DNA of 64,000 bases from the NCBI RefSeq assembly GCF_001306135.1, contig NZ_LGKP01000013.1, positions 62,001 to 126,000 on the forward strand, given 5' to 3'. How positions within the stretch are numbered: the first letter of the stretch is position 1; each line of letters begins with the position of its first letter. Shown piece after piece: positions 1-64,000 of this stretch. The stretch is from Herpetosiphon geysericola. Lineage in GTDB: Bacteria; Chloroflexota; Chloroflexia; Chloroflexales; Herpetosiphonaceae. The translations under genes and the position numbers were made by a program. The notes under the pieces are model-generated. The model ran no database searches. It was not told the origin of the DNA and was given only the letters and a program-made list of their open reading frames with translations.

Positions 1-1
1 C

Positions 2-97
2 GAACAAGGCAAATATTATCCATCGCTTGAATTGGCTTTTCGGATTGCGCTGCTTTTTGCTAAACCACTAGAGCAGGTGTTTCAGGTTGAGGTTTAA
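2..97 (+). CDS. XRE-family HTH regulator, C-terminal end (partial)
   Basis: Only the last 31 codons lie in the window; the gene begins before base 1. The reading EQGKYYPSLELAFRIALLF followed by a Pro-Leu-Glu-Val-Phe tail is the classic end of the small (about 67 residue) Cro/CI-type regulators, where the recognition helix region is followed by an E-x-G-K-Y-x-P-S-L turn. Such proteins bind DNA as dimers; the target cannot be inferred here. A 15-bp hairpin lies just after the stop codon. Family assignment is by remembered motif, not by search. Confidence 0.8.
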   Translation, partial: EQGKYYPSLELAFRIALLFAKPLEQVFQVEV

Positions 98-100
98 TTA

Positions 101-137
101 TTGGGCGGCGATAACGCATGTGGTTATCGCCGCCCAA
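101..137. terminator. Bidirectional terminator-like hairpin
   Basis: Perfect 15-bp GC-rich inverted repeat (arms 101-115 and 123-137, 7-base loop) between the convergent HTH gene and the NmrA-like gene. No clear U-run follows on either strand, so termination is inferred from position and stem strength. Confidence 0.65.
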
Positions 138-190
138 CGGGCTAAATTAGCGAAAATCGCTTGATTCAGAACGATTGTAAAAGGTTAGTG

Positions 191-1075
191 CTAATGCTCG
201 TTGGCTTGCAATGCTTCTGCGAAGATGCTTGAGAGACCCGCCTTGAGTCCACTTGGTTTGCGGCCAAGCAGCGTTTCTAAGCTCGCTGAAACTTGATCTT
301 CTTGACCCAATTTGATATCGGTCATAAAGCCAAGGATTCGTTGAATAACCTGATCATCTAGACCGCGCTGCTTTAGGTTTGCTGCAAATGCCGACCCTTC
401 AATCGGCGTATAGGCAATCGTTTTGCCCGTCAGTTCAGAGAGCGACTGTGCCACATCAGCAAATGACCACGTTTGACTTCCAGTAAGTGCATAGATTTGG
501 CTCTCATTGTGCAGCTGAACCAGTGCATTGGCCATGGCCTCGCCTTGCTCACTACGCAGCGCGAAGGCAACTCTACCATCACCTGCAGGCAGCACAATGC
601 CGCGCTCAAAGCTGTGTGCTCCGCCAATAAATTGCGGAATTGCATCCATATACAAGGCGTTACGGAAGATCGTATACATCAGGCCACTGGCTTTAATCGC
701 TTCTTCGGTCTGAAAATGCTCGTGCATCAGGGTATTTGCGAGCGTCGCAGGATTGCGTAAGTTTCTGCTGGTATAGGCAATGCGTTTGACCCCCGCTTTT
801 TTTGCTGCATCGATGACATTTTGATGTTGTTGCACCCGTTTGCCCTCTTCGGTTCCTGAGATCAACAACACGGTATCGATGCCCTGCATCGCCCGATCAA
901 GTGAATCGCGATCATCATAGCTGCCAATCCGCAGATCGAGCCCTTGGGCTTGAAGCTTGGTAGCTTTGGCTGGATTGCGCACGAAAGCGGCTATCTGGTT
1001 GCTTGGTAGTTGACGTAAGAGTGTCGTGATGACTGCTGTTGCAATCTGTCCGCTTGCACCTGTTAGCAAAATCAT
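191..1075 (-). CDS. NmrA/QorB-like NAD(P)-binding oxidoreductase
   Basis: A 294-residue atypical short-chain dehydrogenase of the NmrA/NAD(P)H:quinone oxidoreductase 2 type. The N-terminus carries the Rossmann loop TGASGQIA (residues 5-12), then NPAK near residue 35 where NADP-binding members keep a basic patch. The length fits QorB/YtfG-like proteins. It has no classical YxxxK pair, typical of NmrA-like members, which are either quinone reductases or redox-sensing regulators. The start ATG follows CGGAG at a good distance. It is transcribed divergently from a TetR regulator across a large palindrome, so repression by that regulator is likely. Substrate unknown. Confidence 0.82.
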   Translation of the reverse strand: MILLTGASGQIATAVITTLLRQLPSNQIAAFVRNPAKATKLQAQGLDLRIGSYDDRDSLDRAMQGIDTVLLISGTEEGKRVQQHQNVIDAAKKAGVKRIAYTSRNLRNPATLANTLMHEHFQTEEAIKASGLMYTIFRNALYMDAIPQFIGGAHSFERGIVLPAGDGRVAFALRSEQGEAMANALVQLHNESQIYALTGSQTWSFADVAQSLSELTGKTIAYTPIEGSAFAANLKQRGLDDQVIQRILGFMTDIKLGQEDQVSASLETLLGRKPSGLKAGLSSIFAEALQANEH

Positions 1076-1118
1076 AGCTGCTCCGATAAAAGTAGTGTTA
1101 TCGAAGATAACTATATCA

Positions 1119-1150
1119 TGATATCAGTGATAATTCAATCACTGATATCA
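1119..1150. promoter_or_regulatory. Palindromic operator between divergent NmrA and TetR genes
   Basis: Arms TGATATCAGTGA (1119-1130) and TCACTGATATCA (1139-1150) are perfect inverted repeats with an 8-base spacer. Each arm also contains the palindrome TGATATCA. The site lies between the two divergent start codons and is the natural binding site for the neighbouring TetR protein. Confidence 0.75.
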
Positions 1151-1172
1151 TTTTTATGCTATCATTGTTACC

Positions 1173-1901
1173 ATGGAAAATGCTGAAACTACCCCTAGCT
1201 TAAATGCACATGATCGAATTATGCGGGCTACTGCGAGTTTGCTTGCCCATGGTGGCCTCGAAAGCGTATCAACCCGTGCTGTCGCCGAAGCTGCTGGAGT
1301 TCAAGTGCCAATTATCTATCGGCTGTTTGGTGATATGCGTGGGCTGCTGAACGCCGTTGTGAGCCATGGATTTGAGGTCTATCTTGAGAGCAAACGCGAA
1401 CGGCTAGCCCATCATGATCCGGTTGAGGAAATTCGCAATGGCTGGGATATGCATGTGGAGTTTGGGTTGCTTAATCCTGCCTTGTATCGGCTAATGTATG
1501 GCGAGCCACAGCCAAGCAAAGAGGTTCCTGCTGCGCGCAAGGCTTTAGCGATCTTGCGCGAACGAGTAACCCAGATTGCTGCGACTGGGCGTTTGCTGGT
1601 CGATGTTGAGTCGGCGGCTCAGATGCTGCATGCTGCTTGTCGCGGAGTAACATTTAGTTTGCTCGAAATCGATTCGGATGCCCGCGACCTTGCGCTTTCG
1701 ACTAGGGTTCGCGAAGCCATCTTATCAGCAATTACGCAAACTGCAGAACCCATCCAAGTAGATGGAAAATCGAATGAGCTTCGTCGGATGATTAGCGTGG
1801 CGGTGACGCTCAAGGCCCTGCTGCCAAACAACGATATGTTGACCTCAGGTGAGCGTGCATTACTCACCGAGTGGCTTGATCGGCTAAGCATGAGCCGTTA
1901 A
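1173..1901 (+). CDS. TetR/AcrR-family transcriptional regulator
   Basis: A 242-residue regulator. Residues about 12-58 form a TetR N-terminal three-helix HTH, recognisable by LLAHGGLESVSTRAVAEAAG, followed by the V-P-I-I-Y-R-L-F-G-D recognition helix/turn. The rest is a helical ligand-binding domain with no recognised ligand. No Shine-Dalgarno is seen before the ATG; a TATCAT hexamer (1160-1165) ends only 7 bases upstream, so the mRNA may be leaderless. It probably represses itself and the divergent NmrA-like gene through the palindrome between them. It ends before a 20-bp hairpin shared with the convergent FAD dehydrogenase. Confidence 0.88.
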   Translation: MENAETTPSLNAHDRIMRATASLLAHGGLESVSTRAVAEAAGVQVPIIYRLFGDMRGLLNAVVSHGFEVYLESKRERLAHHDPVEEIRNGWDMHVEFGLLNPALYRLMYGEPQPSKEVPAARKALAILRERVTQIAATGRLLVDVESAAQMLHAACRGVTFSLLEIDSDARDLALSTRVREAILSAITQTAEPIQVDGKSNELRRMISVAVTLKALLPNNDMLTSGERALLTEWLDRLSMSR

Positions 1902-1943
1902 TCCATTCAAACCTTGGGTTTCGCATCAATTGGTTAAATGGAC

Positions 1944-1993
1944 ATTCCCCGAACTCGTCAAACTAGCCCTCTGGTTTGACGAGTTCGGGGAAT
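1944..1993. terminator. 20-bp perfect hairpin between convergent genes
   Basis: Arms 1944-1963 and 1974-1993 are perfectly complementary over 20 bp with a 10-base loop. The hairpin separates the TetR gene (+) from the FAD dehydrogenase (-). There is no U-run, so factor-independent termination is inferred. Confidence 0.7.
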
Positions 1994-2016
1994 ACATCGT
2001 ATTTAAGCGCCCATTG

Positions 2017-3672
2017 CTAGGCCAAGGCTTCTGCTGCTGCGCGGCCTGCGGTGCGACCAGAAAAAATACAGCCACCAAGGAAAGTGCCTTCGAGTGAACG
2101 ATAGCCGTGCATGCCGCCGCCGCCAAAGCCAGCCACCTCGCCAGCAGCATACAACCCACTAATCGGCTGACCATCTTGGCCAATCACCCGCGCCGAAAGA
2201 TCGGTTTGCAGCCCGCCTAAGCTTTTGCGGGTGAGAATATTCAAGCGAACTGCAATCAATGGCCCTGCGCTGCGATCAAGAATTCGATGCGGTTTCGCGA
2301 CCCGAATTAATTTATCACCAAGATAGTTGCATGCTCCACGCAAGGCCGTAATTTGCATATCTTTGGTAAATGGATTGCTCATTTCGCGGTCGCGGGCCTG
2401 AATTTCGCGCTCAATCGCTGCTGGGTCAAGCAATGGCTCTGGGGTGAGCACATTCATGCCTTTGATCAAATCGGCCAAATTATCGCGCACAACAAAATCG
2501 GCTCCATGGCGCTTGAAGGCCTCAACTGGCGGGGTTGCTCCAGGCAGAACCCGCCCCAACACTTGGCGCACACTTTTGTTAGTCAAATCGGGATTTTGCT
2601 CCGAGCCAGAGAGCGCAAATTCTTTTTCGATAATTTTCTGGGTGAGAATAAACCAACTATAATCGTAGCCAGTGTGCATGAGATGTTTGAGCGTGCCAAG
2701 GCTATCGAAGCCAGGAAACAGCGGCACTGGCAAGCGATTGCCAAGCGCATCGAACCACAACGACGATGGCCCGGGTAAAATCCGAATGCCGTGGTTGGTC
2801 CAAATTGGCTTCCAATTTTGCAAGCCTTCGGTGTAGTGCCACATGCGGTCGGGGTTGATAATTGTGCCGCCAGCAGCCTCAGTAATTGCCAACATCCGGC
2901 CATCAACATAATCGGGAACCCCTGCAACCATGGTTTTTGGCGCTTGGCCAAGCCGTTCGGGCCAATTTTTGCGCACTAAATCGTGGTTTGCGCCGATGCC
3001 ACCAGAGGTCACAATCACCGCTTGGGCCTGCAATGTAAAGCTACCAACCACCTTGCGCGAGCTTGGCACGCCGCGCGCTAGGCTGCTTGGCTCCAAAATA
3101 TCGCCCTCGATGCCAGCAACTGCTCCGCCATTCAGCAACAATTGATTAACGCGATGACGAAATTTGAGCGTAATCAGCCCTTTTTGGGCTGCTGCCCGCA
3201 CGCGGCGCTCAAATGGCGCAACCACGCCAGGACCAGTGCCCCAAGTAATGTGAAAGCGTGGCACAGAATTGCCATGGCCAATTGCGCCATAGCCGCCCCG
3301 CTCAGCCCAGCCAACCACTGGGAAAAAGCGCATGCCCTGATCGTAGAGCCATTGACGTTTCTCGCCCGCAGCAAAGGCCAAATAGGCTTCGGCCCATTTG
3401 CGCGGCCAATAATCTTCAGGCCGATCAAACGCGGCAGTTCCGAGCCAATCTTGCAAGGCGAGTTCATAGGAATCTTTGATTTTGAGGCGCCGTTGTTCTG
3501 GGGAATCGACTAAAAATAAACCACCAAACGACCAAAATGCTTGACCACCAAGATTCTGCTCCGATTCTTGGTCGACCAAGATGACCTTTTTGCCTGCATC
3601 GGCCAACTCGGCGGCGGCAACTAGTCCGGCCAAACCTGCTCCAACAATGACCACATCGGCATCATAGTGCAT
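2017..3672 (-). CDS. FAD-binding dehydrogenase (COG3573-like)
   Basis: Predicted 551-residue flavoprotein of the fumarate reductase/3-ketosteroid dehydrogenase superfamily. The N-terminus has the dinucleotide-binding VVIVGAGLAGLVAAAEL motif with the acidic end of strand 2 (VDQE). The C-terminus has the second FAD contact, LYAAGEVAGFGGGGMHGYR, then GTFLGGCIFSGRTAG. This matches the family annotated simply as FAD-binding dehydrogenase, whose electron acceptor is usually unknown. An ATG seven codons upstream (3693) is possible, but the ATG at 3672 has GGAG at a proper distance, and a TATAAT box at 3707-3712 would leave almost no leader for the longer form. Cytosolic: no signal peptide seen. Confidence 0.85.
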   Translation of the reverse strand: MHYDADVVIVGAGLAGLVAAAELADAGKKVILVDQESEQNLGGQAFWSFGGLFLVDSPEQRRLKIKDSYELALQDWLGTAAFDRPEDYWPRKWAEAYLAFAAGEKRQWLYDQGMRFFPVVGWAERGGYGAIGHGNSVPRFHITWGTGPGVVAPFERRVRAAAQKGLITLKFRHRVNQLLLNGGAVAGIEGDILEPSSLARGVPSSRKVVGSFTLQAQAVIVTSGGIGANHDLVRKNWPERLGQAPKTMVAGVPDYVDGRMLAITEAAGGTIINPDRMWHYTEGLQNWKPIWTNHGIRILPGPSSLWFDALGNRLPVPLFPGFDSLGTLKHLMHTGYDYSWFILTQKIIEKEFALSGSEQNPDLTNKSVRQVLGRVLPGATPPVEAFKRHGADFVVRDNLADLIKGMNVLTPEPLLDPAAIEREIQARDREMSNPFTKDMQITALRGACNYLGDKLIRVAKPHRILDRSAGPLIAVRLNILTRKSLGGLQTDLSARVIGQDGQPISGLYAAGEVAGFGGGGMHGYRSLEGTFLGGCIFSGRTAGRAAAEALA

Positions 3673-3706
3673 GGGTGCTCCATTCTGCTGCATTAGGTAT
3701 GGGTTG

Positions 3707-3712
3707 ATTATA
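3707..3712 (-). promoter_or_regulatory. -10 box of the FAD dehydrogenase promoter
   Basis: TATAAT on the minus strand. Its predicted start at about 3700 gives a 28-base leader for the ATG at 3672. The -35 match is weak. Confidence 0.45.
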
Positions 3713-3784
3713 CGCGATTTTAGCTGCCTGCAACCACTTAAACGCGCTGTTGCTGCTCCAACCTTCTAGGCCAAAATCAGGCTG

Positions 3785-3824
3785 ATATGTGCTGATTGAG
3801 GATAAAGCATAATTCAGCACATAT
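3785..3824. repeat. 11-bp inverted repeat in divergent spacer
   Basis: ATATGTGCTGA (3785-3795) and its exact complement (3814-3824) are separated by 18 bases. It lies in the 395-base AT-rich spacer between the FAD dehydrogenase and the iron transporter operon. It may be an operator or a structured leader. Apart from this, the -10 box above and the promoter at 3933, nothing else was recognised in this spacer. Confidence 0.5.
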
Positions 3825-3932
3825 GAACGTTTATCCCATACCCTAAATCAAATTAACTGATAAAGAATACACTGCATTTAATTGATTAATTATTATAGCG
3901 CTAGAATGAAAAATGGATCTAGATTTAATTAT

Positions 3933-3961
3933 TTGACATGGCTGATTGCTCAGGCTATACT
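3933..3961 (+). promoter_or_regulatory. Consensus sigma-70-type promoter of the iron ABC operon
   Basis: TTGACA (3933-3938), 17-base spacer, TATACT (3956-3961). The predicted start near 3968 gives a leader of about 100 bases before the substrate-binding protein gene. The leader contains a small hairpin (TTGCTC/GAGCAA, 4029-4047) just upstream of the Shine-Dalgarno. Confidence 0.8.
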
Positions 3962-4067
3962 TCCGGCTGATAAAAACTGTTTTTTCAGATAAAATAGTTT
4001 TTAGCATGTGATTAATACTTGCCAAAAATTGCTCAATTGTCGAGCAAATAGGCTTAAGGAGTAGCTC

Positions 4068-5210
4068 GTGAAACTTGTGCGTTCTTTGATGCTGTTGCTC
4101 TGTCTGAGCATGGTTATTGCAGCCTGTGGTGGGGCAACTACCCCAACAACTGCACCAGCAGCACCAACCACCGCTGCAGCAACCTCAACCACCGCTAGCG
4201 CAGCCGAGGCTAGCGCTACCGTCGAAGTAACCGCCGTTGCTGAGGTTTCGCCAACCGTTCCAACTACGACCACGACTGAGCCAGCAGGCGGCAGCTTAGT
4301 GGTCTATTCAGGGCGTTCAGAAAGCTTAGTTGCTCCCTTGTTGGCGCTGTTTACCAAAGAAACCGGCATTGCGGTTGAAGTGCGCTACGGCGACACCGCC
4401 GAAATGGCCGCCCAAATTCTTGAAGAAGGCGATAACAGCCCAGCAGATGTGTTCTTTGGCCAAGATGCTGGGGCATTGGGTGCATTGAGCGATCGCTTTG
4501 TGCAACTCGATAGCAGCTTGCTAAGCTTGGTTGACCCACGCTTTGCTTCAAGCGAAGGCAAATGGGTTGGCGCTTCGGGCCGCGCTCGGGTTTTGGTGTA
4601 TAACACCGATGTCTTGACCAGCACTGACTTGCCAGCTTCGATTCTCGATTTGACCAAACCAGAATGGAAAGGGCGCTTGGCGTGGGCTCCAACCAACGGT
4701 TCATTGCAAGCATTCGTCACTGCGTTGCGGGTTAGCCAAGGCGAAGATGTGGCTAAACAATGGCTTGAAGGCTTGATTGCCAACGAAATCAAAGTGTACG
4801 AATCAAACTCAGCCATCGTCAAAGCTGTTGCCAATGGCGAAGTTGATGCTGGCTTGGTCAATCACTACTATCTGTTTGCCTTGAAAAAAGACCAACCAGA
4901 TGCCAAGGCTGCCAACCACTACTTCAGCAATGGCGATATTGGCTCGTTGGTCAATGTTGCAGGCGTGGGCATTTTGCAAACCGCCAAAAACCCAGAAGCA
5001 GCCCAAGCCTTTGCCCGCTTCCTCTTGGATATTCCTGCTCAGCTCTATTTTGCTGAACAAACTAATGAATATCCCTTGGCTGCTGGGATTCCAATTAACC
5101 CAGCGATCAAGCCATTGAGTGAAATCACCACCCCCGATATTGATCTTAGCAACTTGAAAGATCTCCAAGGCACCTTGGAATTGTTGCAAGATGTTGGTGC
5201 GATTCAATAA
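4068..5210 (+). CDS. fbpA: Fe(III) ABC transporter substrate-binding lipoprotein
   Basis: 380 residues, GTG start preceded by AAGGAG. A lipoprotein signal ends in VIAAC (Cys20), then a long Ala/Thr-rich linker to about residue 74. The mature domain starts with LVVYSGRSESLVAPL, typical of the FbpA/FutA/AfuA family of ferric-ion binding proteins. The NHYY motif at residues 265-268 supplies the paired tyrosines that coordinate Fe(III) in this family. Its role would be capture of ferric iron outside the membrane and delivery to the permease encoded next. The permease gene begins 18 bases after its stop. Iron-dependent control is expected from family knowledge, but no Fur box was recognised. Confidence 0.9.
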   Translation: MKLVRSLMLLLCLSMVIAACGGATTPTTAPAAPTTAAATSTTASAAEASATVEVTAVAEVSPTVPTTTTTEPAGGSLVVYSGRSESLVAPLLALFTKETGIAVEVRYGDTAEMAAQILEEGDNSPADVFFGQDAGALGALSDRFVQLDSSLLSLVDPRFASSEGKWVGASGRARVLVYNTDVLTSTDLPASILDLTKPEWKGRLAWAPTNGSLQAFVTALRVSQGEDVAKQWLEGLIANEIKVYESNSAIVKAVANGEVDAGLVNHYYLFALKKDQPDAKAANHYFSNGDIGSLVNVAGVGILQTAKNPEAAQAFARFLLDIPAQLYFAEQTNEYPLAAGIPINPAIKPLSEITTPDIDLSNLKDLQGTLELLQDVGAIQ

Positions 5211-5228
5211 TGCCCAGCCGTTCGGTGT

Positions 5229-6848
5229 GTGGTTGGGAAGCTTGTTGGTACTATGGTGTTTAAACGGCTTCAATTAACTCGGCCACGCCGCTGGCCAGCA
5301 CTGATTTTGACGATCAGTGCTGGCCTGATTGCGTTAATCATGGTGTTGCCGCTTGGCTACTTGCTTTTGCGCACCAGCGAGGCGGGCACGGCGGCATGGG
5401 CACAATTACAACGCCCCAGCACTTTGCGGGTCTTTACTGGCTCGGCGTTGCTGGCGATTACGGTGACTGCTGGCTCGCTGCTGATCGGCTTGCCCTTGGC
5501 TTGGCTGACCACCCGCACCAATTTACCTGGCGCCCGAATTTGGCTCAGCTTAATTATGCTGCCAATGGCAATTCCTTCGTATATTGGGGCTTGGGCGATT
5601 ATTGCTGTGCTTGGGCCACGCGGCTTGGTGCAACAATGGCTCGAACCGTTGGGCATTGAACGCTTACCCGAAATTTATGGATTTTGGGGCGCAGCCGGAG
5701 CATTAATGCTGTTTGGCTATCCCTATATTGTGTTGAATGTGCGGGTTGCGTTGCGCAAGCTCGACCCAGCACTGGAAGAAGCGGCGCGCTCGCTTGGCCA
5801 ACGTTCTGGCCAGATTTTCTGGCGGATTACCTTGCCTCAGTTGCGCCCAGCTCTTGCTGCTGGCAGTTTGTTGGTCGTGTTGTATGCCTTGAGCGATTTT
5901 GGTGCAGTTTCGTTATTGCGCTATAGCTCGTTTACCCGTGCGATTTATCTACAATATCGGTCCTCGTTTGATCGAACTGGCGCGGCGGTATTGTCGTTGT
6001 TGCTGGTTGGCTTAGCCTGTGGTTTATTGGCTGCTGAAGCACTCAGTCGAGGTCGAGCGCGCTATTATCGCTCGTCTGCTGGGGTTAGTCGCCAAGCGAA
6101 CGTTATTGAGCTTGGGCGTTGGCGTTGGCCAGCCTTAATTTTTTGCGCGGTTGTGGTGCTATTTGCGGTGGTTTTGCCAGTTGTAGCAATTGGGGCTTGG
6201 CTGATTATCGGCATTCGCTCTGGCCAAGCCTGGAATTTACAACTAGCTGATTTCGGTAATTCGCTGCTTGCTGCTAGTTTGGCGGCCCTCGTAACGATTA
6301 TGCTCGCGTTTCCGGTGGTCTTTTTGGCGGTGCGCTATCCGAGCCGCTTAACTAGCTTGATCGAACGCGCAACTTATGTTGGCTATGCGTTGCCTGGAAT
6401 CGTCGTCGCCTTGGCATTGGTTTTCTGGGGTGCTAATTATCTGCCATGGGCCTACCAAACCTTGGGATTATTGATTTTGGCCTATGCTGTGCGCTTTTTG
6501 CCCCAAGCGATTGGCAGTTTGCGCACCAGTTTGTTGCAAATTAACCCGCGTTTGGAGGAAGCTGGCCGTTCGTTGGGTCAGACTCCATGGCGGGTGGTGT
6601 TGAGCATTACCTTGCCGCTGCTGCGCCCGGGCATTATTAGCGGCGCCGCCTTGGTATTTCTTTCGACCTTGAAAGAATTGCCAGCGACTCTGCTTTTAGG
6701 CCCGACTGGCTTTCATACCTTGGCAACTGATATTTGGAATAACACCACCGAACTGCGCTTTTCGCAAACCGCGCTGCCTGCTTTATTATTGATGTTGGCC
6801 GCCTGTGGCTCCTTGGCCCTGCTGCTAGCGAACGAACGCAAGACGTGA
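5229..6848 (+). CDS. fbpB: Fe(III) ABC transporter permease (fused double permease)
   Basis: 539 residues with about 12 membrane segments arranged as two homologous halves, as in FbpB/AfuB/ThiP. Each half carries the EAA loop that docks on the ATPase: EEAARSLGQ near residue 180 and EEAGRSLGQ near residue 445. The start is uncertain: GTG at 5229 or ATG at 5253, neither with a good Shine-Dalgarno. It probably forms the whole channel by itself, with two copies of the ATPase encoded 10 bases downstream. Substrate is assigned from the binding protein, since thiamine permeases share this fold. Confidence 0.9.
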   Translation: MVGKLVGTMVFKRLQLTRPRRWPALILTISAGLIALIMVLPLGYLLLRTSEAGTAAWAQLQRPSTLRVFTGSALLAITVTAGSLLIGLPLAWLTTRTNLPGARIWLSLIMLPMAIPSYIGAWAIIAVLGPRGLVQQWLEPLGIERLPEIYGFWGAAGALMLFGYPYIVLNVRVALRKLDPALEEAARSLGQRSGQIFWRITLPQLRPALAAGSLLVVLYALSDFGAVSLLRYSSFTRAIYLQYRSSFDRTGAAVLSLLLVGLACGLLAAEALSRGRARYYRSSAGVSRQANVIELGRWRWPALIFCAVVVLFAVVLPVVAIGAWLIIGIRSGQAWNLQLADFGNSLLAASLAALVTIMLAFPVVFLAVRYPSRLTSLIERATYVGYALPGIVVALALVFWGANYLPWAYQTLGLLILAYAVRFLPQAIGSLRTSLLQINPRLEEAGRSLGQTPWRVVLSITLPLLRPGIISGAALVFLSTLKELPATLLLGPTGFHTLATDIWNNTTELRFSQTALPALLLMLAACGSLALLLANERKT

Positions 6849-6858
6849 GATTACAACC

Positions 6859-7887
6859 ATGCATGAACCAACCAATTTTGCGATTAATTGCCGTGACGTG
6901 AGCAAAACGTTCAATACAACCAAGGTGTTGGATCAGATTGATTTTCAATTGCCTGGCGGTAGTTTAGGTGCGTTGCTTGGCCCTTCAGGTTGCGGCAAAA
7001 CCACCTTGTTGCGTTTAATTGCTGGCTTCGAAACCATCGATCAAGGCCAGATTTGGCTTGGCGACCGCGAAATTGCCAGCGCCAAAACCCATGTGCCAGC
7101 TGAACAACGCCAGATTGGCATGGTTTTTCAAGAATATGCCTTGTTTCCGCATTTGACGGTTGGCCAAAATGTTGGCTACGGCTTGGGTCGGCAGGCCCGC
7201 CAGCAGCGCATCGACGAATTGCTCGAATTGGTTGGCTTGGCAGGCTTGGCCAAACGCATGCCACATGAGCTTTCTGGTGGTCAGCAACAACGGGTAGCAT
7301 TAGCCCGCGCGCTTGCTCCCAATCCACAACTCTTGCTACTTGACGAGCCATTTTCCAATCTCGATGCAGGCCTGCGCGACCAAGTGCGGAGTGCGACCAA
7401 GCAGATTTTACGCCACGTTGGAGCCACGGCTCTGTTTGTGACCCACGATCAAGCAGAAGCCCTGAGTTTGGCCGATCAAGTCACGGTGATGCTTGGGGGC
7501 AAGGTTATGCAAAGCGCTAGCCCGCATGAACTGTATTTGCGTCCAACCAGCCAGGCAGTTGCCCAATTTGTAGGCGAAGCCAACTTTTTGGCGGGGATCG
7601 CCCGCGACAATAGCGTCGAATGTGGATTGGGCCAATTGTTGCTCACCAAGCCCATGCATGGCCCTGTGACCCTGATGATTCGGCCTGAAGCGCTTCAGCT
7701 TGTGCCCGACCCAATCGGCAATGGCCTGATTCTTGGCCAACGTTTTTATGGCCACTACCAACTGCTTGATGTCCAAATTGGCGCTTTGCAACTGGCTGTG
7801 CAAACGGGGCCGCGGCTTGATCTTGCGCCAAATTTACGGGTTGCGGTGAGCGTGCAAGGGCCAGTTGTAGCTTTTGAGGCCAGTTAA
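6859..7887 (+). CDS. fbpC: Fe(III) ABC transporter ATP-binding protein
   Basis: 342 residues. Walker A GPSGCGKTT (residues 41-49), Q-loop in the GMVFQEYALFPH segment, signature LSGGQQQR, Walker B LLLLDEPFSNLD and the switch histidine in FVTHDQAEA. A C-terminal stretch from about residue 240 (FVGEANFLAG, then MIRPEALQL) is the TOBE-type regulatory domain of the FbpC/PotA group. It energises the permease encoded just upstream. Last gene of the operon: its stop is 3 bases from the stop of the convergent STAND regulator, with no hairpin between, so read-through or antisense overlap is possible. Confidence 0.93.
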   Translation: MHEPTNFAINCRDVSKTFNTTKVLDQIDFQLPGGSLGALLGPSGCGKTTLLRLIAGFETIDQGQIWLGDREIASAKTHVPAEQRQIGMVFQEYALFPHLTVGQNVGYGLGRQARQQRIDELLELVGLAGLAKRMPHELSGGQQQRVALARALAPNPQLLLLDEPFSNLDAGLRDQVRSATKQILRHVGATALFVTHDQAEALSLADQVTVMLGGKVMQSASPHELYLRPTSQAVAQFVGEANFLAGIARDNSVECGLGQLLLTKPMHGPVTLMIRPEALQLVPDPIGNGLILGQRFYGHYQLLDVQIGALQLAVQTGPRLDLAPNLRVAVSVQGPVVAFEAS

Positions 7888-7890
7888 TTG

Positions 7891-10242
7891 CTAGGAGCCT
7901 TGTTGGTTCAGTTCTGCTAATCGTTGTTCAGATTGATCGATCCAGTGATCAAAATATCTATTCCGCAAAATTCTAACATTGGCTTTAGCCTCCTCAAGAA
8001 CGGCTGCTGCGGCTGATTTCTGCTTAGTGACCCAAAAAACATCAAATAAATACATTAAATTGAGGGTCATTGCTTGCAGATCGTTATTAGCTTTTGTATG
8101 TGCTAAAGCCTCATTTAATGCTTCAATTGCCTCATCAATTCGATTAACTGCTTGTAACGAAGCTGCATAGTTCCCTAAAGCGATTGAAAGCTTTTTATAA
8201 TCATTGGCTAAACGAAAGGCATCAATTGCTTTTTGATAAATCAGTAACGATTTCTCTGGCCGACCATCCAAACGAAAAACATTAGCCATATTGTTATAGA
8301 CTCTGCCTACATCAATATGCCTTGAGTATTTTTTGAAAACTTCTATACTTCGCCGCCAATTGTTAAATGCAATATCATTATTATGCAATGAATGAATAAT
8401 TCCTAGACGATTATATGATTCTGCAATAAATAATTCCTCGTTTAGGTAATTTTTTGTTATTTTGATCGATGTTTCTAGATATTTATCTAAAATATAAAAA
8501 TCATCCATAACAGAATTCCAATAGTACCCATGAAATATGGTAAAATAATAAAGTATTTTTGCATAAATAAGATCATATTGGTCATTATTAGCATCAATGA
8601 TCTTTTTGCACCAATCTAAACCTGCTTTGAAATAATTCTTTTTCAGCCAATAAGGGATAATTGCATACACTATTTCTGCTAAGCGGTGGTCGTAACCTGA
8701 TTGATCTAACCAGTCTAATATTTGGACAATATGCGGATAATAAAACTGAATTTGCTCAATCCAATCTTCTTTATTCGAATCAGCATAAGGATTTACTTGG
8801 AGATAATCATGCAGATAGTTAATAATTGATTGTTGAATTATTACCAAATTCTGTACGCTGTCGAGTTTTTGCTGTGCATAATCGCGAATTGTTTCCAACA
8901 TCATATAGGCAGACGCGTTGTTAAGTGTGAATCGTTTGAGTAATTGATGTTCAAGCAAGGTAGCCAGCTGTTGATCAACATACGCTTGAGTAAATTGGGG
9001 AAATAAGGCATAGCATAGCTCAGAATCCCATGGCGCTTGAAAAATACCTAGCTGATTGAAAAAAGCTTGAGTTTCTGGCTCCAGCAGTTGATAACTCCAA
9101 TCTAAGGTCGCATACAAGGTTTGATGGCGCGCTTCAGCATCATTGGTGCTATTGGTTAATAATTCAAAGCGTTTGTTTAATCCATTAATAATTTCAGTTG
9201 TGGTTAACTGATTACAATGACCAGCAGCAAATTCGAGCGCCAACGGAATACCATCAAGTTTGTGGCAAATAGCTTGAATTTGGGCAAGTGTATGCTGATC
9301 AATTTGAAAGAAGGGATTAATTGCCTGTGCGCGACTGATAAAAAGCCTTAAACTATCAAAATTATCAATATCGCTCAATGCTAATTGAATTTGCGGGTCG
9401 GCAACGCTGAGGCTTTGAATTGGCAACACATGTTCGCCATAGAGATTTAAGCGCACGCGACTGGTTACAATCATTTTCAAGCTCGATGTTTGGCGCAACA
9501 ATCGACTAAGTAACGGTGCAATGCCTAAAATGTGCTCAAGGTTATCTAAGATAAGGATACTTGGCTGTTCAGAAAAATATTCAGCCAATAATTCGATTAG
9601 GTCATCGCTTTGTGGATTATCATTCAGCCCCAGTTGACGAGCTAAAAAAGGCAATGCTGCTTCAGGGTTAAGAATATCGACAAATGAGCAAAAAAATATT
9701 TTTTGGGTGCGTTCGGCCTCTAACTCATGAGCCAATTCGATTGCCAAGCGGGTTTTGCCAATACCACCGATTCCCGTTAGGGTAATGAGTCGTACTGTGT
9801 GCTGGAGTAAATTATGGATAAAGGCAATTTCTTGCGCCCGCCCAATTAAGTGGGTTAATGGATGCGGAAGTTGGCTCCGTTTCTGGGGCCGTAGCTGCAT
9901 TGCTGGGGTTGGCTGGGCCTGTTTAAGCGGCGCTTCACTGGTTAATTGAGTGCTGAGGGTTTGCCACAGATCACGCTGATGGCGATGGAAGGTTGCGGCG
10001 TGAATATGCAAGTGCTCGCAGTATTCGCTAACACTTGCTCTTGGATAGGCTGTAATGACCGTTAAGAGATTTAATTGGCGTTCATTTAAGCGTAAACTTC
10101 GCAGATATTGATAAAAGCCATTTAAACCACCAAAATGCTGAATTGCGCTTTGCCACTGTGCATGTTGAAGCAGACGCTGCGGGTTTTGCAGCAAGGTTTG
10201 AATGTTGGTTGGTGTCCATTGCAGGCTCAGGTCGGTTTTCAT
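7891..10242 (-). CDS. STAND-type ATPase with N-terminal HTH-like region and C-terminal TPRs
   Basis: About 783 residues from ATG 10242; a TTG three codons upstream is also open. Counting from that TTG, residues 15-105 are helical and look DNA-binding (LNERQLNLLTVITAYPRASV). Then comes an NB-ARC ATPase: Walker A TGIGGIGKT (159-167), Walker B ILILDNLEH, the MIVTSR sensor segment and the DGIPLALE motif. The last third is TPR-like (YNNMANVFRLDGRPEKSLLI). The protein fits the COG3903 group of predicted ATPase regulators. The 3' part encoding the repeats is strikingly AT-rich (8401-8460 is 28 percent GC, against 50 percent at 9721-9780). A TATAAT box (10279-10284, minus) lies upstream. Target and signal unknown. 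Confidence 0.82.
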   Translation of the reverse strand: MKTDLSLQWTPTNIQTLLQNPQRLLQHAQWQSAIQHFGGLNGFYQYLRSLRLNERQLNLLTVITAYPRASVSEYCEHLHIHAATFHRHQRDLWQTLSTQLTSEAPLKQAQPTPAMQLRPQKRSQLPHPLTHLIGRAQEIAFIHNLLQHTVRLITLTGIGGIGKTRLAIELAHELEAERTQKIFFCSFVDILNPEAALPFLARQLGLNDNPQSDDLIELLAEYFSEQPSILILDNLEHILGIAPLLSRLLRQTSSLKMIVTSRVRLNLYGEHVLPIQSLSVADPQIQLALSDIDNFDSLRLFISRAQAINPFFQIDQHTLAQIQAICHKLDGIPLALEFAAGHCNQLTTTEIINGLNKRFELLTNSTNDAEARHQTLYATLDWSYQLLEPETQAFFNQLGIFQAPWDSELCYALFPQFTQAYVDQQLATLLEHQLLKRFTLNNASAYMMLETIRDYAQQKLDSVQNLVIIQQSIINYLHDYLQVNPYADSNKEDWIEQIQFYYPHIVQILDWLDQSGYDHRLAEIVYAIIPYWLKKNYFKAGLDWCKKIIDANNDQYDLIYAKILYYFTIFHGYYWNSVMDDFYILDKYLETSIKITKNYLNEELFIAESYNRLGIIHSLHNNDIAFNNWRRSIEVFKKYSRHIDVGRVYNNMANVFRLDGRPEKSLLIYQKAIDAFRLANDYKKLSIALGNYAASLQAVNRIDEAIEALNEALAHTKANNDLQAMTLNLMYLFDVFWVTKQKSAAAAVLEEAKANVRILRNRYFDHWIDQSEQRLAELNQQGS

Positions 10243-10291
10243 CAAGCACAACCCATGGCTTTCAGGCTCATATGCTGCATTATACCCCGAA

Positions 10292-10330
10292 ACAACGCTC
10301 CTGTAGTGGGCCTTGAAGCAGGAGCGTTGT
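10292..10330 (-). terminator. Hairpin after the HAF-repeat gene
   Basis: Perfect 12-bp arms (10292-10303, 10319-10330) with a 15-base loop, 22 bases past the HAF gene stop and upstream of the STAND gene. No U-run. Confidence 0.55.
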
Positions 10331-10351
10331 CAGGCAGCCTCAAGCGAAGCG

Positions 10352-11407
10352 TTATTCAGTCAATTTCCAGAGCATTGCATCGGTAAGGAAAACCCAACCA
10401 TCGTCATACTCCTGATAGCCAACAATTTGATTTGATTCATTAATCGCAACTGCCCCTGTGTCGTAATCAGCCCAAGCATCTTCACCTGGCCACAGATACA
10501 GAACTGTGCCATTGTGCCAAACGGTGGCCTTCCTAGCTTCTGAAGAATACGTAGAACCCACGATAATCCCTGCATCGTTAATATCGTTCGCATAGGTATA
10601 GGTGTTAGGGCTGATGCTTAAGTCGGTTGTTACGCCATCTTCCCACAAAAAGGCCCGTGGAATTCCATCGGTCAAAACCATTGTGCCAACGATTTGCTCA
10701 TGATTATTAATCCCATAGCCATAACTATTAGGTGCTGCCACATTGAGGTCGATAATGTGGCCATTTTTCCAGATCACGGCGCGACTTTGGCCATTGGCGT
10801 TGCTGCTAGTGCCAACGATCACCTTGTGATCGTTTATTTCGTTGGCAGCACTGCTTGGGCCGCCGAGTGTGCCCAGATCAGTCATGGTGCCGCGATACCA
10901 CATAAAGGCATGGCTTTCACCATTCGCCGTATCACTCGTGCCGATGATCCGTTCGCCATTACTAATATCGCTGGCGCTGCTATTCGTTCCACCAAGCGTA
11001 CCAAGCCCAAGCATGTCGTCGCCATTCCAAAAAAAGGCTTGATACTGTGAGGAGGTACCACTTTTTCCAACGACATAGCCAGTATCATTAATGCCATACC
11101 CATAGCTTCGATCGTTTTCACTCGTATTAACTGGCCAAATTTCGGTCTTGGTGCCGCGCCGCCACATAAAAGCATGATAATCTGATGATTCGTTCTCAGC
11201 GTAGCCACTAACCCGCCCAAAATCATTAATATCGGAGGCAAAGCCATCGTGGCCGCCAAGGGTTCCAATGTTGGTCGTGGTGTAGCCGGGGTCGGTTGGA
11301 GTTGGCGTGGGAGTTTGGGCGTGAACAGCGGGCGCTTGCAGTTGGCCAAGGCCGACGAGGCTAGCAACGAGCAGACCACCAGCGATGATTTTTCTTGCTA
11401 CAGGCAT
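10352..11407 (-). CDS. Secreted HAF-repeat protein
   Basis: 351 residues from the ATG at 11407, which has AAGGAGC 6 bases upstream; a longer reading to 11458 lacks a ribosome site. A signal peptide (MPVARKIIAGGLLVASLVG, cleavage near AVHA-Q) is followed by a short TPTPT linker. The mature part is a tandem array of 40-50 residue units, each with G-T-L-G-G, an INDxGxVVG or DISNGERIIG turn, and HAF-W. These are HAF repeats, the probable extracellular beta-propeller-like repeat family that takes its name from the His-Ala-Phe triplet. No catalytic residues were recognised. Likely exported; function unknown. Confidence 0.85.
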   Translation of the reverse strand: MPVARKIIAGGLLVASLVGLGQLQAPAVHAQTPTPTPTDPGYTTTNIGTLGGHDGFASDINDFGRVSGYAENESSDYHAFMWRRGTKTEIWPVNTSENDRSYGYGINDTGYVVGKSGTSSQYQAFFWNGDDMLGLGTLGGTNSSASDISNGERIIGTSDTANGESHAFMWYRGTMTDLGTLGGPSSAANEINDHKVIVGTSSNANGQSRAVIWKNGHIIDLNVAAPNSYGYGINNHEQIVGTMVLTDGIPRAFLWEDGVTTDLSISPNTYTYANDINDAGIIVGSTYSSEARKATVWHNGTVLYLWPGEDAWADYDTGAVAINESNQIVGYQEYDDGWVFLTDAMLWKLTE

Positions 11408-11663
11408 TGATCGCTCCTTCAAAAACTCTGTATGGAATGGAGGCAATGCTGAAGGCAAGAGTTTATTTGATTCATATGGTTTGGCTGTTAGGCCTAGTAT
11501 ACCCCATGAACGAGCACTCGGCTAGCCCAAAGAGTATTGTTTATCTTCATCCCTCATCCTTCATCCTTCATACAACTTCTCACCCACAATTAAGCTGATT
11601 CGGCTACAATAGCCAGCGAATTCGATGCTACACGACGCTCTTGCCGTGTAAAAAGGAGTTTGT

Positions 11664-12650
11664 ATGCGTATTTTGGTCTCGGGTGGCGCTGGCTATATTG
11701 GCAGCGTAACCAGTGCCGCATTGCTTGATGCTGGCTACGATGTTGTGATCTTTGATAATTTGCGCCAAGGCCATCGCCAAGCGGTTCCTGCTGCTGCGAC
11801 CTTTGTTTTTGGCGATCTTAATAATATTGCCGAAATTCGGGCTGCCTTTGAAACCTATGGCCCTTTCGATGGCATCTTAAACTTTGCTTCGCATACCTTG
11901 GTCGGCGAGTCGATGCAGCACCCTGAATATTATCTGCGCGATAGCGTTGTGGCTGGGATTAACTTGTTGACGGTGGCCGCGGAGCATGGCGTAAAAGCGT
12001 TTATTCTTTCTTCGACCGCCAATTTATTCGATGACCCTGCCAAAATGCCAATCGACGAAAACGAGCGCATCGTGCCTGGCTCGCCGTATGGTGAGATGAA
12101 AGCTTGGATGGAACGGGCGCTCTATTGGTATGAACGCGTCCATGGCATTCGCTATGGCGCCTTGCGCTACTTCAACGCCTGTGGCTGTACGCCCACAATT
12201 GGCGAGCACCACGACCCAGAAACTCACCTCATTCCTTTGATTTTGCAAGTTGCTTTGGGCCAACGCGAATCAATCGCAATCTTCGGCGACGATTATCCAA
12301 CGCCCGATGGCTCGTGTGTACGCGACTATGTGCATGTAAGTGATTTGGCTTCGGCGCATATTCTGACCCTGCAAGCCTTGCTCAATGGTGGTGCTAGCCG
12401 CCGCTACAATTTGGGCAACGGCGGTGGCTTCAGCGTCAAAGAAGTGATCCAAGCGGTGCGCAACGTCACTGGGCACGAAATTCCCGCCGTTGTTGCCCCG
12501 CGCCGCGCTGGCGACCCAGCAACCTTGGTTGCCTCATCAGAAACGATTCGCCGTGAGTTGGGCTGGGAACCACGCTATACCACCATCGAGAGCATTATCG
12601 AAAGTGCTTGGGCGTGGCATCAACACCATCCTGATGGGTATAGCGAATAA
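11664..12650 (+). CDS. galE: UDP-glucose 4-epimerase
   Basis: 328 residues, an extended short-chain dehydrogenase. The NAD loop GGAGYIGS sits at the N-terminus ([20 protein letters not shown]), the catalytic Tyr-Lys pair is in [14 protein letters not shown], and the substrate region RYFNACGC plus the late [11 protein letters not shown] block are diagnostic of GalE. It interconverts UDP-glucose and UDP-galactose for polysaccharide synthesis. ATG preceded by AAGGAG. A small hairpin (TACACG/CGTGTA, 11629-11650) sits directly upstream of the Shine-Dalgarno. The thioesterase gene follows 19 bases later and probably shares the mRNA. The 256-base spacer upstream holds only a possible TACAAT box at 11605. 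Confidence 0.93.
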
Positions 12651-12669
12651 TTTTCAAGGAGCAGCACTG

Positions 12670-13146
12670 ATGGTTTCAACGACGCAACCAGCCTTCCAAG
12701 ATCAATTGCAGGGCAATCATTGTTGGGGCTGTGGCAAGGATAATCCGCATGGTTTGCAGATCAAAAGCTATTGGGATGGGGCTGACGCTATTTGCCATTG
12801 GCAACCACAAGCTTGGCATTGCGCCTCGCCAACCCATGTGCTCAATGGCGGGATTATCGGTGCCTTGATCGATTGCCATTCAATTATCAGTGCCATGGCC
12901 TTGGCTGCTCAACAGGCAGGGGTTGCACTCAGCAGCCCTTCGCCAATTTGGTATGTCACTGGCAAACTCGAAATTGCCTATCATAAACCAACCCCGCTTG
13001 GCCCAAGCGTTGCCTTACGCGCCCGCTTCGCTGTGCAAAGCGAACGTAAAACCTTGGTAACTTGCACGTTAAGCGCAGACGATCAGCTGTGTGCAACTGG
13101 CACGGTGTTGGCCGTGCGCGTGCCCAGCGAATGGATGCAGTCCTAG
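12670..13146 (+). CDS. PaaI-like hotdog-fold thioesterase
   Basis: 158 residues. The start at 12670 is chosen because AAGGAG ends 8 bases upstream; the longer open frame runs back into galE. The N-terminal CWGCGKDNPHGLQ motif is typical of PaaI-type hotdog proteins, followed by LNGGIIGALIDCHS, the hotdog helix with the conserved asparagine-glycine and acidic residue region. Family members hydrolyse acyl-CoA thioesters; the acyl chain is unknown. Co-transcribed with galE, though no functional link is evident. It ends before a 10-bp hairpin. Confidence 0.85.
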   Translation: MVSTTQPAFQDQLQGNHCWGCGKDNPHGLQIKSYWDGADAICHWQPQAWHCASPTHVLNGGIIGALIDCHSIISAMALAAQQAGVALSSPSPIWYVTGKLEIAYHKPTPLGPSVALRARFAVQSERKTLVTCTLSADDQLCATGTVLAVRVPSEWMQS

Positions 13147-13174
13147 GCACTGCTGCGCTTGCTCCCCATTCCTC

Positions 13175-13207
13175 AAGCCCCTCGTTTATGCAATAGGCGA
13201 GGGGCTT
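13175..13207 (+). terminator. Terminator hairpin after the galE-thioesterase operon
   Basis: Arms AAGCCCCTCG (13175-13184) and CGAGGGGCTT (13198-13207), 13-base loop. Only a weak U-tract follows. Confidence 0.65.
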
Positions 13208-13288
13208 TGAGCACGTAACCTTCTTGGTTGCTATTGCGTAGAGCTTGCCAAGCAATTCGATTGACGATCAAACATAAAGGGGTTGTGT

Positions 13289-14245
13289 ATGGACGAGGAA
13301 TGGGATAGTAACAGCGGACGGCGACCATCAATGAGTGAATTTATTGATCGGGCGCAACGCAATTTCGCCGTTAACATGCAAGCCTTAGAACCAGATCCCA
13401 ACGCCGATCCCCTTACTCAACTTGATCAACAATGGATTCAAGAGAGCGTCAAATATACAGGGATGCAGGTATCGCGCGATGGTTCTGGCAGGCCAATCAG
13501 TCAAGAGCGCAATCTAAAAATTGTCATTGGGGTGTTCGTAGTTATGACCGTTTTTATGCTAGGCGTGTTTTTTATCAGCGTAACAACGGTTAATCCTGGT
13601 ATGTTTTGTTTTGGTCTCGTATTATTGCTGTTTGTGGCGATTTCAGGCTGGGGGGTGCGCCAGCAGTTGCGCTTTGCCCAAGCCAAGAAGGCCTATTTAG
13701 CCCAACGGGCCGAATTGATTGAGCGCTTACGCCTTAAACCAGAAGCAACGCCGCCAGCACCAGTAGTTGAAAAATTGTTTAGCGATCAATCCTATCGCAT
13801 GTCGCCAGCCGCTCAAATTCGCCAGTTACAAGATTATTATCGCGGCTTGGACGATCTAGCCCACTATCAACAGTCGGTCAACGCTATCATTGCGCGGGCG
13901 CCAGAACAACAACAGCGCTATCTCAGGGCACTGGCAGAAATCGAAGCCGAATGGGTTCAGCAACGGCTTAAGTTTACTCGGCTTCGAATTGGCCGCAAGC
14001 GTTATCAGGCTAGAAAACCGTTGAATATTGGGGCAATGGTGTTGATCTATAGCCTCTTTGGCCTCTTTGGAATTATCCAATATGCGCCTCGTGGGCATTG
14101 GGGTGGGTTGCTGATCTGGCTTGGCATGCTTAGTTTGATTGGTTTTATCACGATCTATGGCGAGCAACAGACCCAAGGCTATCGAAAACTAGAAGCAGAA
14201 TTTACTGAACGCCGCAAGCAACTCCATAGCCGTTTTCGTGATTAA
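13289..14245 (+). CDS. Tandem paralogue 1: internally duplicated four-helix membrane protein
   Basis: 318 residues. ATG at 13289 is preferred over an in-frame start two codons earlier because AGGGG lies 9 bases upstream. Not a recognised family. The chain is two copies of one plan: a soluble helix with L-D-Q-Q-W-x-Q-E-x-V-K-Y (residues about 47-60) or E-W-V-Q-Q-R-L-K-F (second half), a pair of membrane helices, then an Arg/Ala-rich A-x-x-x-Y-L-x-Q-R helix. The N-terminal EPDPNADPLTQLDQQW is shared with the next two genes. No signal peptide, no catalytic motif. First of three tandem paralogues; a terminator-like hairpin follows, so paralogue 2 may have its own promoter. Confidence 0.8.
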   Translation: MDEEWDSNSGRRPSMSEFIDRAQRNFAVNMQALEPDPNADPLTQLDQQWIQESVKYTGMQVSRDGSGRPISQERNLKIVIGVFVVMTVFMLGVFFISVTTVNPGMFCFGLVLLLFVAISGWGVRQQLRFAQAKKAYLAQRAELIERLRLKPEATPPAPVVEKLFSDQSYRMSPAAQIRQLQDYYRGLDDLAHYQQSVNAIIARAPEQQQRYLRALAEIEAEWVQQRLKFTRLRIGRKRYQARKPLNIGAMVLIYSLFGLFGIIQYAPRGHWGGLLIWLGMLSLIGFITIYGEQQTQGYRKLEAEFTERRKQLHSRFRD

Positions 14246-14286
14246 GCTCCGCGATTAAATGGACATCAATTAATATCTCTGTCGTA

Positions 14287-14325
14287 ACCTTCCTGTTAGC
14301 GTCGCGTATACTCTAACAGGAAGGT
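14287..14325 (+). terminator. Hairpin between paralogues 1 and 2
   Basis: Perfect 13-bp arms (14287-14299, 14313-14325), 13-base loop, followed by CTTTC. It would terminate paralogue 1 or reduce transcription into paralogue 2. Confidence 0.65.
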
Positions 14326-14382
14326 CTTTCGTAGTTAAATAGCTAAAAAATAAAATGTATTTGAACGTTAAGGAGCAAAAAA

Positions 14383-15309
14383 ATGGCAAAATTAACTAAT
14401 CTTCAGGCAATCCTTGCAGAAGCCTACAAAACCCAACTCGAAATTGAAAAATCTTTAGAACCCGATCCCAATGCAGATCCAGTTACCCAACTGGACCAAG
14501 CATGGCGCAAAGAACAAGTCAAGTACCTCGGAATTGAGAATGTTTTCTATTCAAAACCACGTGGCAACCCGATTGTGGTCATTCTTATGGCTGGATTGAT
14601 CTTTATCACCGGTTTAGCCTTGTGGAATAAGGCAGTCGAAGCCTCATCAATAACAATGTATATTGGATCTGTTTTATTTATTGGAACTAGCCTAATAAGT
14701 TTGTTTTCGCTACGCAATCTGATCAGATTTAAGCTTGGCGAGAAGCGCTATTTGCAAAAACGTACTGATTTAATCGAAAAATTTGGCTATCCTGCGCAAG
14801 CAGTTGCATTGCCAATCGCAGCCCAACGATTAAGCTATTCATGGCCCAAAAAGAGCCGCTCGGAAGCTGAAAGTCGCTTTCATGAACTGCAAGCAGAGCA
14901 TTATGAGTCCGCAAAGCGCGATCAGGCCTATCGTGATCAAATTCAGCGTTTCATTGCACATGCGCCTGAGGCCGATCAGCGCTATCTCAATGAACTAGCC
15001 CAATTGGAATTAAGTTGGGTTCAAGAACGCTTTAGCTATCTGAACTATAATCATAAGGCGGGCTATTATCAATCGCCGACCTCGTTGGGCCCTTGGATTG
15101 TATTGGGGCTTGGATTGGGAATCATTGGGTTTGGAATTATGCTTGCAGCAGAGGGCAAACCATTGATTAATATTGTACTTTGTTGTCTTTTTGGGTTAAT
15201 GATGGTCGGTGGTTTTACTTCAGTGCGGAAGCAATCGCTTTCATTTGATGCAGCAGAGCAACGCTATTTTGCCCAACGCCAACAGCTGAGCCACGATTAT
15301 GGCCGCTAA
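14383..15309 (+). CDS. Tandem paralogue 2: internally duplicated four-helix membrane protein
   Basis: 308 residues with AAGGAG 7 bases before the ATG. It has the same plan as its neighbours: EPDPNADPVTQLDQAW then KEQVKYLG, two membrane helices (about residues 62-110), GEKRYLQKRTDLIEKFG, a linker, then the second copy LNELAQLELSWVQERFSYL, two membrane helices (about 230-275) and AAEQRYFAQRQQLSHDYG. The short arginine/glutamine-rich helices probably lie in the cytoplasm and could form coiled coils. Function unknown. Paralogue 3 starts 34 bases after its stop, so the two are likely co-transcribed. Confidence 0.8.
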   Translation: MAKLTNLQAILAEAYKTQLEIEKSLEPDPNADPVTQLDQAWRKEQVKYLGIENVFYSKPRGNPIVVILMAGLIFITGLALWNKAVEASSITMYIGSVLFIGTSLISLFSLRNLIRFKLGEKRYLQKRTDLIEKFGYPAQAVALPIAAQRLSYSWPKKSRSEAESRFHELQAEHYESAKRDQAYRDQIQRFIAHAPEADQRYLNELAQLELSWVQERFSYLNYNHKAGYYQSPTSLGPWIVLGLGLGIIGFGIMLAAEGKPLINIVLCCLFGLMMVGGFTSVRKQSLSFDAAEQRYFAQRQQLSHDYGR

Positions 15310-15343
15310 CGCGATTAGCTGATTATTTGAAATGAGGCAACCA

Positions 15344-16294
15344 ATGCTCGAACTAACCACGATTGACCCATTGACCGACCAGGCTGTTCGTTTCGAACCC
15401 AATTCAGAAGCGCTTGATCCCTTAGATGCACTTGATCAGCAGTGGGAGCAAGAACGGATTACATATGTTGGTGAACATAACGCTGATCCGCGGATTAAGC
15501 TTGCTAGCATCCCAATGCTTGGGGCGTTGCTCTGGATGTTGCTGATGTTTGGGGCAATGGCAGTGCGCGAGGCGATTAACCAAGTTGATCTTCGCTTTTT
15601 GCTGGTAAGCCTTGTATTGGTTGGCTTGGGTGTTGTGCTGAGTTTTGGATTGCGGGCGGGTATTCGTCTGCGCTTGGCTGAGCACCGCTATCTTAAACAG
15701 CGAGCAGCCTTAGCCAAAGCGCTGAATCGACCAAGCAAACCACAGCAATTAACGCCCAAACAACGCATCTCTGCTCCAACAAACCCCTATGCCAGCCAAT
15801 GGACTGCTGCCGAACAACAAATCTATGCGCTGCAAGAATTGCACTATGCTGAGCTAAAACGCGATAAACACTATCACGCAAGCATCCAACGGATCATTGT
15901 TGATGCCCCCAAAACTGAGCAGGCCTACCTGACTGAATTGGTGCAATTAGAGCAACGTTGGCTCAATGAGCGATTGCGCTATCATACTATCAAACCTTAT
16001 TATAGCGCGCATCCGGAGCGCCCCGATGAAGATGGAGCGTATCCAATTCGGCTTGAGTTGAATAGTTTGCTTGCCTTCGGCGCTGGGCTTGGGCTAGCGG
16101 GCTTGGGGATTTGGCTTGCTTGGAAGGATTCAAGTGCCCTGTTAAACGGAATGTCATTCATTGCGATGGGAGTTGTTTTTATCACAGTGGCATGGGAGCT
16201 GTGGCGCACAAAGCCAAATCTCCAGCAAGCAGAACAGCGTTATCTACAACAACAATATGCCTTGGCCCAAAAGTATCGTCGCTTTAATCCATAA
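15344..16294 (+). CDS. Tandem paralogue 3: internally duplicated four-helix membrane protein
   Basis: 316 residues from ATG 15344, which has GAGG upstream; an ATG four codons earlier has none. This copy is more diverged at the N-terminus (SEALDPLDALDQQWEQERI) but keeps both halves: RLAEHRYLKQRAALAKAL after the first helix pair, and LTELVQLEQRWLNERLRYH, the second helix pair and AEQRYLQQQYALAQKY at the end. The stop codon is inside the arm of a 19-bp bidirectional terminator. Not recognised as a named family; the duplication and triplication are read directly from the translations. Confidence 0.8.
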   Translation: MLELTTIDPLTDQAVRFEPNSEALDPLDALDQQWEQERITYVGEHNADPRIKLASIPMLGALLWMLLMFGAMAVREAINQVDLRFLLVSLVLVGLGVVLSFGLRAGIRLRLAEHRYLKQRAALAKALNRPSKPQQLTPKQRISAPTNPYASQWTAAEQQIYALQELHYAELKRDKHYHASIQRIIVDAPKTEQAYLTELVQLEQRWLNERLRYHTIKPYYSAHPERPDEDGAYPIRLELNSLLAFGAGLGLAGLGIWLAWKDSSALLNGMSFIAMGVVFITVAWELWRTKPNLQQAEQRYLQQQYALAQKYRRFNP

Positions 16295-16347
16295 GCAAGC
16301 GATCTGATGTACGGGGTTTATGCCCTACACATCAGATCGCTTGCTTA
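16292..16347. terminator. 19-bp bidirectional terminator
   Basis: Arms 16292-16310 and 16329-16347 match perfectly; the 18-base loop contains a further GTA/TAC and GGG/CCC pairing. GTTTAGCGTTTTT follows on the plus strand. It serves paralogue 3 (+) and the convergent small gene (-). Confidence 0.85.
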
Positions 16348-16349
16348 GT

Positions 16350-16517
16350 TTAGCGTTTTTGTTCGCCCTCGGCGGCCTGACGGCGGAGCAATTCGAGGAC
16401 TTTGGTTTGCGGCAGGCCGGTTTGGGCCGCCAAGCGAGCGATCTCCAGTGAAAGCTCACGCGGATTTAGGGCCAAGATCCGTTTGGCTTCGGTGGCTTGG
16501 GTCTTTTTATCAATCAT
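16350..16517 (-). CDS. Small conserved-looking hypothetical protein (55 residues)
   Basis: 55 residues from the ATG at 16517, which has AGGAG 7 bases upstream; a longer frame exists but lacks a ribosome site. The chain is charged and helical: AKRILALNPRELSLEIARLA then AQTGLPQTKVLELLRRQ. The second part resembles a short helix-turn-helix, but too little is present to call DNA binding. It follows the methyltransferase gene by 63 bases on the same strand and may be in its operon. Function unknown. Confidence 0.65.
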   Translation of the reverse strand: MIDKKTQATEAKRILALNPRELSLEIARLAAQTGLPQTKVLELLRRQAAEGEQKR

Positions 16518-16580
16518 CGCGGAACTCCTATGTTGGCTCAAAACTGAGCTACCCTCATTGTAGCGCAAATAGATTAAGCT

Positions 16581-17594
16581 TCAAGTTCGCTTAAGTTTAT
16601 TGAGCATACGCATGGCTCGGCCATTATTCACCGCGTTGAGGCGTTGCTCAAGGTGTTCGAGGTATTGATTTTTAATTTCAAGCGTAGCTTCGAGGCGGCG
16701 AATATACTGATTCATGCTTTGGAGTTGTGTGGCAAGCTCGGCATGATCGGCCTCAAACCACGCAAGTTTTTGGCTGGTTTGCTCCAGCTGGGCTTGTAAT
16801 TCGGCATTATGGCGGCTTTGGGCATTGCGCGTAGGTTTGGCTGCATAGATCGTCAGAAACAAATACTCTGCTGATTCATCGCTATACAACACCTCAAAGC
16901 CAGCTTTTTCCAAAACCATGGTTAAGGTTGCAGCAGTATAGTGAACTGGATGCGAGGCACAAAAAATATGTAAGCCATTGCCACGGCGCAGATATTCATC
17001 GGCAAAACTATAGGCGGGAACTTGAATGGCCAAAACGCCATCGGGCGTGAGCAAATCGTAAAGTTGTTGCAGCATCTGAACTGGCTGATGCAGATGTTCA
17101 ACGACATGCCAACAGGTAATCAAATCAAACAATTGGCCTTCTGGCAAGGCTTCGAGATTGGGATAGATTGGAAAGCCAAAGCGTTCGCGGGCCGCTGCTG
17201 CTGAAACCAGCGATAATTCCACGCCGCTTGGCTGCCAACCGCGGCGGGCTGCTGCCGCCAACAAATAGCCGCGATTACAGCCAACATCGAGAATCGAACG
17301 CGGCTTGAGGTCGGTCATTGTTTCAAGCCAAGCAATGATTTCCTCGCGGTCATCAACTGCTTGGGCCTGTTGCGCAGCATCATAATCGTAAACATCGCTT
17401 TGATCTTCAAGCATATGAATGCCTGCTAAACTCAGGCGTGGATTAAGGTAGACCACCGAGCAGCTAAGGCATTGATTGAGCGTTACGCCTATTTCAAGAT
17501 GGGGTTCTGGGTAATGGGCCACAAAGCGTGCCTCTGGGTGTTGACAAATAGGGCAGGCATTAATCGATTCGATTGGGAACGCTTGAGTCGTCAC
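16581..17594 (-). CDS. Class I SAM-dependent methyltransferase with zinc ribbon
   Basis: 337 residues, GTG start with AAAGGA upstream. A zinc-ribbon-like head (CPICQHPEARF ... CLSCSVVYLNPR, residues about 15-52) precedes the SAM-binding motif SILDVGCNRGYLLAAAARRG (about 100-120). The C-terminal 70 residues form a predicted coiled coil (LEQTSQKLAWFEADHAELA). This build is common in methyltransferases next to glycosyltransferases of surface polysaccharide loci, where they may methylate sugars. It is divergent from the GT2 gene; a minus-strand TATAAT lies at 17656-17661. Acceptor unknown. Confidence 0.85.
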   Translation of the reverse strand: MTTQAFPIESINACPICQHPEARFVAHYPEPHLEIGVTLNQCLSCSVVYLNPRLSLAGIHMLEDQSDVYDYDAAQQAQAVDDREEIIAWLETMTDLKPRSILDVGCNRGYLLAAAARRGWQPSGVELSLVSAAAARERFGFPIYPNLEALPEGQLFDLITCWHVVEHLHQPVQMLQQLYDLLTPDGVLAIQVPAYSFADEYLRRGNGLHIFCASHPVHYTAATLTMVLEKAGFEVLYSDESAEYLFLTIYAAKPTRNAQSRHNAELQAQLEQTSQKLAWFEADHAELATQLQSMNQYIRRLEATLEIKNQYLEHLEQRLNAVNNGRAMRMLNKLKRT

Positions 17595-17711
17595 AGCACA
17601 ATCCTTTCGCTATAAAGTTGGATGGTGCATCGCTTGGGATGCTGAGTGCTTGCCCATTATACCAACGCTGATTGTTACGCAAGCGATACAATGGCGCTTG
17701 ATATTATGCAG

Positions 17712-17717
17712 TATAAT
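17712..17717 (+). promoter_or_regulatory. Possible -10 box for a near-leaderless GT2 mRNA
   Basis: TATAAT ends 9 bases before the ATG at 17727. No good -35 was found, and the assignment is tentative. Confidence 0.3.
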
Positions 17718-17726
17718 TGGCACGCT

Positions 17727-18647
17727 ATGAAACATATTGCTGTTGTGATTCTTAATTTTAATTCGGGCGATGTATTGAAGCCCTGTTTAGCTTCATTGGC
17801 TGAGCAAGACTGGGATGGTCGGCTTGATGTCTGGGTGGTTGATAATGCCTCAGCAGACTCTAGCGTGGCGATGGTGCGCGAGCAGTTTGCTTGGGTGCGC
17901 CTGATCGTATCGCCGGAAAATATTGGTTTTTCTGCGGGCAATAATCTCGCCTTGCGCCAGATTGTGGCTGAAACCCCAACGCCTGAGGGAGTTTTAGTGC
18001 TCAACCCAGATACGGTCGTGCCAAGCAATGGTATTTCTGGCTTGGTTGCGGCTTTGGTTGAACGGCCAAAAGCGGGAATTGTTGGGCCAAAGTTGGTGCT
18101 GGCTGATGGCTCGCTCGACCTTGCATGTCGGCGCTCGTTTCCTTCTGCCGAGGTTGCGCTCTACCGCATGATTGGCCTATCGGCGCTTTTTCCACGCTCG
18201 CCGCGCTTTGGCCGCTACAATATGACCTATCTTGATCCTGATGTGACAACCGAAGTTGATTCGATTGTTGGCGCAGCAATGTTGTTGCGCACTGAAGTGT
18301 TGCGCGATGTGGGCTTGCTCGATGAAGCCTTTTTTATGTATGGCGAAGATCTCGATTGGTGTTATCGCACCAAAAGCTATGGCTGGCAAGTTTGGTACGA
18401 TCCACGAGTAACCATTTTGCATTATAAACGGGTTTCGAGCACACGGCGCGCAGTGCCCTCGATTCGGGCATTTTATGATGCGATGCGGATTTTTCATCGC
18501 AAACATTATGAGGCGACGACGCTTGCGCCGTTAAATTGGTTGATTTATCTAGGCATTAGATTAAAAGAATGGCAAGCGTTAGTGCGCAATCGATTGCGCC
18601 CGTTAGCCTCTCGGCGAGCAATCCATGGCAACAACAAGAATGCTTAA
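17727..18647 (+). CDS. Glycosyltransferase family 2 (rhamnosyltransferase-like)
   Basis: 306 residues from ATG 17727 (MKHIAVVILNFNSGD), where the GT-A fold begins; upstream in-frame starts would overlap the promoter region. DNASAD and LNPDTV correspond to the nucleotide-binding and DXD positions, and FMYGEDLDWCYR is the acceptor-side motif of the rhamnosyl/galactofuranosyl-type GT2 group. It likely adds a sugar to a lipid-linked surface polysaccharide on the cytoplasmic face. No Shine-Dalgarno was seen. The coding sequence overlaps the next gene by 23 bases, indicating coupled translation. Confidence 0.88.
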   Translation: MKHIAVVILNFNSGDVLKPCLASLAEQDWDGRLDVWVVDNASADSSVAMVREQFAWVRLIVSPENIGFSAGNNLALRQIVAETPTPEGVLVLNPDTVVPSNGISGLVAALVERPKAGIVGPKLVLADGSLDLACRRSFPSAEVALYRMIGLSALFPRSPRFGRYNMTYLDPDVTTEVDSIVGAAMLLRTEVLRDVGLLDEAFFMYGEDLDWCYRTKSYGWQVWYDPRVTILHYKRVSSTRRAVPSIRAFYDAMRIFHRKHYEATTLAPLNWLIYLGIRLKEWQALVRNRLRPLASRRAIHGNNKNA

Positions 18648-20061
18648 TCAAACAACCGTCGTTACGCGCCGCTATCGCTATGTTGTGCTATTGCTGCTGA
18701 TTAGCTGCGATATTATTGGCGTGAACGGTGGTTTTTTCTTAGCTTATTACCTTAATCTCGATGCGATTGTGCGCGAATTTCAGCCGCCAAGTGCTGGCCA
18801 AGTGCTGCTGACGTTGGCAGTGTTGAATGCCTTGTTTGGCACGCTGTTTACGGCCAATGGGCTGTATCGCATGCAGCGTGGTGGCTCGCGCATCGATGAA
18901 GGCTACCATATTTTTCGGGCGATTGCGATCGGCACGGTTATGTTTATTGCGCTCAATACCGTGTTCCCGCTGCTCAATATCACGACCCAAACCTTGGTTT
19001 ATGGCTGGATTTTGGCGATTATTCTGACGACGATCTTACGTTTGCTCTATCATCAGGGCATTGGCCAGCTACGTTTGCGTGGCTATGATACGCGGCGGGT
19101 TTTGATTGTTGGGGCTGGCGAAATTGGCCAATTGGTCTATCGCCAGATGAGCAAAGTGCCAACCTTGGGCTACCAAATTATTGGCTTTCTCTCCAACGAT
19201 ATTCCGACTGGCCAACAAGTGCTTGATGATGTGCCAGTGTTGGGCAAACGCGCCAAACTGGGCTTAGCAGTGCGCACCTGTGCGATCGATGAAGTGATTA
19301 TTGCGGTTAGCGGAGCCTCATATAACGATATTTTCGATTTAGTTTCGCAAATTGACGATGAAAGTGTGGCGATTAAAATTTATCCTGATGCGTTTCAATT
19401 GATCACCAATAATGAAGTCTCGGTTGGTGAATTGAGTGGGTTGCCGCTAATTACCTTGCGGGCTGTGCCGCTTGATCGCCAATTGAACCGCACGATTAAG
19501 CGCTTGCTTGATGTGGCGGTTTCGGCGGCAGTCTTAATTATGCTTTCGCCGTTGTTGCTGTTAATTGGCATTTTGATCAAAATTGATTCGCCAGGCCCAG
19601 CGTTTTTTATTCAAGAACGGGTTGGGCGTGATGGTCGGCCATTTAAGATGATCAAGTATCGTTCGATGCGAACTGATGCTGAAAAAATGGGCACCTGGAC
19701 AACGCCAAATGATGATCGGCGCACGCGGTTGGGCACCTTCTTGCGGCGCTTCTCAATCGATGAACTGCCACAATTTATCAATGTGTTGTTGGGCGATATG
19801 AGTGTGGTAGGGCCACGGCCTGAGCAACCGCGCTATGTGGCCCAATTTAGCGAGCAAATTCCGCGCTATATGCATCGCCATCGCGAAAAGGCTGGCATTA
19901 CTGGTTGGGCACAAGTTAATGGCCTGCGTGGCGATACCTCAATCGAGGAGCGCACGCGCTACGATCTCTACTATATCGAAAATTGGTCGCCCATGTTCGA
20001 TATTAAAATTATTATTCGTACTGCCTACGATGCGATTCGTGGCAATGAGAATGCCTACTAA
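18625..20061 (+). CDS. Polyprenyl-phosphate sugar phosphotransferase (WcaJ/WbaP type)
   Basis: 478 residues. Four to five N-terminal membrane helices (to about 145), a CoA-binding-like Rossmann segment (RVLIVGAGEIGQLVYRQM), another membrane helix near 300, and the catalytic bacterial sugar transferase domain: KRLLDV, GPAFFIQERVGRDGRPF, KYRSMR, FSIDELPQFINVL, SVVGPRPE and the GITGWAQVNGLRG block. It transfers a sugar-1-phosphate to undecaprenyl phosphate, the first step of exopolysaccharide or O-unit assembly. The start overlaps the upstream GT2 gene; an ATG at 18640 is an alternative. With galE, the methyltransferase and GT2 it suggests surface polysaccharide synthesis. Confidence 0.93.
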   Translation: MATTRMLNQTTVVTRRYRYVVLLLLISCDIIGVNGGFFLAYYLNLDAIVREFQPPSAGQVLLTLAVLNALFGTLFTANGLYRMQRGGSRIDEGYHIFRAIAIGTVMFIALNTVFPLLNITTQTLVYGWILAIILTTILRLLYHQGIGQLRLRGYDTRRVLIVGAGEIGQLVYRQMSKVPTLGYQIIGFLSNDIPTGQQVLDDVPVLGKRAKLGLAVRTCAIDEVIIAVSGASYNDIFDLVSQIDDESVAIKIYPDAFQLITNNEVSVGELSGLPLITLRAVPLDRQLNRTIKRLLDVAVSAAVLIMLSPLLLLIGILIKIDSPGPAFFIQERVGRDGRPFKMIKYRSMRTDAEKMGTWTTPNDDRRTRLGTFLRRFSIDELPQFINVLLGDMSVVGPRPEQPRYVAQFSEQIPRYMHRHREKAGITGWAQVNGLRGDTSIEERTRYDLYYIENWSPMFDIKIIIRTAYDAIRGNENAY

Positions 20062-20136
20062 ACGTTTACTTGTAGTAATGGTAGGTTCTTAAAGAGACAT
20101 GGTAATCGACCTTTATTGGCGATCACCACCCTTCCA

Positions 20137-20179
20137 TCCCGCCTCAAGGCGGGAAACACAGGGGGCTTTAATCCCCCTG
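20137..20179 (+). terminator. Double hairpin after the sugar transferase
   Basis: Two adjacent stem-loops: TCCCGCC/GGCGGGA (20137-20154, loop TCAA) and CAGGGGG/CCCCCTG (20159-20179, 7-base loop). They may terminate the polysaccharide operon, or form a REP-like dispersed repeat unit. No U-run. Confidence 0.5.
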
Positions 20180-20278
20180 TACCCCCTAAATGGCAATCAT
20201 TGGAATTGGGCAATCAAATGATGAACTATAGGATCATTCGCATAGGCTTTTCATTGCCTGCACCTCAATTAACATCGG

Positions 20279-21802
20279 TTAAGCAAACAGCGGTGTATCG
20301 CCTTCGCTGCGTTCGCGGGGCAGCCACCAAATTGGAATCAAGGCCAACAAACAAATGACGGCGGCAGCAAAAAAGGTGCTATGGTAGACCGTCATCTCAT
20401 TTTGGGTGAATGCTGCTAGCGCCTTGCCATTCTCTAAGTCTTCGAGGGTTAATACCAAGCGACTGTTGAGGCTGTTACGATAGGCTAAACTCCACGAAGC
20501 TAAGGCTGAAACGCCCAAGGTAATGCCGACCATACGCAAGGCATTGAGCAAACCAGCTGCCGTGCCCATTGATTCGCGGGCAACATTGCCAATTGCGGCG
20601 GCGCTCAATGCTGGCAACACTAAGCCAAAGCCAGTTCCAGTAAGCAGCAAATAGAGCGTCAACATCCACTGGTTGGTTTCAAGGTTCCAAAAGCCAAGTA
20701 GGCTAAAACCCACCGCAGTGATGATCATGCCAAGGCTGGCAACCAAGCGCGCGCTGATCCGCCGCATTAACATTCCACCCAAAACAGCGCCAATCGGAAT
20801 CATAACCGTCAAGCGCATAAGGGTTAAGCCGCCGCTGAGGGCATCGCCGGAGAGCACGGTGCCAACAAAAAACGGCACATTGACCATGCCAACAATTAAG
20901 GCCATGCCAACCAACAAATTGGTGATATTGGCGGCGCTAAATGCTGGAGTGCGAAAGGCGCTTAGTTCAATTAACGGCGTTTTGGTGCGGCGTTCCCACC
21001 AAATAAAGCCAATAAAACTAACCACCGTTAATGCCAATAGCCCAATTGTGAGCGGCGATGTCCACTCAACTGCATATTGGTCGAGATTGCCGCTTTCGGC
21101 GCTTGGCTCGACGGCAAGACTGCCAAGCGAGCGCGAAAGTGCAACCGTCAATGCAGTTAAACTGATTGCGATCAAGCCGCCGCCGACATAATCGACAGCC
21201 CCGCGATTGCCTTGCCGATTTGGCAACGTCCGAATAATCGCCCATGCCAGCACTGCACCCAACGGTACATTGAGCCAGAAAACCCAGCGCCAACCATCAA
21301 CATCCAAAAGTTGAATTTGCGAGATCAGACCGCCATAGGCTGGGCCAAGCACTCCACCAGCTTCGCCAGCAGCGCCCATAATCCCCAAGGCTGTGGCATG
21401 ATGGATTGGTTTAACTTCGTCCATGGCAATTGCAAGACCAATCGGCAAGACCGCACCGCCGCCGATGGCCTGCACGATGCGCCAAGCGACCAATGACCAA
21501 ACGCTATTGGCCAAGGCACAGCCAATCGAGCCAACCACAAAAACGCCTAAAGCTGCCAAAAATAAGCGGCGATGGCCGTAGGCATCGGCGATGCGGCCAA
21601 GCAAGGGCATGGCGACTGTGTAGCCAAGCAAATAGCCAGTAATAACCCAAATGCCCTGTTCAAGTGCTTGATCGACGCTCAAACCCAAGGTGCTGACCAC
21701 ATTTGGTAAGACAGTGATCACCACCGTTTGGTCGAGTGCAGCCAGAAAAATAATCAGGGCTGTCCAAACAAGGCCCCATGGCCAGCGACGTGTTTCTGCC
21801 AT
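20279..21802 (-). CDS. MFS drug transporter, DHA2 family
   Basis: 507 residues with about 14 membrane segments, as in EmrB/QacA exporters. The first helix carries FLAALDQTVVITVLPNV, containing the D-x-x-I/V-V-x-x-A/V-L-P signature of the family. LLGRIADAYGHRRLF is motif A in the loop between helices 2 and 3, and LGPAYGGLI is the antiporter motif C. Likely a proton-driven exporter of small hydrophobic compounds; no regulator is adjacent. AGGAA precedes the ATG. Its 3' end lies about 100 bases past the double hairpin of the convergent polysaccharide operon. Confidence 0.9.
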   Translation of the reverse strand: MAETRRWPWGLVWTALIIFLAALDQTVVITVLPNVVSTLGLSVDQALEQGIWVITGYLLGYTVAMPLLGRIADAYGHRRLFLAALGVFVVGSIGCALANSVWSLVAWRIVQAIGGGAVLPIGLAIAMDEVKPIHHATALGIMGAAGEAGGVLGPAYGGLISQIQLLDVDGWRWVFWLNVPLGAVLAWAIIRTLPNRQGNRGAVDYVGGGLIAISLTALTVALSRSLGSLAVEPSAESGNLDQYAVEWTSPLTIGLLALTVVSFIGFIWWERRTKTPLIELSAFRTPAFSAANITNLLVGMALIVGMVNVPFFVGTVLSGDALSGGLTLMRLTVMIPIGAVLGGMLMRRISARLVASLGMIITAVGFSLLGFWNLETNQWMLTLYLLLTGTGFGLVLPALSAAAIGNVARESMGTAAGLLNALRMVGITLGVSALASWSLAYRNSLNSRLVLTLEDLENGKALAAFTQNEMTVYHSTFFAAAVICLLALIPIWWLPRERSEGDTPLFA

Positions 21803-22034
21803 ATCGTTGGATTCCTACCGCTAGTTTCTCTTCGTGCTGCATCATAGCATGTAGCTTTGGCCCCCGACAAGGATTGTAACGAGCGTTAACAGATGATCGT
21901 CTTTTTGCGCTTGAAGTAGCAGTTATCAGCAATGATCTGGTACTCAATTGAACGAAAAATAAATTCTATCCAGAGCAGTAATTATCGATTAGTAGATTCC
22001 ATAATCATTTATTAATTATAGATTAGAGATTTAG

Positions 22035-22054
22035 ATAGATAGGAAATTATCTAT
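22035..22054. repeat. Inverted repeat abutting a -35 box
   Basis: ATAGATA (22035-22041) and TATCTAT (22048-22054) with a 6-base spacer; the right arm touches the -35 hexamer of the promoter at 22054. Candidate operator. Confidence 0.45.
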
Positions 22055-22082
22055 TGACTTAAGATTTCAACCCATTTATAAT
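22054..22082 (+). promoter_or_regulatory. Consensus promoter of a short untranslated transcript
   Basis: TTGACT (22054-22059), 17-base spacer, TATAAT (22077-22082). It fires toward a terminator only about 75 bases downstream. Confidence 0.75.
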
Positions 22083-22088
22083 CACATC

Positions 22089-22162
22089 GAAGAAGTGAGA
22101 TGAGTTATCTAAATGAGGAATTTTGTAAACTCATCACAGAACTGTGACGAGTTTTTTATTTT
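22089..22162 (+). ncRNA. Candidate small RNA or attenuated leader with alternative hairpins
   Basis: The segment runs from the predicted start of the promoter above to an intrinsic terminator. The terminator stem is AACTCATCACAG (22128-22139) with CTGTGACGAGTT (22142-22153; one mismatch, so in practice a tighter loop), followed by TTTTTTATTTT. The terminator's 5' arm can instead pair perfectly with GATGAGTT (22099-22106). The two pairings are mutually exclusive, as in attenuators. It is either a stand-alone sRNA of about 74 bases or a leader controlling the secreted-protein gene at 22363. No known riboswitch class was recognised. A 22-codon frame starting at 22113 is present without a clear ribosome site. 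Confidence 0.55.
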
Positions 22163-22362
22163 AAACTATCTGATAGATTGAGGTGGGAGGTGCTTCGAGG
22201 AAAATCATATCTATCCACAATAACCATAGTGATCTAAATCTATTAATTTGAGGAATATTTGATTAATAAGCAAGGGTAAAATTGTTTGTTAATTCAATTA
22301 AATTAATAGAATAGATACGTTGCGGAAGATTACATTTTAATCGAATAGTAGAAGGATTTTTG

Positions 22363-23106
22363 ATGATGAAGGTGCGGTTTTTACTTATACTTATGCTTGT
22401 AAGTATGGCTATGATGCTTAATACCCAACAGGCAAGTGCCAACGATCGTTCGGTCGACGTTGTGCATATTTCGGAAGAAGTGATTCAACTTGAGGGTCAG
22501 CAACCAGTAACCTTGCGCACGCTGGATTATGGTAGCTATAAGGTTAGCTATCTATTGCCACTGGATAAGCAAGCGCTTGATGTGAGCCAATTGGATAGCT
22601 TGAGCCAGCACCAAGAAGCTAAAACCCAAGCCCAAGCTGAGCAACCACAACCAAATCAACTCTCGGTGAATATTCGTCGCACAGCAACCCAATGGTCTCC
22701 AGATGGCAAAGCCAAAAGTTTTACATCGTTGAATGTTACCAAAACGACCTCGACAGCGACCAAACGGCTTAAAGTCACCAATGCCTACTCAAGCCTTTCA
22801 TTCTACAACAATGGCAATGCTGATGTTATTAGTATGGTCAACCAAGTGTGTTTTGAAGGTGTGACGTTCACCGTTTCGTTCCCGCCTGGAATGAGTGCCT
22901 CAAACTCATGTGGGAGCATTGGTCCATTCAACTATAACAACACAGCATTTGGCACAATCTCTGCTGCCGGACACGAGGCCAGTGGTTCGGCGTTTTATCC
23001 CACGCTCGAAGCAGTCAAACAAATTGACTCAAATGCGGCAACTAAGGGCAGTAGCACGTCAGTAGCAGTTAGTTCAGCCCGCATTTCCTATTGGGATAAC
23101 CCCTAA
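22363..23106 (+). CDS. Secreted hypothetical protein
   Basis: 247 residues from ATG 22363; AAGGA lies 7 bases upstream, and a TTG one codon earlier is also possible. The signal peptide is Met-rich (MKVRFLLILMLVSMAMMLN, cleavage near ASA-N). The mature protein has a Gln-rich segment around residues 85-105, then a beta-rich C-terminal half with two cysteines (VCFEGVTF, NSCGSIG), probably disulfide-bonded. I do not recognise the family. It may be controlled by the short transcript upstream and precedes another exported protein on the same strand, but a strong hairpin separates them. Confidence 0.75.
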   Translation: MMKVRFLLILMLVSMAMMLNTQQASANDRSVDVVHISEEVIQLEGQQPVTLRTLDYGSYKVSYLLPLDKQALDVSQLDSLSQHQEAKTQAQAEQPQPNQLSVNIRRTATQWSPDGKAKSFTSLNVTKTTSTATKRLKVTNAYSSLSFYNNGNADVISMVNQVCFEGVTFTVSFPPGMSASNSCGSIGPFNYNNTAFGTISAAGHEASGSAFYPTLEAVKQIDSNAATKGSSTSVAVSSARISYWDNP

Positions 23107-23218
23107 ATCAAGCGTTGTTTAAGCTTCGTTCGCTCAGCATCCTCGCTCATTCTGCTCCTCCACTCACACACGCGACATGCATGGTTTATTTACATAACGC
23201 CTAGCTGGTAAAACGTGT

Positions 23219-23258
23219 GTGCAACGATAGAGCATGCGTGCATAATCTATCGTTGCAC
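23219..23258 (+). repeat. 13-bp hairpin just upstream of the toroid protein gene
   Basis: GTGCAACGATAGA (23219-23231) and its exact complement (23246-23258), 14-base loop containing the palindrome GCATGC. It ends 18 bases before the ATG at 23277, where no Shine-Dalgarno is seen. Terminator of the preceding gene or a regulatory structure. Confidence 0.55.
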
Positions 23259-23276
23259 GATGGTGTTGCTATCCTG

Positions 23277-25055
23277 ATGAAATACTATCGAAGTTTGTGC
23301 TTACTGGTTTTGCTGTGGGGTTGTATGGCTCAAGCCGATCAGCCAGCCCTGATTCAGACCTCGCCTGGCTATCAGCAATGGCATGCTGCGACGAGCGCCT
23401 ACCTTAAGACCGCCTATAAAGAAACCGGAACCTATGGGGTGATTAATCCAGCAATTCAATCGAATGGCTATTGGCTGTATCGCGGCTTACGCATCAATCA
23501 GACGCTTGGTGCGCAGCGCTTGCCCTTTGATCAAAGCGGGCAATGGGCGATTGATCGACTAACATTGATTATGGAGCAGCCAGAAAAAGCCTTTATATCG
23601 CTGCAATCAGAAAGTTTTTACTTGCTTGAGTCATTGGCAATCCTCAACATCGCCTTTCCAGAGCCACAAACATTGGCGAGCCTCATTCAAGCGTTGCAGC
23701 AACCACAAGGCTACTTTTTAGCGACAACCACCAGCCAAGCTGAACAACCTACCAATCAATCAGACTCTTTTGCAAGTACCTATTTTTCGCTGCGGATTCT
23801 TGATCGCTTAGGCTATCCCTATGCCTCCCATGATCAACTCTTCGCTTGGATTAAGACAGAATGGCGAGCGCGGCAACAAGCCAACGATCCAGGCAGTTTG
23901 GCCTCATTACTTGTATTGATTGAGTTGCTCAAGCCAACATCAGCATTGCCCACTGATTATAGCTGGGATTCAATTCTGAGCATGTATCGTGCGAAATCGA
24001 AAATCGCAACCAACTACAGCGATCTTGGGTTTGATCTGAGCGGAATGCTTGGATATGCAGAGTATACAGGGATTGCTGAGGCGTGGCTTGAGCAAGCAAC
24101 GATCGACTTCATCAACGATCCGGTTCGTAATCATGATGGTTTGATCGTCGATTCCAATCAGACCCCTGATCTGTTGTTTTCAGAAATGTTGTATCGGGCA
24201 GCCCAAGCGCATCCAACGCTCGCGGTTAATCAGCAGCGGATGCAAGAGTTTCTGCAACGGCAGCTAATGCCCGATGGCAGTTTCTACCCGGTGGTTTTGT
24301 CTGAGGATGATGTGCTCACGACCGTCTTTGCCTATCAGTATGCCCGCTTATTCCCCGAATTACCATCAGCAGCAACTAGCGATCTGAATAGCGTTATAGC
24401 GCACTTGTTGGAAAAGCCGCAATTGAGGCTTGAAGAACTTTATAGTTTGAGCATGCTTGATGTTGCAAAACTCTCGGCTACGAATCAACAGCTGTTTGTG
24501 CAGCAGCTTGAACAGGCTAAGCCTAGTTCGGAAGCTGACTTGCAGCAATACTTTTTTTATCTTTCGGCGCTTAACAAACTAAAGCTCCCAATTACCGATT
24601 CGCTCAAACAACAGGTGATCAACGTCGTTGAGGGCTTTAAGCTTAATGGCAATTATGGGGTTGAAGGCACGATCACTGCCTATCATACGGCCATGGCAGT
24701 GATTCTGTATAGCTATCTCGGCTACAACGTAGATCAGCAAGCAGCGAATATTAATTGGATTCGTCAGTTTCTTGAAACGCTTGAGGCCCAAAACAGCCAA
24801 ACATTTACCGTGCGTGAAGTCTATTTGCTGTTGCTAGCTTTGAATTTGCAAAATCAGCCGCTACCCCACGTTGAAGCATTAACAACATGGATGGCTGCTT
24901 GTCTTCCTCCAGCAGGCAATAGTTTGTATCAACCATTTGATCCAGCTCAACAGCAGCCCGATTTTTATGTTCTACCCTATACGTTAGCTGGATTGCGCTT
25001 GCTTGGGATCGATATTTATGATCAGCAAGTATTAAGTGGATTGATGCAACCCTAG
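23277..25055 (+). CDS. Exported protein with alpha/alpha-toroid-like repeats
   Basis: 592 residues from ATG 23277 (MKYYRSLCLLVLLWGCMAQA), a signal peptide that could be lipidated at the Cys of LLWGC, although Trp before Gly is unusual for a lipobox. The mature chain has repeated helical units with sequences such as SFASTYFSLRILDRLGYP, PDGSFYPVVLSEDDVLTTVF and GTITAYHTAMAVILYSYLGY. These recall the helix pairs of prenyltransferase/squalene-cyclase toroids, but no DXDD catalytic motif was found. An internal upstream reading from 23217 would cross the hairpin and is rejected. Its stop overlaps the stop of the convergent Rrf2 gene by 4 bases. Function unknown. Confidence 0.75.
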   Translation: MKYYRSLCLLVLLWGCMAQADQPALIQTSPGYQQWHAATSAYLKTAYKETGTYGVINPAIQSNGYWLYRGLRINQTLGAQRLPFDQSGQWAIDRLTLIMEQPEKAFISLQSESFYLLESLAILNIAFPEPQTLASLIQALQQPQGYFLATTTSQAEQPTNQSDSFASTYFSLRILDRLGYPYASHDQLFAWIKTEWRARQQANDPGSLASLLVLIELLKPTSALPTDYSWDSILSMYRAKSKIATNYSDLGFDLSGMLGYAEYTGIAEAWLEQATIDFINDPVRNHDGLIVDSNQTPDLLFSEMLYRAAQAHPTLAVNQQRMQEFLQRQLMPDGSFYPVVLSEDDVLTTVFAYQYARLFPELPSAATSDLNSVIAHLLEKPQLRLEELYSLSMLDVAKLSATNQQLFVQQLEQAKPSSEADLQQYFFYLSALNKLKLPITDSLKQQVINVVEGFKLNGNYGVEGTITAYHTAMAVILYSYLGYNVDQQAANINWIRQFLETLEAQNSQTFTVREVYLLLLALNLQNQPLPHVEALTTWMAACLPPAGNSLYQPFDPAQQQPDFYVLPYTLAGLRLLGIDIYDQQVLSGLMQP

Positions 25056-25498
25056 CTTGGTTGAACTACTGGCGGCTTGGCTTGGGCCTGCATCTCGCGT
25101 ACAACCTCTGCAAGGCTTTTGTTGGCTAGCACTTGTTGCATGGCAGCTTCGGCACTGCTAAAAATGCTGCTGAGCACTGGCTGAATCGTGCGCCCACAGC
25201 GGCAATCTTGGTTGGGCGAGCTGGCATGCAACGGTAAAATACGACAATTTTCGGTCGCATGATAAATATCGTTGAGGGTGATTTCGTGAGCAGCGCGCGC
25301 CAAACGAGTGCCACCATCGGCGCCATATTCGGTATGCACTAAGCCCGCTTTGTTCAATCGGCCCAAAATGCGCCGAATAACCACCGGATTGGTGTTAACG
25401 CTGGCTGCAATTGAGCTTGAGGAAAGAGCTTGATTAGCATTGGTTTCAAGCAGTGCCAAAATATGCACCGCTACAGCGAATCGACTGCTTGCACTCAT
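25052..25498 (-). CDS. Rrf2-family transcriptional regulator
   Basis: 148 residues from ATG 25498 (MSASSRFAVAVHILALLE), with GAGG 9 bases upstream; an ATG five codons earlier is less likely. The winged HTH has the Rrf2 signature SSSIAASVNTNPVVIRRIL, then LNKAGLVHTEYGADGGTRLA. Three cysteines (ENCRILPLH, then QDCRCGR) sit where IscR/NsrR-type members bind an Fe-S cluster, but spacing differs (C-x14-C-x-C), so redox or nitrosative sensing is possible but unproven. A consensus promoter with an inverted repeat in its spacer lies upstream, consistent with autoregulation. Confidence 0.88.
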   Translation of the reverse strand: MSASSRFAVAVHILALLETNANQALSSSSIAASVNTNPVVIRRILGRLNKAGLVHTEYGADGGTRLARAAHEITLNDIYHATENCRILPLHASSPNQDCRCGRTIQPVLSSIFSSAEAAMQQVLANKSLAEVVREMQAQAKPPVVQPS

Positions 25499-25528
25499 GG
25501 TTTTTTGCCTCATTGTGAATATGAAACA

Positions 25529-25557
25529 AGTATAGTTACATTTTAACTAGCTGTCAA
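25529..25557 (-). promoter_or_regulatory. Consensus promoter of the Rrf2 gene with embedded operator
   Basis: On the minus strand TTGACA (25552-25557), 17-base spacer, TATACT (25529-25534). The perfect inverted repeat TAGTTA-N5-TAACTA (25533-25549) fills the spacer and touches the -10, a typical place for repressor binding. Confidence 0.75.
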
Positions 25558-25618
25558 TGAAGCTTAAATAGCGATTTGGTGGTGCTTTGATAACCAACCT
25601 GTCAATACCATTTTTCAA

Positions 25619-26251
25619 CTAGGATGGCTCGTTGGGCGCAAACAAGCTTTCGATTGCAGTGCGTGGGCTGCTTAATATTGGAATTTTTTGTTGACATAAT
25701 TTCGCTGCATTAGCCATTGATGCTTGCGCTAAAACAATCACATCGACGGCCTGAATGTGTTCAAGCTGCATGGCAATTTGCTGTAGATAGCTTGCTTGAT
25801 CGTTGGCTAAAAAGGCTTGCCACGCAGCGGCACATAGGTATGTTTCGATCTGAATTGGTTTGGCTTGGGCAAGAGTATATAAAAGCTGTTTGGTTGGTTC
25901 AAGTGTGCTTTCCAGTGCCGCAACCACCGCTATCCGTGAGCCAAGCCCAATTGCCTGCTCGGCCATGGCGCGATCAACCCGCACAACCCGAGAGTTGAGC
26001 GTCTCGGCGAGGCCGCCAAGGGTCGAGCAGGTGCAAAGAATGTGCTCCATTCCTTGGGCTTGCAAATCGGCAATAATCTGGGCAAGTTGCTGGGCAATCG
26101 CCACGCTTAAGCCTTCGTGGCGCGCTTGCTCAAGCAAGGCTGGCACAACCACGTGCTCAACCGCACAGCGTGGCGCAATTTCAGCAATTAATTGATCAAA
26201 GGTTGCCACATGCACAGCGGCAGTATGGATTAAGCCTAATTTGTTGATCAT
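25619..26251 (-). CDS. Asp/Glu racemase superfamily protein
   Basis: 210 residues. The fold is indicated by LGLIHTAAVHVATF at the start, CTCSTLGGLAETL at about residues 93-105 (catalytic-type Cys with Ser/Thr) and a second-half VDVIVLAQASMANAA. The usual second catalytic Cys is not obvious: the A-Q-A-S position has Ala/Ser, so two-base racemase chemistry is doubtful. The start overlaps the upstream DUF1990 stop in an ATGA arrangement and has no own Shine-Dalgarno, so it depends on coupled translation. Last gene of a three-gene operon; role unknown. Confidence 0.8.
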   Translation of the reverse strand: MINKLGLIHTAAVHVATFDQLIAEIAPRCAVEHVVVPALLEQARHEGLSVAIAQQLAQIIADLQAQGMEHILCTCSTLGGLAETLNSRVVRVDRAMAEQAIGLGSRIAVVAALESTLEPTKQLLYTLAQAKPIQIETYLCAAAWQAFLANDQASYLQQIAMQLEHIQAVDVIVLAQASMANAAKLCQQKIPILSSPRTAIESLFAPNEPS

Positions 26252-26970
26252 TGTTTTTCGACGACTTCGGCCAATTGTTCAGCAGCCTCTGGATTGTTGG
26301 CGGTGCTTTGGATTGGAGTTTGTTGGCTGGTTTGGCTTGGCACCCCAGCCAAGGCTTCCTGAACCAAGGTTTGCATACGCTTCATCGCATCTCGCGCAAA
26401 GCGCAACTGCAAATGCCGCCCAAAGAGCTTAAAGCCAATCCAATAGATTGGGTTGCTAATCCGTCCAGTTTGCGAGAAGGCATGGATACGGAAGAGCACT
26501 TGGCCAGTTTCAATTATCTTAACAATGCTGAAATCAATTTGGCCGCGTTCGAAATGACCTTGCAAGGTTTGGTAGTTGTAACCCCAAATGCGCTCGGTGC
26601 CATGCTCGGTCTGGCGGGTTTCATCGATCACACCGCCAATTTTAACCCCAAAATAGAAGGTAAAGCCCAAAAAAGTGCCGCGCAGCAACATAATCCGCTG
26701 CTCTAGCGGCTGATCAGGAATAAAAATGCCGGTAATCAGATCTGGTGGTGGAAAGCGATATTCGCGTAGCACCGCGCAGGCTGCATGCCACGAGCCATGC
26801 GCTTGCGGCTCGCCTGGCTGTTCTGGTGGCAATTCAGCCTCATGATCATCAACATTCCAGCCATTTTCCTTGGTATATTCGTGGACGCGCTGCAAATCGA
26901 AATTCAGTTGTGCATCGCGATACGATTCGATTTGCTGGCGATATTGTTGCCATAAAGGTGTTTCAGTCAT
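26248..26970 (-). CDS. DUF1990-like SRPBCC protein
   Basis: 240 residues. Middle motifs are FPPPDLITGIF, WGYNYQTLQGHFERGQIDFS and FRIHAFSQTGR, which match the DUF1990 family (G-x-x-Y-x-T-L-x-G-H-x-E-x-G, then the I-x-A-F-S block). The family has a START/SRPBCC-like ligand-binding fold of unknown ligand. The C-terminus is an extra Gln-rich tail. It starts inside the end of the upstream gene (8-base overlap) and overlaps the downstream racemase-like gene by 4. Co-translation suggests the three products work together. Confidence 0.82.
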   Translation of the reverse strand: MTETPLWQQYRQQIESYRDAQLNFDLQRVHEYTKENGWNVDDHEAELPPEQPGEPQAHGSWHAACAVLREYRFPPPDLITGIFIPDQPLEQRIMLLRGTFLGFTFYFGVKIGGVIDETRQTEHGTERIWGYNYQTLQGHFERGQIDFSIVKIIETGQVLFRIHAFSQTGRISNPIYWIGFKLFGRHLQLRFARDAMKRMQTLVQEALAGVPSQTSQQTPIQSTANNPEAAEQLAEVVEKQ

Positions 26971-27604
26971 GGATCACTACCTCGCCCTCGGTTGTTTGTT
27001 CAATGGTGCTGGTTTGGATTTCGCCAAGCTGCTCTGCTTGGGCATACTCAACCACCCGTTCGCAAAAGGTGCGCCAAACCTGGGTCTGCACTGCTTTGCC
27101 AATTTTATAGGCCATTTCGACTAAGCCATCACGTGAACGAGCCTCGGAGCCAATTTCAAAGCGCCAGGTTTGGGCTTGCTCAGGGTGTGGTTTAAGCTCA
27201 AAGTGAATCTGACCTGCTTCTGGATGGCCTTCGAGCGTGCTGAAACTAAAACTTAACGCTTGGCTTTCGCGCACGCGTACCGAGCCATTCCACGGCCCCA
27301 AAATGGTTATATCATATTCATCGCCAACTTGCATTAGGCGCCCATCGCCAGTGGCTTTGCGAAAATCGGCAAATAAGCCTGGGCTGAAATCGGGCAGATT
27401 GGCCTTGATATATTTGACCAAGGCTTCTGGAGTTTGTTTAGGATCAACAAAATCGACCCAATAACGGCGGCGATAGAGCGAGCCGCTGCCTGCTTGTGGG
27501 CGTTGGGTTGTTTTGCCGCGTTTGAAACGCCGTTGCCAGAGTTGGCTTAGGCCGATGAATCCAAGCCCAAGCCCGAATACATAGATGATATGTCGTCGTT
27601 GCAT
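26963..27604 (-). CDS. Membrane-anchored DUF1990/SRPBCC-like protein
   Basis: 213 residues from ATG 27604, preceded by GAGG; the ATG at 27616 has no ribosome site. A single N-terminal membrane helix (IIYVFGLGLGFIGLSQLW) is followed by an Arg/Lys-rich stretch and a soluble domain with FSFSTLEGHPEAGQIHFEL, matching the core of the DUF1990 neighbour (TLQGHFERGQIDFS). It is probably a diverged paralogue tethered to the membrane. First gene of the operon; function unknown. Confidence 0.75.
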   Translation of the reverse strand: MQRRHIIYVFGLGLGFIGLSQLWQRRFKRGKTTQRPQAGSGSLYRRRYWVDFVDPKQTPEALVKYIKANLPDFSPGLFADFRKATGDGRLMQVGDEYDITILGPWNGSVRVRESQALSFSFSTLEGHPEAGQIHFELKPHPEQAQTWRFEIGSEARSRDGLVEMAYKIGKAVQTQVWRTFCERVVEYAQAEQLGEIQTSTIEQTTEGEVVIHD

Positions 27605-27652
27605 GATTGACCTCATTGTAAACCGTGATTGATGTTAATTGAGGGCTTATGT

Positions 27653-27742
27653 ATGCAAAAAGAGCACCACGAATTGCGCTGCTTGGAGGATGAGGCCGCT
27701 CGCTTAATATTCATGCTCAACGTGAGCAAGTACTGCACCTAG
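27653..27742 (+). CDS. Possible 29-residue small ORF
   Basis: ATG with GAGGG 7 bases upstream, 29 codons, highly charged start (MQKEHHELRCLEDEAARLIF). It lies in the 349-base divergent spacer before the spermidine-synthase-like gene. No other support; may be chance. The rest of the spacer holds the promoter at 27822 and a 7-bp inverted repeat (27788-27812). Confidence 0.25.
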   Translation: MQKEHHELRCLEDEAARLIFMLNVSKYCT

Positions 27743-27821
27743 CGATGGCCTGAACCCAACATTCATCGAGTGTACCAAACGTTACTCACCCCAAAGTTGG
27801 ATTGATTGGGGTAACCCTTAG

Positions 27822-27849
27822 TTGTTCTTTAATCAATTTAACCTATAAT
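27822..27849 (+). promoter_or_regulatory. Promoter of the spermidine-synthase-like gene
   Basis: TTGTTC (27822-27827), 16-base spacer, TATAAT (27844-27849), giving a leader of about 100 bases. Confidence 0.6.
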
Positions 27850-27953
27850 ATGGGTTGTCCACCAGCAGGCATTGTTAACCAGTGACGCATTCGCACTCAT
27901 CATCAATTTCATCCTCGGTATCGTTATGATTGTTCCTTATTGAGGTATTTGGC

Positions 27954-30347
27954 ATGCCAATCTACTTTGGACTTTTTTTGATTGCCTTTGCAAGCCTGAG
28001 CGTAGAAATTTCGCTCTCCCGACTGCTCAGTGTTATGACCTGGTATCATCTGGCTTTTTTCGCGGTTTCAACGGCGATGCTCGGGATGACTGCTGGTGCA
28101 ACAACCGTCTATTTAAAACCAGAACGATTTAGCCGTGAACGCTTGGCTGACTCTGCTGCGAAGGCCTGCTTAGGCTATGCTGGTTCGATTCCGGTTATGC
28201 TGCTTATCCTGTGTCGAATTCCGTTTGATACTGGATCGCCTGCCCAACGCATGCTTCAGATGGCGCTAGCGACTATTGCCTGTGCTTTGCCGTTTTATTT
28301 TGCTGGGATTGTGATCAGTGCGATTTTGACCAAATCGCCCTTGTCGATTAGTCGGCTGTATGGCAGCGATTTGATTGGCGCCGCGCTGGGATGTCTGTTT
28401 GTTTTGGGTGGATTAGCCTTCTTCGATGCTCCAAGCTTTATTTTGTTCTGCGGTGGACTTGGCGCAGTGGCCGCGCTCAGTTTTGCTTGGCGCAGCGCAT
28501 CAGCTCGTTTGCGGCAACTTTGCTATGCAGTTGGCGGGGTGCTGATCGTTGCTGCACTGTTTAATCAATCAACGCAAGCCCTCATTCGCCCGCTCTATGT
28601 TAAAGGTTCGGCAGAAGATGCCAGCAATTTTCTTTCAGAAGAGTGGAATTCATTTTCGCGCGTTGTTGTCTACAACCAAGAAAACACCAGCCTCGAATAC
28701 TGGGGGCCAAGCCCGCTGGCACCACAAAACTTATTACCCCAATATCAAATGAATATTGATGGTGCAGCAGGAACGTCAGTCCGTCAATTTTCTTCGCTTG
28801 CAGATATTGAGCACTTAAAATACGACGTGACGAATATGGTCTACTATTTGCGTCCGCAAGGCGCCGCTGCCGTGATTGGCGTTGGTGGTGGTCGCGATTT
28901 GCAAAGTGCAATTTTGTTTGGCCATGAGCAAGTCACCGGAATTGAACTGAACCCAATCTTTGTGGACTTACTCCAAACAAGGTTCAGAGAATTTGCTGGT
29001 TTGGCTGATCGGCCAGGCGTTTCTTTCGTGGTTGATGAAGCCCGAAGCTACTTATCACGGACTGACCAGCGCTATACCACCATTCAAATGTCGCTGATTG
29101 ATACATGGGCCTCAACCGGAGCTGGCGCTTATTCGCTCTCCGAAAATGGGCTTTACACGGTTGAAGCCTGGCAAGTTTTCTTAGATCGGCTGACTGATGA
29201 TGGTATTTTTACCGTATCACGCTGGTACTCGGCGGATAATGTTAATGAGACCGGTCGGGTTGTAAGTTTGGCGGTGGCAACCTTACAAAAGTATGGTATT
29301 ACTGATCCAGCACGCCATATCGCCTTAATCGGCTCGGGCAAAGTCTCGACCTTGCTTTTGAGCCGCCAGCCATTCACAGACCAAGATATTGCTCAGCTAC
29401 ATAAAGTAACCACCGATTTACAATATAAGCTGCTGATTGTGCCTGGTACTCCTGCAGAAACCCCGGTTTTGCGCAACATTCTTGGCGCTACTTCGCTTGA
29501 AGAGTTATTTGCAGTTGTGCGTGATGAGCCATTAAATTACACGCCTACAACTGATGAAAACCCTTACTTTTTCAACATGTTGCGTCTTGATCGCATGGAT
29601 GTAGCCTTAAATAAAACCACTGCCGACAATGGGGTAATTGATGGCAATCTTACGGCAACCTTAACGTTGGTAGGATTGATCATCTGTCTCTTGATCTTCG
29701 CCGTGATGACGATCGTGCTGCCACTCATCTTAAAAGCTCGCAACACAAGCGAGGCTTCTACGACGATTGTTTGGTCGGCAGCTGCCTATTTTTCGCTGAT
29801 TGGCGCAGGCTTTATGTGTGTCGAAATTGCGCTCATGCAGCGACTCTCAGTATTTTTGGGTCATCCAGTCTATGCATTAGGCATTTTGCTCTTTACCATC
29901 ATTGCCAGCACTGGGGTTGGTAGCTTTTTCAGCGAGCGCTTGCCATTAACCAAGAAGCCTTGGATTTTCGTGATGCCAATCGTGACAGCGTTGGCGATTC
30001 TTGGCATTCGCTTTGGGCTATCGGCGATTATTGCCGCCATGATCACTGCTCCCATGGCGACCAAGATTATGGTTTCGATCATCCTTATTTTTCCGTTGGG
30101 CTTACTGCTTGGCTTGTTCTTCCCAACAGGGATGCAGTTGGTTCGCTCAAGCGGCGCCACGGAAACGCCATGGTATTGGGCCTTGAATGGAATCTTTGGC
30201 GTGCTCTGCTCTGCTTCAGCAGTCTTGATTTCAATCTATTTCACGATTTCGGTTAACTTTTATATTGGGGTGGCTTGTTATAGCCTGCTTGTGCTCTGTC
30301 TGCGCCACATGCGCCAGGTTAATCTGGGCAATCCAAGCAGCGTCTAA
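27954..30347 (+). CDS. Membrane-embedded spermidine-synthase-like protein
   Basis: 797 residues from ATG 27954 with GAGG upstream; a TTG eight codons earlier is open but less likely. About six N-terminal membrane helices (to residue 220) are followed by a Rossmann methyltransferase-like domain: AAVIGVGGGRDLQSAILFG (near 310), the acidic EL after strand 2, VVDEARSYLS, then DTWASTGAGAYSLSENGLY. This resembles the polyamine synthase fold, where E-x-Y/G-A and D residues bind the substrate. About six further helices follow (residues 570-790). Members of this fused family are annotated as spermidine synthase-like, but polyamine activity is unproven. Ends near a 15-bp terminator. Confidence 0.85.
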   Translation: MPIYFGLFLIAFASLSVEISLSRLLSVMTWYHLAFFAVSTAMLGMTAGATTVYLKPERFSRERLADSAAKACLGYAGSIPVMLLILCRIPFDTGSPAQRMLQMALATIACALPFYFAGIVISAILTKSPLSISRLYGSDLIGAALGCLFVLGGLAFFDAPSFILFCGGLGAVAALSFAWRSASARLRQLCYAVGGVLIVAALFNQSTQALIRPLYVKGSAEDASNFLSEEWNSFSRVVVYNQENTSLEYWGPSPLAPQNLLPQYQMNIDGAAGTSVRQFSSLADIEHLKYDVTNMVYYLRPQGAAAVIGVGGGRDLQSAILFGHEQVTGIELNPIFVDLLQTRFREFAGLADRPGVSFVVDEARSYLSRTDQRYTTIQMSLIDTWASTGAGAYSLSENGLYTVEAWQVFLDRLTDDGIFTVSRWYSADNVNETGRVVSLAVATLQKYGITDPARHIALIGSGKVSTLLLSRQPFTDQDIAQLHKVTTDLQYKLLIVPGTPAETPVLRNILGATSLEELFAVVRDEPLNYTPTTDENPYFFNMLRLDRMDVALNKTTADNGVIDGNLTATLTLVGLIICLLIFAVMTIVLPLILKARNTSEASTTIVWSAAAYFSLIGAGFMCVEIALMQRLSVFLGHPVYALGILLFTIIASTGVGSFFSERLPLTKKPWIFVMPIVTALAILGIRFGLSAIIAAMITAPMATKIMVSIILIFPLGLLLGLFFPTGMQLVRSSGATETPWYWALNGIFGVLCSASAVLISIYFTISVNFYIGVACYSLLVLCLRHMRQVNLGNPSSV

Positions 30348-30391
30348 GCCGCTGACCGCTGAGCCCTTGCCCCGCGTATGATTAAACGAAA

Positions 30392-30425
30392 AACCAGCGC
30401 TATGGGAAAACCCATAGCGCTGGTT
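30392..30425. terminator. 15-bp tetraloop terminator
   Basis: Perfect stem (30392-30406, 30411-30425) with loop AAAA. On the minus strand a TTTTCGTTT tract follows. It serves the amt operon (-) and the spermidine-synthase-like gene (+). Confidence 0.85.
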
Positions 30426-30437
30426 GAACCAACCGAC

Positions 30438-30518
30438 CTAAGCTTGGGCGCTCTTTGGCATGCGCAACCAAACAGCAACCATCGCGACGAACAAGACCAA
30501 AGCAATGATGAATTCCAT
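30438..30518 (-). CDS. 26-residue membrane microprotein downstream of amt
   Basis: ATG at 30518 is preceded by TAAGGAG with a 7-base spacing, a strong ribosome site. The product begins MEFIIALVLFVAMVAVWLRM and ends PKSAQA: one hydrophobic helix of about 18 residues with a positive/polar tail, so a single-pass membrane peptide. It lies 43 bases after the amt stop and before the operon terminator, so it should be on the same mRNA. It may bind or tune the transporter, by analogy with other membrane microproteins. This is inference; no family was recognised. Confidence 0.72.
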   Translation of the reverse strand: MEFIIALVLFVAMVAVWLRMPKSAQA

Positions 30519-30561
30519 AGTGTAGCTCCTTATCAAACTAGAAATGCTGTAACCCAATCAA

Positions 30562-31797
30562 TTAGACACCCATCCGATAGGCGACTTCGCCGTGTTGGCT
30601 GCTATCCAACCCTTGTTCTTCTTCGGCCTCAGTAACCCGAATACCAAACAAGAGATCAACAACTTTGAGAATGCCCCAGGTCATTGCGCCAGCATAAACT
30701 GCTACAATGCCGACCGTGAGCGCTTGGACGCCAAGTTGGCTCCAGTTGCCTGCAAGCACGCCATCAGCGCCAGCTGGATTGATGCTCTTGGTAGCGAAAA
30801 CGCCGACCAACAGTGCCCCAAGCAACCCGCCAACCCCGTGTACACCGAACACATCAAGCGCATCGTCGACCCGACCACGCACCAAGTTTTCGACCACAAA
30901 GTAGCAGATACCACCAGCCAAGAAGCCAATTAGCAACGAGGCCATTGGGGTCACAAAACCAGCAGCAGGGGTGATTGCAACCAAGCCAGCGACGGCTCCA
31001 GCTGAAGCACCAAGCACGCTTGGGCGTTTGTGTTGAATCCAGCCAGCGGTCATCCAAGCAAGCATTGCCATGGCTGCTGCTGAATTGGTATTGACAAAGG
31101 CTGAAACTGCCAAGCCACCAGCGCCCAACGAACTGCCTGCATTGAAGCCAAACCAGCCAAACCACAGCAAGGCGGTGCCAATCACAGTCATTGTGGTGTC
31201 GTGTGGCTCCATTGCTTCTTTGCCATAGCCTGAACGGCGGCCAAGCACCAAGGCACAAACCAAGGCCGAAACCCCTGAGGTAATATGCACAACCGTGCCA
31301 CCTGCAAAATCCAACGCGCCTAATGAACGCAACCAACCGCCATCAGCCCAAACCCAGTGTGCTACTGGTGCATAAATTAAGGTCGACCAAGCCAATGAGA
31401 ACACCACAAACGATTTGAAACGCTTGCGTTCTGCAAAGGCCCCAGAAATCAACGCTGGGGTAATGACCGCAAACATCATTTGATAGATCATAAAGGCTTG
31501 GTGCGGGATCGTTGCGGCGTAGGTTGGGTTTGGCTCGATGCCAACATTGCGCAAGCCAACCCAATCAAGGCTGCCAATCACGCCCCCAACATCAGGCCCG
31601 AATGCTAAACTATAGCCAAAGAGCACCCATTGCACACTGATTAAGGCCAACATAAAAAAGCTGTGCATCAAGGTTGAAAGCACGTTTTTCTTGCGAACCA
31701 TCCCACCATAAAATAGCCCTAAGGCGGGGGTCATCAACATAACCAGGGCGGCTGAGAGAAGCACCCAAACGGTATCGGCTCCGTTAATCATTTCCAT
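30562..31797 (-). CDS. amt: Ammonium transporter Amt/AmtB
   Basis: 411 residues, 11 membrane segments. The twin pore histidines are His171 (GGTVVHITSG) and His320 (DVFGVHGVGG). Other family marks are GLFYGGMVRKKNVLS and the Phe gate in MMFAVITPALISGAFAERK. It conducts ammonium/ammonia across the cytoplasmic membrane. Unusually for an amt gene, no glnK/glnB follows; a tiny membrane protein gene does. GGGAG stands before the ATG. A long divergent spacer with several palindromes lies upstream, suggesting nitrogen-dependent control. Confidence 0.95.
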   Translation of the reverse strand: MEMINGADTVWVLLSAALVMLMTPALGLFYGGMVRKKNVLSTLMHSFFMLALISVQWVLFGYSLAFGPDVGGVIGSLDWVGLRNVGIEPNPTYAATIPHQAFMIYQMMFAVITPALISGAFAERKRFKSFVVFSLAWSTLIYAPVAHWVWADGGWLRSLGALDFAGGTVVHITSGVSALVCALVLGRRSGYGKEAMEPHDTTMTVIGTALLWFGWFGFNAGSSLGAGGLAVSAFVNTNSAAAMAMLAWMTAGWIQHKRPSVLGASAGAVAGLVAITPAAGFVTPMASLLIGFLAGGICYFVVENLVRGRVDDALDVFGVHGVGGLLGALLVGVFATKSINPAGADGVLAGNWSQLGVQALTVGIVAVYAGAMTWGILKVVDLLFGIRVTEAEEEQGLDSSQHGEVAYRMGV

Positions 31798-31853
31798 GCT
31801 GCGGGTCTCCCTAACTTGTGCTGAATGTCGAACGCTACCTGCTTGAACATTCG

Positions 31854-31875
31854 TGATCCGCAGCGCTGGGGATCA
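31854..31875. repeat. 22-bp near-perfect palindrome upstream of amt
   Basis: TGATCCGCAGC / GCTGGGGATCA, one mismatch; contains the perfect core CAGCGCTG. Located 57 bases before the amt start. Candidate operator or leader hairpin. Confidence 0.5.
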
Positions 31876-31925
31876 TCGGATTGTGGATGAGTGTTGAATG
31901 GTTGAAGTTGGTTTTTGTTGGACAC

Positions 31926-31942
31926 TTGTACAAAACGTACAA
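31926..31942. repeat. TTGTAC-N5-GTACAA palindrome upstream of amt
   Basis: Perfect 6-bp half sites with spacer AAAAC; the half-site TTGTACAAA recurs at 32074. Looks like a dimeric regulator site. Confidence 0.5.
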
Positions 31943-32282
31943 ACAAAAACCGATTTTGACTTGCTTGGCAGCAATATGATGCTTGAAACTTGGTTAGCAC
32001 TAAGCATAGCCGATCCAAATATGGGCTTGAATTAGCAAAATGCACGATCTTAATTGATTGTTAATTGTGCATGTTGTACAAAGAGATCAGCCAATCTAGG
32101 GTTGGCTAAAGTGCCTAAGTTTGTTGCAGTCAATGGCTGAATAGTAATAATTAATTAAGCTTTTGACCCACAGTTATGCGCAGATCTGCCAAACGCATGT
32201 TGGTTAGAGTGCTCAATAGGATAGGTTTTTATTTGACATAATTTAAAGGATGAGCACATCAAAGCATGCCAATATTTGGGAC

Positions 32283-32311
32283 TTGACAAGGATATACTCC
32301 TGCTATATGCT
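32283..32311 (+). promoter_or_regulatory. Promoter of the RHH-GNAT operon
   Basis: TTGACA (32283-32288), 17 bases, TATGCT (32306-32311). The -10 is imperfect, but the operator at 32315 follows at once. Confidence 0.55.
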
Positions 32312-32314
32312 CTT

Positions 32315-32334
32315 TGTATTCCATATGGAATACA
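32315..32334. promoter_or_regulatory. 20-bp perfect palindromic operator
   Basis: TGTATTCCATATGGAATACA is a perfect palindrome covering the predicted transcription start of the RHH gene. RHH proteins bind such sites as paired dimers and often repress themselves. Confidence 0.75.
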
Positions 32335-32346
32335 TAGGGAGGATAT

Positions 32347-32733
32347 ATGGCGGATATTGAGAAAGTATCGATTAATTTGAGTGTGGTCGATTTGGGTCAG
32401 ATTGACCTCTTGGTCGATCAAGGCTTTTATTCCAGCAGAACTGATTTTTTTCGGGCGGCGGTGCGTACTCAACTTGGCGGCCACGACGAAGCAATTAAGC
32501 AAGCAGTTGTACGCACCTCATCGGTGTTAGGGGTCATTCTATTTGACCGCGAGCGCTTGGAGCGCATGCAACAGCATAACGAGCAAGCGCGAATTGTCGT
32601 GGTAGGCTTGCTGATTCTCAGCAACGATATTTCGGTTGAGCTAGCCCAAGCGACGATCAAATCGATCAAGGTTTATGGTGCATTGCGGGCTAGCCCTGAG
32701 GTTAAAGCAGCACTGGCTGATCGGATTCAATAA
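32347..32733 (+). CDS. Ribbon-helix-helix (CopG-type) regulator
   Basis: 128 residues. The first 45 residues are a ribbon-helix-helix: strand VSINLSVVDLGQIDLLVDQG, then FYSSRTDFFRAAVRTQL, with the basic R-x-D-F-x-R-x-A-V helix. The remaining 80 residues form a separate domain (RIVVVGLLILSNDISVELAQ) that resembles the C-terminal part of long CopG-like proteins; its ligand is unknown. GGGAGG precedes the ATG. A perfect palindrome at the promoter suggests autorepression. The double GNAT gene follows after 14 bases. Confidence 0.82.
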   Translation: MADIEKVSINLSVVDLGQIDLLVDQGFYSSRTDFFRAAVRTQLGGHDEAIKQAVVRTSSVLGVILFDRERLERMQQHNEQARIVVVGLLILSNDISVELAQATIKSIKVYGALRASPEVKAALADRIQ

Positions 32734-32747
32734 GCTGAGGAACTTTT

Positions 32748-33779
32748 ATGCACTTAACAAGCTTCAGATTTGGCCATGCAAGCGAGGCCGACTATCGCGC
32801 GTTGGCCAAATTCGAGCAGCAAATTCGCCACGAGCGCACGCCCGCTGATCCGCCAATGACAACTGCCTTCTTGGTCAATATGTGGCAATGTATTCCCGAT
32901 TTTGTCGATTATCGGGTTTGGGCCTTATGGGATGCAGGGCAGATTGTGGCGACTGGCATGCTGCATATGTTGCTGCTCGATACCAATCGTAATCTTGCAG
33001 ACCTTAATCTCGCAGTGTTGCCTGGCCATCGTGGGCGGGGCTTGGCGCGGCGCTTATTGCGCGAAATGCTGCCAGTGGTGGTTGAAGCAGAACGCACAGT
33101 GATTGTTGGTACCACAACCCAAGCAGTTGCTGCTGGTGAGCATTTTGCCCAAAAGCTGGGGGCTGAAGCGCGGCTAAAAACCCAGATTAATCAATTAGTT
33201 CTGGCTGAAATTGACGAACAATTATTGCAGCAATGGCTCCAACCAAATCAGCAATTAAGCGCTCGCTTTGAACTGGGCATGTGGCAGGGGCCGTATCCTG
33301 AGGCCGAATTGGCAGCGATTGTGGCCTTGTATGAGGTTATGAATCAACAGCCCTACGATGATTTGGATTATGAGCCGTTGCATTTTAGCCCTGAGCAACT
33401 GCGCGAGCTTGAGCAAACTCAATTGGCCAATGGCATGCAACGCTGGACGTGTTATGTGCGCGAGCGGGCAACCAACGCTTTGGCTGGCTATACTGAAATT
33501 TTTTGGCATCGCGAACGACCGCATGTTGTTCAGCAAGGAGATACCGGTGTTTTTGAGCACTATCGTAATTACGGGCTAGGCCGTTGGCTTAAGGCAGCAA
33601 TGGTTGATTATATGCGGCGTGAATTGCCAATGGTGCAGTTTGTACGCACAACCAACGCCAATTCGAACGCGCCAATGTTGAAAATCAACCAAGCCTTGGG
33701 CTTCAAGCCCTACTTGGCCCAAACCATGTGGCAAGGCTCGTTGGCCCAAATCCAACATTATCTTGATCAGGCTGAATAA
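32748..33779 (+). CDS. Double-domain GNAT N-acetyltransferase
   Basis: 343 residues with two GNAT folds. The first (residues about 5-150) has the acetyl-CoA motif LPGHRGRGLARRLLREML. The second (about 170-343) has VFEHYRNYGLGRWLKAAMV and the late TTNANSNAPMLKINQALGFK block. This two-domain plan recalls mycothiol synthase-like enzymes, but it is also common in GNATs of unknown substrate. TGAGGA precedes the ATG. It is co-transcribed with the RHH regulator and thus probably controlled by it. Confidence 0.87.
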   Translation: MHLTSFRFGHASEADYRALAKFEQQIRHERTPADPPMTTAFLVNMWQCIPDFVDYRVWALWDAGQIVATGMLHMLLLDTNRNLADLNLAVLPGHRGRGLARRLLREMLPVVVEAERTVIVGTTTQAVAAGEHFAQKLGAEARLKTQINQLVLAEIDEQLLQQWLQPNQQLSARFELGMWQGPYPEAELAAIVALYEVMNQQPYDDLDYEPLHFSPEQLRELEQTQLANGMQRWTCYVRERATNALAGYTEIFWHRERPHVVQQGDTGVFEHYRNYGLGRWLKAAMVDYMRRELPMVQFVRTTNANSNAPMLKINQALGFKPYLAQTMWQGSLAQIQHYLDQAE

Positions 33780-33786
33780 TTTTTGG

Positions 33787-33817
33787 TTGACATAAATATT
33801 TTTATTGGTACTAAAAT
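33787..33817 (+). promoter_or_regulatory. Possible promoter upstream of the aldo/keto reductase
   Basis: TTGACA (33787-33792) and TAAAAT (33812-33817) with a long 19-base spacer; an ATAGCA/TGCTAT hairpin (33833-33851) follows. Confidence 0.35.
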
Positions 33818-33956
33818 GTCGTTAATTTTTTGATAGCAAATATTCTGCTATACAAAATCAAACGTATGACTACCAACGCTGTTTGGCATAAAAATGTGTT
33901 ACCCTAAAGCTGAGCCGAAGCCTACCCCAAGGCTTTGGATAGTGTGAGATGCTCGT

Positions 33957-34931
33957 ATGAAAAACCCGTACACGATTTCACGAACCGATCTCCAGATGGC
34001 GCCAATTGGCTATGGCTGTATGACGATTGGGGGTAATTGGAGCAACGAGCCGTGGACGAGCAGCGAATATGAAACTGGGCGCAAAGCCCTTGCTGCGGCA
34101 CTGGAGCAGGATATTACGCTGTTTGATCATGCTGATATTTACACGCGCGGCAAATCGGAGCGAATTTTTGGCGAGCTTTTGGCTGAACAACCAAGCTTGC
34201 GCGATCAGATCGTTTTGCAATCGAAGTGTGGCATTCGCTTTGCAGATGAGCCTGCTGGCTCGCCGCAACGCTACGATTTTAGTTACGACCATATTATTGC
34301 CTCGGTTGAAGGCAGCCTCAAACGGCTCAACACCGATCACCTTGATCTGCTGCTGTTACACCGCCCTGATATGCTGGTCGAGCCAGAGGAAATTGCGCGG
34401 GCGTTTGATCAATTGCAACAAAGCGGCAAGGTACGCTATTTTGGGGTCAGCAACCATTCGCCAGCCCAAATTGAGCTAACCCAAGCGGCGCTTGACCAGC
34501 CGTTGGTGGTTAATCAAGTGCAATTGAGCTTGTTGCACCATCAATTAATTAGCGAAGGCATTGATACCAATCGCAGCAATTTGGCTTTTAATGCAGCTTT
34601 TGGCTTGCTTGATTATTGTCGTTTGCACAAGATTCAAATTCAAGCGTGGGGGCCATTGTCTGGTGGTCAGTTAGTTAATTTCAAGGATGATGCGCCAGCC
34701 AATGTTAAGGCAACTGCGGCCTTGGTCAATCAATTGGCTGAACAGTATGGCGTAAGCTCCGAAGCGATTCAATTGGCATGGTTGTTGCGTCACCCAGCCC
34801 AGATTTTGCCAATTATTGGCACCACCAACCCAGGCCGAATTGCTGCCACCAAAGAAGCGTTGCAAATCGAACTCAATCGCGAAGAATGGTATCATCTGCT
34901 AGCAGCAGCCCGCACCGCAAACGTGCCTTAA
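33957..34931 (+). CDS. Aldo/keto reductase (YdhF-like)
   Basis: 324 residues. The catalytic tetrad of the family is visible: Asp and Tyr in FDHADIYTRGKSE, Lys in LQSKCGIRF and His in LLLLHRPDML. The NADP-binding end is marked by PIIGTTNPGRI near residue 280. Such enzymes reduce aldehydes and ketones with NADPH in the cytosol. Similarity is closest to the YdhF-type oxidoreductases (long loop GSPQRYDFSYDHI). Substrate unknown. A bidirectional hairpin follows the stop. Confidence 0.92.
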   Translation: MKNPYTISRTDLQMAPIGYGCMTIGGNWSNEPWTSSEYETGRKALAAALEQDITLFDHADIYTRGKSERIFGELLAEQPSLRDQIVLQSKCGIRFADEPAGSPQRYDFSYDHIIASVEGSLKRLNTDHLDLLLLHRPDMLVEPEEIARAFDQLQQSGKVRYFGVSNHSPAQIELTQAALDQPLVVNQVQLSLLHHQLISEGIDTNRSNLAFNAAFGLLDYCRLHKIQIQAWGPLSGGQLVNFKDDAPANVKATAALVNQLAEQYGVSSEAIQLAWLLRHPAQILPIIGTTNPGRIAATKEALQIELNREEWYHLLAAARTANVP

Positions 34932-34942
34932 GCAGATTAAAC

Positions 34943-34967
34943 GAGCGCTGTGGTTACCACAGCGCTC
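34943..34967. terminator. Bidirectional terminator hairpin
   Basis: GAGCGCTGTGGT and ACCACAGCGCTC (34943-34954, 34956-34967) form a 25-base near-continuous palindrome between convergent stops. Confidence 0.8.
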
Positions 34968-35412
34968 ATTCCAATGCATAAAATCGATCGATCAAGCTTT
35001 GATCAAAGGTCATATCATGGCTGATGAGCATCGGGACGCCCACGCTACCAGTAAAGACAATCATTGGGCCACACCAGGCGACGATTTGATGCACAATCCA
35101 TAAGACAAGTTCATAATTCCCTTTGTGAAAATGAATATCGAGTGGTTCGTGCTCGTCGCCCTTGAAGTCACTAAACCAGATTGGCGTATACTGATAGGCT
35201 TCGCGACCTTGAATATATAAATCGCAAACCTTATCATTAATCATTTCGCTGACTGTATACTCAGGAAAACGCTGAAAGAAGGCCCGCATTTCGGCTAGGC
35301 TGGGATAGCGACTATCAGCATGTAATTTTGGTAGCGTAATCCCATATTCGGCTAACCAATCAGCCATCTCAGGATCACACATAACTGGAATCATGATGAT
35401 TGAATCACCCAT
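34966..35412 (-). CDS. Hypothetical cytosolic protein (148 residues)
   Basis: 148 residues from ATG 35412, which has AAGGAG 6 bases upstream; the longer frame runs into the divergent gene and is rejected. Acidic and aromatic: MADWLAEYGITLPKLHADSR, later YQYTPIWFSDFKGDEHEPLD and HFHKGNYELVLWIVHQIV. The fold is not recognised; it could be an immunity or small sensor protein, but nothing supports either. Divergent from the GT87-like gene. Confidence 0.7.
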   Translation of the reverse strand: MGDSIIMIPVMCDPEMADWLAEYGITLPKLHADSRYPSLAEMRAFFQRFPEYTVSEMINDKVCDLYIQGREAYQYTPIWFSDFKGDEHEPLDIHFHKGNYELVLWIVHQIVAWCGPMIVFTGSVGVPMLISHDMTFDQSLIDRFYALE

Positions 35413-35506
35413 AAATCTCCTTATTGAAAAGCTTTGAACTGCGTCAGTTGTTATTCGCAGCGCAGCAGCTCGGTAAACATCGTTGAAGTATTGAGGAACG
35501 CAACCG

Positions 35507-36448
35507 ATGAGCCAACAACCAACCATCAATTGGCGAAGAATTGCATGGATTAGTTCGATTGTGATGGTGCTCTTTTATATTGGGATCTCATTTTTCTTTG
35601 ATTATGGCAGTGATTTATATAATCATTATATGCCATTTGCCAAAGGTTGCCTTGATTGTGGCTATGTTCCCTATTATGCGCGTTGGTTTTTGGCTCCATT
35701 AGCGCTTTTGCCAAAGAGCTTGCTTGCGTGGCCAATTTGGAACATCATTATGTTTGCAGTTCTATTTTGGCTGATTTACACGCTTGATGTTAATCCATTA
35801 ATCGTAGCCTCGTTTGCGGTTATTGGCCAATTTTGGTTGGGTCAGATTGATATTTATTTATGCATTGGAATTTATTTAATTCTCAAGCACGAAAATCCAT
35901 TGGTGAATGGAATTGGCTTATGCTTTTTGGCAATTAAGCCGCAAATTATGGCCTTAGCTATGCTCTATCTGCTGATTGGCCAACCATTGCCTGTTTTAGC
36001 CAAAATGTTGGTAGCACCGATTATTCTGGCCTTGCTCAGTTTTGCGGTGTTTGGCATCGATTGGCCTGTGCGTTGGTTGACCAATACTGAATCGTTGCCA
36101 GTGCATATGTGGCGCTATTCAGCCTTAGATACCTGGCGTTTTGGCTTGCCATTTATTTGGATTCCCCTGCTTTTCAAGCAGCGCGATTTGCGAATTGTGC
36201 TGAGTATTGCGGTGATGGCCCTCGCTTCGCCGTTCTTCGGTATTTACACCTACATGGTTTTGGTCTTGTTCTACCCTAAATGGTGGACGATTCCGTTATC
36301 GTATGCATGGGTTTTGTTTATTCCCTTGGCTGGCTCAACCGCCATGCGCTTTGCTTGGATTCTGCCGTTGGCGATTATTATCCATATTTGCTATACGAAT
36401 TGGCCGCAAAGTTGGTGGGCGCAACGTCAACAACGTTTGGCCAACTAA
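35507..36448 (+). CDS. GT87-like (DUF2029) membrane protein
   Basis: 313 residues with about nine membrane segments. An early acidic loop (FDYGSDLYNHYMPFAKGC) and the later FLAIKPQIMALAMLYLLI resemble the mannosyltransferase-like GT87/DUF2029 family, in which an early Asp is catalytic and K-P-Q is conserved. It is shorter than typical members (about 400). GAGGAA precedes the ATG. If active it would use a polyprenyl-phosphate sugar outside the membrane. A strong terminator follows. Confidence 0.7.
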   Translation: MSQQPTINWRRIAWISSIVMVLFYIGISFFFDYGSDLYNHYMPFAKGCLDCGYVPYYARWFLAPLALLPKSLLAWPIWNIIMFAVLFWLIYTLDVNPLIVASFAVIGQFWLGQIDIYLCIGIYLILKHENPLVNGIGLCFLAIKPQIMALAMLYLLIGQPLPVLAKMLVAPIILALLSFAVFGIDWPVRWLTNTESLPVHMWRYSALDTWRFGLPFIWIPLLFKQRDLRIVLSIAVMALASPFFGIYTYMVLVLFYPKWWTIPLSYAWVLFIPLAGSTAMRFAWILPLAIIIHICYTNWPQSWWAQRQQRLAN

Positions 36449-36490
36449 ATTCTGCCGCATCTAGCCGCAAGCATAGTGCTACTTGCGCGC

Positions 36491-36531
36491 ATCTCAGCAG
36501 GAAACAGGCTTGTTTTCTGCTGAGATTTTTT
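36491..36531 (+). terminator. Strong intrinsic terminator
   Basis: 16-bp stem (36491-36506, 36511-36526; one G-U pair), loop GGCT, followed by six T. Confidence 0.92.
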
Positions 36532-36583
36532 AGATAATGGCTACAACGTAACTTAGAATACTGAATTATTGGGAGGAGGATGG

Positions 36584-37306
36584 ATGCAACGCTGGCTTGC
36601 CCAAGGATTGATCTTAATTGCGGTTGTGGTAGCAAGTATTGGGGCCTTGGTTTGGATTAATCAGCAGCAGAATTGCCAAAAAGTCAGCCTGCTTTTTATT
36701 GGCAATAGCCATACCTATGGCCATGATATGCCCAATTTGTTGGCGGAATTGGCTGCTGCTGGTGAGCCGCGTTATTGCCTTGAAATTGAAACCGTGGTTG
36801 AAGGTGGCGCAAGCCTAGCCAAGCATTGGCAGGATGGAGTGGGATTGCAAGCCTTGCAACGCCAGCAATGGCAGTATGTTGTGTTGCAAGAACGCAGCCT
36901 TGGGCCAATTGAAGATCCGCAAGGCTTTCAACAGGCAGCAAGCCGCTGGATGCAGACGATTCGCCAGCAAGGCGCAACGCCAGTGCTTTTTGTGACGTGG
37001 GCGCGCGAGTATGCGCCAGAGCAGCAAGCCCAGATTAATGCAGCTTATGCCCAAACTGCTGGGCAACAGGCAATCTTGGTTAAGGTTGGTGCTGCTTGGC
37101 AACAGGTTCGCCAACGCGATCGCTCCATCGCACTCTACGAGCCAGATCAAAACCACGCCACATTAAACGGCGCCTATTTAACCGCCTGCGTTTTTTACAC
37201 AACCCTCTTGCGGCCACCAAGCCAAAGTTTGCCAAATTTAACCGATTTGCCCGATGCCCAAGCCCAATACTTGCAGCAGGTTGCGTGGGACGTAACTCAA
37301 AACTAA
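36584..37306 (+). CDS. Membrane-anchored SGNH/GDSL-like hydrolase
   Basis: 240 residues from ATG 36584, with GGAGGAGG just upstream. An N-terminal signal anchor (LILIAVVVASIGALVWI) is followed by LLFIGNSHTYGHDMPNLL, the SGNH block I with nucleophile Ser42. Block V is DQNHATLNGAYL, an Asp and His pair, and VLQERSLGP corresponds to the middle block. The enzyme probably acts outside the membrane on an acyl or sugar ester; substrate unknown. Confidence 0.83.
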   Translation: MQRWLAQGLILIAVVVASIGALVWINQQQNCQKVSLLFIGNSHTYGHDMPNLLAELAAAGEPRYCLEIETVVEGGASLAKHWQDGVGLQALQRQQWQYVVLQERSLGPIEDPQGFQQAASRWMQTIRQQGATPVLFVTWAREYAPEQQAQINAAYAQTAGQQAILVKVGAAWQQVRQRDRSIALYEPDQNHATLNGAYLTACVFYTTLLRPPSQSLPNLTDLPDAQAQYLQQVAWDVTQN

Positions 37307-37329
37307 GGATTCTATTGAGCCAGCCTTTC

Positions 37330-37338
37330 TGCTATAAT
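37330..37338 (+). promoter_or_regulatory. Extended -10 promoter of the FG-GAP protein gene
   Basis: TGCTATAAT, a full extended -10 element, about 62 bases before the ATG at 37401. No -35 is needed for this class. Confidence 0.6.
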
Positions 37339-37400
37339 TTGTTAGAACTTCATTAGAGAGAACAACCAAGCTTCACACTCGATTGATGGGAGATTTTCGC

Positions 37401-39080
37401 ATGACAACCAGCTTTTTTCGGCGTGGCCTGCTCGCAAGTGTTGGCACTCTTTTGGTGGGCAGTGTATTGATTGTTAATGCTAACAGTCAAGGTTTAACTG
37501 TTCCCAACCTACCCAATCTTATTGATTTTCAGCCAGTGGTAACTTATGCTGCGCCAAGTCGGCCTTGTGAATTAGGCCGCGGCGACTTTAACGGCGATGG
37601 TTTTGTTGATTTGGCAACGACTAATCAATTGGTAGGTGAAGTTCAGATCTTTATCAATGATGGTGCTGGTGGTTTTCCTACCCGCGCGAGTTATGAGATT
37701 GCCGCTCCTTGTGGAATTGATGTTGGCAGGCTGAACAATGATCAGCACCTCGATATTGTGGTGACAAATCAAAACTCAAATCGACTGGTTGTGATGCTGG
37801 GCAATGGCGATGGCACGTTCGTGCTGGGACAATCGTTTGCTACTGGTTCACGCCCAACCGATGTGATTTTGGCCGATTTCAACCAAGATACCCGGCTCGA
37901 TGTGGTCGTAACCAACATTAATAGCCAAAGTTTGAGTGTTTTATTGGGCAACGGGAATGGTACATTTGCCAATCAGGTTGTTTATAGCGTGCAAGCATCG
38001 CCAACGCTCGAAGCAGTGGGTGATCTGACTGGCGATGGCTATCCTGAGGTGGTTGTGGCTAATGCTGGCAGCGATAGCATCAGCGTGCTGCGCAATAACG
38101 CCAATGGAAATTTTGCTGCTGCGGTGCATTATCCAGTTGGACAGATTCCGCATAGCGCTGGAATTGGTGATATTGATGCTGATGGCGATAACGATATTCT
38201 TGCTGTGAATCGCTGGGAACAAAGCATGACCCGCTTGATTAATAATGGCACTGGGAGCTTTAGCCCACTTACGCCAACTATTTTCTTGCAAGGCCCGGGC
38301 GATATTGAAATCAGCGACCTTGATGGCGATGGCGTGCTGGATATTTTGGCAACCAATACGATTACCGATGTCGATCCTGGCACGGTCAGCATTTACTTTG
38401 GTTTAGGTAATGCCAATTTTAGCTCGCCGCAAATCGTGACTGTCGGCGTGCATCCAACCTCATTAATCTATGCCGATTTGAATAACGATGGTTTAATTGA
38501 TCTTGCCACCTCGAATTTTTATGGCGATAGCATTAGTATTTTGTTGCGCCGCGTTCCGCTTGCAACCGCAACGCCGACCAGCACCTCAACGAGTATGCCA
38601 ACTGAAACACCAACCACTACTGCAACGCCAACCGAAATTCCAACCATCACACCAACAGTGCAGCCAAGCGTTACGCCAGGGGTTGGAAACTCGCTGACCT
38701 TCTTGCCTTTGGTCACGAATCAGCGCCAGATCTTTCCGATGGTGATCAATCCAATTGCCCAAGCCTTGATTCCGATCGCTCAGCAAGGCCAAATTTACTA
38801 CACCACGACCTTGACGATCAATGGCCCATTGCCAGCAACTGGTCGTTTCTATCTCTCGGCGCGCAGCGATGCGGTGGCCGAAGTACGGGTTGATGATCGC
38901 ATGACGGTTTGGGCGAATAATCAAATTTTGTATGAAAATACCTTGACCACGCCGCAAATTGTTGAAGTTTCGCGCAGCGAGTTGCAAACATGGCTCGATC
39001 AACCGCTAACAATTACCTTCCGCGATGTGGCTGGCTCGGTCTATGGCAATAGCGAAGTTTGGTTAATTTGGCAGCCCTAA
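37401..39080 (+). CDS. Secreted FG-GAP/VCBS repeat protein
   Basis: 559 residues from ATG 37401 (GGGAG upstream). A signal peptide (RRGLLASVGTLLVGSVLIVN) is followed by about seven FG-GAP units with calcium-type loops: DFNGDGFVDLATTNQ, DLTGDGYPEVVVANAG, DIDADGDNDILAVN, DLDGDGVLDILATN, DLNNDGLIDLATSN. Together they should form a seven-bladed beta-propeller (residues 50-390). A Thr/Pro-rich linker (to about 455) leads to a beta-rich C-terminal domain of unknown family. Probably an extracellular binding protein. A bidirectional hairpin follows. Confidence 0.88.
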   Translation: MTTSFFRRGLLASVGTLLVGSVLIVNANSQGLTVPNLPNLIDFQPVVTYAAPSRPCELGRGDFNGDGFVDLATTNQLVGEVQIFINDGAGGFPTRASYEIAAPCGIDVGRLNNDQHLDIVVTNQNSNRLVVMLGNGDGTFVLGQSFATGSRPTDVILADFNQDTRLDVVVTNINSQSLSVLLGNGNGTFANQVVYSVQASPTLEAVGDLTGDGYPEVVVANAGSDSISVLRNNANGNFAAAVHYPVGQIPHSAGIGDIDADGDNDILAVNRWEQSMTRLINNGTGSFSPLTPTIFLQGPGDIEISDLDGDGVLDILATNTITDVDPGTVSIYFGLGNANFSSPQIVTVGVHPTSLIYADLNNDGLIDLATSNFYGDSISILLRRVPLATATPTSTSTSMPTETPTTTATPTEIPTITPTVQPSVTPGVGNSLTFLPLVTNQRQIFPMVINPIAQALIPIAQQGQIYYTTTLTINGPLPATGRFYLSARSDAVAEVRVDDRMTVWANNQILYENTLTTPQIVEVSRSELQTWLDQPLTITFRDVAGSVYGNSEVWLIWQP

Positions 39081-39104
39081 TCCATTCAGAGAGCTAAAAT
39101 AAAG

Positions 39105-39134
39105 CAAGGCGCTGGTATAAAAACCAGCGCCTTG
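39105..39134. terminator. Bidirectional terminator hairpin
   Basis: CAAGGCGCTGGT and ACCAGCGCCTTG (39105-39116, 39123-39134), 6-base A-rich loop, between convergent genes. Confidence 0.82.
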
Positions 39135-39148
39135 TGTGTTTAAAGCAA

Positions 39149-41389
39149 TTATTCGACGATCAAGGTTTCGTAGGCTGAATAGACATTGCCATCAAAATCT
39201 TCGGCAAAGAAACCAACCAAATAGTTGCCTGCTGGAGCTGGCTCAAGCTTCCATGTAAAGTTATCCGAGCCAAAAACGAAATCTTCGCCTTCGTAATTGA
39301 CAAATTCGCTCTCGCCTGTTTGCTGCGATTCTTCGAGCCAAGTATCGAGCAGCACAAATTTATCGCCGGGCTTGGGGTTGATTTCGCGCAACGAGCCGGT
39401 ATCTTCCTTGCCCGTGTAGCCCAGCACTTGCACCAACTCGCCATTGCTGAACAACAACAAAGCGCGGCGGCTCTTTTTGCCTTTGGCGGTCGTGTACAAG
39501 CCTTCAACCGTGTAGGTTGCCTCTTCTGGCGACGCGCCATAATCTTCGGGGCTGAATAAGGCTAAGCTCGATTGGGTTTCGTTCTGCATGGCAAACACTT
39601 GGGTATCCCACTCGAACTCAATATCAATCGTTGAGGCCGTGCCCCAATCGGGATAAAAGACCCCGCCAATTTCGCGCGTTTGCTCAGCATCAAGATAATC
39701 CATATCCAACACGCGAATTGCATCGGATTCTTGATCGTAATAGCCGATGAAGATATAAACAAAGGCAATATTATCGCCAGTGATGCTGCTGTTGAGCACA
39801 ACAGGCCGATCGAGGCTGGCAGTTGTGGACGAAAGCTGAATCGGCGCAACCGTAATTGGGTCGGCACCAGGAGCTTCGACATCGCCGACATCGACTGGTT
39901 CAGGCGTTGGCTGGCGTTCGATGGTTGCGGTTGGTTGCTCAACGGTGGTTGGCAAGGGCTTTTTGGCGTATTGGAAGGCCAAAAATTCATCCCACAACGA
40001 ATCATTAACGAAGCTTACCGCGACCGTGTTATACGATTTATAGCCAGCATCGGCGCTCGTGTAGAGCTTCGAATTGGGAAAGTGAATCGAAATGCCAGTT
40101 GCGCCAGCTTTTTCGTCGCCATGTTTTTCTTCGATCAAGCTCTTGTCGATGGCCTTAATCAAGTCGTCGGCGGCTTTATTGACGCTTGGCACATTGACTT
40201 TTTGCTTGAGCAATTGGGCAAAGTGGCCAAGATCAATATAGGGCTTGGGCTGATCGCTATCAAAAACACTCTCGAAGGCTTGGGTATAGCGGCGGGCGGC
40301 GGCTATATCTTTGCGTTCGGCCTCGGCCAAGGTGATCACTAAGCGATCAAGCGCATCAATAACTGCTGGCAATTTGCCCAAATCAACCGCTGTGAGCGTA
40401 ATGGCCTTACGCTCTTGCACTAACACTTCTTCGGCAGAGACCTCGCCATCGAAGTCGTAGGTACGCGAAACATACTTGGCCCGTGCATCGTCATCGAGAA
40501 TTTGTTGATCTTGCTCGATGTAACTATCGACGATCGCCCGCGAAAGCTCAGCGCCATCAATCTCTGGGCTATCGGTTAGGCGGCCAAGAATGGCGGCATA
40601 GGCCCAACCAAGCGATGGCTCGACCTCTTGCGAGGCCACTGCATAGCGGGCATAGGGCGCAATCGCGCTATAGACCTCAACATGGCTCATCAAACATGCA
40701 TCAAAGCCAATCAGTTCAAATTCGCCAATTCCGGTTTCAGCGATGATATGTTCAAAAGCTTCGCTCATTTCCATCAGAAACAGCATATCGCCAAAGCTCT
40801 CGGCCAAGGGAATATCGTGGCGACCCAAAGTTGAAGGTTCGGGGTCAGTCCAGCCACCTGGCCAGCCCGAGCCATGATCCGACATAATGAGCACATATTT
40901 ATCCGAGGGATAGGCTTTGGCAGCCCATGTGACAAAATCGATCAGCGTATCTGCATCGGCCATGTTTTGCTCGCCAAGGTCGGCAAGTTCCTTGGAGTTC
41001 ATTTGCTCAAGGTTGTCGTCTTGTTCGATGTAAAAGCGTTTGGTGCTGGTCCAATCGCCATCGCCATCGTAGCCACCATCGTAGCGATCCATTTGGGCGA
41101 CCACGCGCACCCGATCGGTCGAGCCAACCAATTCGGCCTCGTTGAGATCGTTGAGCATATCTTCCTCAAGAATCTCATCGTCGGCATCGGAGTAGAGCAT
41201 AATCAGCCAGGTCTGATCATCGCGGCCAGCGGCGGTGCGGGTTGGAGCGGCAGGTGTGGCTTGGCCAGCAATCGGAGTGCGTTTTGCCACCGGAGTTGGT
41301 TCGGAGAGATCGGCACAAGCGGCTAAGAGCAAGAGTAAAACGAAGCTAAAACGCGTCAAACGCCAGCGTCGCGGCGCAATCTGCTGCAT
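39149..41389 (-). CDS. Clostripain-family (C11) peptidase lipoprotein
   Basis: 746 residues. Lipoprotein signal with lipobox LLAAC (Cys25). The C11 core has the catalytic His172 in LIMSDHGSGW and Cys232 in GFDACLMSHVEVY; WLIMLYSDADDE starts the caspase-like fold. A Thr/Pro linker near residue 490 leads to a beta-rich C-terminal domain (about 515-746). C11 peptidases cleave after Arg or Lys; many mature by self-cleavage. AGGAG precedes the ATG. Likely displayed on the outer face of the membrane, fitting a degradative or predatory life style (inference). Confidence 0.9.
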   Translation of the reverse strand: MQQIAPRRWRLTRFSFVLLLLLAACADLSEPTPVAKRTPIAGQATPAAPTRTAAGRDDQTWLIMLYSDADDEILEEDMLNDLNEAELVGSTDRVRVVAQMDRYDGGYDGDGDWTSTKRFYIEQDDNLEQMNSKELADLGEQNMADADTLIDFVTWAAKAYPSDKYVLIMSDHGSGWPGGWTDPEPSTLGRHDIPLAESFGDMLFLMEMSEAFEHIIAETGIGEFELIGFDACLMSHVEVYSAIAPYARYAVASQEVEPSLGWAYAAILGRLTDSPEIDGAELSRAIVDSYIEQDQQILDDDARAKYVSRTYDFDGEVSAEEVLVQERKAITLTAVDLGKLPAVIDALDRLVITLAEAERKDIAAARRYTQAFESVFDSDQPKPYIDLGHFAQLLKQKVNVPSVNKAADDLIKAIDKSLIEEKHGDEKAGATGISIHFPNSKLYTSADAGYKSYNTVAVSFVNDSLWDEFLAFQYAKKPLPTTVEQPTATIERQPTPEPVDVGDVEAPGADPITVAPIQLSSTTASLDRPVVLNSSITGDNIAFVYIFIGYYDQESDAIRVLDMDYLDAEQTREIGGVFYPDWGTASTIDIEFEWDTQVFAMQNETQSSLALFSPEDYGASPEEATYTVEGLYTTAKGKKSRRALLLFSNGELVQVLGYTGKEDTGSLREINPKPGDKFVLLDTWLEESQQTGESEFVNYEGEDFVFGSDNFTWKLEPAPAGNYLVGFFAEDFDGNVYSAYETLIVE

Positions 41390-41445
41390 ACAACACTCCT
41401 ACAAAGTGCAAAAATCGGCGAGTATATCCAATAATGAACTGATGA

Positions 41446-41637
41446 TTATTCGTTGTCGTTGCCACTTGGGCGGCGGCGTTTGCGCAAGGTAATATGTTCG
41501 TCTGCTTCCTTGGCTGGGCGACGATCATGCTGATCGCTCGCGTGATCGAGATGATCATCGACGCTATTGGTTTGAGCTTTTTTCAGCCCATCTTCGGCTG
41601 CTTCGCGAACTTTTTTCGCAATGTCTTCAGGCTTCAT
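41446..41637 (-). CDS. Small highly charged hypothetical protein (63 residues)
   Basis: 63 residues from ATG 41637, which has AAGGAG upstream; the longer frame to 41682 lacks one. Composition is almost all charged and polar: MKPEDIAKKVREAAEDGLKK, His/Asp-rich middle, then a basic THR-free stretch ITLRKRRRPSG. Probably unstructured or a DNA/ion-binding tail. A minus-strand extended -10 lies 82 bases upstream. Function unknown. Confidence 0.65.
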   Translation of the reverse strand: MKPEDIAKKVREAAEDGLKKAQTNSVDDHLDHASDQHDRRPAKEADEHITLRKRRRPSGNDNE

Positions 41638-41718
41638 CAAAGAACTCCTTTTAACGATTAAAGTGCCTAGTAGATAGAGCATCGTGGCGCAGATTTATTG
41701 CAGTTGGGGCATGCTTGG

Positions 41719-41727
41719 ATTATACCA
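41719..41727 (-). promoter_or_regulatory. Extended -10 promoter of the small charged protein
   Basis: TGGTATAAT on the minus strand, giving a leader of about 75 bases. Confidence 0.55.
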
Positions 41728-41779
41728 TCGCTTGCTGCTAGAATACGGCTACAAAGCAAACGAAAAAGGAGAGGTATAG

Positions 41780-41854
41780 CGCATCAGCTATGACATCTAT
41801 GAGCCTGAGGATTGGCCAGCAGAATGGCAACCCTATGCAATTGGCGAACGCTAA
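41780..41854 (+). pseudogene. Possible decayed gene end
   Basis: After an in-frame stop (41777) the reading RISYDIYEPEDWPAEWQPYA then I-G-E-R and a stop looks protein-like, with acidic/Trp/Pro composition unlike random sequence. AAGGAG (41766-41771) lies upstream, but no start codon stands at the right place. It could be a gene fragment left by deletion. Confidence 0.22.
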
Positions 41855-41885
41855 ATGGTTTAGGCCTCGTAGCTGGCCTAAAAGC

Positions 41886-41924
41886 AGAATGCACTATGCT
41901 TTTAATGGGCATAGTGCATTCTGT
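41886..41924 (-). terminator. Terminator of the MFS gene
   Basis: Perfect 15-bp arms (41886-41900, 41910-41924) with a 9-base loop; CTTTTAGG follows on the minus strand. Confidence 0.8.
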
Positions 41925-41945
41925 GGGGTTTGCGATTGGTTCTGA

Positions 41946-43169
41946 TTATGAATGCTCTGCTTCTACATTGCTGGCTATGCTTATGGGCTTTTGAACCCGT
42001 ACTGCTACGATATAGACCCCAATCATCACTGCATAGACGACGAGCAAACAGATGGGGATAATTTCTAGCGACATTCGGCGCGCGAAAACGCCCAACAAAC
42101 TGGGGATGACCGCTATGCCAAAGCCAGTTGCGGTCATTTGCATGCCGATGGTATTGGCTGCATGGTGGTCGCCTACGCGAGTTTTGGTGCCCGACATCAA
42201 AGCGGGAAAGATCGGCGCAATCGCGAGGCCAATGATGGCTACAGCAACTACATTCGCGAGCGGCGAGGGATTCCAGAGCAGCAGCGCTGCCCCAAGAAAT
42301 GCTCCAGTTAAGCCGCCCAACACCAGCCGATGCACTCCTAAACGAGTGGCGATCAGGCCAGCCACAATCCGCCCGATTGTAAAGCTAAACCAATAGCTCC
42401 CAGCAAAGAAGCCCGCCAACGTTGGCTCCACGCCGCGCGATTCGGTCAGCAAACTGTATGTCCAAGTACCAAGCGAGGCCTCACCACCAACATATAGGAA
42501 AAACAGCGTGATGCTAAGCCAAACCCGCGGCTGGCTCAAGGTTGTGCTCATTGGCGTTTTATAATCGGTCAGGCGGATTTCTGGCTCTGCACTGGCGGCA
42601 GCAGTATGCCGACTCCACATATGCCGAGTCAGGGCAAAACAAAGCGCCAAGCCAATTTGGAAGCAGCCGACCACCAAATAGCCAAAGCGCCATGTATTGA
42701 GGTTCGAAAGCCCTAAGGTCATGATGATTGGACCGAGCGTTACCCCAACGCCCCAGCTTGCATGCAACCATTGCATTAGGCCTTCGCTAAAATGGGCTGC
42801 CACATAGGTGTTGAGGCCTGCATCGATCGCGCCAGCGCCCATGCCAGCAAGCGTGCCGAGCGCCGCCATCATCCACCATGCAGGCACAAGGGTATAGCCA
42901 ATTAATGCCACTCCGGTGAGCAAACAACTAATAGCCAGCATTCGGCCTACGCCTAGTCGCGCCAACAACATGCCGCTTAGAAAAGTCGAACCCATATACC
43001 CAACAACCGAGGCGGTCAAAAATAAGCCAATTGCATCAAGCGGCTGGGCGAAACTTGCGCGAATCGAGGGCCAGCCAACTCCCAGCAGTCCATCGGGCAG
43101 CCCAAGAGCCACAAAGGCAATAAACGCGAGGAGAATCAGGCCAAGGTTGGCCGGACGTTGGATCTTCAC
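41946..43169 (-). CDS. MFS transporter
   Basis: 407 residues, 12 membrane segments, GTG start with AAAGGA upstream. Motif-A-like loop GMLLARLGVGRMLAISCLL after helix 2; helix 1 has FVALGLPDGLLGVGWPSIR, and the helix-4/5 region GMGAGAIDAGLNTYVAAHF resembles the FucP/YbjJ-type sugar or multidrug group. The D-A-G-x-N motif is typical of that group. Substrate cannot be told. Monocistronic, ending at a strong hairpin. Confidence 0.85.
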   Translation of the reverse strand: MKIQRPANLGLILLAFIAFVALGLPDGLLGVGWPSIRASFAQPLDAIGLFLTASVVGYMGSTFLSGMLLARLGVGRMLAISCLLTGVALIGYTLVPAWWMMAALGTLAGMGAGAIDAGLNTYVAAHFSEGLMQWLHASWGVGVTLGPIIMTLGLSNLNTWRFGYLVVGCFQIGLALCFALTRHMWSRHTAAASAEPEIRLTDYKTPMSTTLSQPRVWLSITLFFLYVGGEASLGTWTYSLLTESRGVEPTLAGFFAGSYWFSFTIGRIVAGLIATRLGVHRLVLGGLTGAFLGAALLLWNPSPLANVVAVAIIGLAIAPIFPALMSGTKTRVGDHHAANTIGMQMTATGFGIAVIPSLLGVFARRMSLEIIPICLLVVYAVMIGVYIVAVRVQKPISIASNVEAEHS

Positions 43170-43564
43170 AGTATATCCTTTCGAACTGCAATCGAATCTG
43201 CTTTATCACCAGCGTGGCGGGACTGATCACCCTGATGAGCTGCAACAACAATTCACAATTAACCCTCAGCATTGGGTGGTTAATTCGTGCCTATTGCTGT
43301 GCGCAGACCATCATAGCCGATAACCACTCGTTGAATGCAGTAGAAAGCAATATCGATTCAGTCATAACTAGCGCTAAGGTTTGGAGCACAAGCAGAAAGG
43401 CCGTTGCTAGCGTTTTCAGGGTTGCAAATTAAACGCTTTTGCGCGATGATAGCCATAAAAATAGCATGGATGTTCGATTAGCGCCATGCATGGTCGGTAG
43501 GCTAGCGCAAGACTGCTATAGACCCGCAGCCCATTTGCTGCCCATTGCGAAAGGAGCGTGATGT
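43170..43564. other. 395-base spacer without a recognised gene
   Basis: A 72-codon GTG-initiated frame (43214-43432) is open but has no ribosome site and no protein-like pattern. It presumably holds the promoters of the divergent MFS and hydrolase genes; no good hexamers were found. Confidence 0.5.
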
Positions 43565-44362
43565 ATGCTTGATTCAAACGTAGTTCAAGGCCAGTATGTC
43601 GAGCTTAACGGACTGAAACTTTACTATGAGGTTCATGGGAGTGGTGCGCCGCTCTTTTTGCTCCATGGGGGCGTGAACCCCAGTGATACTTTTGGGCCGA
43701 CCTTAACAGAGCTGGCAAAGACGCACCAAGTGTTTGCCGTACATTTGCAGGGCCATGGTCAAACGCTCGATAGTGATCGACCACTGCGCCGCGAGTTTAT
43801 GGCCGACGATGTAGCCGCGCTGATCGAGCTGTTGGGGCTTAACCAAGCAGCCGTGATGGGCTATTCGATGGGGGCTGCGGTGGCGTTACAGTTGGCGATT
43901 CGCCATCCTGCGCTTGTGCAGCGCTTGGTGCTCGTCTCAACCCCCATGCGCCGCGCCGATGCCTACCCAGAGGGGATTGCTGGCTTTGATACCTTGGGTG
44001 CTAACGCGCCGCAGATTGGTGCTGCTTTGCAGCAATCGCCATTGGCCCAGCTCTACCCCGCTGTCGATTGGACGCGACTCTTTACCAAGCTGGGCGAGAT
44101 GCTGGCCCACGACTATGACTGGTCGGAGGCGGTGGCGACACTACCGATGCCAGTGATGCTGGTCTTTGCTGATGCAGACTGTTGGCGGCCTGAGGGTATT
44201 ATTGATTTCTACCGCCAGCTGGGCGGCGGCCAGCGCGATGGCGGCATGGATGGTTCTGGTCGGCCAGCTGGCCAGCTAGCGATTGTGCCTGGCACAACCC
44301 ATTACACGCTGATGGCAACACCGCTCGTCGCCCAGCTCGTTGCCCCGTTTTTGTTGGCGTAG
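43565..44362 (+). CDS. Alpha/beta hydrolase
   Basis: 265 residues with AAAGGAG 8 bases before the ATG. Oxyanion loop LFLLHGGVNPS, nucleophile elbow GYSMGAAVAL (Ser), acid in LVFADADCWRPEG and the late His in PGTTHYTLM give the full triad. A Gly-rich insertion (GGGQRDGGMDGSGRPAGQ) lies before the His strand. A cytosolic esterase-like or related hydrolase; substrate unknown. Confidence 0.9.
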   Translation: MLDSNVVQGQYVELNGLKLYYEVHGSGAPLFLLHGGVNPSDTFGPTLTELAKTHQVFAVHLQGHGQTLDSDRPLRREFMADDVAALIELLGLNQAAVMGYSMGAAVALQLAIRHPALVQRLVLVSTPMRRADAYPEGIAGFDTLGANAPQIGAALQQSPLAQLYPAVDWTRLFTKLGEMLAHDYDWSEAVATLPMPVMLVFADADCWRPEGIIDFYRQLGGGQRDGGMDGSGRPAGQLAIVPGTTHYTLMATPLVAQLVAPFLLA

Positions 44363-44399
44363 CGCTGGTATTGGCATGCGTTTAAGGTTGTAATGTTAA

Positions 44400-44427
44400 T
44401 GGCTGATCATTGCCATGTGATCAGCCA
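44400..44427 (+). terminator. Hairpin after the alpha/beta hydrolase
   Basis: TGGCTGATCA and TGATCAGCCA (44400-44409, 44418-44427), 8-base loop; no U-run. Confidence 0.55.
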
Positions 44428-44470
44428 CTGGTCGATTGCCGAATTGGCTACAGCTGCGCCACTTCGAAGC

Positions 44471-44498
44471 TTGACATTTGTAAAAATTTGCTTAAAGT
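44471..44498 (+). promoter_or_regulatory. Possible promoter of the expansin gene
   Basis: TTGACA (44471-44476), 16 bases, TAAAGT (44493-44498). Confidence 0.45.
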
Positions 44499-44582
44499 AG
44501 TGTTTGTAATTTCATTGAATTTATTAACATCCTAGCCAAGAATGAAATCACCATGGTGTTGTTATGCAGTTTGGAGGATTTT

Positions 44583-45599
44583 ATGGCGCGGATTCAATCG
44601 AAACGCATGCTCATTGGCCTGTGGTTGGTGTTGGCTATGCTGCTTGCTTCGGCTGTGTTGGTTGCCCAAAGCAATGCGCAATCGATCCAGTCACTTGGCA
44701 ATCCATGGGCGTTGCGCACTGGTCGGGCGACCCATTATGACCCAACGGTTGGCATGGGCAATTGTAGCTTGCCGTTGCCCAGCGATTTGCTGGTGGCTGC
44801 AATCAATACCAGCGATTATGGTTTGGCCGATTATTGCGGAGCCTCTGTGACCGTCAATGGGCCACGAGGCAGCGTAACGGTCAAAATTATTGATCGTTGC
44901 CCAGGCTGTGTGGTTGGTGGGATCGACCTTAGCCCGCAAGCCTTCGAGCGAATTGCCGCGCTTGAGGCTGGTAACGTGCCAATTACATGGCAATTAATCA
45001 GCGCTCCCAATCTTAGTGGTAAGCTGATTTACAATTACAAAGAAGGAAGTAGCCAATGGTGGGCTGGGGTTCAATTGCGCAATCATCGCAATGCAATCGC
45101 CAAGTTTGAGTTTCGCAATCCCCAAGGGGTTTTTCAAGCTGTCGAGCGGGCGCATTATAACTATTTTCTGGTGCCCGGCGGCATGGGCACAGGCCCTTTC
45201 ACATTCCGAATTACTGATGTGTATGGCAATGTTGTGACCGATAGCAATATTCCGTTGCGTGCTGAGGGCGATGTCGCTGGCACTCAGCAATTTCCCTATG
45301 TTCCTAACCCTAGCAGCACCAATACGCCAACAACTATAGCAACCAAGCTTCCAACGAGCACCAGCACGCCAATTCCAACGCTGATTCCCGCGAGTGCCAC
45401 CCCAACCCTTGTGCCAACCATGGCCCCGCCATCGCCAACCGCAACTCCCAATGGAATTAATCCTTGGCAGGCTTACACCAGCTATAGCGTTGGCAGCCTT
45501 GTGCTGCATAATGGCATACGCTATCGCTGTATTCAAGCCCATACCTCTTTGCCCGGCTGGGAACCGCAGATTGTACCAGCGCTTTGGCAACCAATATAG
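44583..45599 (+). CDS. Bacterial expansin with C-terminal CBM5/12-type module
   Basis: 338 residues from ATG 44583 (GGAGG upstream). A signal peptide (MLIGLWLVLAMLLASAVLVA) precedes a double-psi beta-barrel: GRATHYDP, GLADYCGASVTVNGPRG, KIIDRCPGCVVGGIDLSPQA. A second domain, SSQWWAGVQLRNHRNAIAKF to about residue 230, matches the expansin D2/CBM63 with its surface aromatic residues. A Thr/Pro/Ser linker leads to a short module, NPWQAYTSYSVGSLVLHNG, ending W-x-P-x-x-V-P-A-L-W, typical of CBM5/12. Expansins loosen cellulose-rich walls without hydrolysis. The added module would anchor it to chitin or cellulose. Confidence 0.87.
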   Translation: MARIQSKRMLIGLWLVLAMLLASAVLVAQSNAQSIQSLGNPWALRTGRATHYDPTVGMGNCSLPLPSDLLVAAINTSDYGLADYCGASVTVNGPRGSVTVKIIDRCPGCVVGGIDLSPQAFERIAALEAGNVPITWQLISAPNLSGKLIYNYKEGSSQWWAGVQLRNHRNAIAKFEFRNPQGVFQAVERAHYNYFLVPGGMGTGPFTFRITDVYGNVVTDSNIPLRAEGDVAGTQQFPYVPNPSSTNTPTTIATKLPTSTSTPIPTLIPASATPTLVPTMAPPSPTATPNGINPWQAYTSYSVGSLVLHNGIRYRCIQAHTSLPGWEPQIVPALWQPI

Positions 45600-45681
45600 G
45601 TTTGTCCAAACTTCATGCTTGTTGCACCTGCTGCTACGATAGCAAGCAGATTGCAATGGCTTGTGCATGGAGTTTATTACT

Positions 45682-47139
45682 ATGATTTTACATAATGAAT
45701 ATCGCTTGCCACGGACAGCGCCTGAACAACAGGGTATTTCGTCGCTCGGATTGTTGCGCTTTATCGAAGCACTTGATAGCCAGATTCACGAGCTGCATAG
45801 TGTGATGCTTGTGCGCCATGGTGCGGTTGTGGCCGAGGCATGGTGGTCGCCATACGCTGCTGAACGACCACATTTGTTGTTTTCGCTGAGCAAAAGTTTT
45901 ACCGCGACAGCGATTGGGCTGGCAATTGACGAAGGCTATTTTGCCCTTAATGATTCGGTTATCGGCTTTTTTCCTGCTGAAACCCCGCTGGTGGTGAGCG
46001 ACTTTTTGGCAGCAATGCAGGTTAAACACCTGCTTACGATGGCAACTGGCCATGCGAGCGACCCATGGACGGCGATGAATGAACGAGCTGATGGCAATTG
46101 GATTAAAGCCTTTTTGGCGTATCCAATTGCGACTGCGCCTGGCAATCAGTTTGTTTATAACACAGGTGCGACCTACCTGCTCTCAGCAATTATTCAAACA
46201 ACGACTGGTATGCGTTTGAGCGACTATCTTGGCCCGCGTTTGTTTGCACCCTTGGGGATTGAGCAAATGCACTGGCAGGAATCGCCGCAAGGAATTACGC
46301 TTGGCGGCATTGGCCTAAGCCTGACCACCGAAGCGGTGGCTAAATTTGGTCAGTTGTATTTGCAAAAAGGTCTGTGGAACAAACAAAGAATTCTTTCCGC
46401 AGCTTGGGTGGAGCAAGCGACGGCACTCCAGATCGCAAATGGTGATGATCCTGATTCTGATTGGGCGCAAGGCTATGGCTATCAATTTTGGCGTTGCCGC
46501 CATGGAGCCTATCGTGGCGATGGCGTGTTTGGCCAATATTGCCTTGTGCTGCCAGCGCAGGATGCAGTGCTGGCGATAACTGCTGGAATAGATGTGTTTG
46601 CGATGCAGCAGCCCTTGGATTTGGTGTGGCAGCTGTTGTTGCCGATCATGGGCGCTGACAGTTTAGCTGCTGATCCTGCTACCCACCACGGGTTAACTGA
46701 AAAATTGGCAAGCTTGCATTTCCCCACAGTTGCAGGCCAAGCGAGCTCGCCGCTTGCAGAGCTGGTTTCTGGCCGCAGCTATGACGTTGGCGCCAATCGG
46801 CTCGGGCTTGAACGGATACGTCTGCACTTTAACGCAACTGGTTGTCACCTGATTTGCCAAACAGCGACGAGCCTAGAAACGCTTGCTTGTGGCTATGGAG
46901 TTTGGCAGACTGGAGCGACGGCGCTGTTTCAGCAAGCATTTTTTGGCCATACCCCGTTTGTTGCCAGTGGGGCATGGATAAGCGAGACGAGCTTTACAAT
47001 GCAGCTGCGGCTCCACGAAACGCCATTTGTGTATACATTAACCTTGGATTTTATTGATGCTGAATTGCTGATTGAAATTCGAGTTAACACCGCCCTTGAT
47101 TCGTTAGCGCCAGTGCTATTGACCGCGCAGCAGGCTTGA
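45682..47139 (+). CDS. Beta-lactamase-fold serine hydrolase
   Basis: 485 residues from ATG 45682 with TGGAG upstream; a TTG seven codons earlier is possible. SLSKSFTATAIGLAIDEGY holds the S-x-x-K nucleophile, and YNTGATYLLSAII holds the Y-x-N motif. LSSDYLG-like acceptor loops and the GYGYQFWRCRHGAYRGDG segment match COG1680 proteins (class C beta-lactamase and esterase relatives). A C-terminal beta domain (about 370-485) is of the DUF3471-like lipocalin kind. No signal peptide, so probably an intracellular esterase or peptidase rather than resistance. Confidence 0.88.
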   Translation: MILHNEYRLPRTAPEQQGISSLGLLRFIEALDSQIHELHSVMLVRHGAVVAEAWWSPYAAERPHLLFSLSKSFTATAIGLAIDEGYFALNDSVIGFFPAETPLVVSDFLAAMQVKHLLTMATGHASDPWTAMNERADGNWIKAFLAYPIATAPGNQFVYNTGATYLLSAIIQTTTGMRLSDYLGPRLFAPLGIEQMHWQESPQGITLGGIGLSLTTEAVAKFGQLYLQKGLWNKQRILSAAWVEQATALQIANGDDPDSDWAQGYGYQFWRCRHGAYRGDGVFGQYCLVLPAQDAVLAITAGIDVFAMQQPLDLVWQLLLPIMGADSLAADPATHHGLTEKLASLHFPTVAGQASSPLAELVSGRSYDVGANRLGLERIRLHFNATGCHLICQTATSLETLACGYGVWQTGATALFQQAFFGHTPFVASGAWISETSFTMQLRLHETPFVYTLTLDFIDAELLIEIRVNTALDSLAPVLLTAQQA

Positions 47140-47213
47140 TTTTAGCTGATTACTGAGGAAAAAACAGGGAACTTCCGCAAGCATCGTTTTGAAGCATTAA
47201 ATTCGTACATATG

Positions 47214-47222
47214 TGCTATGAT
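47214..47222 (+). promoter_or_regulatory. Possible extended -10 promoter
   Basis: TGCTATGAT, about 42 bases before the isochorismatase-like gene. A palindromic ACATATGT (47207-47214) overlaps it. Confidence 0.4.
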
Positions 47223-47263
47223 ACACCAATAGTATCTGCTAAATTGCGCCAAAGGAGCACTGT

Positions 47264-47839
47264 ATGGCAACTATCCGCGAAGGAAACAAGGCAGCACTCG
47301 TCGTTGTTGATGTTCAGGTCGGAGTGGTTAATGAGGCGTGGGATGCCGCGCGGATTATCGGGAATATTGCCCATGTTGTGGAGCGTGCCCGTGCTGAAAA
47401 TGTTCCCGTGCTGTGGGTTCAACATACTGATGAAGAACTGCCCACCGATAGTCCACAATGGCAATGGGTTCCAGAACTGGTGCCAGCCGCAGATGAGCCA
47501 CGCATCCATAAGCAGTTTAATTCATCGTTTGAACAGACCAGTTTAGCGGAAGAACTAGCGGTGCGTGAGGTCTCGCACATTGTGCTAGCAGGAGCTGCAA
47601 CCAATTGGTGCATTCGTGCCACCGCCTATGCTGCGCTTGAACGCGGCTACGATCTGACCCTCATCAGTGATGGGCATACGACCGGAACAATCGAATTGGA
47701 GAGCGGCACCACCATCGAAGCAGCAGCTATTGTTAAGGAACTCAATATCGCCATGCAGTGGCTCTCCTATCCTGGGCGCACGAATAACACGGCCCGCGCT
47801 GAGCAGATTGATTTTGCCCAACCAGGCGGCGCGCAGTAG
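47264..47839 (+). CDS. Isochorismatase-like cysteine hydrolase
   Basis: 191 residues with AAAGGAG before the ATG. The catalytic triad is Asp16 in ALVVVDVQVG, Lys in RIHKQFNSSFEQT and Cys in AGAATNWCIRATAYAAL; the cis-peptide before the Cys is present as A-G-A. The family includes nicotinamidases and N-carbamoyl hydrolases; this sequence resembles the small YcaC/YecD-type group. Substrate unknown. Cytosolic. Confidence 0.92.
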   Translation: MATIREGNKAALVVVDVQVGVVNEAWDAARIIGNIAHVVERARAENVPVLWVQHTDEELPTDSPQWQWVPELVPAADEPRIHKQFNSSFEQTSLAEELAVREVSHIVLAGAATNWCIRATAYAALERGYDLTLISDGHTTGTIELESGTTIEAAAIVKELNIAMQWLSYPGRTNNTARAEQIDFAQPGGAQ

Positions 47840-48034
47840 GCTTGGCATGCTTAGCACTGAGGATCACTGAACACAACATTACGATTGTGGCTAGCTTCTT
47901 TTCTATGCTTCCGCATAGGCTAGGCTAGTGCTGGCTGGGATTGTGTTTTGGCGACTGCCAAACATTCTGAATGCGCTGCCATAGCAATTCGTGCTTTTTT
48001 CGGCCATTTGCTACAATACAGCCAAGGAGGCATT

Positions 48035-48208
48035 ATGCAGCTATCAGTAACGTGTGAATGTGGAACCGAGTACGATTTGAATTATGTGGAACATCAAGGC
48101 GGTGAGATTAGCTTCGATGCTTGCCCCGATTGTGGGGTGCAGCTCGCTAGCGAAACCGTGCTTGAAGCAGTCAATGCGGATGTCGACGAGAGCGAACAAC
48201 TCTATTAA
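48035..48208 (+). CDS. Small zinc-ribbon-like protein (57 residues)
   Basis: 57 residues from ATG 48035, which has AAGGAGG upstream; the upstream open frame is rejected. MQLSVTCECGTEYDLNYVEH and FDACPDCGVQL provide two Cys pairs (C-x-C and C-x-x-C) that should bind one zinc. The tail is acidic (NADVDESEQLY). Such tiny rubredoxin-like knuckles mediate protein or nucleic acid contacts; the role is unknown. A hairpin follows. Confidence 0.75.
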   Translation: MQLSVTCECGTEYDLNYVEHQGGEISFDACPDCGVQLASETVLEAVNADVDESEQLY

Positions 48209-48219
48209 TGCCATTGCTC

Positions 48220-48256
48220 AGCCCAAGCGGGTCAATTTAACTGCCCCGCTTGGGCT
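48220..48256 (+). terminator. Terminator hairpin
   Basis: AGCCCAAGCGGG and CCCGCTTGGGCT (48220-48231, 48245-48256), 13-base loop, between convergent genes. Confidence 0.72.
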
Positions 48257-48286
48257 ACCACAGCGAGAAGAGTGTGATAATTACCC

Positions 48287-48772
48287 TCATAGAAAATACA
48301 ACAACCCCAAACCCGCCAAACTATAGGCAAGCATCGAGAGCATAATCCACTTGATCGGACTATAACACGCTGGTAGCGCGGTAGCTTGGACGAACCCCAG
48401 CAGCAACCCCAAAAAACCATAGGTAAGTCCAGCTTGGAGTCTGAATTTTAACTCCATAGGAGAATTTGGCATATATGTCTGTATAGCAAATCTAAATAAT
48501 GGTTCTAACCAAAAAGTCGTTATCAACAAGTTTAGCGTAAATACCCCAACACTGCCAACGATCCAGCGTAGCCCATCGGGATGAGGTACAAACAGCCACC
48601 ATTGCAGCGTAAAGAGCAACCCTGTGCTAACCAAATAGAGTGGCCACAACCCATAACCAAAAATGTTTGTTAGCAACCAATCGCTGAAGCCAAAATAGCC
48701 AAAACTTGTCAAGAGCACAAGCCAATAGCGCCAGTGGATGCCAGGCTGGGGTGATGTGATTAGGCTGGACAT
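48287..48772 (-). CDS. Four-helix hypothetical membrane protein
   Basis: 161 residues with GGGAG before the ATG. Four to five predicted helices (YWLVLLTSFGYFGFSDWLLT, GLWPLYLVSTGLLFTLQWWL, WIVGSVGVFTLNLLITTFWL, LTYGFLGLLLGFVQATALP). No motif was recognised; function unknown. Confidence 0.72.
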   Translation of the reverse strand: MSSLITSPQPGIHWRYWLVLLTSFGYFGFSDWLLTNIFGYGLWPLYLVSTGLLFTLQWWLFVPHPDGLRWIVGSVGVFTLNLLITTFWLEPLFRFAIQTYMPNSPMELKFRLQAGLTYGFLGLLLGFVQATALPACYSPIKWIMLSMLAYSLAGLGLLYFL

Positions 48773-49010
48773 GGATTCTCCCTTTCAGCAGCCATTAAAT
48801 AACCAGAGTTGCTGCTTGAGGAGAGGATAGCCCTGCGATGTTACAGCGCTGTTACAACATAGGGCTATGCTTGACAATTCGATGTGCAGCACCTACGCTT
48901 GCACCGAAGAGATACCTCCTCACGTTAGATACAAGCTACGTTTAGTTTTTTAGGATACGATTTCTACCTCTTATTTTACATAATAAAAAGATGCTGGAAA
49001 GCGAGTTACT

Positions 49011-49223
49011 ATGTGGCAGGTGCCATCAAACCAGCCAACCCCATCACGCTGGGAAACGGCGATTCATTGGTTTTGGACGTTGGTTACAGCACGTATTTGG
49101 CTCATGCTTAGTAGCTTTCTGTGGTATCTCGATTTATGGCGCTATTCAATGTGGGAGTGGCTACCGTGCATTGGCGCAGGACTCCTCAAAGATCCAGAAA
49201 CTCATGCCTTGATTCCCCGCTGA
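49011..49223 (+). CDS. Possible small membrane protein (70 residues)
   Basis: 70 codons with genome-like codon use and one hydrophobic helix (IWLMLSSFLWYLDLWRY). Nine tryptophans are present, which is high. The ribosome site is weak (GCGAG). It lies in the otherwise gene-free stretch 48773-49429; upstream of it there is a TTGACA at 48871 without a clear -10. Confidence 0.4.
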   Translation: MWQVPSNQPTPSRWETAIHWFWTLVTARIWLMLSSFLWYLDLWRYSMWEWLPCIGAGLLKDPETHALIPR

Positions 49224-49247
49224 TCATTTATCTTGGAGTGAGGATCG

Positions 49248-49319
49248 ATGTGGTTCGGCAACGCCAACATGGGCAACGGATTAGTAGCCCGCCAGATTTA
49301 CGCCATATTGGATTCGTAG
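49248..49319 (+). CDS. Possible 23-residue small ORF
   Basis: ATG with GTGAGG 6 bases upstream, product MWFGNANMGNGLVARQIYAI plus LDS. It follows the 70-residue frame by 24 bases. It could be a real peptide, a fragment of a lost gene, or chance. Confidence 0.28.
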   Translation: MWFGNANMGNGLVARQIYAILDS

Positions 49320-49394
49320 CGGGTTATTGCTCGTATCTATCTGTTACTACCAGCAATGCTATATCTATAACCTACTGTGGTTAATGTTAAATAG

Positions 49395-49424
49395 CCGTCG
49401 GACACCTCTATTGATGCCCGACGG
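49395..49424 (-). terminator. Hairpin at the end of the 161-residue gene
   Basis: CCGTCGG/CCGACGG (49395-49401, 49418-49424), 16-base loop, 6 bases past the stop of the minus-strand gene. Confidence 0.5.
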
Positions 49425-49429
49425 TCGCA

Positions 49430-49915
49430 CTAAATGCGTGAGAACTCCATAATCCAGTTGGTTTCCCACGTATCCCCGTTATCTGCGGAGAAGGCTTGTT
49501 CCCAGCGCAACTCATCTGGCGTGACCGCGAACCAGAGGAAGCGCACTTTAATTGGCTTGCCGCGCAGCGTATCATCAGCGTAGAACGTTCCCACCTCGTC
49601 GACAAAATTTCCGACCACGGGCACATCAAGCTGGCCGGGCATGCGCCCATCGAGCCACCAGATCGACCAACTCATGGTTTGGGGATTGAACGAGCGAATC
49701 GCAATCGCGCGATACGGCCCTTCTGGGAGATTCAAGAGGTTGTCTTCGACATTGCCGTAGCCTCCAAGCACTGCTTGGGTAGACATCTGCCCAGTGAACT
49801 CAATCCATTCGGTGCTGCCAACCAGCCGATCTTTGAGCCGTCGGTGGCGAACATTCCAGTCGCCAAGCACAAAATCAAAGTCGGTTGGAGCTGCAGCCAG
49901 TCGTTCTAATGCCAT
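49430..49915 (-). CDS. DUF1579-like/lipocalin-type hypothetical protein
   Basis: 161 residues with GAGGAG before the ATG. FDFVLGDWNVRHRRLKDRL near the start and ADNGDTWETNWIMEFSR at the end match a conserved family of small beta-barrel proteins related to DUF1579 (F-x-x-G-x-W-x-x). The middle has SIWWLDGRMPGQLDVPVVG. It may bind a hydrophobic ligand; the exact family name is uncertain. No signal peptide. Confidence 0.72.
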   Translation of the reverse strand: MALERLAAAPTDFDFVLGDWNVRHRRLKDRLVGSTEWIEFTGQMSTQAVLGGYGNVEDNLLNLPEGPYRAIAIRSFNPQTMSWSIWWLDGRMPGQLDVPVVGNFVDEVGTFYADDTLRGKPIKVRFLWFAVTPDELRWEQAFSADNGDTWETNWIMEFSRI

Positions 49916-50246
49916 TGCAAAAACTCCTCACAGTATATGCAATACGTAGCGGGCGAGTGCCCAGTCAGCATCACAATACCACCACTCAGCGCTGCGATTA
50001 ACCGCTTGTGGACTGAGTTCTCAGCGCCAGTAAGCCGCTTGCCAGCAGCTGGTTACCCTACAACCATTACCCAATTAAACCTTGAGCTTTTCTGGGGTCA
50101 GGTTGGCAAGAAGGGTTGTTAAGCGGCTATACAGCTTAATAACCAGCGATTGGACTGCAATGCCCACTCTCACCACCCTTGAAGTCTATCTGGTTAGCTA
50201 TGGTCATTTGCTCAAACCCATGCTTGATGCTGATGCCAAGCGCTAA
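49916..50246. other. 331-base spacer with a possible gene remnant
   Basis: The only protein-like reading is a 28-codon ATG frame (50160-50246), MPTLTTLEVYLVSYGHLLKP then MLDADAKR, without ribosome site. It ends immediately before the stop of the WYL gene. It may be the end of a decayed gene. Confidence 0.3.
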
Positions 50247-51158
50247 TCAAGCATAGTTTTGGAGCATTTGCACGAGATATGTGCGAAATTCAGCAACATA
50301 GCTTTGTGGTTCGAGCACTTTAATCTGAGTGCCAAAGCTGGCCAAAAGCTGAAATCCTTGCGGATTCTGCGGCACATACATTGTCGCCAGGCCATAATTA
50401 GCAGTATATGCTTCAATGCTGCTTCGGCCATAGCGTTCGATAATTTGGTCGTGGATGCTTGGTGCAACCAACGCCTTAATGGTCACGAATTGCGGATTAG
50501 TGTGGGCTGTATTAGCGTGGGCTGGCCAATCAGCGCGCTGCTGAAACCCACGCAACTCCACCCGCAACTGCTCCATTCTGGCGAGCTTGAAGCTCCGATA
50601 GGCTTGGCGATCAAGGCAGAAGCCTTGTAAATACCAGCTTGATTCACTGAAATGCAGCGCATATGGCTCGACTATGCGCTGGGTTTGCACGCCAGCTTTA
50701 TCGCTGTAGTCAAATGCCACAAGTCGCTCCTTTAATAACGCTGTTTGGCAGATTTTTAAGCTTTCGCGCAGTTCGGCCCGCCCTTCCCAAGCATAAAATG
50801 ACAGCTGCATCGAGCGATTAAGCCCTAATGGACCGACCATGGCCTCGATTTTTTTGATTGTTTGGGCAATCTCTGCGCTGAGGATGAGTTGTTCCAAGCC
50901 TGCAAGCGCAGTTAAGAGATGCTGTAAATCGGCGCTGCTCAACAAGCGTTTATCAACTTTGTAGGTATCCATAATGCCATAGCCACCATTGACCCCAGTC
51001 AGCGCATAGATCGGGATATTCGCCATGCTCAAGGTTTGCATATCGCGTAGAATCGTGCGCTTGGAAACCTTGAAAAGCTGGGCAAATTCGGTTGCTGAAA
51101 CTCGCTCTTTTTGCAGCAAAATCATGGTAATCGCTATCAAGCGCTCGACTTTTTCCAT
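50247..51158 (-). CDS. HTH-WYL transcriptional regulator (YafY-like)
   Basis: 303 residues. The N-terminal winged HTH is RLIAITMILLQKERVSATEF followed by FKVSKRTILRDMQTLSMANI. The WYL domain (about residues 130-210) has RLVAFDYSDKAGVQTQRIVE, then EPYALHFSESSWYLQGFC, including the W-Y-L triplet. A C-terminal WCX extension follows. WYL proteins sense nucleotides or other ligands and often control adjacent genes. It is divergent from the epoxide-hydrolase-like gene, 126 bases apart, which is the likely target. The usual start region has no strong Shine-Dalgarno (GGAAG). Confidence 0.9.
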   Translation of the reverse strand: MEKVERLIAITMILLQKERVSATEFAQLFKVSKRTILRDMQTLSMANIPIYALTGVNGGYGIMDTYKVDKRLLSSADLQHLLTALAGLEQLILSAEIAQTIKKIEAMVGPLGLNRSMQLSFYAWEGRAELRESLKICQTALLKERLVAFDYSDKAGVQTQRIVEPYALHFSESSWYLQGFCLDRQAYRSFKLARMEQLRVELRGFQQRADWPAHANTAHTNPQFVTIKALVAPSIHDQIIERYGRSSIEAYTANYGLATMYVPQNPQGFQLLASFGTQIKVLEPQSYVAEFRTYLVQMLQNYA

Positions 51159-51284
51159 GGCTTCCTTCTTTGCTTCAGTAAAAACAGTGACATTCTGCTG
51201 TCATCGTTTGGCTATTATACTCGCGCTATGAGTAGCCCGCCGTGTTGATAAGCATTAAACACGATCAGCAATGAAGGACGCCAA

Positions 51285-52229
51285 ATGTTTAATCCAAACG
51301 ATTTTCCCAAGCCCGGCTTAATCGCAGTCAACGGAGTAACCCTTGAAGTTTTTGAAGCAGGCAACGCCAATGGAGGCAAACCAATTGTGCTTTGTCATGG
51401 CTGGCCAGAGCATGCCTTTTCGTGGCGCTATCAGCTGGCAGCCTTGGCCAATGCAGGCTATCATGTTATCGTGCCAAATCAGCGCGGCTATGGCAACTCA
51501 ACCAGACCAGCAGCTGTAACAGCCTACGATCTTGACCATTTGACGGGCGATCTGATTGCCCTGCTCGATCATTATGGCTACGCCGATGCCACGTTTATTG
51601 GCCACGATTGGGGCGCAATGGTGGTGTGGGGATTGACGTTATTGCATCCAACGAGGGTCAACAAACTGATTAACCTCAGCGTGCCCTACATGGATCGCGG
51701 CACAATGCCATGGCTCGAATTTTTAGAGGCAATTCTTGGCAGCGATTCGTATTTCGTGCACTTTAATCGCCAGCCAGGCGTTGCTGATGCAATCTTCGCA
51801 GCCAATACCATGCAATTTTTGCGCAATCTGTATCGCAAAAATGTGCCGCCCAGCGAGCCACAGCCCGGAATGGCCTTGATCAATCTTGCCAACGCTGAAA
51901 CACCGCGCGGTGAGCCGATTATGAGTGATGCAGAATTGGCTATTTTCGTCGCCGCATTCGAAGCATCAGGCTTTAGTGGTGGCCTCAATTGGTATCGCAA
52001 TCTTGACCGTAATTGGCAGCGCTTGGCCGATGTCGACCCAATTATCCAGCAACCAGCGCTGATGATTTACGGCAACCACGATTCCGTCCAACGCTCGCCA
52101 AACCTGCCGACATTCGTGCCCAACGTGGAAGTGCTCGATCTAGATTGTGGACATTGGATTCAGCAAGAAAAGCCCAACGAAACGAACCAAGCAATCTTGA
52201 ATTGGCTCAAACGCCACGATTCGGTTTAG
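51285..52229 (+). CDS. Alpha/beta hydrolase, epoxide hydrolase type
   Basis: 314 residues with AAGGA upstream. The oxyanion motif is HGWPEH, the nucleophile Asp is in GHDWGAMVVW, and the general base His is in DCGHWIQQEKP. H-G-x-P with D as nucleophile is the mark of epoxide hydrolases and dehalogenases; the two lid tyrosines are not certain (NWYRNLDRNW is a lid candidate). It probably opens epoxides by water addition. Divergent from the WYL regulator. Confidence 0.9.
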   Translation: MFNPNDFPKPGLIAVNGVTLEVFEAGNANGGKPIVLCHGWPEHAFSWRYQLAALANAGYHVIVPNQRGYGNSTRPAAVTAYDLDHLTGDLIALLDHYGYADATFIGHDWGAMVVWGLTLLHPTRVNKLINLSVPYMDRGTMPWLEFLEAILGSDSYFVHFNRQPGVADAIFAANTMQFLRNLYRKNVPPSEPQPGMALINLANAETPRGEPIMSDAELAIFVAAFEASGFSGGLNWYRNLDRNWQRLADVDPIIQQPALMIYGNHDSVQRSPNLPTFVPNVEVLDLDCGHWIQQEKPNETNQAILNWLKRHDSV

Positions 52230-52259
52230 GCCAAAAGCGGATATTATGAGGCTGGAAAG

Positions 52260-52303
52260 TGGCAGGCCCATGCAAGCGCACTCAAGCTGCACTGGGTCTG
52301 CCA
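52260..52303 (+). terminator. Hairpin after the epoxide hydrolase gene
   Basis: TGGCAGGCCCA pairs with TGGGTCTGCCA (52260-52270, 52293-52303; one G-U), 22-base loop. An AAGGAG near 52310 has no convincing start codon after it. Confidence 0.45.
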
Positions 52304-52388
52304 TCCATAAAGGAGAATAGGATACCGTTGGATTGCTTGGCCTTATTATCCAATCCTGCTGCCATGTTTTGCCTTAGGAATCGCATTT

Positions 52389-52790
52389 ATGAAAAAAATT
52401 CATTTTTTGGCGCGCGTAGTTGGCATCGATTGGTGTGATGATGGCATTTTAGCGATTGTTTTTGCCGATGATTCTGAGGAGCCATCAGAATATCTCGAAT
52501 TGCAGCGTAGCTTTGAGGAGCCTGATGAACAGGACCAAGCGCTAGGCATGGCTACCTATTGTCTCAGTACTTCGGCTGGTGCTACAACCTATGGTGGGAT
52601 TACGAGTTTTGTTATTCGTGATACCCAATGCACTATTGACCTAGCGCCGAGCGCAGCAGCAGAAATCGGTATAGCGCAGTATCAGATTGAACTTGATCTC
52701 GGAGCAGACGATATCCCGATTCTGTATGCGCATATCCGCCAACTTTTTCAGGCTGCGCCGTCGGCTCCGCAGACGCTGCTCTTAGCGTAA
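52389..52790 (+). CDS. Imm10-like immunity protein
   Basis: 133 residues. The pattern VGIDWCDDGILAIVFADDSE, EYLELQRS, ATTYGGITSFVI and the acidic IELDLGADDIPI matches what I recall of the Imm10 family (polymorphic-toxin immunity proteins), including the Y-G-G-I motif. Family knowledge: such proteins neutralise secreted toxins of kin. No toxin gene is adjacent in the window. AGGAA is a weak ribosome site. The GNAT gene follows after 36 bases and is probably in the same operon. Confidence 0.68.
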   Translation: MKKIHFLARVVGIDWCDDGILAIVFADDSEEPSEYLELQRSFEEPDEQDQALGMATYCLSTSAGATTYGGITSFVIRDTQCTIDLAPSAAAEIGIAQYQIELDLGADDIPILYAHIRQLFQAAPSAPQTLLLA

Positions 52791-52826
52791 CGGAGCGACA
52801 ACTTGCTCTTATTGAAGGAGCTTCGA

Positions 52827-53558
52827 ATGAACCTTGCAGAGTATAGTGCTCAGCAATTGCTTCAGATTCATGCAGACACGCTTTTTATCAGTGATGCGGC
52901 TGGTCGGCTACGGTTCAACGCCGATCCTGGCTATCCTGAGCATGAACTTGAGCCAGCACCGCGTTTTTGGCTAGGCCGAACAGATGATCATGTGCTTTGG
53001 CGGTTGCGAGCCGATTTACCTGCCGACCTGAGTGAGAGCCTTGAAGCAATTGCCCAAACCATCCCACCGCGAACTGATCCCATGCTTTTGCCGCCGCCGA
53101 TTGCTGCAATTCGCGATCTATTAGCCGTGCATGCTCCGATGAGCGAGCATGCAAGCGGGCCATGCTATTGGATGCCAGAGCTGCTGCCTGTTCCGGCAAT
53201 AGTGCTCCTCATCACGCCCGCTAATGCAGAGGTGTTGGCTGCACATTTTCCTTGGAAACAAAGCCAACGCGCACTGCATGACGCTGGGCCGCTGGTTGCG
53301 ACGATTGTCGATCAGCAGGCGGTTGCTGTCTGTTATTGTGCACGGCTCAACGCGATTGCGGCTGAGGCTGGGGTCGAAACCACCGAATCGGCCAGAGGCC
53401 ATGGCTATGCGCAGGCAGCGGTTGCTGGTTGGGCTGCTGCCATCCACGCCCTCGGTATCCTTCCCATGTACAGCACCAGCTGGGATAATTACGCCTCGCA
53501 GGCAATTGCCCGTCGGCTTGGTATGCGGGAATATGCTGATAGCTGCTGGATTCAATAA
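52827..53558 (+). CDS. GNAT-family acetyltransferase with N-terminal extension
   Basis: 243 residues from ATG 52827 (AAGGAG upstream). Residues 1-110 are an extra domain containing FNADPGYPEHELEPAPRFWL. The GNAT fold occupies about 125-243 with ETTESARGHGYAQAAVAGWA (acetyl-CoA loop R-G-x-G-Y/x) and SWDNYASQAIARRLGMREYA, the typical late block. This build resembles uncharacterised GNATs annotated only by fold. Substrate unknown; linked to the Imm10-like gene by position. Confidence 0.82.
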   Translation: MNLAEYSAQQLLQIHADTLFISDAAGRLRFNADPGYPEHELEPAPRFWLGRTDDHVLWRLRADLPADLSESLEAIAQTIPPRTDPMLLPPPIAAIRDLLAVHAPMSEHASGPCYWMPELLPVPAIVLLITPANAEVLAAHFPWKQSQRALHDAGPLVATIVDQQAVAVCYCARLNAIAAEAGVETTESARGHGYAQAAVAGWAAAIHALGILPMYSTSWDNYASQAIARRLGMREYADSCWIQ

Positions 53559-53734
53559 CAATGCTTTATTCTGCTGCTACGGCTATTCGCTTGATTGTTA
53601 ATTGATGGCAACAATCACTTTACGGAATTATATTTACATAATAAAAAAGCTTTTTCTGTTTGGCTTGATCCACTATACTTGCCAGTGCTGCCTACGCCCG
53701 CACCCGATGCGTGCTTATCACAAAGGATTGTGCG

Positions 53735-54493
53735 ATGCCCCGAGCTACGATTCAGGCGCTCTTTCTCAAACCAGCCAAAGGTCAAGCGCTAGTTGATGTC
53801 AGCACTCTAGGCATGACCATGCAGCAAGGCTATGGAATTGTTGGCGATTGCCAGGGCCATCCTTTGAGTCCTCGGCAAGTGTTAGTGCTCCGGCGCGAAG
53901 ATCTTGAGGCTTTTATGCTGCACCCAGGCGATTTGCGCGAAAATATCGTGCTTGCTGGGCTGACAGCGGCTGAATTTGTGCCTGGCGCTGTTCTCCATTT
54001 AGGCAAGAGCGTGCAAATTCGGCTTACCTTTCATTGTGAACCGTGTAAGCGAATCGCCCATGTGCTCGGCAGGCCGATTAAGGACATTATTGGCAAACGT
54101 GGTATTTTAGGCACGGTGCTTGCTGATGGCGAGCTACGCTGTGGCGATGCGGTCGTAGTTGGCGCGGAGACTCAGCCGCCGCTCTCGCCTATACCCTATA
54201 ACCGATTTTTGAGCTTTATTGCTTCTGTTCCCTATGCTCAAGTTGTAAGTTACAAAGAAATTGTGCTTGGGATGGGGGTGGCGAACAGTTTTATGCGGGT
54301 TATTCCACACTATCTGCAAAAAACAGATCCTGAGCAGTATCCGATTCATCGGGTGGTTGATACACAAGGGCTGTTGCTACCCCACTATATTCCTGGCCAA
54401 CTTGAGGCTTTACGCGCCGAGGGTATCGCATTGGTTAAGCTTGATAGCATTGATCCAGCAGCGTATCAACTCGATCTTAAGCGCTATGGGTAG
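53735..54493 (+). CDS. MOSC domain fused to an alkyltransferase-like (ATL) domain
   Basis: 252 residues from ATG 53735 (AAAGGA upstream; longer frame rejected). Residues 1-145 are a MOSC domain: LSPRQVLVLRREDLEAF, then FHCEPCKRIAHVLGRPIKD with two cysteines (101, 104) and RGILGTVLADGELRCGDAV. Residues 155-232 match the DNA-binding end of O6-alkylguanine transferases: SVPYAQVVSYKEIV, the finger-like FMRV, then YPIHRVVDTQG. The Cys of P-C-H-R is Ile204, so alkyl transfer is impossible; ATL proteins instead bind lesions and recruit repair. MOSC domains carry sulfur or molybdenum-cofactor-linked chemistry. The fusion is unusual. Confidence 0.8.
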   Translation: MPRATIQALFLKPAKGQALVDVSTLGMTMQQGYGIVGDCQGHPLSPRQVLVLRREDLEAFMLHPGDLRENIVLAGLTAAEFVPGAVLHLGKSVQIRLTFHCEPCKRIAHVLGRPIKDIIGKRGILGTVLADGELRCGDAVVVGAETQPPLSPIPYNRFLSFIASVPYAQVVSYKEIVLGMGVANSFMRVIPHYLQKTDPEQYPIHRVVDTQGLLLPHYIPGQLEALRAEGIALVKLDSIDPAAYQLDLKRYG

Positions 54494-54542
54494 CGTGGCA
54501 TTGTGCATACACTAAACTAGCATCCATGCAGAAAGGATATCT

Positions 54543-54755
54543 ATGACCAAGGAACCATCGGTCAAAGGCCCAGCCTCCTATTTTCCAGCAATCGAAAAAA
54601 CCTATGGCCAATCGATCGATCATTGGATGACGATTCTTGATGGGATGGCCGACAAAACCCATATGCAGATGGTTGCTACGCTGAAGGCCGAGTATGCTAT
54701 GGGCCATGGCCATGCCAATGCGCTAGTTGCCTATTATCGGGCACAGCAGCAGTAG
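54543..54755 (+). CDS. DUF4287 small protein
   Basis: 70 residues, AAAGGA before the ATG. SYFPAIEKTYGQSIDHWMTI and GHGHANALVAYYRA match the DUF4287 family of short helical proteins of unknown function, sometimes fused to DUF5655. It sits 49 bases after the MOSC-ATL gene and 41 before the MBL gene, all on one strand, so a joint transcript is likely. Confidence 0.82.
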   Translation: MTKEPSVKGPASYFPAIEKTYGQSIDHWMTILDGMADKTHMQMVATLKAEYAMGHGHANALVAYYRAQQQ

Positions 54756-54796
54756 CCCAGCGCGCTTGTGGCCTGCATTACTCGTGAGGAAATTCG

Positions 54797-55561
54797 ATGG
54801 AAATTCATTTGCTGCGCAATGCAACGATGCGCCTGCGCTATGCCCAGCATACCTTGCTTGCTGACCCTGATCTTGCGCCACGCCATGCGCGTGATTCGTT
54901 TACTGGGCGTTCACGCAATCCGCTGGTTGATTTGCCGCTGGCCAAAGAAGCGATTGTGGAAGGTATCGAGGCGGTTTTGCTGTCTCACCTGCATGCCGAT
55001 CATTTTGATGCTGAGGCGCAACAGCTTTTGCCAAAAGATATTCCCATTTTTTGCCAACCAGTTGATGCTGAACGGATTCAAGGCTATGGGTTTCGCACTG
55101 TTATTCCGGTCGATCACGTCGTTAATTGGCAGGGCATGCGGATTACGCGCGTAGCGGGTCAGCATGGCTTTGGCGCTGACCTCGCAAGCATGGGCCAAGT
55201 ATCTGGATTTGTGTTGGCGGCGGCGCTTGAACCAACGCTGTATTGGGTTGGCGATAGCGTGTGGTATCCCGAGGTTGCAACTACGATTGAAAAGTTTCAG
55301 CCAAACGTAATCGTGACCCATTCTTCTGGCGCGATTTGGGAGGCAGGAACGCCGATTGTGATGGATGCTGAGCAAACTATAATGCTGTGTCAGGCCACAA
55401 CCGCCAGTACGGTCGTTGCGATTCATCTGGATTCGCTGGATCATGGTCAGGTGTCGCGAACAGAACTGCGTATGGCTGCCAAGGCTGCTGGAATTTCCGA
55501 GGCGCAACTCTTAATTCCCAACGATGGTGAGCTGCTGCGCTTCGACGATTCATCAGCATGA
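54797..55561 (+). CDS. MBL-fold metallohydrolase (UlaG-like)
   Basis: 254 residues with GAGGAA before the ATG. Zinc motif SHLHADHFDA (H-x-H-x-D-H), a further GQHGFG histidine, YWVGDSVWY (bridging Asp) and the final IHLDSLDHG histidine give the full metal set. UlaG-like members open lactones or act as phosphodiesterases; substrate unknown. The first residues show MRLRYAQHTLLADPDLAPRH, typical of the group. A 12-bp hairpin follows the stop. Confidence 0.87.
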   Translation: MEIHLLRNATMRLRYAQHTLLADPDLAPRHARDSFTGRSRNPLVDLPLAKEAIVEGIEAVLLSHLHADHFDAEAQQLLPKDIPIFCQPVDAERIQGYGFRTVIPVDHVVNWQGMRITRVAGQHGFGADLASMGQVSGFVLAAALEPTLYWVGDSVWYPEVATTIEKFQPNVIVTHSSGAIWEAGTPIVMDAEQTIMLCQATTASTVVAIHLDSLDHGQVSRTELRMAAKAAGISEAQLLIPNDGELLRFDDSSA

Positions 55562-55594
55562 CTGTTCTGATTCGCTGCTCTCGCGCAAACTACA

Positions 55595-55623
55595 CATGGC
55601 ACGAAGTTGAGCTTCGTGCCATG
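55595..55623. terminator. Bidirectional terminator hairpin
   Basis: CATGGCACGAAG and CTTCGTGCCATG (55595-55606, 55612-55623), 5-base loop, between the MBL gene (+) and the VWA gene (-). Confidence 0.75.
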
Positions 55624-55634
55624 CAACGTGTTGG

Positions 55635-56798
55635 TTATTCAAGGAGTAACCGAATGGCCTCGCCAAAGGGAAAAGCCTCGCTATCAAGGCCGCCAGCAAC
55701 TACCACCCACAATAATGGATATTCAGGAGGCCTTGATGGAAAACTGCCATAACCATCGGTCAAATAGACTGCGACAATTGGCATATGAGGGCGGATTAAG
55801 TCCTCAAGGGCCGCAAAGAAGGGGCGAAAATCGGTGCCACCGCCGCCGATTGGCGCAGGAATTGGGCTATGGGCGGTGAGTTGAAATGGCCCATGAGCTT
55901 CTGCATCAACATAAAACAACTCACAGGTGATATGCGGATAGGCGCGCAAAATCCCCTGCACCTCATCCATAAAGAGCCGCAAATGACGCTCATCGATTGA
56001 GCCGCTGGTATCGACCGCCACAAAAACTTGCAGACTCTCGCCTGCTAAGGCATCGATATAGAGACCCCGACTCAAAAAACGCCGATCAAAGCCCACAAAA
56101 TCGGTGGGTGTTTGCACCAAATAGCGCCATAAATAGGTACGCCAATCGAGTTTCTCAGGGTCGGTGCTGCTCAATTCACGGCGCATGCTGCTGGGCAAAC
56201 TGCCTTGGGCGACCATCAGCGCAATCAGATCTGCTTGGTGGCGCGCATTGCGCCAATGGGCTTCCAATACTGCGTTGCGTTTGGTGCCGCGCGTCTCTTG
56301 TTCAAAGCCGCCTTGGCCACTGAGACCCGATCGATCAGCCTCGGTTGCGTCGAGCAAATCAAGGCTATCGCTCAGCGGGTAGCGGCTGGGGTCGCGGACT
56401 AACAATTCGTACACTTCTTCGACGCTTAATGCTTCAAGCTCAGGGTCGCGCTGGGTCATTGGGTCACAGCCAATGCCCTCGATAGTGCTGATGATGCCAT
56501 TCAACACAATATCGCAGGCAGTATTCCAAATCCGTGGGTTGCGACTGCCACGGCGGGGAAGATGCAGCAAGGCAGCATGCAACACCTGATGCACAATCAA
56601 ACGATCTTGGTCTTGCTGGCGTAGAGTGGCGAAATAGTCAGCGTTGACATACACCCGTTCACCATCAGTTGCCGCCTGATTCACATTCGTTGCAGCAACC
56701 ACGGGCGCAAATAACACCAAGCTAGCAAAGTAGGCAGAACGAGTGCGTAGCCGCAGCACCGACGCACTAATCATGCGTTCAAATTCGGCGGCACTCAT
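55635..56798 (-). CDS. DUF2201 metallopeptidase-like/VWA-like protein
   Basis: 387 residues from ATG 56798; its ATG overlaps the stop of the MoxR gene as ATGA, so the longer frame is rejected. The N-terminal half has a zinc-protease-like HQVLHAALLH (His70, His74, His79), as in the DUF2201 putative metallopeptidase domain. The C-terminal half is a VWA-like fold with the MIDAS start VAVDTSGSIDERHLRLF and GGGGTDFRPFFAALE. COG3864 proteins of this kind pair with MoxR ATPases, which are thought to act as chaperones for metal insertion or complex assembly. Last gene of the triad. Confidence 0.88.
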   Translation of the reverse strand: MSAAEFERMISASVLRLRTRSAYFASLVLFAPVVAATNVNQAATDGERVYVNADYFATLRQQDQDRLIVHQVLHAALLHLPRRGSRNPRIWNTACDIVLNGIISTIEGIGCDPMTQRDPELEALSVEEVYELLVRDPSRYPLSDSLDLLDATEADRSGLSGQGGFEQETRGTKRNAVLEAHWRNARHQADLIALMVAQGSLPSSMRRELSSTDPEKLDWRTYLWRYLVQTPTDFVGFDRRFLSRGLYIDALAGESLQVFVAVDTSGSIDERHLRLFMDEVQGILRAYPHITCELFYVDAEAHGPFQLTAHSPIPAPIGGGGTDFRPFFAALEDLIRPHMPIVAVYLTDGYGSFPSRPPEYPLLWVVVAGGLDSEAFPFGEAIRLLLE

Positions 56799-57793
56799 GC
56801 CAGCATCCGTTGATATGCTTGGAAGAAGGTTTGCAATTGGGCATCGCCCTGAACATAGGCTGCAAAGGCCCCAATTTGGCCCTTGAGCCGTAACTGCCGC
56901 ATCAGATCGGCAATAAAGACCTGCACCCATTCAGTTGGTGCATGGGCCGCCATCCAACAAAAGGCTTGATAGGCGCTATCGGCGTTTGCAGCCCGTAAGG
57001 TCAAGCCGATCGTGTTGGCATAGCGTGCCCCAGGCTCGCTTGGAAAGGCGAGGTTTGCGCCTTCACCACGCAGAATCGCCTCAAAATCTGGTAGGGTTTG
57101 ATACAGCTCGATGTAGGAGTAAAATTCTGCTGCTGCATCAATGCCCACCACCGGAGCAAGATCAAGCGCTGCTTGGTAGAGTTGGCTGGCCATAACCCAT
57201 GAGCGTGGCGACGGCCACGCTGGATGCTGCGGATTGAGCTTATGCAACAAGGTTGGGCGAAACGAGAGAAAGGCAATCACCTGCTCAGCCACATTCGCAT
57301 TCAGCGCATAGGCCTTAAAACTATCAAAATCGGGCGCAACTTCGAGGTGGACAAAGCGATTCGCCAACGGTGCTGGCATATCGAAAACCGAGGCTCGATC
57401 CTCTTTGCGATTGCCTGCGGCCCAAACAAACCAGCCCTCAGGCAGCGTATACGAGCCAACTCGTCGATCAAGAATCAGTTGTTGGGCAACCCCTTGCATG
57501 GCTGGGGGTGCCATGTTTAATTCATCAAGAAACAAGATACCTTGCCCAGTTTGGGGCAGAAACTCTGGTGGAAACCAGCGTGAAATTCCATTATCAGGCA
57601 CTGGCAAGCCCCGCAGATCGGTTGGTGCAAGCTGCGATAACCGGACATCAATAAACTCAATGCCCCTGTGCTGGGCAATTTGGGCCACAATGCTCGATTT
57701 ACCAATTCCTGGCGGTCCCCAGATCATCGTGCTGAGATACAGCTTTTTTTGCACTAGCGTATCGAGGTAGTGCTGTAATTCTAACGGATTCAT
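56795..57793 (-). CDS. MoxR-family AAA+ ATPase
   Basis: 332 residues. Walker A WGPPGIGKSS (residues 25-34), Walker B GILFLDELN, sensor AAGNRKEDRA and the arginine-rich LANRFVHLEV region are standard for MoxR. Start and stop overlap both neighbours by 4 bases (ATGA at each end), meaning tightly coupled translation of all three genes. The client is presumably the VWA/metallopeptidase partner; the LRV protein encoded upstream may be another component. Confidence 0.92.
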   Translation of the reverse strand: MNPLELQHYLDTLVQKKLYLSTMIWGPPGIGKSSIVAQIAQHRGIEFIDVRLSQLAPTDLRGLPVPDNGISRWFPPEFLPQTGQGILFLDELNMAPPAMQGVAQQLILDRRVGSYTLPEGWFVWAAGNRKEDRASVFDMPAPLANRFVHLEVAPDFDSFKAYALNANVAEQVIAFLSFRPTLLHKLNPQHPAWPSPRSWVMASQLYQAALDLAPVVGIDAAAEFYSYIELYQTLPDFEAILRGEGANLAFPSEPGARYANTIGLTLRAANADSAYQAFCWMAAHAPTEWVQVFIADLMRQLRLKGQIGAFAAYVQGDAQLQTFFQAYQRMLA

Positions 57794-59175
57794 GCCTGCT
57801 CCTTCACTCGTTGCTCAAGCGCAGTTTGGGCTGCGCGGCGGACAAAACAATGAGCGTCGACGGTCAATGCCCTGACAATCTCGATTGGAACTGCCGGATT
57901 GAGCGCCAAAGCATAGCGCGCATACCAATAGGGCGAGCGCAGACCTTTGCGCAAATGTTGCGGATCGGTGTATTGATTGGCCATGGCAATAAAGTGAAAC
58001 ATCGGGTGTGCCGAATACAGTGCTGCGGTTAACGCCCGATCAAGCAATTGTTGGCGCGCTTCAATGGTGGTTTGCTGGTTGCGGACGACTGCATTGCGCA
58101 CCTGAATCGATTCATCGGTGGCCAAGTGGGCTAAAATGTCAGGGGTGACGTTGGGATGTTGGGCAATTGCCTTGCGCATGCGTAAGGCCGACCAGCTATA
58201 ATCGCGGGCCATCGTCGCCAATAACTCAGCGGGAAGATTGGGGTTTAACGCCAGCGCATTGCGTACCGGCTGCACATCGTCAAGCTCTAAGCGGGACAAC
58301 ACATCGAGCGGGGTATTAACATTAAAGGCAACCCGGGCACGCACGCTTGGGTCGTCATCATCAGCGAGCAGCCTGAGGATGACGGGGTCGCTCGATTCAG
58401 CGGCAAGTTTGCGTAGCTCGCGATCTGCGGTACCAATACTGGCCTGATCAAAGGGTTGGTTATTGATTGTATAGCTCATCGCCGCAAACACTTCGTCTTC
58501 CAAGACCGTGACTGTTTGCTGCAAGGCTTGTTGAATGTGTTCCTCGGTTGATTCATGAAGGCGTTGCTCAAGCCATGCTGGCATTGTTCGCAGTATCAGA
58601 TGCTCAATCAACGCCTCTTGGCCATCAATTGATGGTAGCGGAATCTGGGCCAGTAGGGCTTCAGCTTGCGCTTGCCAATCGGCGCCAGCCTCGCCATAAC
58701 TATTGATATGGTAGGCAATGGCGTGAGCAACATTTGGCGAAGCATAGCCACGAATCGTATTCAGCAGATTAGCAGGGATTGACGCATGACGCAGAAATAA
58801 TAATAAGCGCAACTCATCCATCTGGCGAAATAAATCGGGATGTTCAAGCAACAGCAACAGCAAAACAGGATTGGCGAGAAACGCTTCGGGAACGTCAGCG
58901 GCAAAGTGTAAGAGTGTTTTTTGCGGCGTATTGGGGTTGGCAACCAAGGCGGTAACAATCGCCGTGCGTGGATGAGGATCTAAAACAACTGCTAATGGGC
59001 CTTGGCGGCCAACAAAGCGCAGGAAGTCGGTTCCAGAAGTGGGGCGTTCAAAGTCGGGGTCGGATACCAACTCAAGATAATTGGCAATCCGCAACAGTTC
59101 TTCAGGTGTGGTTGTCGGGTCAGACGCTGCTTGGATTATGGCTTGTTCGTCAAGCGATAATTGCTGATTTGTCAC
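57790..59175 (-). CDS. Leucine-rich repeat variant (LRV) protein
   Basis: 461 residues from GTG 59175, chosen because GGGAGGG lies 7 bases upstream; earlier TTG (59214) and ATG (59202) starts have no such site. The second half consists of LRV-type helical repeats: SVRARVAFNVNTPLDVLSRL, VQPVRNALALNPNLPAELLA, MRKAIAQHPNVTPDILAHLA, IQVRNAVVRNQQTTIEA, YARYALALNPAVPIEIVRAL. A Leu-rich segment (PVLLLLLLEHPDLF) lies in the first half. No membrane segment. Such solenoids bind proteins; it probably presents or recognises the MoxR-VWA client. First gene of the triad. Confidence 0.83.
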   Translation of the reverse strand: MTNQQLSLDEQAIIQAASDPTTTPEELLRIANYLELVSDPDFERPTSGTDFLRFVGRQGPLAVVLDPHPRTAIVTALVANPNTPQKTLLHFAADVPEAFLANPVLLLLLLEHPDLFRQMDELRLLLFLRHASIPANLLNTIRGYASPNVAHAIAYHINSYGEAGADWQAQAEALLAQIPLPSIDGQEALIEHLILRTMPAWLEQRLHESTEEHIQQALQQTVTVLEDEVFAAMSYTINNQPFDQASIGTADRELRKLAAESSDPVILRLLADDDDPSVRARVAFNVNTPLDVLSRLELDDVQPVRNALALNPNLPAELLATMARDYSWSALRMRKAIAQHPNVTPDILAHLATDESIQVRNAVVRNQQTTIEARQQLLDRALTAALYSAHPMFHFIAMANQYTDPQHLRKGLRSPYWYARYALALNPAVPIEIVRALTVDAHCFVRRAAQTALEQRVKEQA

Positions 59176-59269
59176 AGGAAACCCTCCCGATAGATTGCTC
59201 ATTGCGCTACTCAAATCCCCAAATGGCTAACCTTCGCTGATTGTACCATTGAATGGAATGGCTCTTTTG

Positions 59270-59319
59270 GCGTATGTGTCCGCTGGTTAAGCTTCCAAAC
59301 CCAAACTTGACACATATGC
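59270..59319. repeat. Inverted repeat across the response regulator promoter
   Basis: GCGTATGTGTC (59270-59280) pairs with GACACATATGC (59309-59319; one G-U), spacer 28; the right arm overlaps the -35 box. Candidate operator for the YesN-type regulator or the triad. The rest of the 318-base divergent spacer (59176-59493) holds only the promoter below. Confidence 0.45.
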
Positions 59320-59336
59320 GATGATAGCACTACACT
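59307..59336 (+). promoter_or_regulatory. Promoter of the YesN/YesM operon
   Basis: TTGACA (59307-59312), 18 bases, TACACT (59331-59336). Confidence 0.6.
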
Positions 59337-59493
59337 ACCCAAATATCTTCAAACCAACCAGCGAGCAGGCACAGCCTAGCTCAAATCCAAATAAACAGCC
59401 TTGGCAAAATCCTCAATTCATCTGCTTGATACAAGCTATCTGAGGCGCGAGACGCTACCGCTGGGCGTGCAACGACGCATGAGAGGCGCAACG

Positions 59494-60738
59494 ATGACCT
59501 ACAAACTCTTTTTAGTTGAAGACGAGATTATAACCCGCGAAGGGATTCGCGATGCGGTTGACTGGGCGGCGGCAGGCTATCAGTTCTGCGGCGAGGCCCC
59601 AGATGGCGAAATTGCGCTGCCGCTGATTCGCGAACGGCGGCCCGACATTGTAATCACCGATATAAAGATGCCGTTTATGGATGGCTTACAGCTTTGTCGC
59701 ATTCTCAAGGAAACGCTACCAACCACCAAAATTATGATTCTCAGCGGCCATGATGAGTTTCGCTATGCCCAAGAAGCGCTGCAAATCGGCGTTACTGAGT
59801 ATCTGTTGAAACCGATTATCGCTCACGATCTGCTGGCGGCACTTGGTAAAATCGCTAGCCAAATCGCTGAAGAACGACAGTCGCGGGCGCACTTGGAGAC
59901 GCTGCAAGCCCAAATGTCCGACCATCAACCAATGTTGCGCGAGCGTTGTCTGCTTGACTTGGTTGCTGGGAGTAGCTCGGCGACCGATTTTATGGAGCAA
60001 GCCCGTAGCCTTGAGATTGATCTGCTGGCACCATGGTATCAGGTGCTTGTGCTGCACGTTATGCCGCCGCATGCCAGCGCCCTCCCGCTGTATGCTGTTT
60101 GCCAACAAGTTGACGCGATTGTCGGGTTAATTCTCGCTGATTCGCTGTCGGTTGTGGCCTTTAAGCATGGCCTCGAAGATACGATTCTGATTATCAAGGG
60201 TGAAACTCGCGCTGAGGTGGCCCAACGTGCAGCTATGCTTGTTGCAGCCTTGAATCGACAGCTGGCCGAGCAGGCGAATTGGCGGGCAAGCATCGGCAGC
60301 GGCGAGCCAACCGAGCGGCTGAGCATGATTGCCCAATCATTTGCGCAGGCCCTGATTCAGATCAACGCTGGTGAGCGTTCTGCGGAGGTCGGGCTTGACG
60401 ATCAAGCGCAGCTGCACGCCGATCCGATGATTATGAAGGCGCTGGCCTACATCGATGCTAACTATGCTGATCCGGCGATCTCACTGGGCCAAGCTGCCGC
60501 CCAAGCCTTACTAAGCCCAACCTATTTTAGCGCACTCTTCCATCGCGAGGTTGGCGAAACCTTCATCGACTACCTGACCAAGCTCCGGATTCGCAAAGCA
60601 ATCGAACTGCTACGCTCAACCTCGCTGACCGCCAGCGAGATCGCCTATCGAATTGGCTATCAGAACCCACGCTATTTTTACTCGGTGTTCCGCAAGGTTG
60701 TCGGGCAGCCACCCAACGAGTTTCGCCAACGTGCCTAG
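59494..60738 (+). CDS. YesN-type response regulator with AraC HTH
   Basis: 414 residues from ATG 59494, with GAGAGG upstream. Receiver domain: acidic pair VEDE at residues 8-11, phospho-acceptor Asp56 in IVITDIKMPF, Lys106 in YLLKPI. A linker domain (about 130-300) precedes two AraC HTH motifs (about 315-414): SLGQAAAQALLSPTYFSALF and SEIAYRIGYQNPRYFYSVFR. Such regulators turn on carbohydrate transport and hydrolase genes. The partner kinase gene follows after 17 bases. Confidence 0.93.
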   Translation: MTYKLFLVEDEIITREGIRDAVDWAAAGYQFCGEAPDGEIALPLIRERRPDIVITDIKMPFMDGLQLCRILKETLPTTKIMILSGHDEFRYAQEALQIGVTEYLLKPIIAHDLLAALGKIASQIAEERQSRAHLETLQAQMSDHQPMLRERCLLDLVAGSSSATDFMEQARSLEIDLLAPWYQVLVLHVMPPHASALPLYAVCQQVDAIVGLILADSLSVVAFKHGLEDTILIIKGETRAEVAQRAAMLVAALNRQLAEQANWRASIGSGEPTERLSMIAQSFAQALIQINAGERSAEVGLDDQAQLHADPMIMKALAYIDANYADPAISLGQAAAQALLSPTYFSALFHREVGETFIDYLTKLRIRKAIELLRSTSLTASEIAYRIGYQNPRYFYSVFRKVVGQPPNEFRQRA

Positions 60739-60755
60739 GCTACAAGAGGCTCTCT

Positions 60756-62285
60756 ATGGATATCAATCTCTTTGATCGCGCTCGGATCAGCGGCTTGGCG
60801 GGTAGGTTTACGCTCCCTCGTCTGCGCATGCGGCTCTCGATCCGCGACAAAATTCTGTTGGCCTTGCTGATGGTCGTGATTCTCATGAGCGTACCCTATA
60901 TCTTCCTGATCGTGCCTGGCCTCGAATATAAAACCCAGTATGATGGGCTAATTCAGAACATTACAACTGCCAATAGTATCAATGGCTATATTAAACCATC
61001 GATTGATGCAGAACTTTGGGAGATTATTGCTGGCAAGAAACCATTTGCCCAAGGAAACCAATATGCGATTTTGAGCGATGTCGACCATCGTATCGAGCAG
61101 ATGATCGATAACTCCAGTTCGGAAAAAGGTCGGATCAAGCTCAGCATTATTCAGCATACGTTGCAAACTCTGCGCAGTTCGATCGATCGGGTTGGGATTC
61201 AGATTGCTCAAGGCAAAACGTTTGCCGAAAATTTAGTGCTTATGGAGGAGATTCGCAGCATTACCCAATTAATTGAGGGCAACGTCCAAGCGTATGCGCT
61301 GTTTGAAGTGAAGCGCACCCAACAGCAATATCAGGCGATGCAAAGCGACCTCACCAGCTGGGCGATTGGCGGCCTAAGCGTGATCATGACCTCAATTGGC
61401 TTCTCGATCGTCGCTGCTTGGCGCATCTCAAAAGGCATTTATATTCCAATCAAGAAGTTGCACGACGTGACCACCACGATCGCACGTCACGATCTTGAGG
61501 CTCTTGTTATCGCCGATAACGCCGACGAGATTACTGAACTTGGCTTGAGCTTTAACATCATGGTTGGCAAAATCAAAGAATTGCTTGATGCCAAACTTGA
61601 AGAACACGAGAACCTCAAAAAGGCTGAACTGCGGGTGCTCCAAGCGCAGATCAACCCCCATTTTCTCTATAACACGCTCGATGCAATTATTTGGATGGCT
61701 GAATCCAAGCGTACAGCCCAGATCGTCGAGCTTGTTTCGGCCTTGTCTCGCTTCTTCCGGATTACGCTCAGTAAAGGCAGGGATTGGATCACCGTCCGTG
61801 ATGAGATCGCGCATATCGAAAGCTATTTGGCGATCCAAAAGATTCGCTACCGTGACATCCTCGACTATCAGATCGATATTCCTGAGGAAACCCGTAGCGG
61901 TGAGATGCTCAAACTGACCCTTCAACCACTGGTGGAAAATGCGCTCTACCATGGCATTAAGAACAAGCGCAATGGCGGCACGATTGTGGTGCGTGGCCGC
62001 TGGCTGGCTGATGATCGGCTCCAGATTGAGGTTGCAGACAACGGGATTGGTATGACCCCAGAGCGGCTTGCCCAGATTCGCGAGCTGTTGGCTGCGGGCA
62101 ACCTCTGGGTGGCAGGCGCGATGCCAATCGTCGAAGATGGCTATGGCATTAGCAATGTTAATCAACGAATCAAGCTCTACTATGGCCCCGAGTATGGGCT
62201 AGCGATTGAGAGCACGTATGGCCGTGGCACCTGTGTGAGCCTGATCATTCCGCAGCAACGTAGCCCAGCGCCTAGCCGCAACTGA
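60756..62285 (+). CDS. YesM-type sensor histidine kinase
   Basis: 509 residues. Two membrane helices (about 33-54 and 203-222) bracket an extracytoplasmic helical sensor domain of about 145 residues. A HAMP domain follows, then the His_kinase motif QINPHFLYNTLDAIIW with phospho-acceptor His302. The ATPase domain has PLVENALYHGIKNKRNGG, the D-N-G-I-G-M box and YGISNVNQRIKLYYG. It should phosphorylate the regulator encoded just upstream. The sensor domain has no recognised ligand pocket; a sugar-binding lipoprotein next door may supply the signal. Confidence 0.93.
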   Translation: MDINLFDRARISGLAGRFTLPRLRMRLSIRDKILLALLMVVILMSVPYIFLIVPGLEYKTQYDGLIQNITTANSINGYIKPSIDAELWEIIAGKKPFAQGNQYAILSDVDHRIEQMIDNSSSEKGRIKLSIIQHTLQTLRSSIDRVGIQIAQGKTFAENLVLMEEIRSITQLIEGNVQAYALFEVKRTQQQYQAMQSDLTSWAIGGLSVIMTSIGFSIVAAWRISKGIYIPIKKLHDVTTTIARHDLEALVIADNADEITELGLSFNIMVGKIKELLDAKLEEHENLKKAELRVLQAQINPHFLYNTLDAIIWMAESKRTAQIVELVSALSRFFRITLSKGRDWITVRDEIAHIESYLAIQKIRYRDILDYQIDIPEETRSGEMLKLTLQPLVENALYHGIKNKRNGGTIVVRGRWLADDRLQIEVADNGIGMTPERLAQIRELLAAGNLWVAGAMPIVEDGYGISNVNQRIKLYYGPEYGLAIESTYGRGTCVSLIIPQQRSPAPSRN

Positions 62286-62376
62286 TCGTAAAAAATTAAC
62301 CACAAGCTTAAAAAAACGAACACCCTGATTACTAAAAAAACATTAAAATAGCAGCTATTCTGCATAGAAATCAGGC

Positions 62377-62404
62377 TTGTTTGGCCCCGCCCAGCCGCTA
62401 TAAT
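62377..62404 (+). promoter_or_regulatory. Promoter of the first sugar-binding lipoprotein
   Basis: TTGTTT (62377-62382), 16 bases, TATAAT (62399-62404); the leader is about 70 bases. Confidence 0.6.
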
Positions 62405-62482
62405 ATCCAGCATTCCAACGCTAATGATCACATGTAGCTGCCGACCATGACTGGTTGGAACGCGCCAAAGGAGGCGACCTCA

Positions 62483-63484
62483 ATGATTGCTCGTGCCCTC
62501 TACCGCAGTGGCCTTGTGCTAGCCATAGTTTTAACGCTGGCAGCATGCGGCGAGTCTGCGCCTAGAGCGAGCGGAGCACTATCAACCCCACATGCTGTCA
62601 AGCTCAAAACCTATCCCGAACTTGTTGTTGGGTTTGCGCAAATTGGAGCCGAAAGTGAGTGGCGTACCGCCAACACGCGTTCGATCCAAACAACCGCCGA
62701 CCAACTCGGGATCGAATTGGATCTTTCCGACGCTCAGCAACAGCAAGCCAATCAGATCAACGCTATCCGTTCGTTTATCGCCCAAGGTGTCGATGTCATC
62801 GGGGTTTCACCAGTTGTTGAAACCGGATGGGACGAGGTTTTTGCCGAGGTCAAGCAGGCGGGCATCCCGCTCATTCTGCTCGATCGCAGCGCCAATGTGC
62901 CAGCTGAGCTCTACAGCGTTCGCATCGGCTCAGATTTTGTCGAAGAAGGTCGACGGGCTTGCGGCGAGTTAGCGAGGCTGCTCGATGGCCAAGGATCAAT
63001 TGTGGTTTTGGAAGGCACTCAAGGCTCGGCCCCAATGCTTGGGCGGGGCGCTGGCTTCCAAGAATGTCTACAAACGTATCCTGGCCTGCACGTGCTCGCC
63101 AGCCAATCAGGTGATTTTATTCGCGCTCGCGGCAAAGAGGAGATGGCTGCTTTACTGCAAACTCATGGTAACAGCATCGACGGCGTGTTTGCCCAAAACG
63201 ACGACATGGCGCTTGGCGCAATCGAGGCCATCGAGGAGTATGGGTTACGGCCAGGCATCGACATCAAAATTGTTTCGATTGATGCGGTGCGAGCTGCCTT
63301 CGAAGCAATGATCGCTGGCAAGCTGAATGCCACAATTGAATGCAACCCGCTGCTTGGCCCACTTTTCTTCGCAACAGCACTCAACTTGGCCAATGATCTT
63401 CCGGTTGAAAAATGGATCAAGCCGGATGAAGGGGTTTACCGCCAAGATACCGCCGCGCAGGAATTGCCCAATCGGCTCTACTAG
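62483..63484 (+). CDS. YtfQ-like sugar-binding lipoprotein 1
   Basis: 333 residues from ATG 62483 (AAAGGAGG upstream). Lipobox LTLAAC (Cys22). The mature domain is a type I periplasmic-binding fold: VVGFAQIGAESEWRTANTRS, SFIAQGVDVIGVSPVVETGW, ILLDRSA, FAQNDDMALGAIEAIEEYG. It resembles YtfQ, the galactofuranose-binding protein. It lies directly behind the two-component genes and may act as their ligand sensor rather than as a transport component, since a second, similar protein follows. Confidence 0.88.
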   Translation: MIARALYRSGLVLAIVLTLAACGESAPRASGALSTPHAVKLKTYPELVVGFAQIGAESEWRTANTRSIQTTADQLGIELDLSDAQQQQANQINAIRSFIAQGVDVIGVSPVVETGWDEVFAEVKQAGIPLILLDRSANVPAELYSVRIGSDFVEEGRRACGELARLLDGQGSIVVLEGTQGSAPMLGRGAGFQECLQTYPGLHVLASQSGDFIRARGKEEMAALLQTHGNSIDGVFAQNDDMALGAIEAIEEYGLRPGIDIKIVSIDAVRAAFEAMIAGKLNATIECNPLLGPLFFATALNLANDLPVEKWIKPDEGVYRQDTAAQELPNRLY

Positions 63485-63648
63485 CACTTTCTTTTCCAGA
63501 GTTTGAATCTATCGATGTTCCTTTTCGGTGCGCACAGGCTGCGTGCTGCGGATCCGGCCGCGCTCGTTCCCGAGGCGCTCCATCCAAAACGCTATTTTCC
63601 ATGGCTAACGAGTGGTTACAACCCCGATTTTCGCTAGGAGGAATTTCC

Positions 63649-64000
63649 ATGAGCAGTTCACGATCATTCGCCGCGCGTCTAATGGCGCTACTGGTTGTTA
63701 TCGGATTAGTTGGTTGCGGTGCTCAAACAGCGACAGAAGCACCAGCGAACGCGCCTGCGAGTGGGGCAGGAGCAAAAACCTACAGCGATATGGTGCTCTG
63801 TTACCCACAGCTTGGGGCCGAAAGCGACTGGCGTACTGCCAATACTGCCTCGATTAAAGAAACAGCAGCAACCTTGGGTATCAAGCAACTGGTCTTCTCC
63901 GATGCCCAACAGAAGCAAGAAAATCAGATTTCCGCCGTGCGTGCTTGTATCCAACAGGGCGTAGATGTGATTGCCTTGCCTCCCGTGGTCGAAGATGGCT
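63649..64000 (+). CDS. YtfQ-like sugar-binding lipoprotein 2 (partial)
   Basis: 117 codons are present and the gene runs out of the window. AGGAGG precedes the ATG. Signal peptide with lipobox VGC (Cys23), Ala/Pro linker, then CYPQLGAESDWRTANTASIK and QQGVDVIALPPVVEDG. It is a clear paralogue of the preceding gene. It is probably the true binding protein of an ABC importer whose permease and ATPase genes would lie beyond 64000. The 164-base gap before it shows no terminator hairpin. Confidence 0.9.
   Translation, partial: MSSSRSFAARLMALLVVIGLVGCGAQTATEAPANAPASGAGAKTYSDMVLCYPQLGAESDWRTANTASIKETAATLGIKQLVFSDAQQKQENQISAVRACIQQGVDVIALPPVVEDG

Follow-up and report, generated by a model that had tools for sequence, protein, structure and literature searches.

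The 64,000-nucleotide stretch of Herpetosiphon geysericola DNA that we analysed (the window, whose numbering is used throughout) contains a compact element in which a promoter is followed by an intrinsic terminator, and the 5' arm of this terminator can pair instead with a sequence upstream. The promoter at 22054 and the terminator at 22127-22154 are probably real, and the competing arm at 22099-22106 is probably, but not surely, meaningful. We tentatively read the whole as a leader that acts in cis on the secreted-protein gene downstream and at which transcription would be terminated in part.

Anatomy of the element

The promoter and the intrinsic terminator with its U-run lie where the initial annotation had placed them (Table 1). 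Taking the start to be about 7 nt past the -10 box, transcription would begin near 22089, and the terminator begins some 40 bases downstream of this probable start. The hairpin reads AAACTC.A.TCACA-GAAC-TGTGA.C.GAGTTT, with AACTCATC(ACAG) at 22128-22139 as its 5' arm and CTGTGACGAGTT at 22142-22153 as its 3' arm. Its T-run, TTTTTTATTTT, starts at 22152, overlaps the 3' end of the hairpin and continues past it (hairpin and T-run together span 22127-22160). A terminator with a U-run is thus present, but its stem is not perfect: an A.C mismatch sits mid-stem, and a scan restricted to uninterrupted stems did not list the hairpin.

The upstream arm GATGAGTT (22099-22106) is the exact complement, over 8 nt, of AACTCATC (22128-22135) in the terminator arm, and the two hairpins are therefore mutually exclusive. 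This alternative pairing had been proposed from the outset, and both the perfect complementarity and the positions given for it are correct. Two hallmarks of attenuators are found here: a promoter and then an intrinsic terminator ahead of a gene on the same strand, as far as sequence can tell, and an antiterminator that shares an arm with the terminator and excludes it (an 8-bp arm, in predicted folds).

An inverted repeat does abut the -35 box, as had been noted, but an equally good one arises in 41% of shuffles. We rejected it as a candidate operator, a role that is not supported.

Table 1. Features of the element and its surroundings (positions in the window).
Feature	Position	Strand	Remarks
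MFS transporter gene	20279-21802	-	upstream neighbour
Species-specific cargo, 3.2 kb	21895-25056		between MFS and Rrf2-family genes; holds the element and two genes
Inverted repeat ATAGATA-N6-TATCTAT adjoining the -35 box	22035-22054	+	chance-level
Sigma70-type promoter TTGACT-N17-TATAAT	22054-22082	+	11/12 consensus matches
Predicted short RNA, ~65-72 nt	22089-22160	+	inferred from promoter and terminator; end in the T-run
Antiterminator 5' arm GATGAGTT	22099-22106	+	predicted pair probability 0.69-0.90
15-codon ATG ORF MSYLNEEFCKLITEL	22100-22147	+	spans both hairpins; weak ribosome-binding site
Intrinsic terminator hairpin	22127-22154	+	6+5 pairs, one A.C mismatch, GAAC loop, -10.5 kcal/mol
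Shared arm AACTCATC	22128-22135	+	antiterminator 3' arm and part of terminator 5' arm
Gene of orphan protein, 247 aa, signal-peptide-like N-terminus	22363-23106	+	ATG at 22363; SD AAGGA at 6 nt

Genes on either side

Since the upstream MFS gene is encoded on the minus strand, a terminator on the plus strand has no upstream gene to serve. Downstream, 209 nt separate the terminator from the start codon of the secreted-protein gene, in agreement with the roughly 200 bases first reported; that the product is secreted is suggested by its signal-peptide-like N-terminus. The protein has no Pfam or NCBIfam match. The interval between terminator and gene has no convincing promoter, and its promoter-like sites (TTGAGG-N16-GAAAAT at 22178 and TTGTTA-N15-TAGAAT at 22286) are weak, which makes the promoter at 22054 the best available for the secreted-protein gene.

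The next gene on the plus strand, which starts at 23217 or at about 23280 and ends at 25055, encodes a protein of ~590 aa that weakly matches the prenyltransferase toroid; the only homologues we found for it are remote ones from two further genera of the family, with 24-31% identity. Beyond it lies an Rrf2-family regulator gene on the minus strand.

Comparison with chance levels

The frequency with which such parts arise by chance bears on an unlikely reading in which a genuine promoter drives the secreted-protein gene, while the hairpins are incidental, or are a decaying terminator in AT-rich cargo, and have no regulatory role. The GC content of the spacer is 28-34%, against ~50% in the flanking DNA, and this makes promoter-like sites cheap. 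As background for the promoter, the terminator and the inverted repeat, we used dinucleotide shuffles of the 465-nt spacer (21895-22359), which allow for its AT-richness. A promoter of this grade appears on either strand in 5.9% of them, and three sites of equal quality (this one and two others) occur on the two strands of the 64-kb window. The central mismatch of the terminator and the chance nature of the neighbouring inverted repeat also suit incidental hairpins, as does the choice of the site out of 64 kb, where some luck is expected.

The hairpins themselves argue against this reading. A terminator of equal quality was obtained in only 5 of 3000 shuffles, and when the terminator was held fixed and the 58 nt upstream were shuffled, an alternative arm of at least 8 nt arose in 242 of 20000 cases (~1.2%). 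We also called hairpins by the same rule in a 455-kb sample of the same genome, which gave 57 terminator-like hairpins, some of them surely chance matches within genes. The hairpin at 22127-22154 ranks first among the 57 both for its alternative arm (8 nt, the next best having 6) and for its upstream promoter (11/12, the next best having 9), and it is the only one to combine promoter, arm and terminator. This joint outlier, with parts that are each uncommon singly and that stand in the right order and at the right spacing, points to a cis-acting leader. The earlier proposal of an attenuator or a compact sRNA is partly supported: the anatomy favours it, no gene on the same strand lies upstream and the parts co-occur above chance.

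Predicted folding and read-through

At the read-out points 22154-22160 the antiterminator takes 0.82-0.90 (about 80-90%) of the predicted ensemble and the terminator 0.10-0.18, shares that do not depend on the exact start site. In longer read-through RNAs the two are predicted to be near balance (0.50-0.57 for the antiterminator vs 0.43-0.48 for the terminator). The antiterminator is fully transcribed once RNA polymerase reaches 22136 and has a head start over the terminator. Because it would form first and dominates the ensemble at the termination point, read-through is predicted; the folding model thus suggests partial termination, with read-through favoured unless the first hairpin is disturbed. 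The stability of the whole 72-nt RNA is ordinary (z = -1.0), which counts against a cis-acting leader.

The terminator is weak, at -10.5 kcal/mol, compared with -18 to -29 kcal/mol for the strongest hairpins of the same genome. Average stability is lower for terminators in 5' leaders than for 3' terminators (Naville and Gautheret 2010, PMC2965389), and by analogy the value here fits the lower stability typical of leader terminators, although it is weaker even than their 5' average of -16.5 kcal/mol. The element further resembles the premature leader terminators of that study in that the terminator comes soon after the promoter and before a gene on the same strand, and in that its 5' arm can pair alternatively.

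From the observed anatomy and chance levels we infer how the element would be transcribed, terminated, read through and regulated. An RNA started near 22089 would pair 22099-22106 with 22128-22135 into the 8-bp antiterminator immediately on transcription, and the weak terminator would have to displace it before RNA polymerase clears the T-run. Two products would result, a short RNA of ~70 nt and an mRNA made by read-through, whose 5' leader would measure ~270 nt. Their yield would be set by whatever tilts the hairpins, be it a ligand, a protein or a ribosome translating the short ORF. The leader RNA has no recognisable ligand pocket, T-box, regulatory codon run or protein site. The search for known Rfam riboswitch, T-box or sRNA families returned none at gathering score (sub-threshold matches are at chance level, the best, to FsrA on the other strand, having an E-value of 0.55), a further point against a cis-acting leader.

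A short reading frame across both hairpins

The initial annotation had found no gene between promoter and terminator. This holds for known genes, but the interval does include the 15-codon ATG ORF at 22100-22147, which might encode a leader peptide and is probably there by chance. It begins within the 5' arm of the antiterminator and ends within the 3' arm of the terminator. Translation-coupled attenuators with leader peptides are known in the trp, pyrBI and erm types, and the overlap of a short ORF with two mutually exclusive hairpins is common to these and to the element. If the ORF were translated, the ribosome would melt the antiterminator, cover the terminator arm or do both, and read-through would be coupled to its movement.

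We consider such coupling most improbable. Only AAG is found at a fitting SD distance, whereas several genes have AAGGA or better, and unlike the trp, pyrBI and erm attenuators the ORF lacks a regulatory codon run; it has no run of a single amino acid and no recognised stalling motif. Chance alone often yields ORFs of this length, and the region is absent from relatives and lends no support from conservation. We give little weight to the ribosome as the tilting factor because the ribosome-binding site is poor and such ORFs are so common.

The element lies in species-specific cargo

Each of the other five genomes of the genus has the MFS gene (91-99% protein identity), while the DNA match to the window stops at ~21894 in four of them and at ~21907 in the fifth (G004). 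The 3.2-kb cargo with the element is absent from all five. Two genomes (G003 and G005) have ~580 nt of different DNA with another small ORF, followed by the Rrf2-family gene; G001 has next to nothing between the MFS and Rrf2-family genes; and in G002 and G004 the site is occupied by other sequence, with no match to the cargo of the window. The cargo at 21895-25056 is species-specific and its site is variable. Across the six genomes of the genus, the interval between the MFS and Rrf2-family genes behaves as a variable insertion site, with differing cargo or nearly none.

With the element as query, DNA searches of 41 relatives and of 301 genomes of the phylum gave only chance-like matches, 15-34 nt long; a covariance model recovered only its own genome among 41 (the model was built from a single sequence and has a short reach), and the exact 41-nt pattern of the element was not found in GTDB contigs. 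The secreted orphan protein has no convincing homologue in the genus, the 301 phylum genomes, GTDB contigs, plasmids or viral contigs; one match with an E-value of 0.002 was rejected, its reading crossing four stop codons. Homologues that could give covariation or synteny support for a cis-acting leader are missing, but since the whole region is absent in relatives, this neither supports nor refutes the element. It is highly improbable, in our estimate, that a species-specific attenuator came with the cargo and that translation of the 15-codon peptide or a ligand switches the secreted orphan protein.

Cis-acting leader or independent small RNA gene

A close rival of the cis-acting leader, possible though not likely, is an independent gene for a trans-acting RNA of ~70 nt, with the secreted-protein gene under a promoter of its own past 22160. 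Conservation and synteny are what distinguishes attenuators from small RNA genes in PMC2965389, and unlike the attenuators described there the element has neither across relatives. Its terminator also differs from those leader terminators in lying 209 nt from the gene. This distance leaves room for a second promoter, and the weak site at 22286, together with the good SD of the secreted-protein gene, is consistent with one. The element has what compact trans-acting sRNA genes with a Rho-independent terminator have: it is an intergenic promoter-to-terminator unit of ~70 nt that ends in a terminal hairpin and a U-tract.

In contrast to such genes, it has no homologue in any genome searched and no evidence of a target: we discarded pairing between the short RNA and the start region of the secreted-protein gene, which 57 of 300 shuffled RNAs match equally well. 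The predicted equilibrium fold favours the antiterminator and so implies poor termination. Hfq (PF17209) went undetected in all six genomes of the genus, while five control genomes were positive, which argues against an ordinary Hfq-dependent sRNA and leaves other kinds unaffected. Among the papers searched, we found nothing relevant on small RNAs in Herpetosiphon.

The mechanism of the cis-acting leader would itself be ordinary and its layout is a common, known type of regulation. The element is possibly a further example of this well-known kind, and among the genomes searched it occurs in one species only. To our knowledge, few RNA regulators have been described in Herpetosiphon, and we believe its phylum to be poorly studied for RNA regulation. 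If it is transcribed, the element would be a candidate RNA regulator of a secreted protein peculiar to this lineage, in a genus where Hfq went undetected.

Follow-up and report, generated by a model that had tools for sequence, protein, structure and literature searches.

Gene layout and products of the locus

Three genes lie on the minus strand of the window, that is, the whole 64,000-nucleotide stretch of Herpetosiphon geysericola DNA that was analysed, and encode an LRV alpha-solenoid protein, a MoxR-like ATPase and a DUF2201 protein (Table 1). The initial annotation had described three overlapping genes with ATGA at both junctions, and its coordinates and junctions proved right. From the genes alone, the layout is ternary, with a MoxR protein, a vWA protein and a conserved third component in operon-like gene order. 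The inverted repeat near the locus is absent from the output of the terminator scan, which demands a T run, and the promoter scan of the locus gave scores no better than those of shuffles.

Table 1. Features of the triad locus, in positions of the window
Feature	Position	Strand	Details
LRV alpha-solenoid gene, third component	59175 (GTG) to 57790 (stop)	-	461 aa
MoxR-like AAA+ ATPase gene	57793 (ATG) to 56795	-	332 aa
DUF2201 protein gene	56798 (ATG) to 55635	-	387 aa; zincin-like N-terminal half and C-terminal VWA domain
ATGA overlap, LRV stop/MoxR start	57790..57793	-	
ATGA overlap, MoxR stop/DUF2201 start	56795..56798	-	
GGGAGGG, ribosome-site-like, before LRV GTG start	59182..59188	-	Read from sequence
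"Dock" segment, LRV residues 77–137	58765..58947	-	Conserved between phyla (alignments A2/A3)
HQVLHAALLH, residues 70–79 of DUF2201 protein	56562..56591	-	HExxH-type with Gln for Glu
DTSGS of MIDAS site, residues 263–267 of DUF2201 protein	55998..56012	-	
Perfect 12-bp inverted repeat, 5-base loop, between convergent genes	55595..55623	n/a	Possible terminator; read from sequence

In a profile search, the Herpetosiphon genome had a single LRV_2 gene and a single DUF2201_N gene, each of them in the triad, and six further MoxR-type matches, all without LRV; the idea that LRV is a general MoxR companion was therefore rejected for this genome. Between Herpetosiphon orthologues, dN/dS was approximately 0.10–0.16 for the LRV gene, 0.04–0.07 for the DUF2201 gene and 0.02–0.04 for the ATPase gene. 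This purifying selection on all three genes implies that they are real genes, and the gene-wide value of the LRV gene gave no sign of diversifying selection.

The LRV repeat assignment of the initial annotation passed the profile search, as the protein scored over the cut-off with both LRV_2 (PF25591; E 4.6e-10, 39.8 bits, cut-off 27) and LRV (PF01816; E 3.2e-6, 27.6 bits, cut-off 21.6). The matches were of LRV/HEAT type and the rest were weak, which bears on a VMAP, iSTAND, FtsH or beta-propeller identity. The AF2 model showed helical repeats (mean pLDDT 80.6), and PDB 1lrv was among the structural matches (Z 8.8, rmsd 7.6, 193 aligned, residues 239–460). The LRV protein of Azotobacter carries a Cys-rich Fe-S cluster module, which the Pfam families do not require. 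The window protein contains a single Cys in its 461 residues, implying that it is without an Azotobacter-type Fe-S cluster.

Profiles also confirmed the annotated identities of the two other products. The ATPase matched AAA_5 (E 2.2e-7) and, in the PHROG search, phrog_1297 (E 1.3e-83), while its score with the MoxR-type AAA_3 profile was 25.3 bits on the protein and 27.7 bits on the genome (cut-off 27). Its Walker A, Walker B, sensor and Arg positions are kept across 81 aligned rows. The DUF2201 protein matched DUF2201_N (PF13203; E 1.3e-24, 87.7 bits, cut-off 23.2) and DUF2201 (PF09967; E 3.6e-18, 66.3 bits, cut-off 26.4); residues 250–387 form a VWA fold (Z ~13) with a complete MIDAS (D263, S265, S267, T322 and D348).

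The H-x3-H-x4-H motif noted initially is present as H70-H74-H79 and is invariant in all 74 aligned rows. However, residue 71, the putative catalytic Glu of HExxH, is Gln in the window protein. HQxxH was found in all six aligned Herpetosiphonaceae loci (seven rows, as the window gene is present twice in the alignment) and HExxH in the remaining 67 of the 74 rows; Ala (G020) and Arg (G046) replace the Glu in two loci, both broken. The loss of the Glu implies that a standard HExxH mechanism is unlikely for the window copy and that peptidase action is unlikely in the Herpetosiphonaceae copies, and the "metallopeptidase" label first given to the window protein is thus wrong. Loss in one family is a warning against calling DUF2201 a protease by name. 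The M48 peptidase profile gave a weak match (E 0.075). No zincin was found among the Foldseek/VIA matches, but these cover mainly the VWA half, so the result excludes nothing.

Recurrence of the LRV partner and its dock segment

Eighty loci were collected by the ATPase alone. An LRV-type partner was found in 63 of them (61 by phmmer) and the dock segment in 62, while neither was present in the visible DNA of 17 loci, some of which end at a contig edge. The partner lies downstream of MoxR in L070 and L072, which were classed as "between". The -4 LRV/MoxR overlap also occurs in L008–L011, L015, L027, L031 and L083, and, by ORF start, 10 of the 80 loci have the -4 MoxR/DUF2201 overlap. In 24 genomes, with L014 left out of the 25 chosen, LRV_2 lay within 10 kb of 23 of the 31 DUF2201 matches, and 23 of 74 LRV clusters were near DUF2201 against 0.25 expected, a count from which 10 of the 160 LRV_2 matches were omitted. 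These results bear out the proposed co-occurrence of LRV with MoxR-DUF2201 pairs across genomes. Chance adjacency was rejected, as the near counts are far over expectation and the single LRV_2 and the single DUF2201_N gene of the Herpetosiphon genome are both here.

A new feature of the LRV partners is that they have in common a 61-residue N-terminal dock, behind which stand solenoids of very different length. Of 133 distinct ORFs (108–1511 aa), 129 have the dock inside their first 100 residues and 23 contain tandem DNA repeats, mostly of 78 bp; the first 16 columns of the dock look like an ordinary LRV repeat. The segment may be a docking site. A role of the dock Glu as MIDAS ligand was disfavoured, as the LLxLE Glu occurs in only 18 of 22 A3 rows (counted by eye).

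In the 24 genomes, a dock stood no further than 10 kb from 23 of the 27 DUF2201 loci of the strong class (approximately 84 bits or more in one search, above 100 bits in the cyanobacterial sample) and near none of the four weaker-class loci (64–76 bits, open frames of approximately 600 aa), a split made after the scores were seen. Near DUF2201 were 47 of 111 dock matches against 0.27 expected. Partners from the triad loci had served to train the dock profile, which makes the counts in the 24 genomes circular in part. This does not apply to the cyanobacterial sample, its seed aside, nor to the plasmid pSYSA, which lay outside the training. Among 98 sampled cyanobacteria, the dock was present in three (G063, the seed, G091 and G174), and strong DUF2201 in exactly the same three (Fisher p 2e-4 with the seed left out; 1.3e-3 if any DUF2201 is counted). 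In Chloroflexales, the dock was found in 7 of 7 genomes with DUF2201 and in 2 of 53 others (Fisher p 9e-8); both tests count related genomes as independent.

Two genomes without DUF2201 (G024 and G027) carry LRV proteins without the dock (E 0.14 and 0.77), and the L041 genome, though it carries the pair, is devoid of docks. In G007, the LRV gene is intact though relocated away from the pair. G001 and G004 hold a dock-type LRV gene beside kinase-like genes without DUF2201, broken in G004.

One pair can stand with many solenoids. Seven dock genes in tandem precede the pair in G091, and a genome may encode up to 20 dock proteins. Other repeat proteins adjoin the pair in LRV-free loci, namely pentapeptide proteins (L014, L018, L035, L041, L047, L057 and L076), an LRR protein (L078) and a HEAT protein (L083). 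The neighbour scan, which covered 134 of 140 listed ORFs with 19 near-duplicate loci left out, showed pentapeptide as the commonest neighbour family (11/134 ORFs).

Context and proposed function of the triad

A related locus is carried by pSYSA, the defence plasmid of Synechocystis. In Synechocystis PCC 6803, pSYSA holds a complete set (SGL_RS00715 for LRV, SGL_RS00745 for VWA and SGL_RS00750 for MoxR), and its LRV protein, which matches the dock (E 4.7e-23), is encoded approximately 5 kb from the pair. Druantia-type neighbours were found in L075 and in Limnohabitans L117. No defence gene was recognised beside the window copy, where PADLOC covered the three triad proteins: the LRV and DUF2201 proteins had no match in PADLOC-DB at E 1, and the ATPase weakly matched IetA (E 0.0012). 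The 134 neighbour ORFs gave scattered single PADLOC matches (DpdE, ZorD, AbiLi, DrmD, PDC-M38A and others), which, with no background set, are not taken as an enrichment.

We consider it moderately probable that the triad forms one undescribed ternary MoxR-vWA machine in which the LRV protein would give specificity. The MoxR protein would form a hexameric ring, on which the DUF2201 protein would sit with its VWA domain, as in NorQD, and the LRV protein would attach through its dock. The solenoid would recognise a target, which ATP hydrolysis would remodel or release. In Herpetosiphonaceae, the zincin-like half may be a metal-binding or structural module and not a protease, and in many cyanobacteria one pair may serve several interchangeable solenoids.

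The initial annotation had suggested that the solenoid could select the client. One pair, many solenoids and a common N-terminal segment are compatible with this, but the solenoids could equally be clients themselves. The LRV proteins would then be matured by the pair as a dedicated chaperone (folding, metal loading or assembly) that grips the N-terminal segment as a handle, an explanation that we consider rather unlikely. MoxR-VWA pairs are indeed known to mature dedicated neighbours, according to the available part of PMC13036017. Many solenoids to one pair is what a chaperone with a family of clients would show, and the other repeat proteins beside the pair in LRV-free loci point the same way. 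However, the pentapeptide count is without background and such proteins are common in cyanobacteria, the solenoid with its one Cys is without a cluster to load of the Azotobacter type, and the G001 Herpetosiphon paralogue without DUF2201 suggests that some solenoids manage without the pair.

It is improbable that the triad is a triggered protease defence, in which the solenoid would sense an invader and the MoxR ring unleash the zincin half, a mechanism already put forward for MoxR-vWA-peptidase systems. The HExxH rows of the alignment, the pSYSA location, the Druantia-type neighbours and, in the portions available, the phage MoxR/metallopeptidase-vWA pair (PMC7824862) and the counter-invader systems (PMC12839542) favour it, but the Glu is lost in the window, in all six Herpetosiphonaceae loci and in the two broken ones. 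More improbable still, and already disfavoured, is a domesticated phage virion-assembly chaperone with the LRV partner as an unrelated passenger. An ATPase relative occurs in 817 of 50,697 phage records, cyanophage S-TIM54 has the pair near virion genes, and the best PHROG matches are phrog_1297 (ATPase) and phrog_1314 (DUF2201 protein). However, no LRV relative was found in any of the phage records and no near relative of the window ATPase in viral contigs, and the LRV association is spread across several phyla. Phage carriage of the whole triad was rejected on the same two absences.

For the ternary machine with an LRV specificity protein, the likeliest purpose would be surveillance or conflict, which is weakly supported. 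A defence role is suggested by the pSYSA location and the Druantia neighbours of relatives, not by the window itself; the hints at the stress or conflict role first proposed come from related loci, and the earlier interpretation as a whole is partly supported. More tentatively, and somewhat doubtfully, the system may be a hub-and-spoke surveillance, in which one MoxR/zincin-VWA hub would read a repertoire of LRV receptors and couple many targets to one ATP-driven switch. The receptors would have a common N-terminal plug and would vary and lengthen by duplication of 26-residue repeats, and the hub would have turned pseudo-peptidase in Herpetosiphonaceae. The layout of one hub and many solenoids resembles receptor repertoires that feed a common switch. 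If this holds, the MoxR-vWA ternary conflict systems would gain another class; the ternary machine itself, if real, would give such systems a new class of third component and the LRV repeat family, which is otherwise unassigned, a partner machine. The complete pSYSA set makes the reading directly testable.

Comparison with known systems

LRV paired with MoxR was not found in the open-access literature searched. The window LRV protein is like the Azotobacter protein (PDB 1lrv) in repeat family and solenoid fold, but unlike it has a dock, MoxR-VWA partners and one Cys. In the available part of PMC13036017, MoxR-VWA pairs are maturation chaperones of dedicated neighbours, such as NorQD for nitric oxide reductase. 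The triad resembles NorQ-NorD and RavA-ViaA in its predicted MoxR ring and VWA partner, with a MIDAS in NorD as well; unlike the triad, these act on known enzymes, and no LRV protein is named there. The group 2.2 jumbo phages have a MoxR/metallopeptidase-vWA pair proposed for virion assembly (PMC7824862, in part). It has apparently the same architecture as the window pair, with phrog_1297 and phrog_1314 matching, but is without an LRV component, and "LRV" is absent from the text of that source as far as available.

MoxR-vWA-peptidase-iSTAND systems are described as counter-invader systems in the accessible portion of PMC12839542. Also close to the triad are the MoxR-vWA-centric ternary conflict systems of the VMAP, iSTAND, FtsH and beta-propeller types (PMC7159879), in whose text, to the extent available, the terms "LRV" and "DUF2201" are absent. 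As described there, they have, like the triad, a MoxR and vWA core and a third component, and the order third component, MoxR, vWA is that given for VMAP systems. Unlike them, the triad has as third component an LRV solenoid, the N-terminal segment of which is conserved, and its vWA protein has an N-terminal zincin-like domain.

Triad genes and the LRV-type partner of the MoxR-DUF2201 pair

The triad belongs to a 6.1-Mb Herpetosiphon-type genome (G000), with Herpetosiphon loci as its closest relatives in the ATPase search, and both junctions of the triad are ATGA overlaps. The alignments showed that the ATPase motifs of the MoxR-like protein are kept across 81 rows and that the MIDAS (metal-site) residues are present in the VWA half of the DUF2201 protein; structure comparison matched the model of this half to VWA domains with a Z of about 13. 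Within Herpetosiphon, the LRV gene evolves several-fold faster than the ATPase gene, yet under purifying selection. The stretch that separates the DUF2201 gene from a convergent gene ending at 55561 contains a perfect 12-bp inverted repeat (window 55595-55623).

Coordinates of the triad genes in the window and of members of a second LRV family
Feature	Coordinates	Strand	Remarks
LRV gene	GTG 59175 to 57790	minus	461 aa; family confirmed by profile search
MoxR-like AAA+ gene	57793 to 56795	minus	332 aa; family confirmed by profile search
DUF2201 gene	56798 to 55635	minus	387 aa; family confirmed by profile search
Second-family LRV gene (G000)	L127:8354-9721
Second-family LRV gene (G001)	L128:8633-9997
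Second-family LRV gene (G004)	L129:7531-8775

The initial annotation had proposed an LRV protein as the unusual partner of a MoxR/VWA pair, and its recurrence was confirmed on a set of 80 loci. Because these were obtained with the ATPase as sole query, their choice does not favour LRV. LRV relatives were present in 61/80 loci, the conserved N-terminal 'dock' segment in 62 and either in 63. With two mis-binned loci re-assigned, the LRV-type partner lay at most 300 bases upstream on the same strand in 43 loci, further upstream in four, either between the two genes of the pair or immediately following MoxR in seven, downstream in five and on the opposite strand in four; none was seen in 17, some of which are cut by contig ends. 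Record titles placed the loci in Chloroflexota, Cyanobacteria, Deinococcota, Proteobacteria, Verrucomicrobia and Armatimonadetes, among others, and the -4 LRV/MoxR overlap also occurs in Herpetosiphonaceae, two cyanobacteria, one Spartobacterium and Prosthecobacter (there with a HEAT-type partner).

Where no LRV is visible, another repeat protein often adjoins the pair: pentapeptide (L014, L018, L035, L041, L047, L057, L076), LRR (L078) or HEAT (L083 and, in opposite orientation, L084). Pentapeptide proteins account for 11 of 134 neighbour ORFs, more than any other family (counted without a background set); such proteins are frequent in cyanobacteria.

A second triad copy lies on another contig of G003 (L110:6474-10014). 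Its match spans window 55629-59186, nearly exactly the triad, which therefore behaves as one unit. Dependence between LRV and the pair is favoured by G007, whose LRV gene is intact though relocated away from the pair, and by G020 and G046, where more than one triad gene is broken. In G020 (L104:4111-6942) the LRV sequence reads on into the 3' portion of the ATPase gene; in G046 (L105:2871-7580) the ATPase and DUF2201 genes are split.

The dock segment and its co-occurrence with DUF2201

The alignments revealed about 61 residues (77-137 in the window LRV protein) common to partners of widely differing length, with the consensus NPNTPxxxLLxLxxxFPxxxLxNPVLxLLLLExPxL...P. The name 'dock' is a guess at a putative docking role. 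Of 133 distinct ORFs, ranging from 108 to 1511 aa, 129 have the start of the segment among their first 100 residues. Columns 1-16 resemble a normal LRV repeat, judging by weak repeat matches, and the remaining columns do not. The LRV proteins of two genomes lacking DUF2201 (G024, G027) have no dock.

The dock was found in 23 of 24 whole genomes reached via the loci, where 47/111 matches had a strong-class DUF2201 gene (the higher-scoring class, set apart after the scores were seen) no more than 10 kb away, versus 0.27 expected, and it was nearby at 23/27 strong-class loci versus 0/4 weaker-class ones (open frames of about 600 aa). Since these genomes had been selected for the pair and the profile trained on the partners, 98 cyanobacteria provide a fairer test. 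There the dock (E up to 1e-8) occurred in G063 (the seed), G091 and G174, exactly the three with strong DUF2201; G125 and G155 have weaker-class DUF2201 without dock. Among 60 Chloroflexales relatives, the dock occurred in G000, G001, G003, G004, G005, G007, G008, G020 and G046, and DUF2201 in all of these except G001 and G004. With relatedness ignored, Fisher's test gave p = 2e-4 for cyanobacteria (seed excluded; 1.3e-3 when any DUF2201 counts) and 9e-8 for Chloroflexales. Strict dependence on DUF2201 is opposed by the second Herpetosiphon LRV family, whose proteins have about 455 aa and whose genes were found beside kinase-like genes in G000, G001, G004 and G005; G001 has such a gene but no DUF2201, and in G004 the gene is split into two frames.

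The DUF2201 motif and genomic neighbourhoods

The three-histidine motif reported earlier for the DUF2201 protein was upheld, H70, H74 and H79 being invariant in 74/74 aligned rows. The accompanying label 'metallopeptidase' for the N-terminal half was not, as the Glu of HExxH is Gln at residue 71. Gln occupies this position in 6/6 aligned Herpetosiphonaceae loci (seven rows, the window protein P0003 and L006 being one gene) and Glu in the remaining 67 rows; Glu is retained in G091 and G174 and in two phages, one a cyanophage and the other N4-like. Two other Chloroflexales with broken loci have Ala (G020) and Arg (G046). Because residue 71 is not Glu, standard HExxH hydrolysis by the window protein is unlikely. 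A second, divergent MoxR-DUF2201 pair in G008 (L107:8772-11305) has HCLLH replacing HExxH. Cyanophage S-TIM54 (L131:4488-7120) encodes Hsp20, a MoxR-like ATPase and a DUF2201-type protein consecutively, with the motif HETLH.

The pSYSA plasmid of Synechocystis PCC 6803, termed specialised in defence in PMC9978351, carries an LRV gene (SGL_RS00715; dock E 4.7e-23), a DUF262 gene, a VWA gene (SGL_RS00745) and a MoxR gene (SGL_RS00750), flanked by type I-D CRISPR and toxin-antitoxin genes. Upstream of the pair, L075 has a DruE1-like helicase and Limnohabitans L117 has DruE3 and DruH3, the LRV partners there also bearing WGR domains. In this Limnohabitans genome (G076; L117, L118), the Druantia type III-like DruE3 and DruH3 genes adjoin WGR-LRV, MoxR and DUF2201 genes, and two additional dock genes and one for an ankyrin-DUF4132 protein lie beyond them. 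PADLOC gave scattered matches only on neighbour ORFs of the sampled loci; no defence neighbour was recognised for the window triad, where PADLOC covered the three triad proteins.

Possible role of the solenoid partners

At least two partner ORFs were present in 29/80 loci. Seven tandem dock-LRV genes immediately precede MoxR-DUF2201 in G091 (L111:4144-12639), and G061, G064 and G073 have 17, 17 and 20 dock matches genome-wide with a single strong pair each. Tandem DNA repeats of period at least 60, mostly 78 bp (26 aa), were detected in 23 of 133 dock genes, so the solenoids appear to lengthen via unit duplication. The Synechocystis LRV protein (L133:12267-14183; pSYSA 20266-22182) contains several near-identical 26-residue repeats, which points to recent expansion.

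By analogy with NorQD, as described in PMC13036017, the MoxR protein would form a ring with the VWA domain at its pore. The LRV protein would then bring targets to MoxR-VWA, which is the preferred reading, or might instead itself be the target; the presence of many solenoids per pair and the constant N-terminal segment agree with either. A role as protease effector would suit members with HExxH but not the window DUF2201 protein.

The open-access literature searched yielded no description of an LRV third component, of the dock or of the Glu loss, which is not proof of absence. What is known comprises the MoxR-vWA ternary systems, of which PMC7159879 distinguishes four types, and the pairing of MoxR with a metallopeptidase-vWA protein in jumbo phages, noted in PMC7824862.
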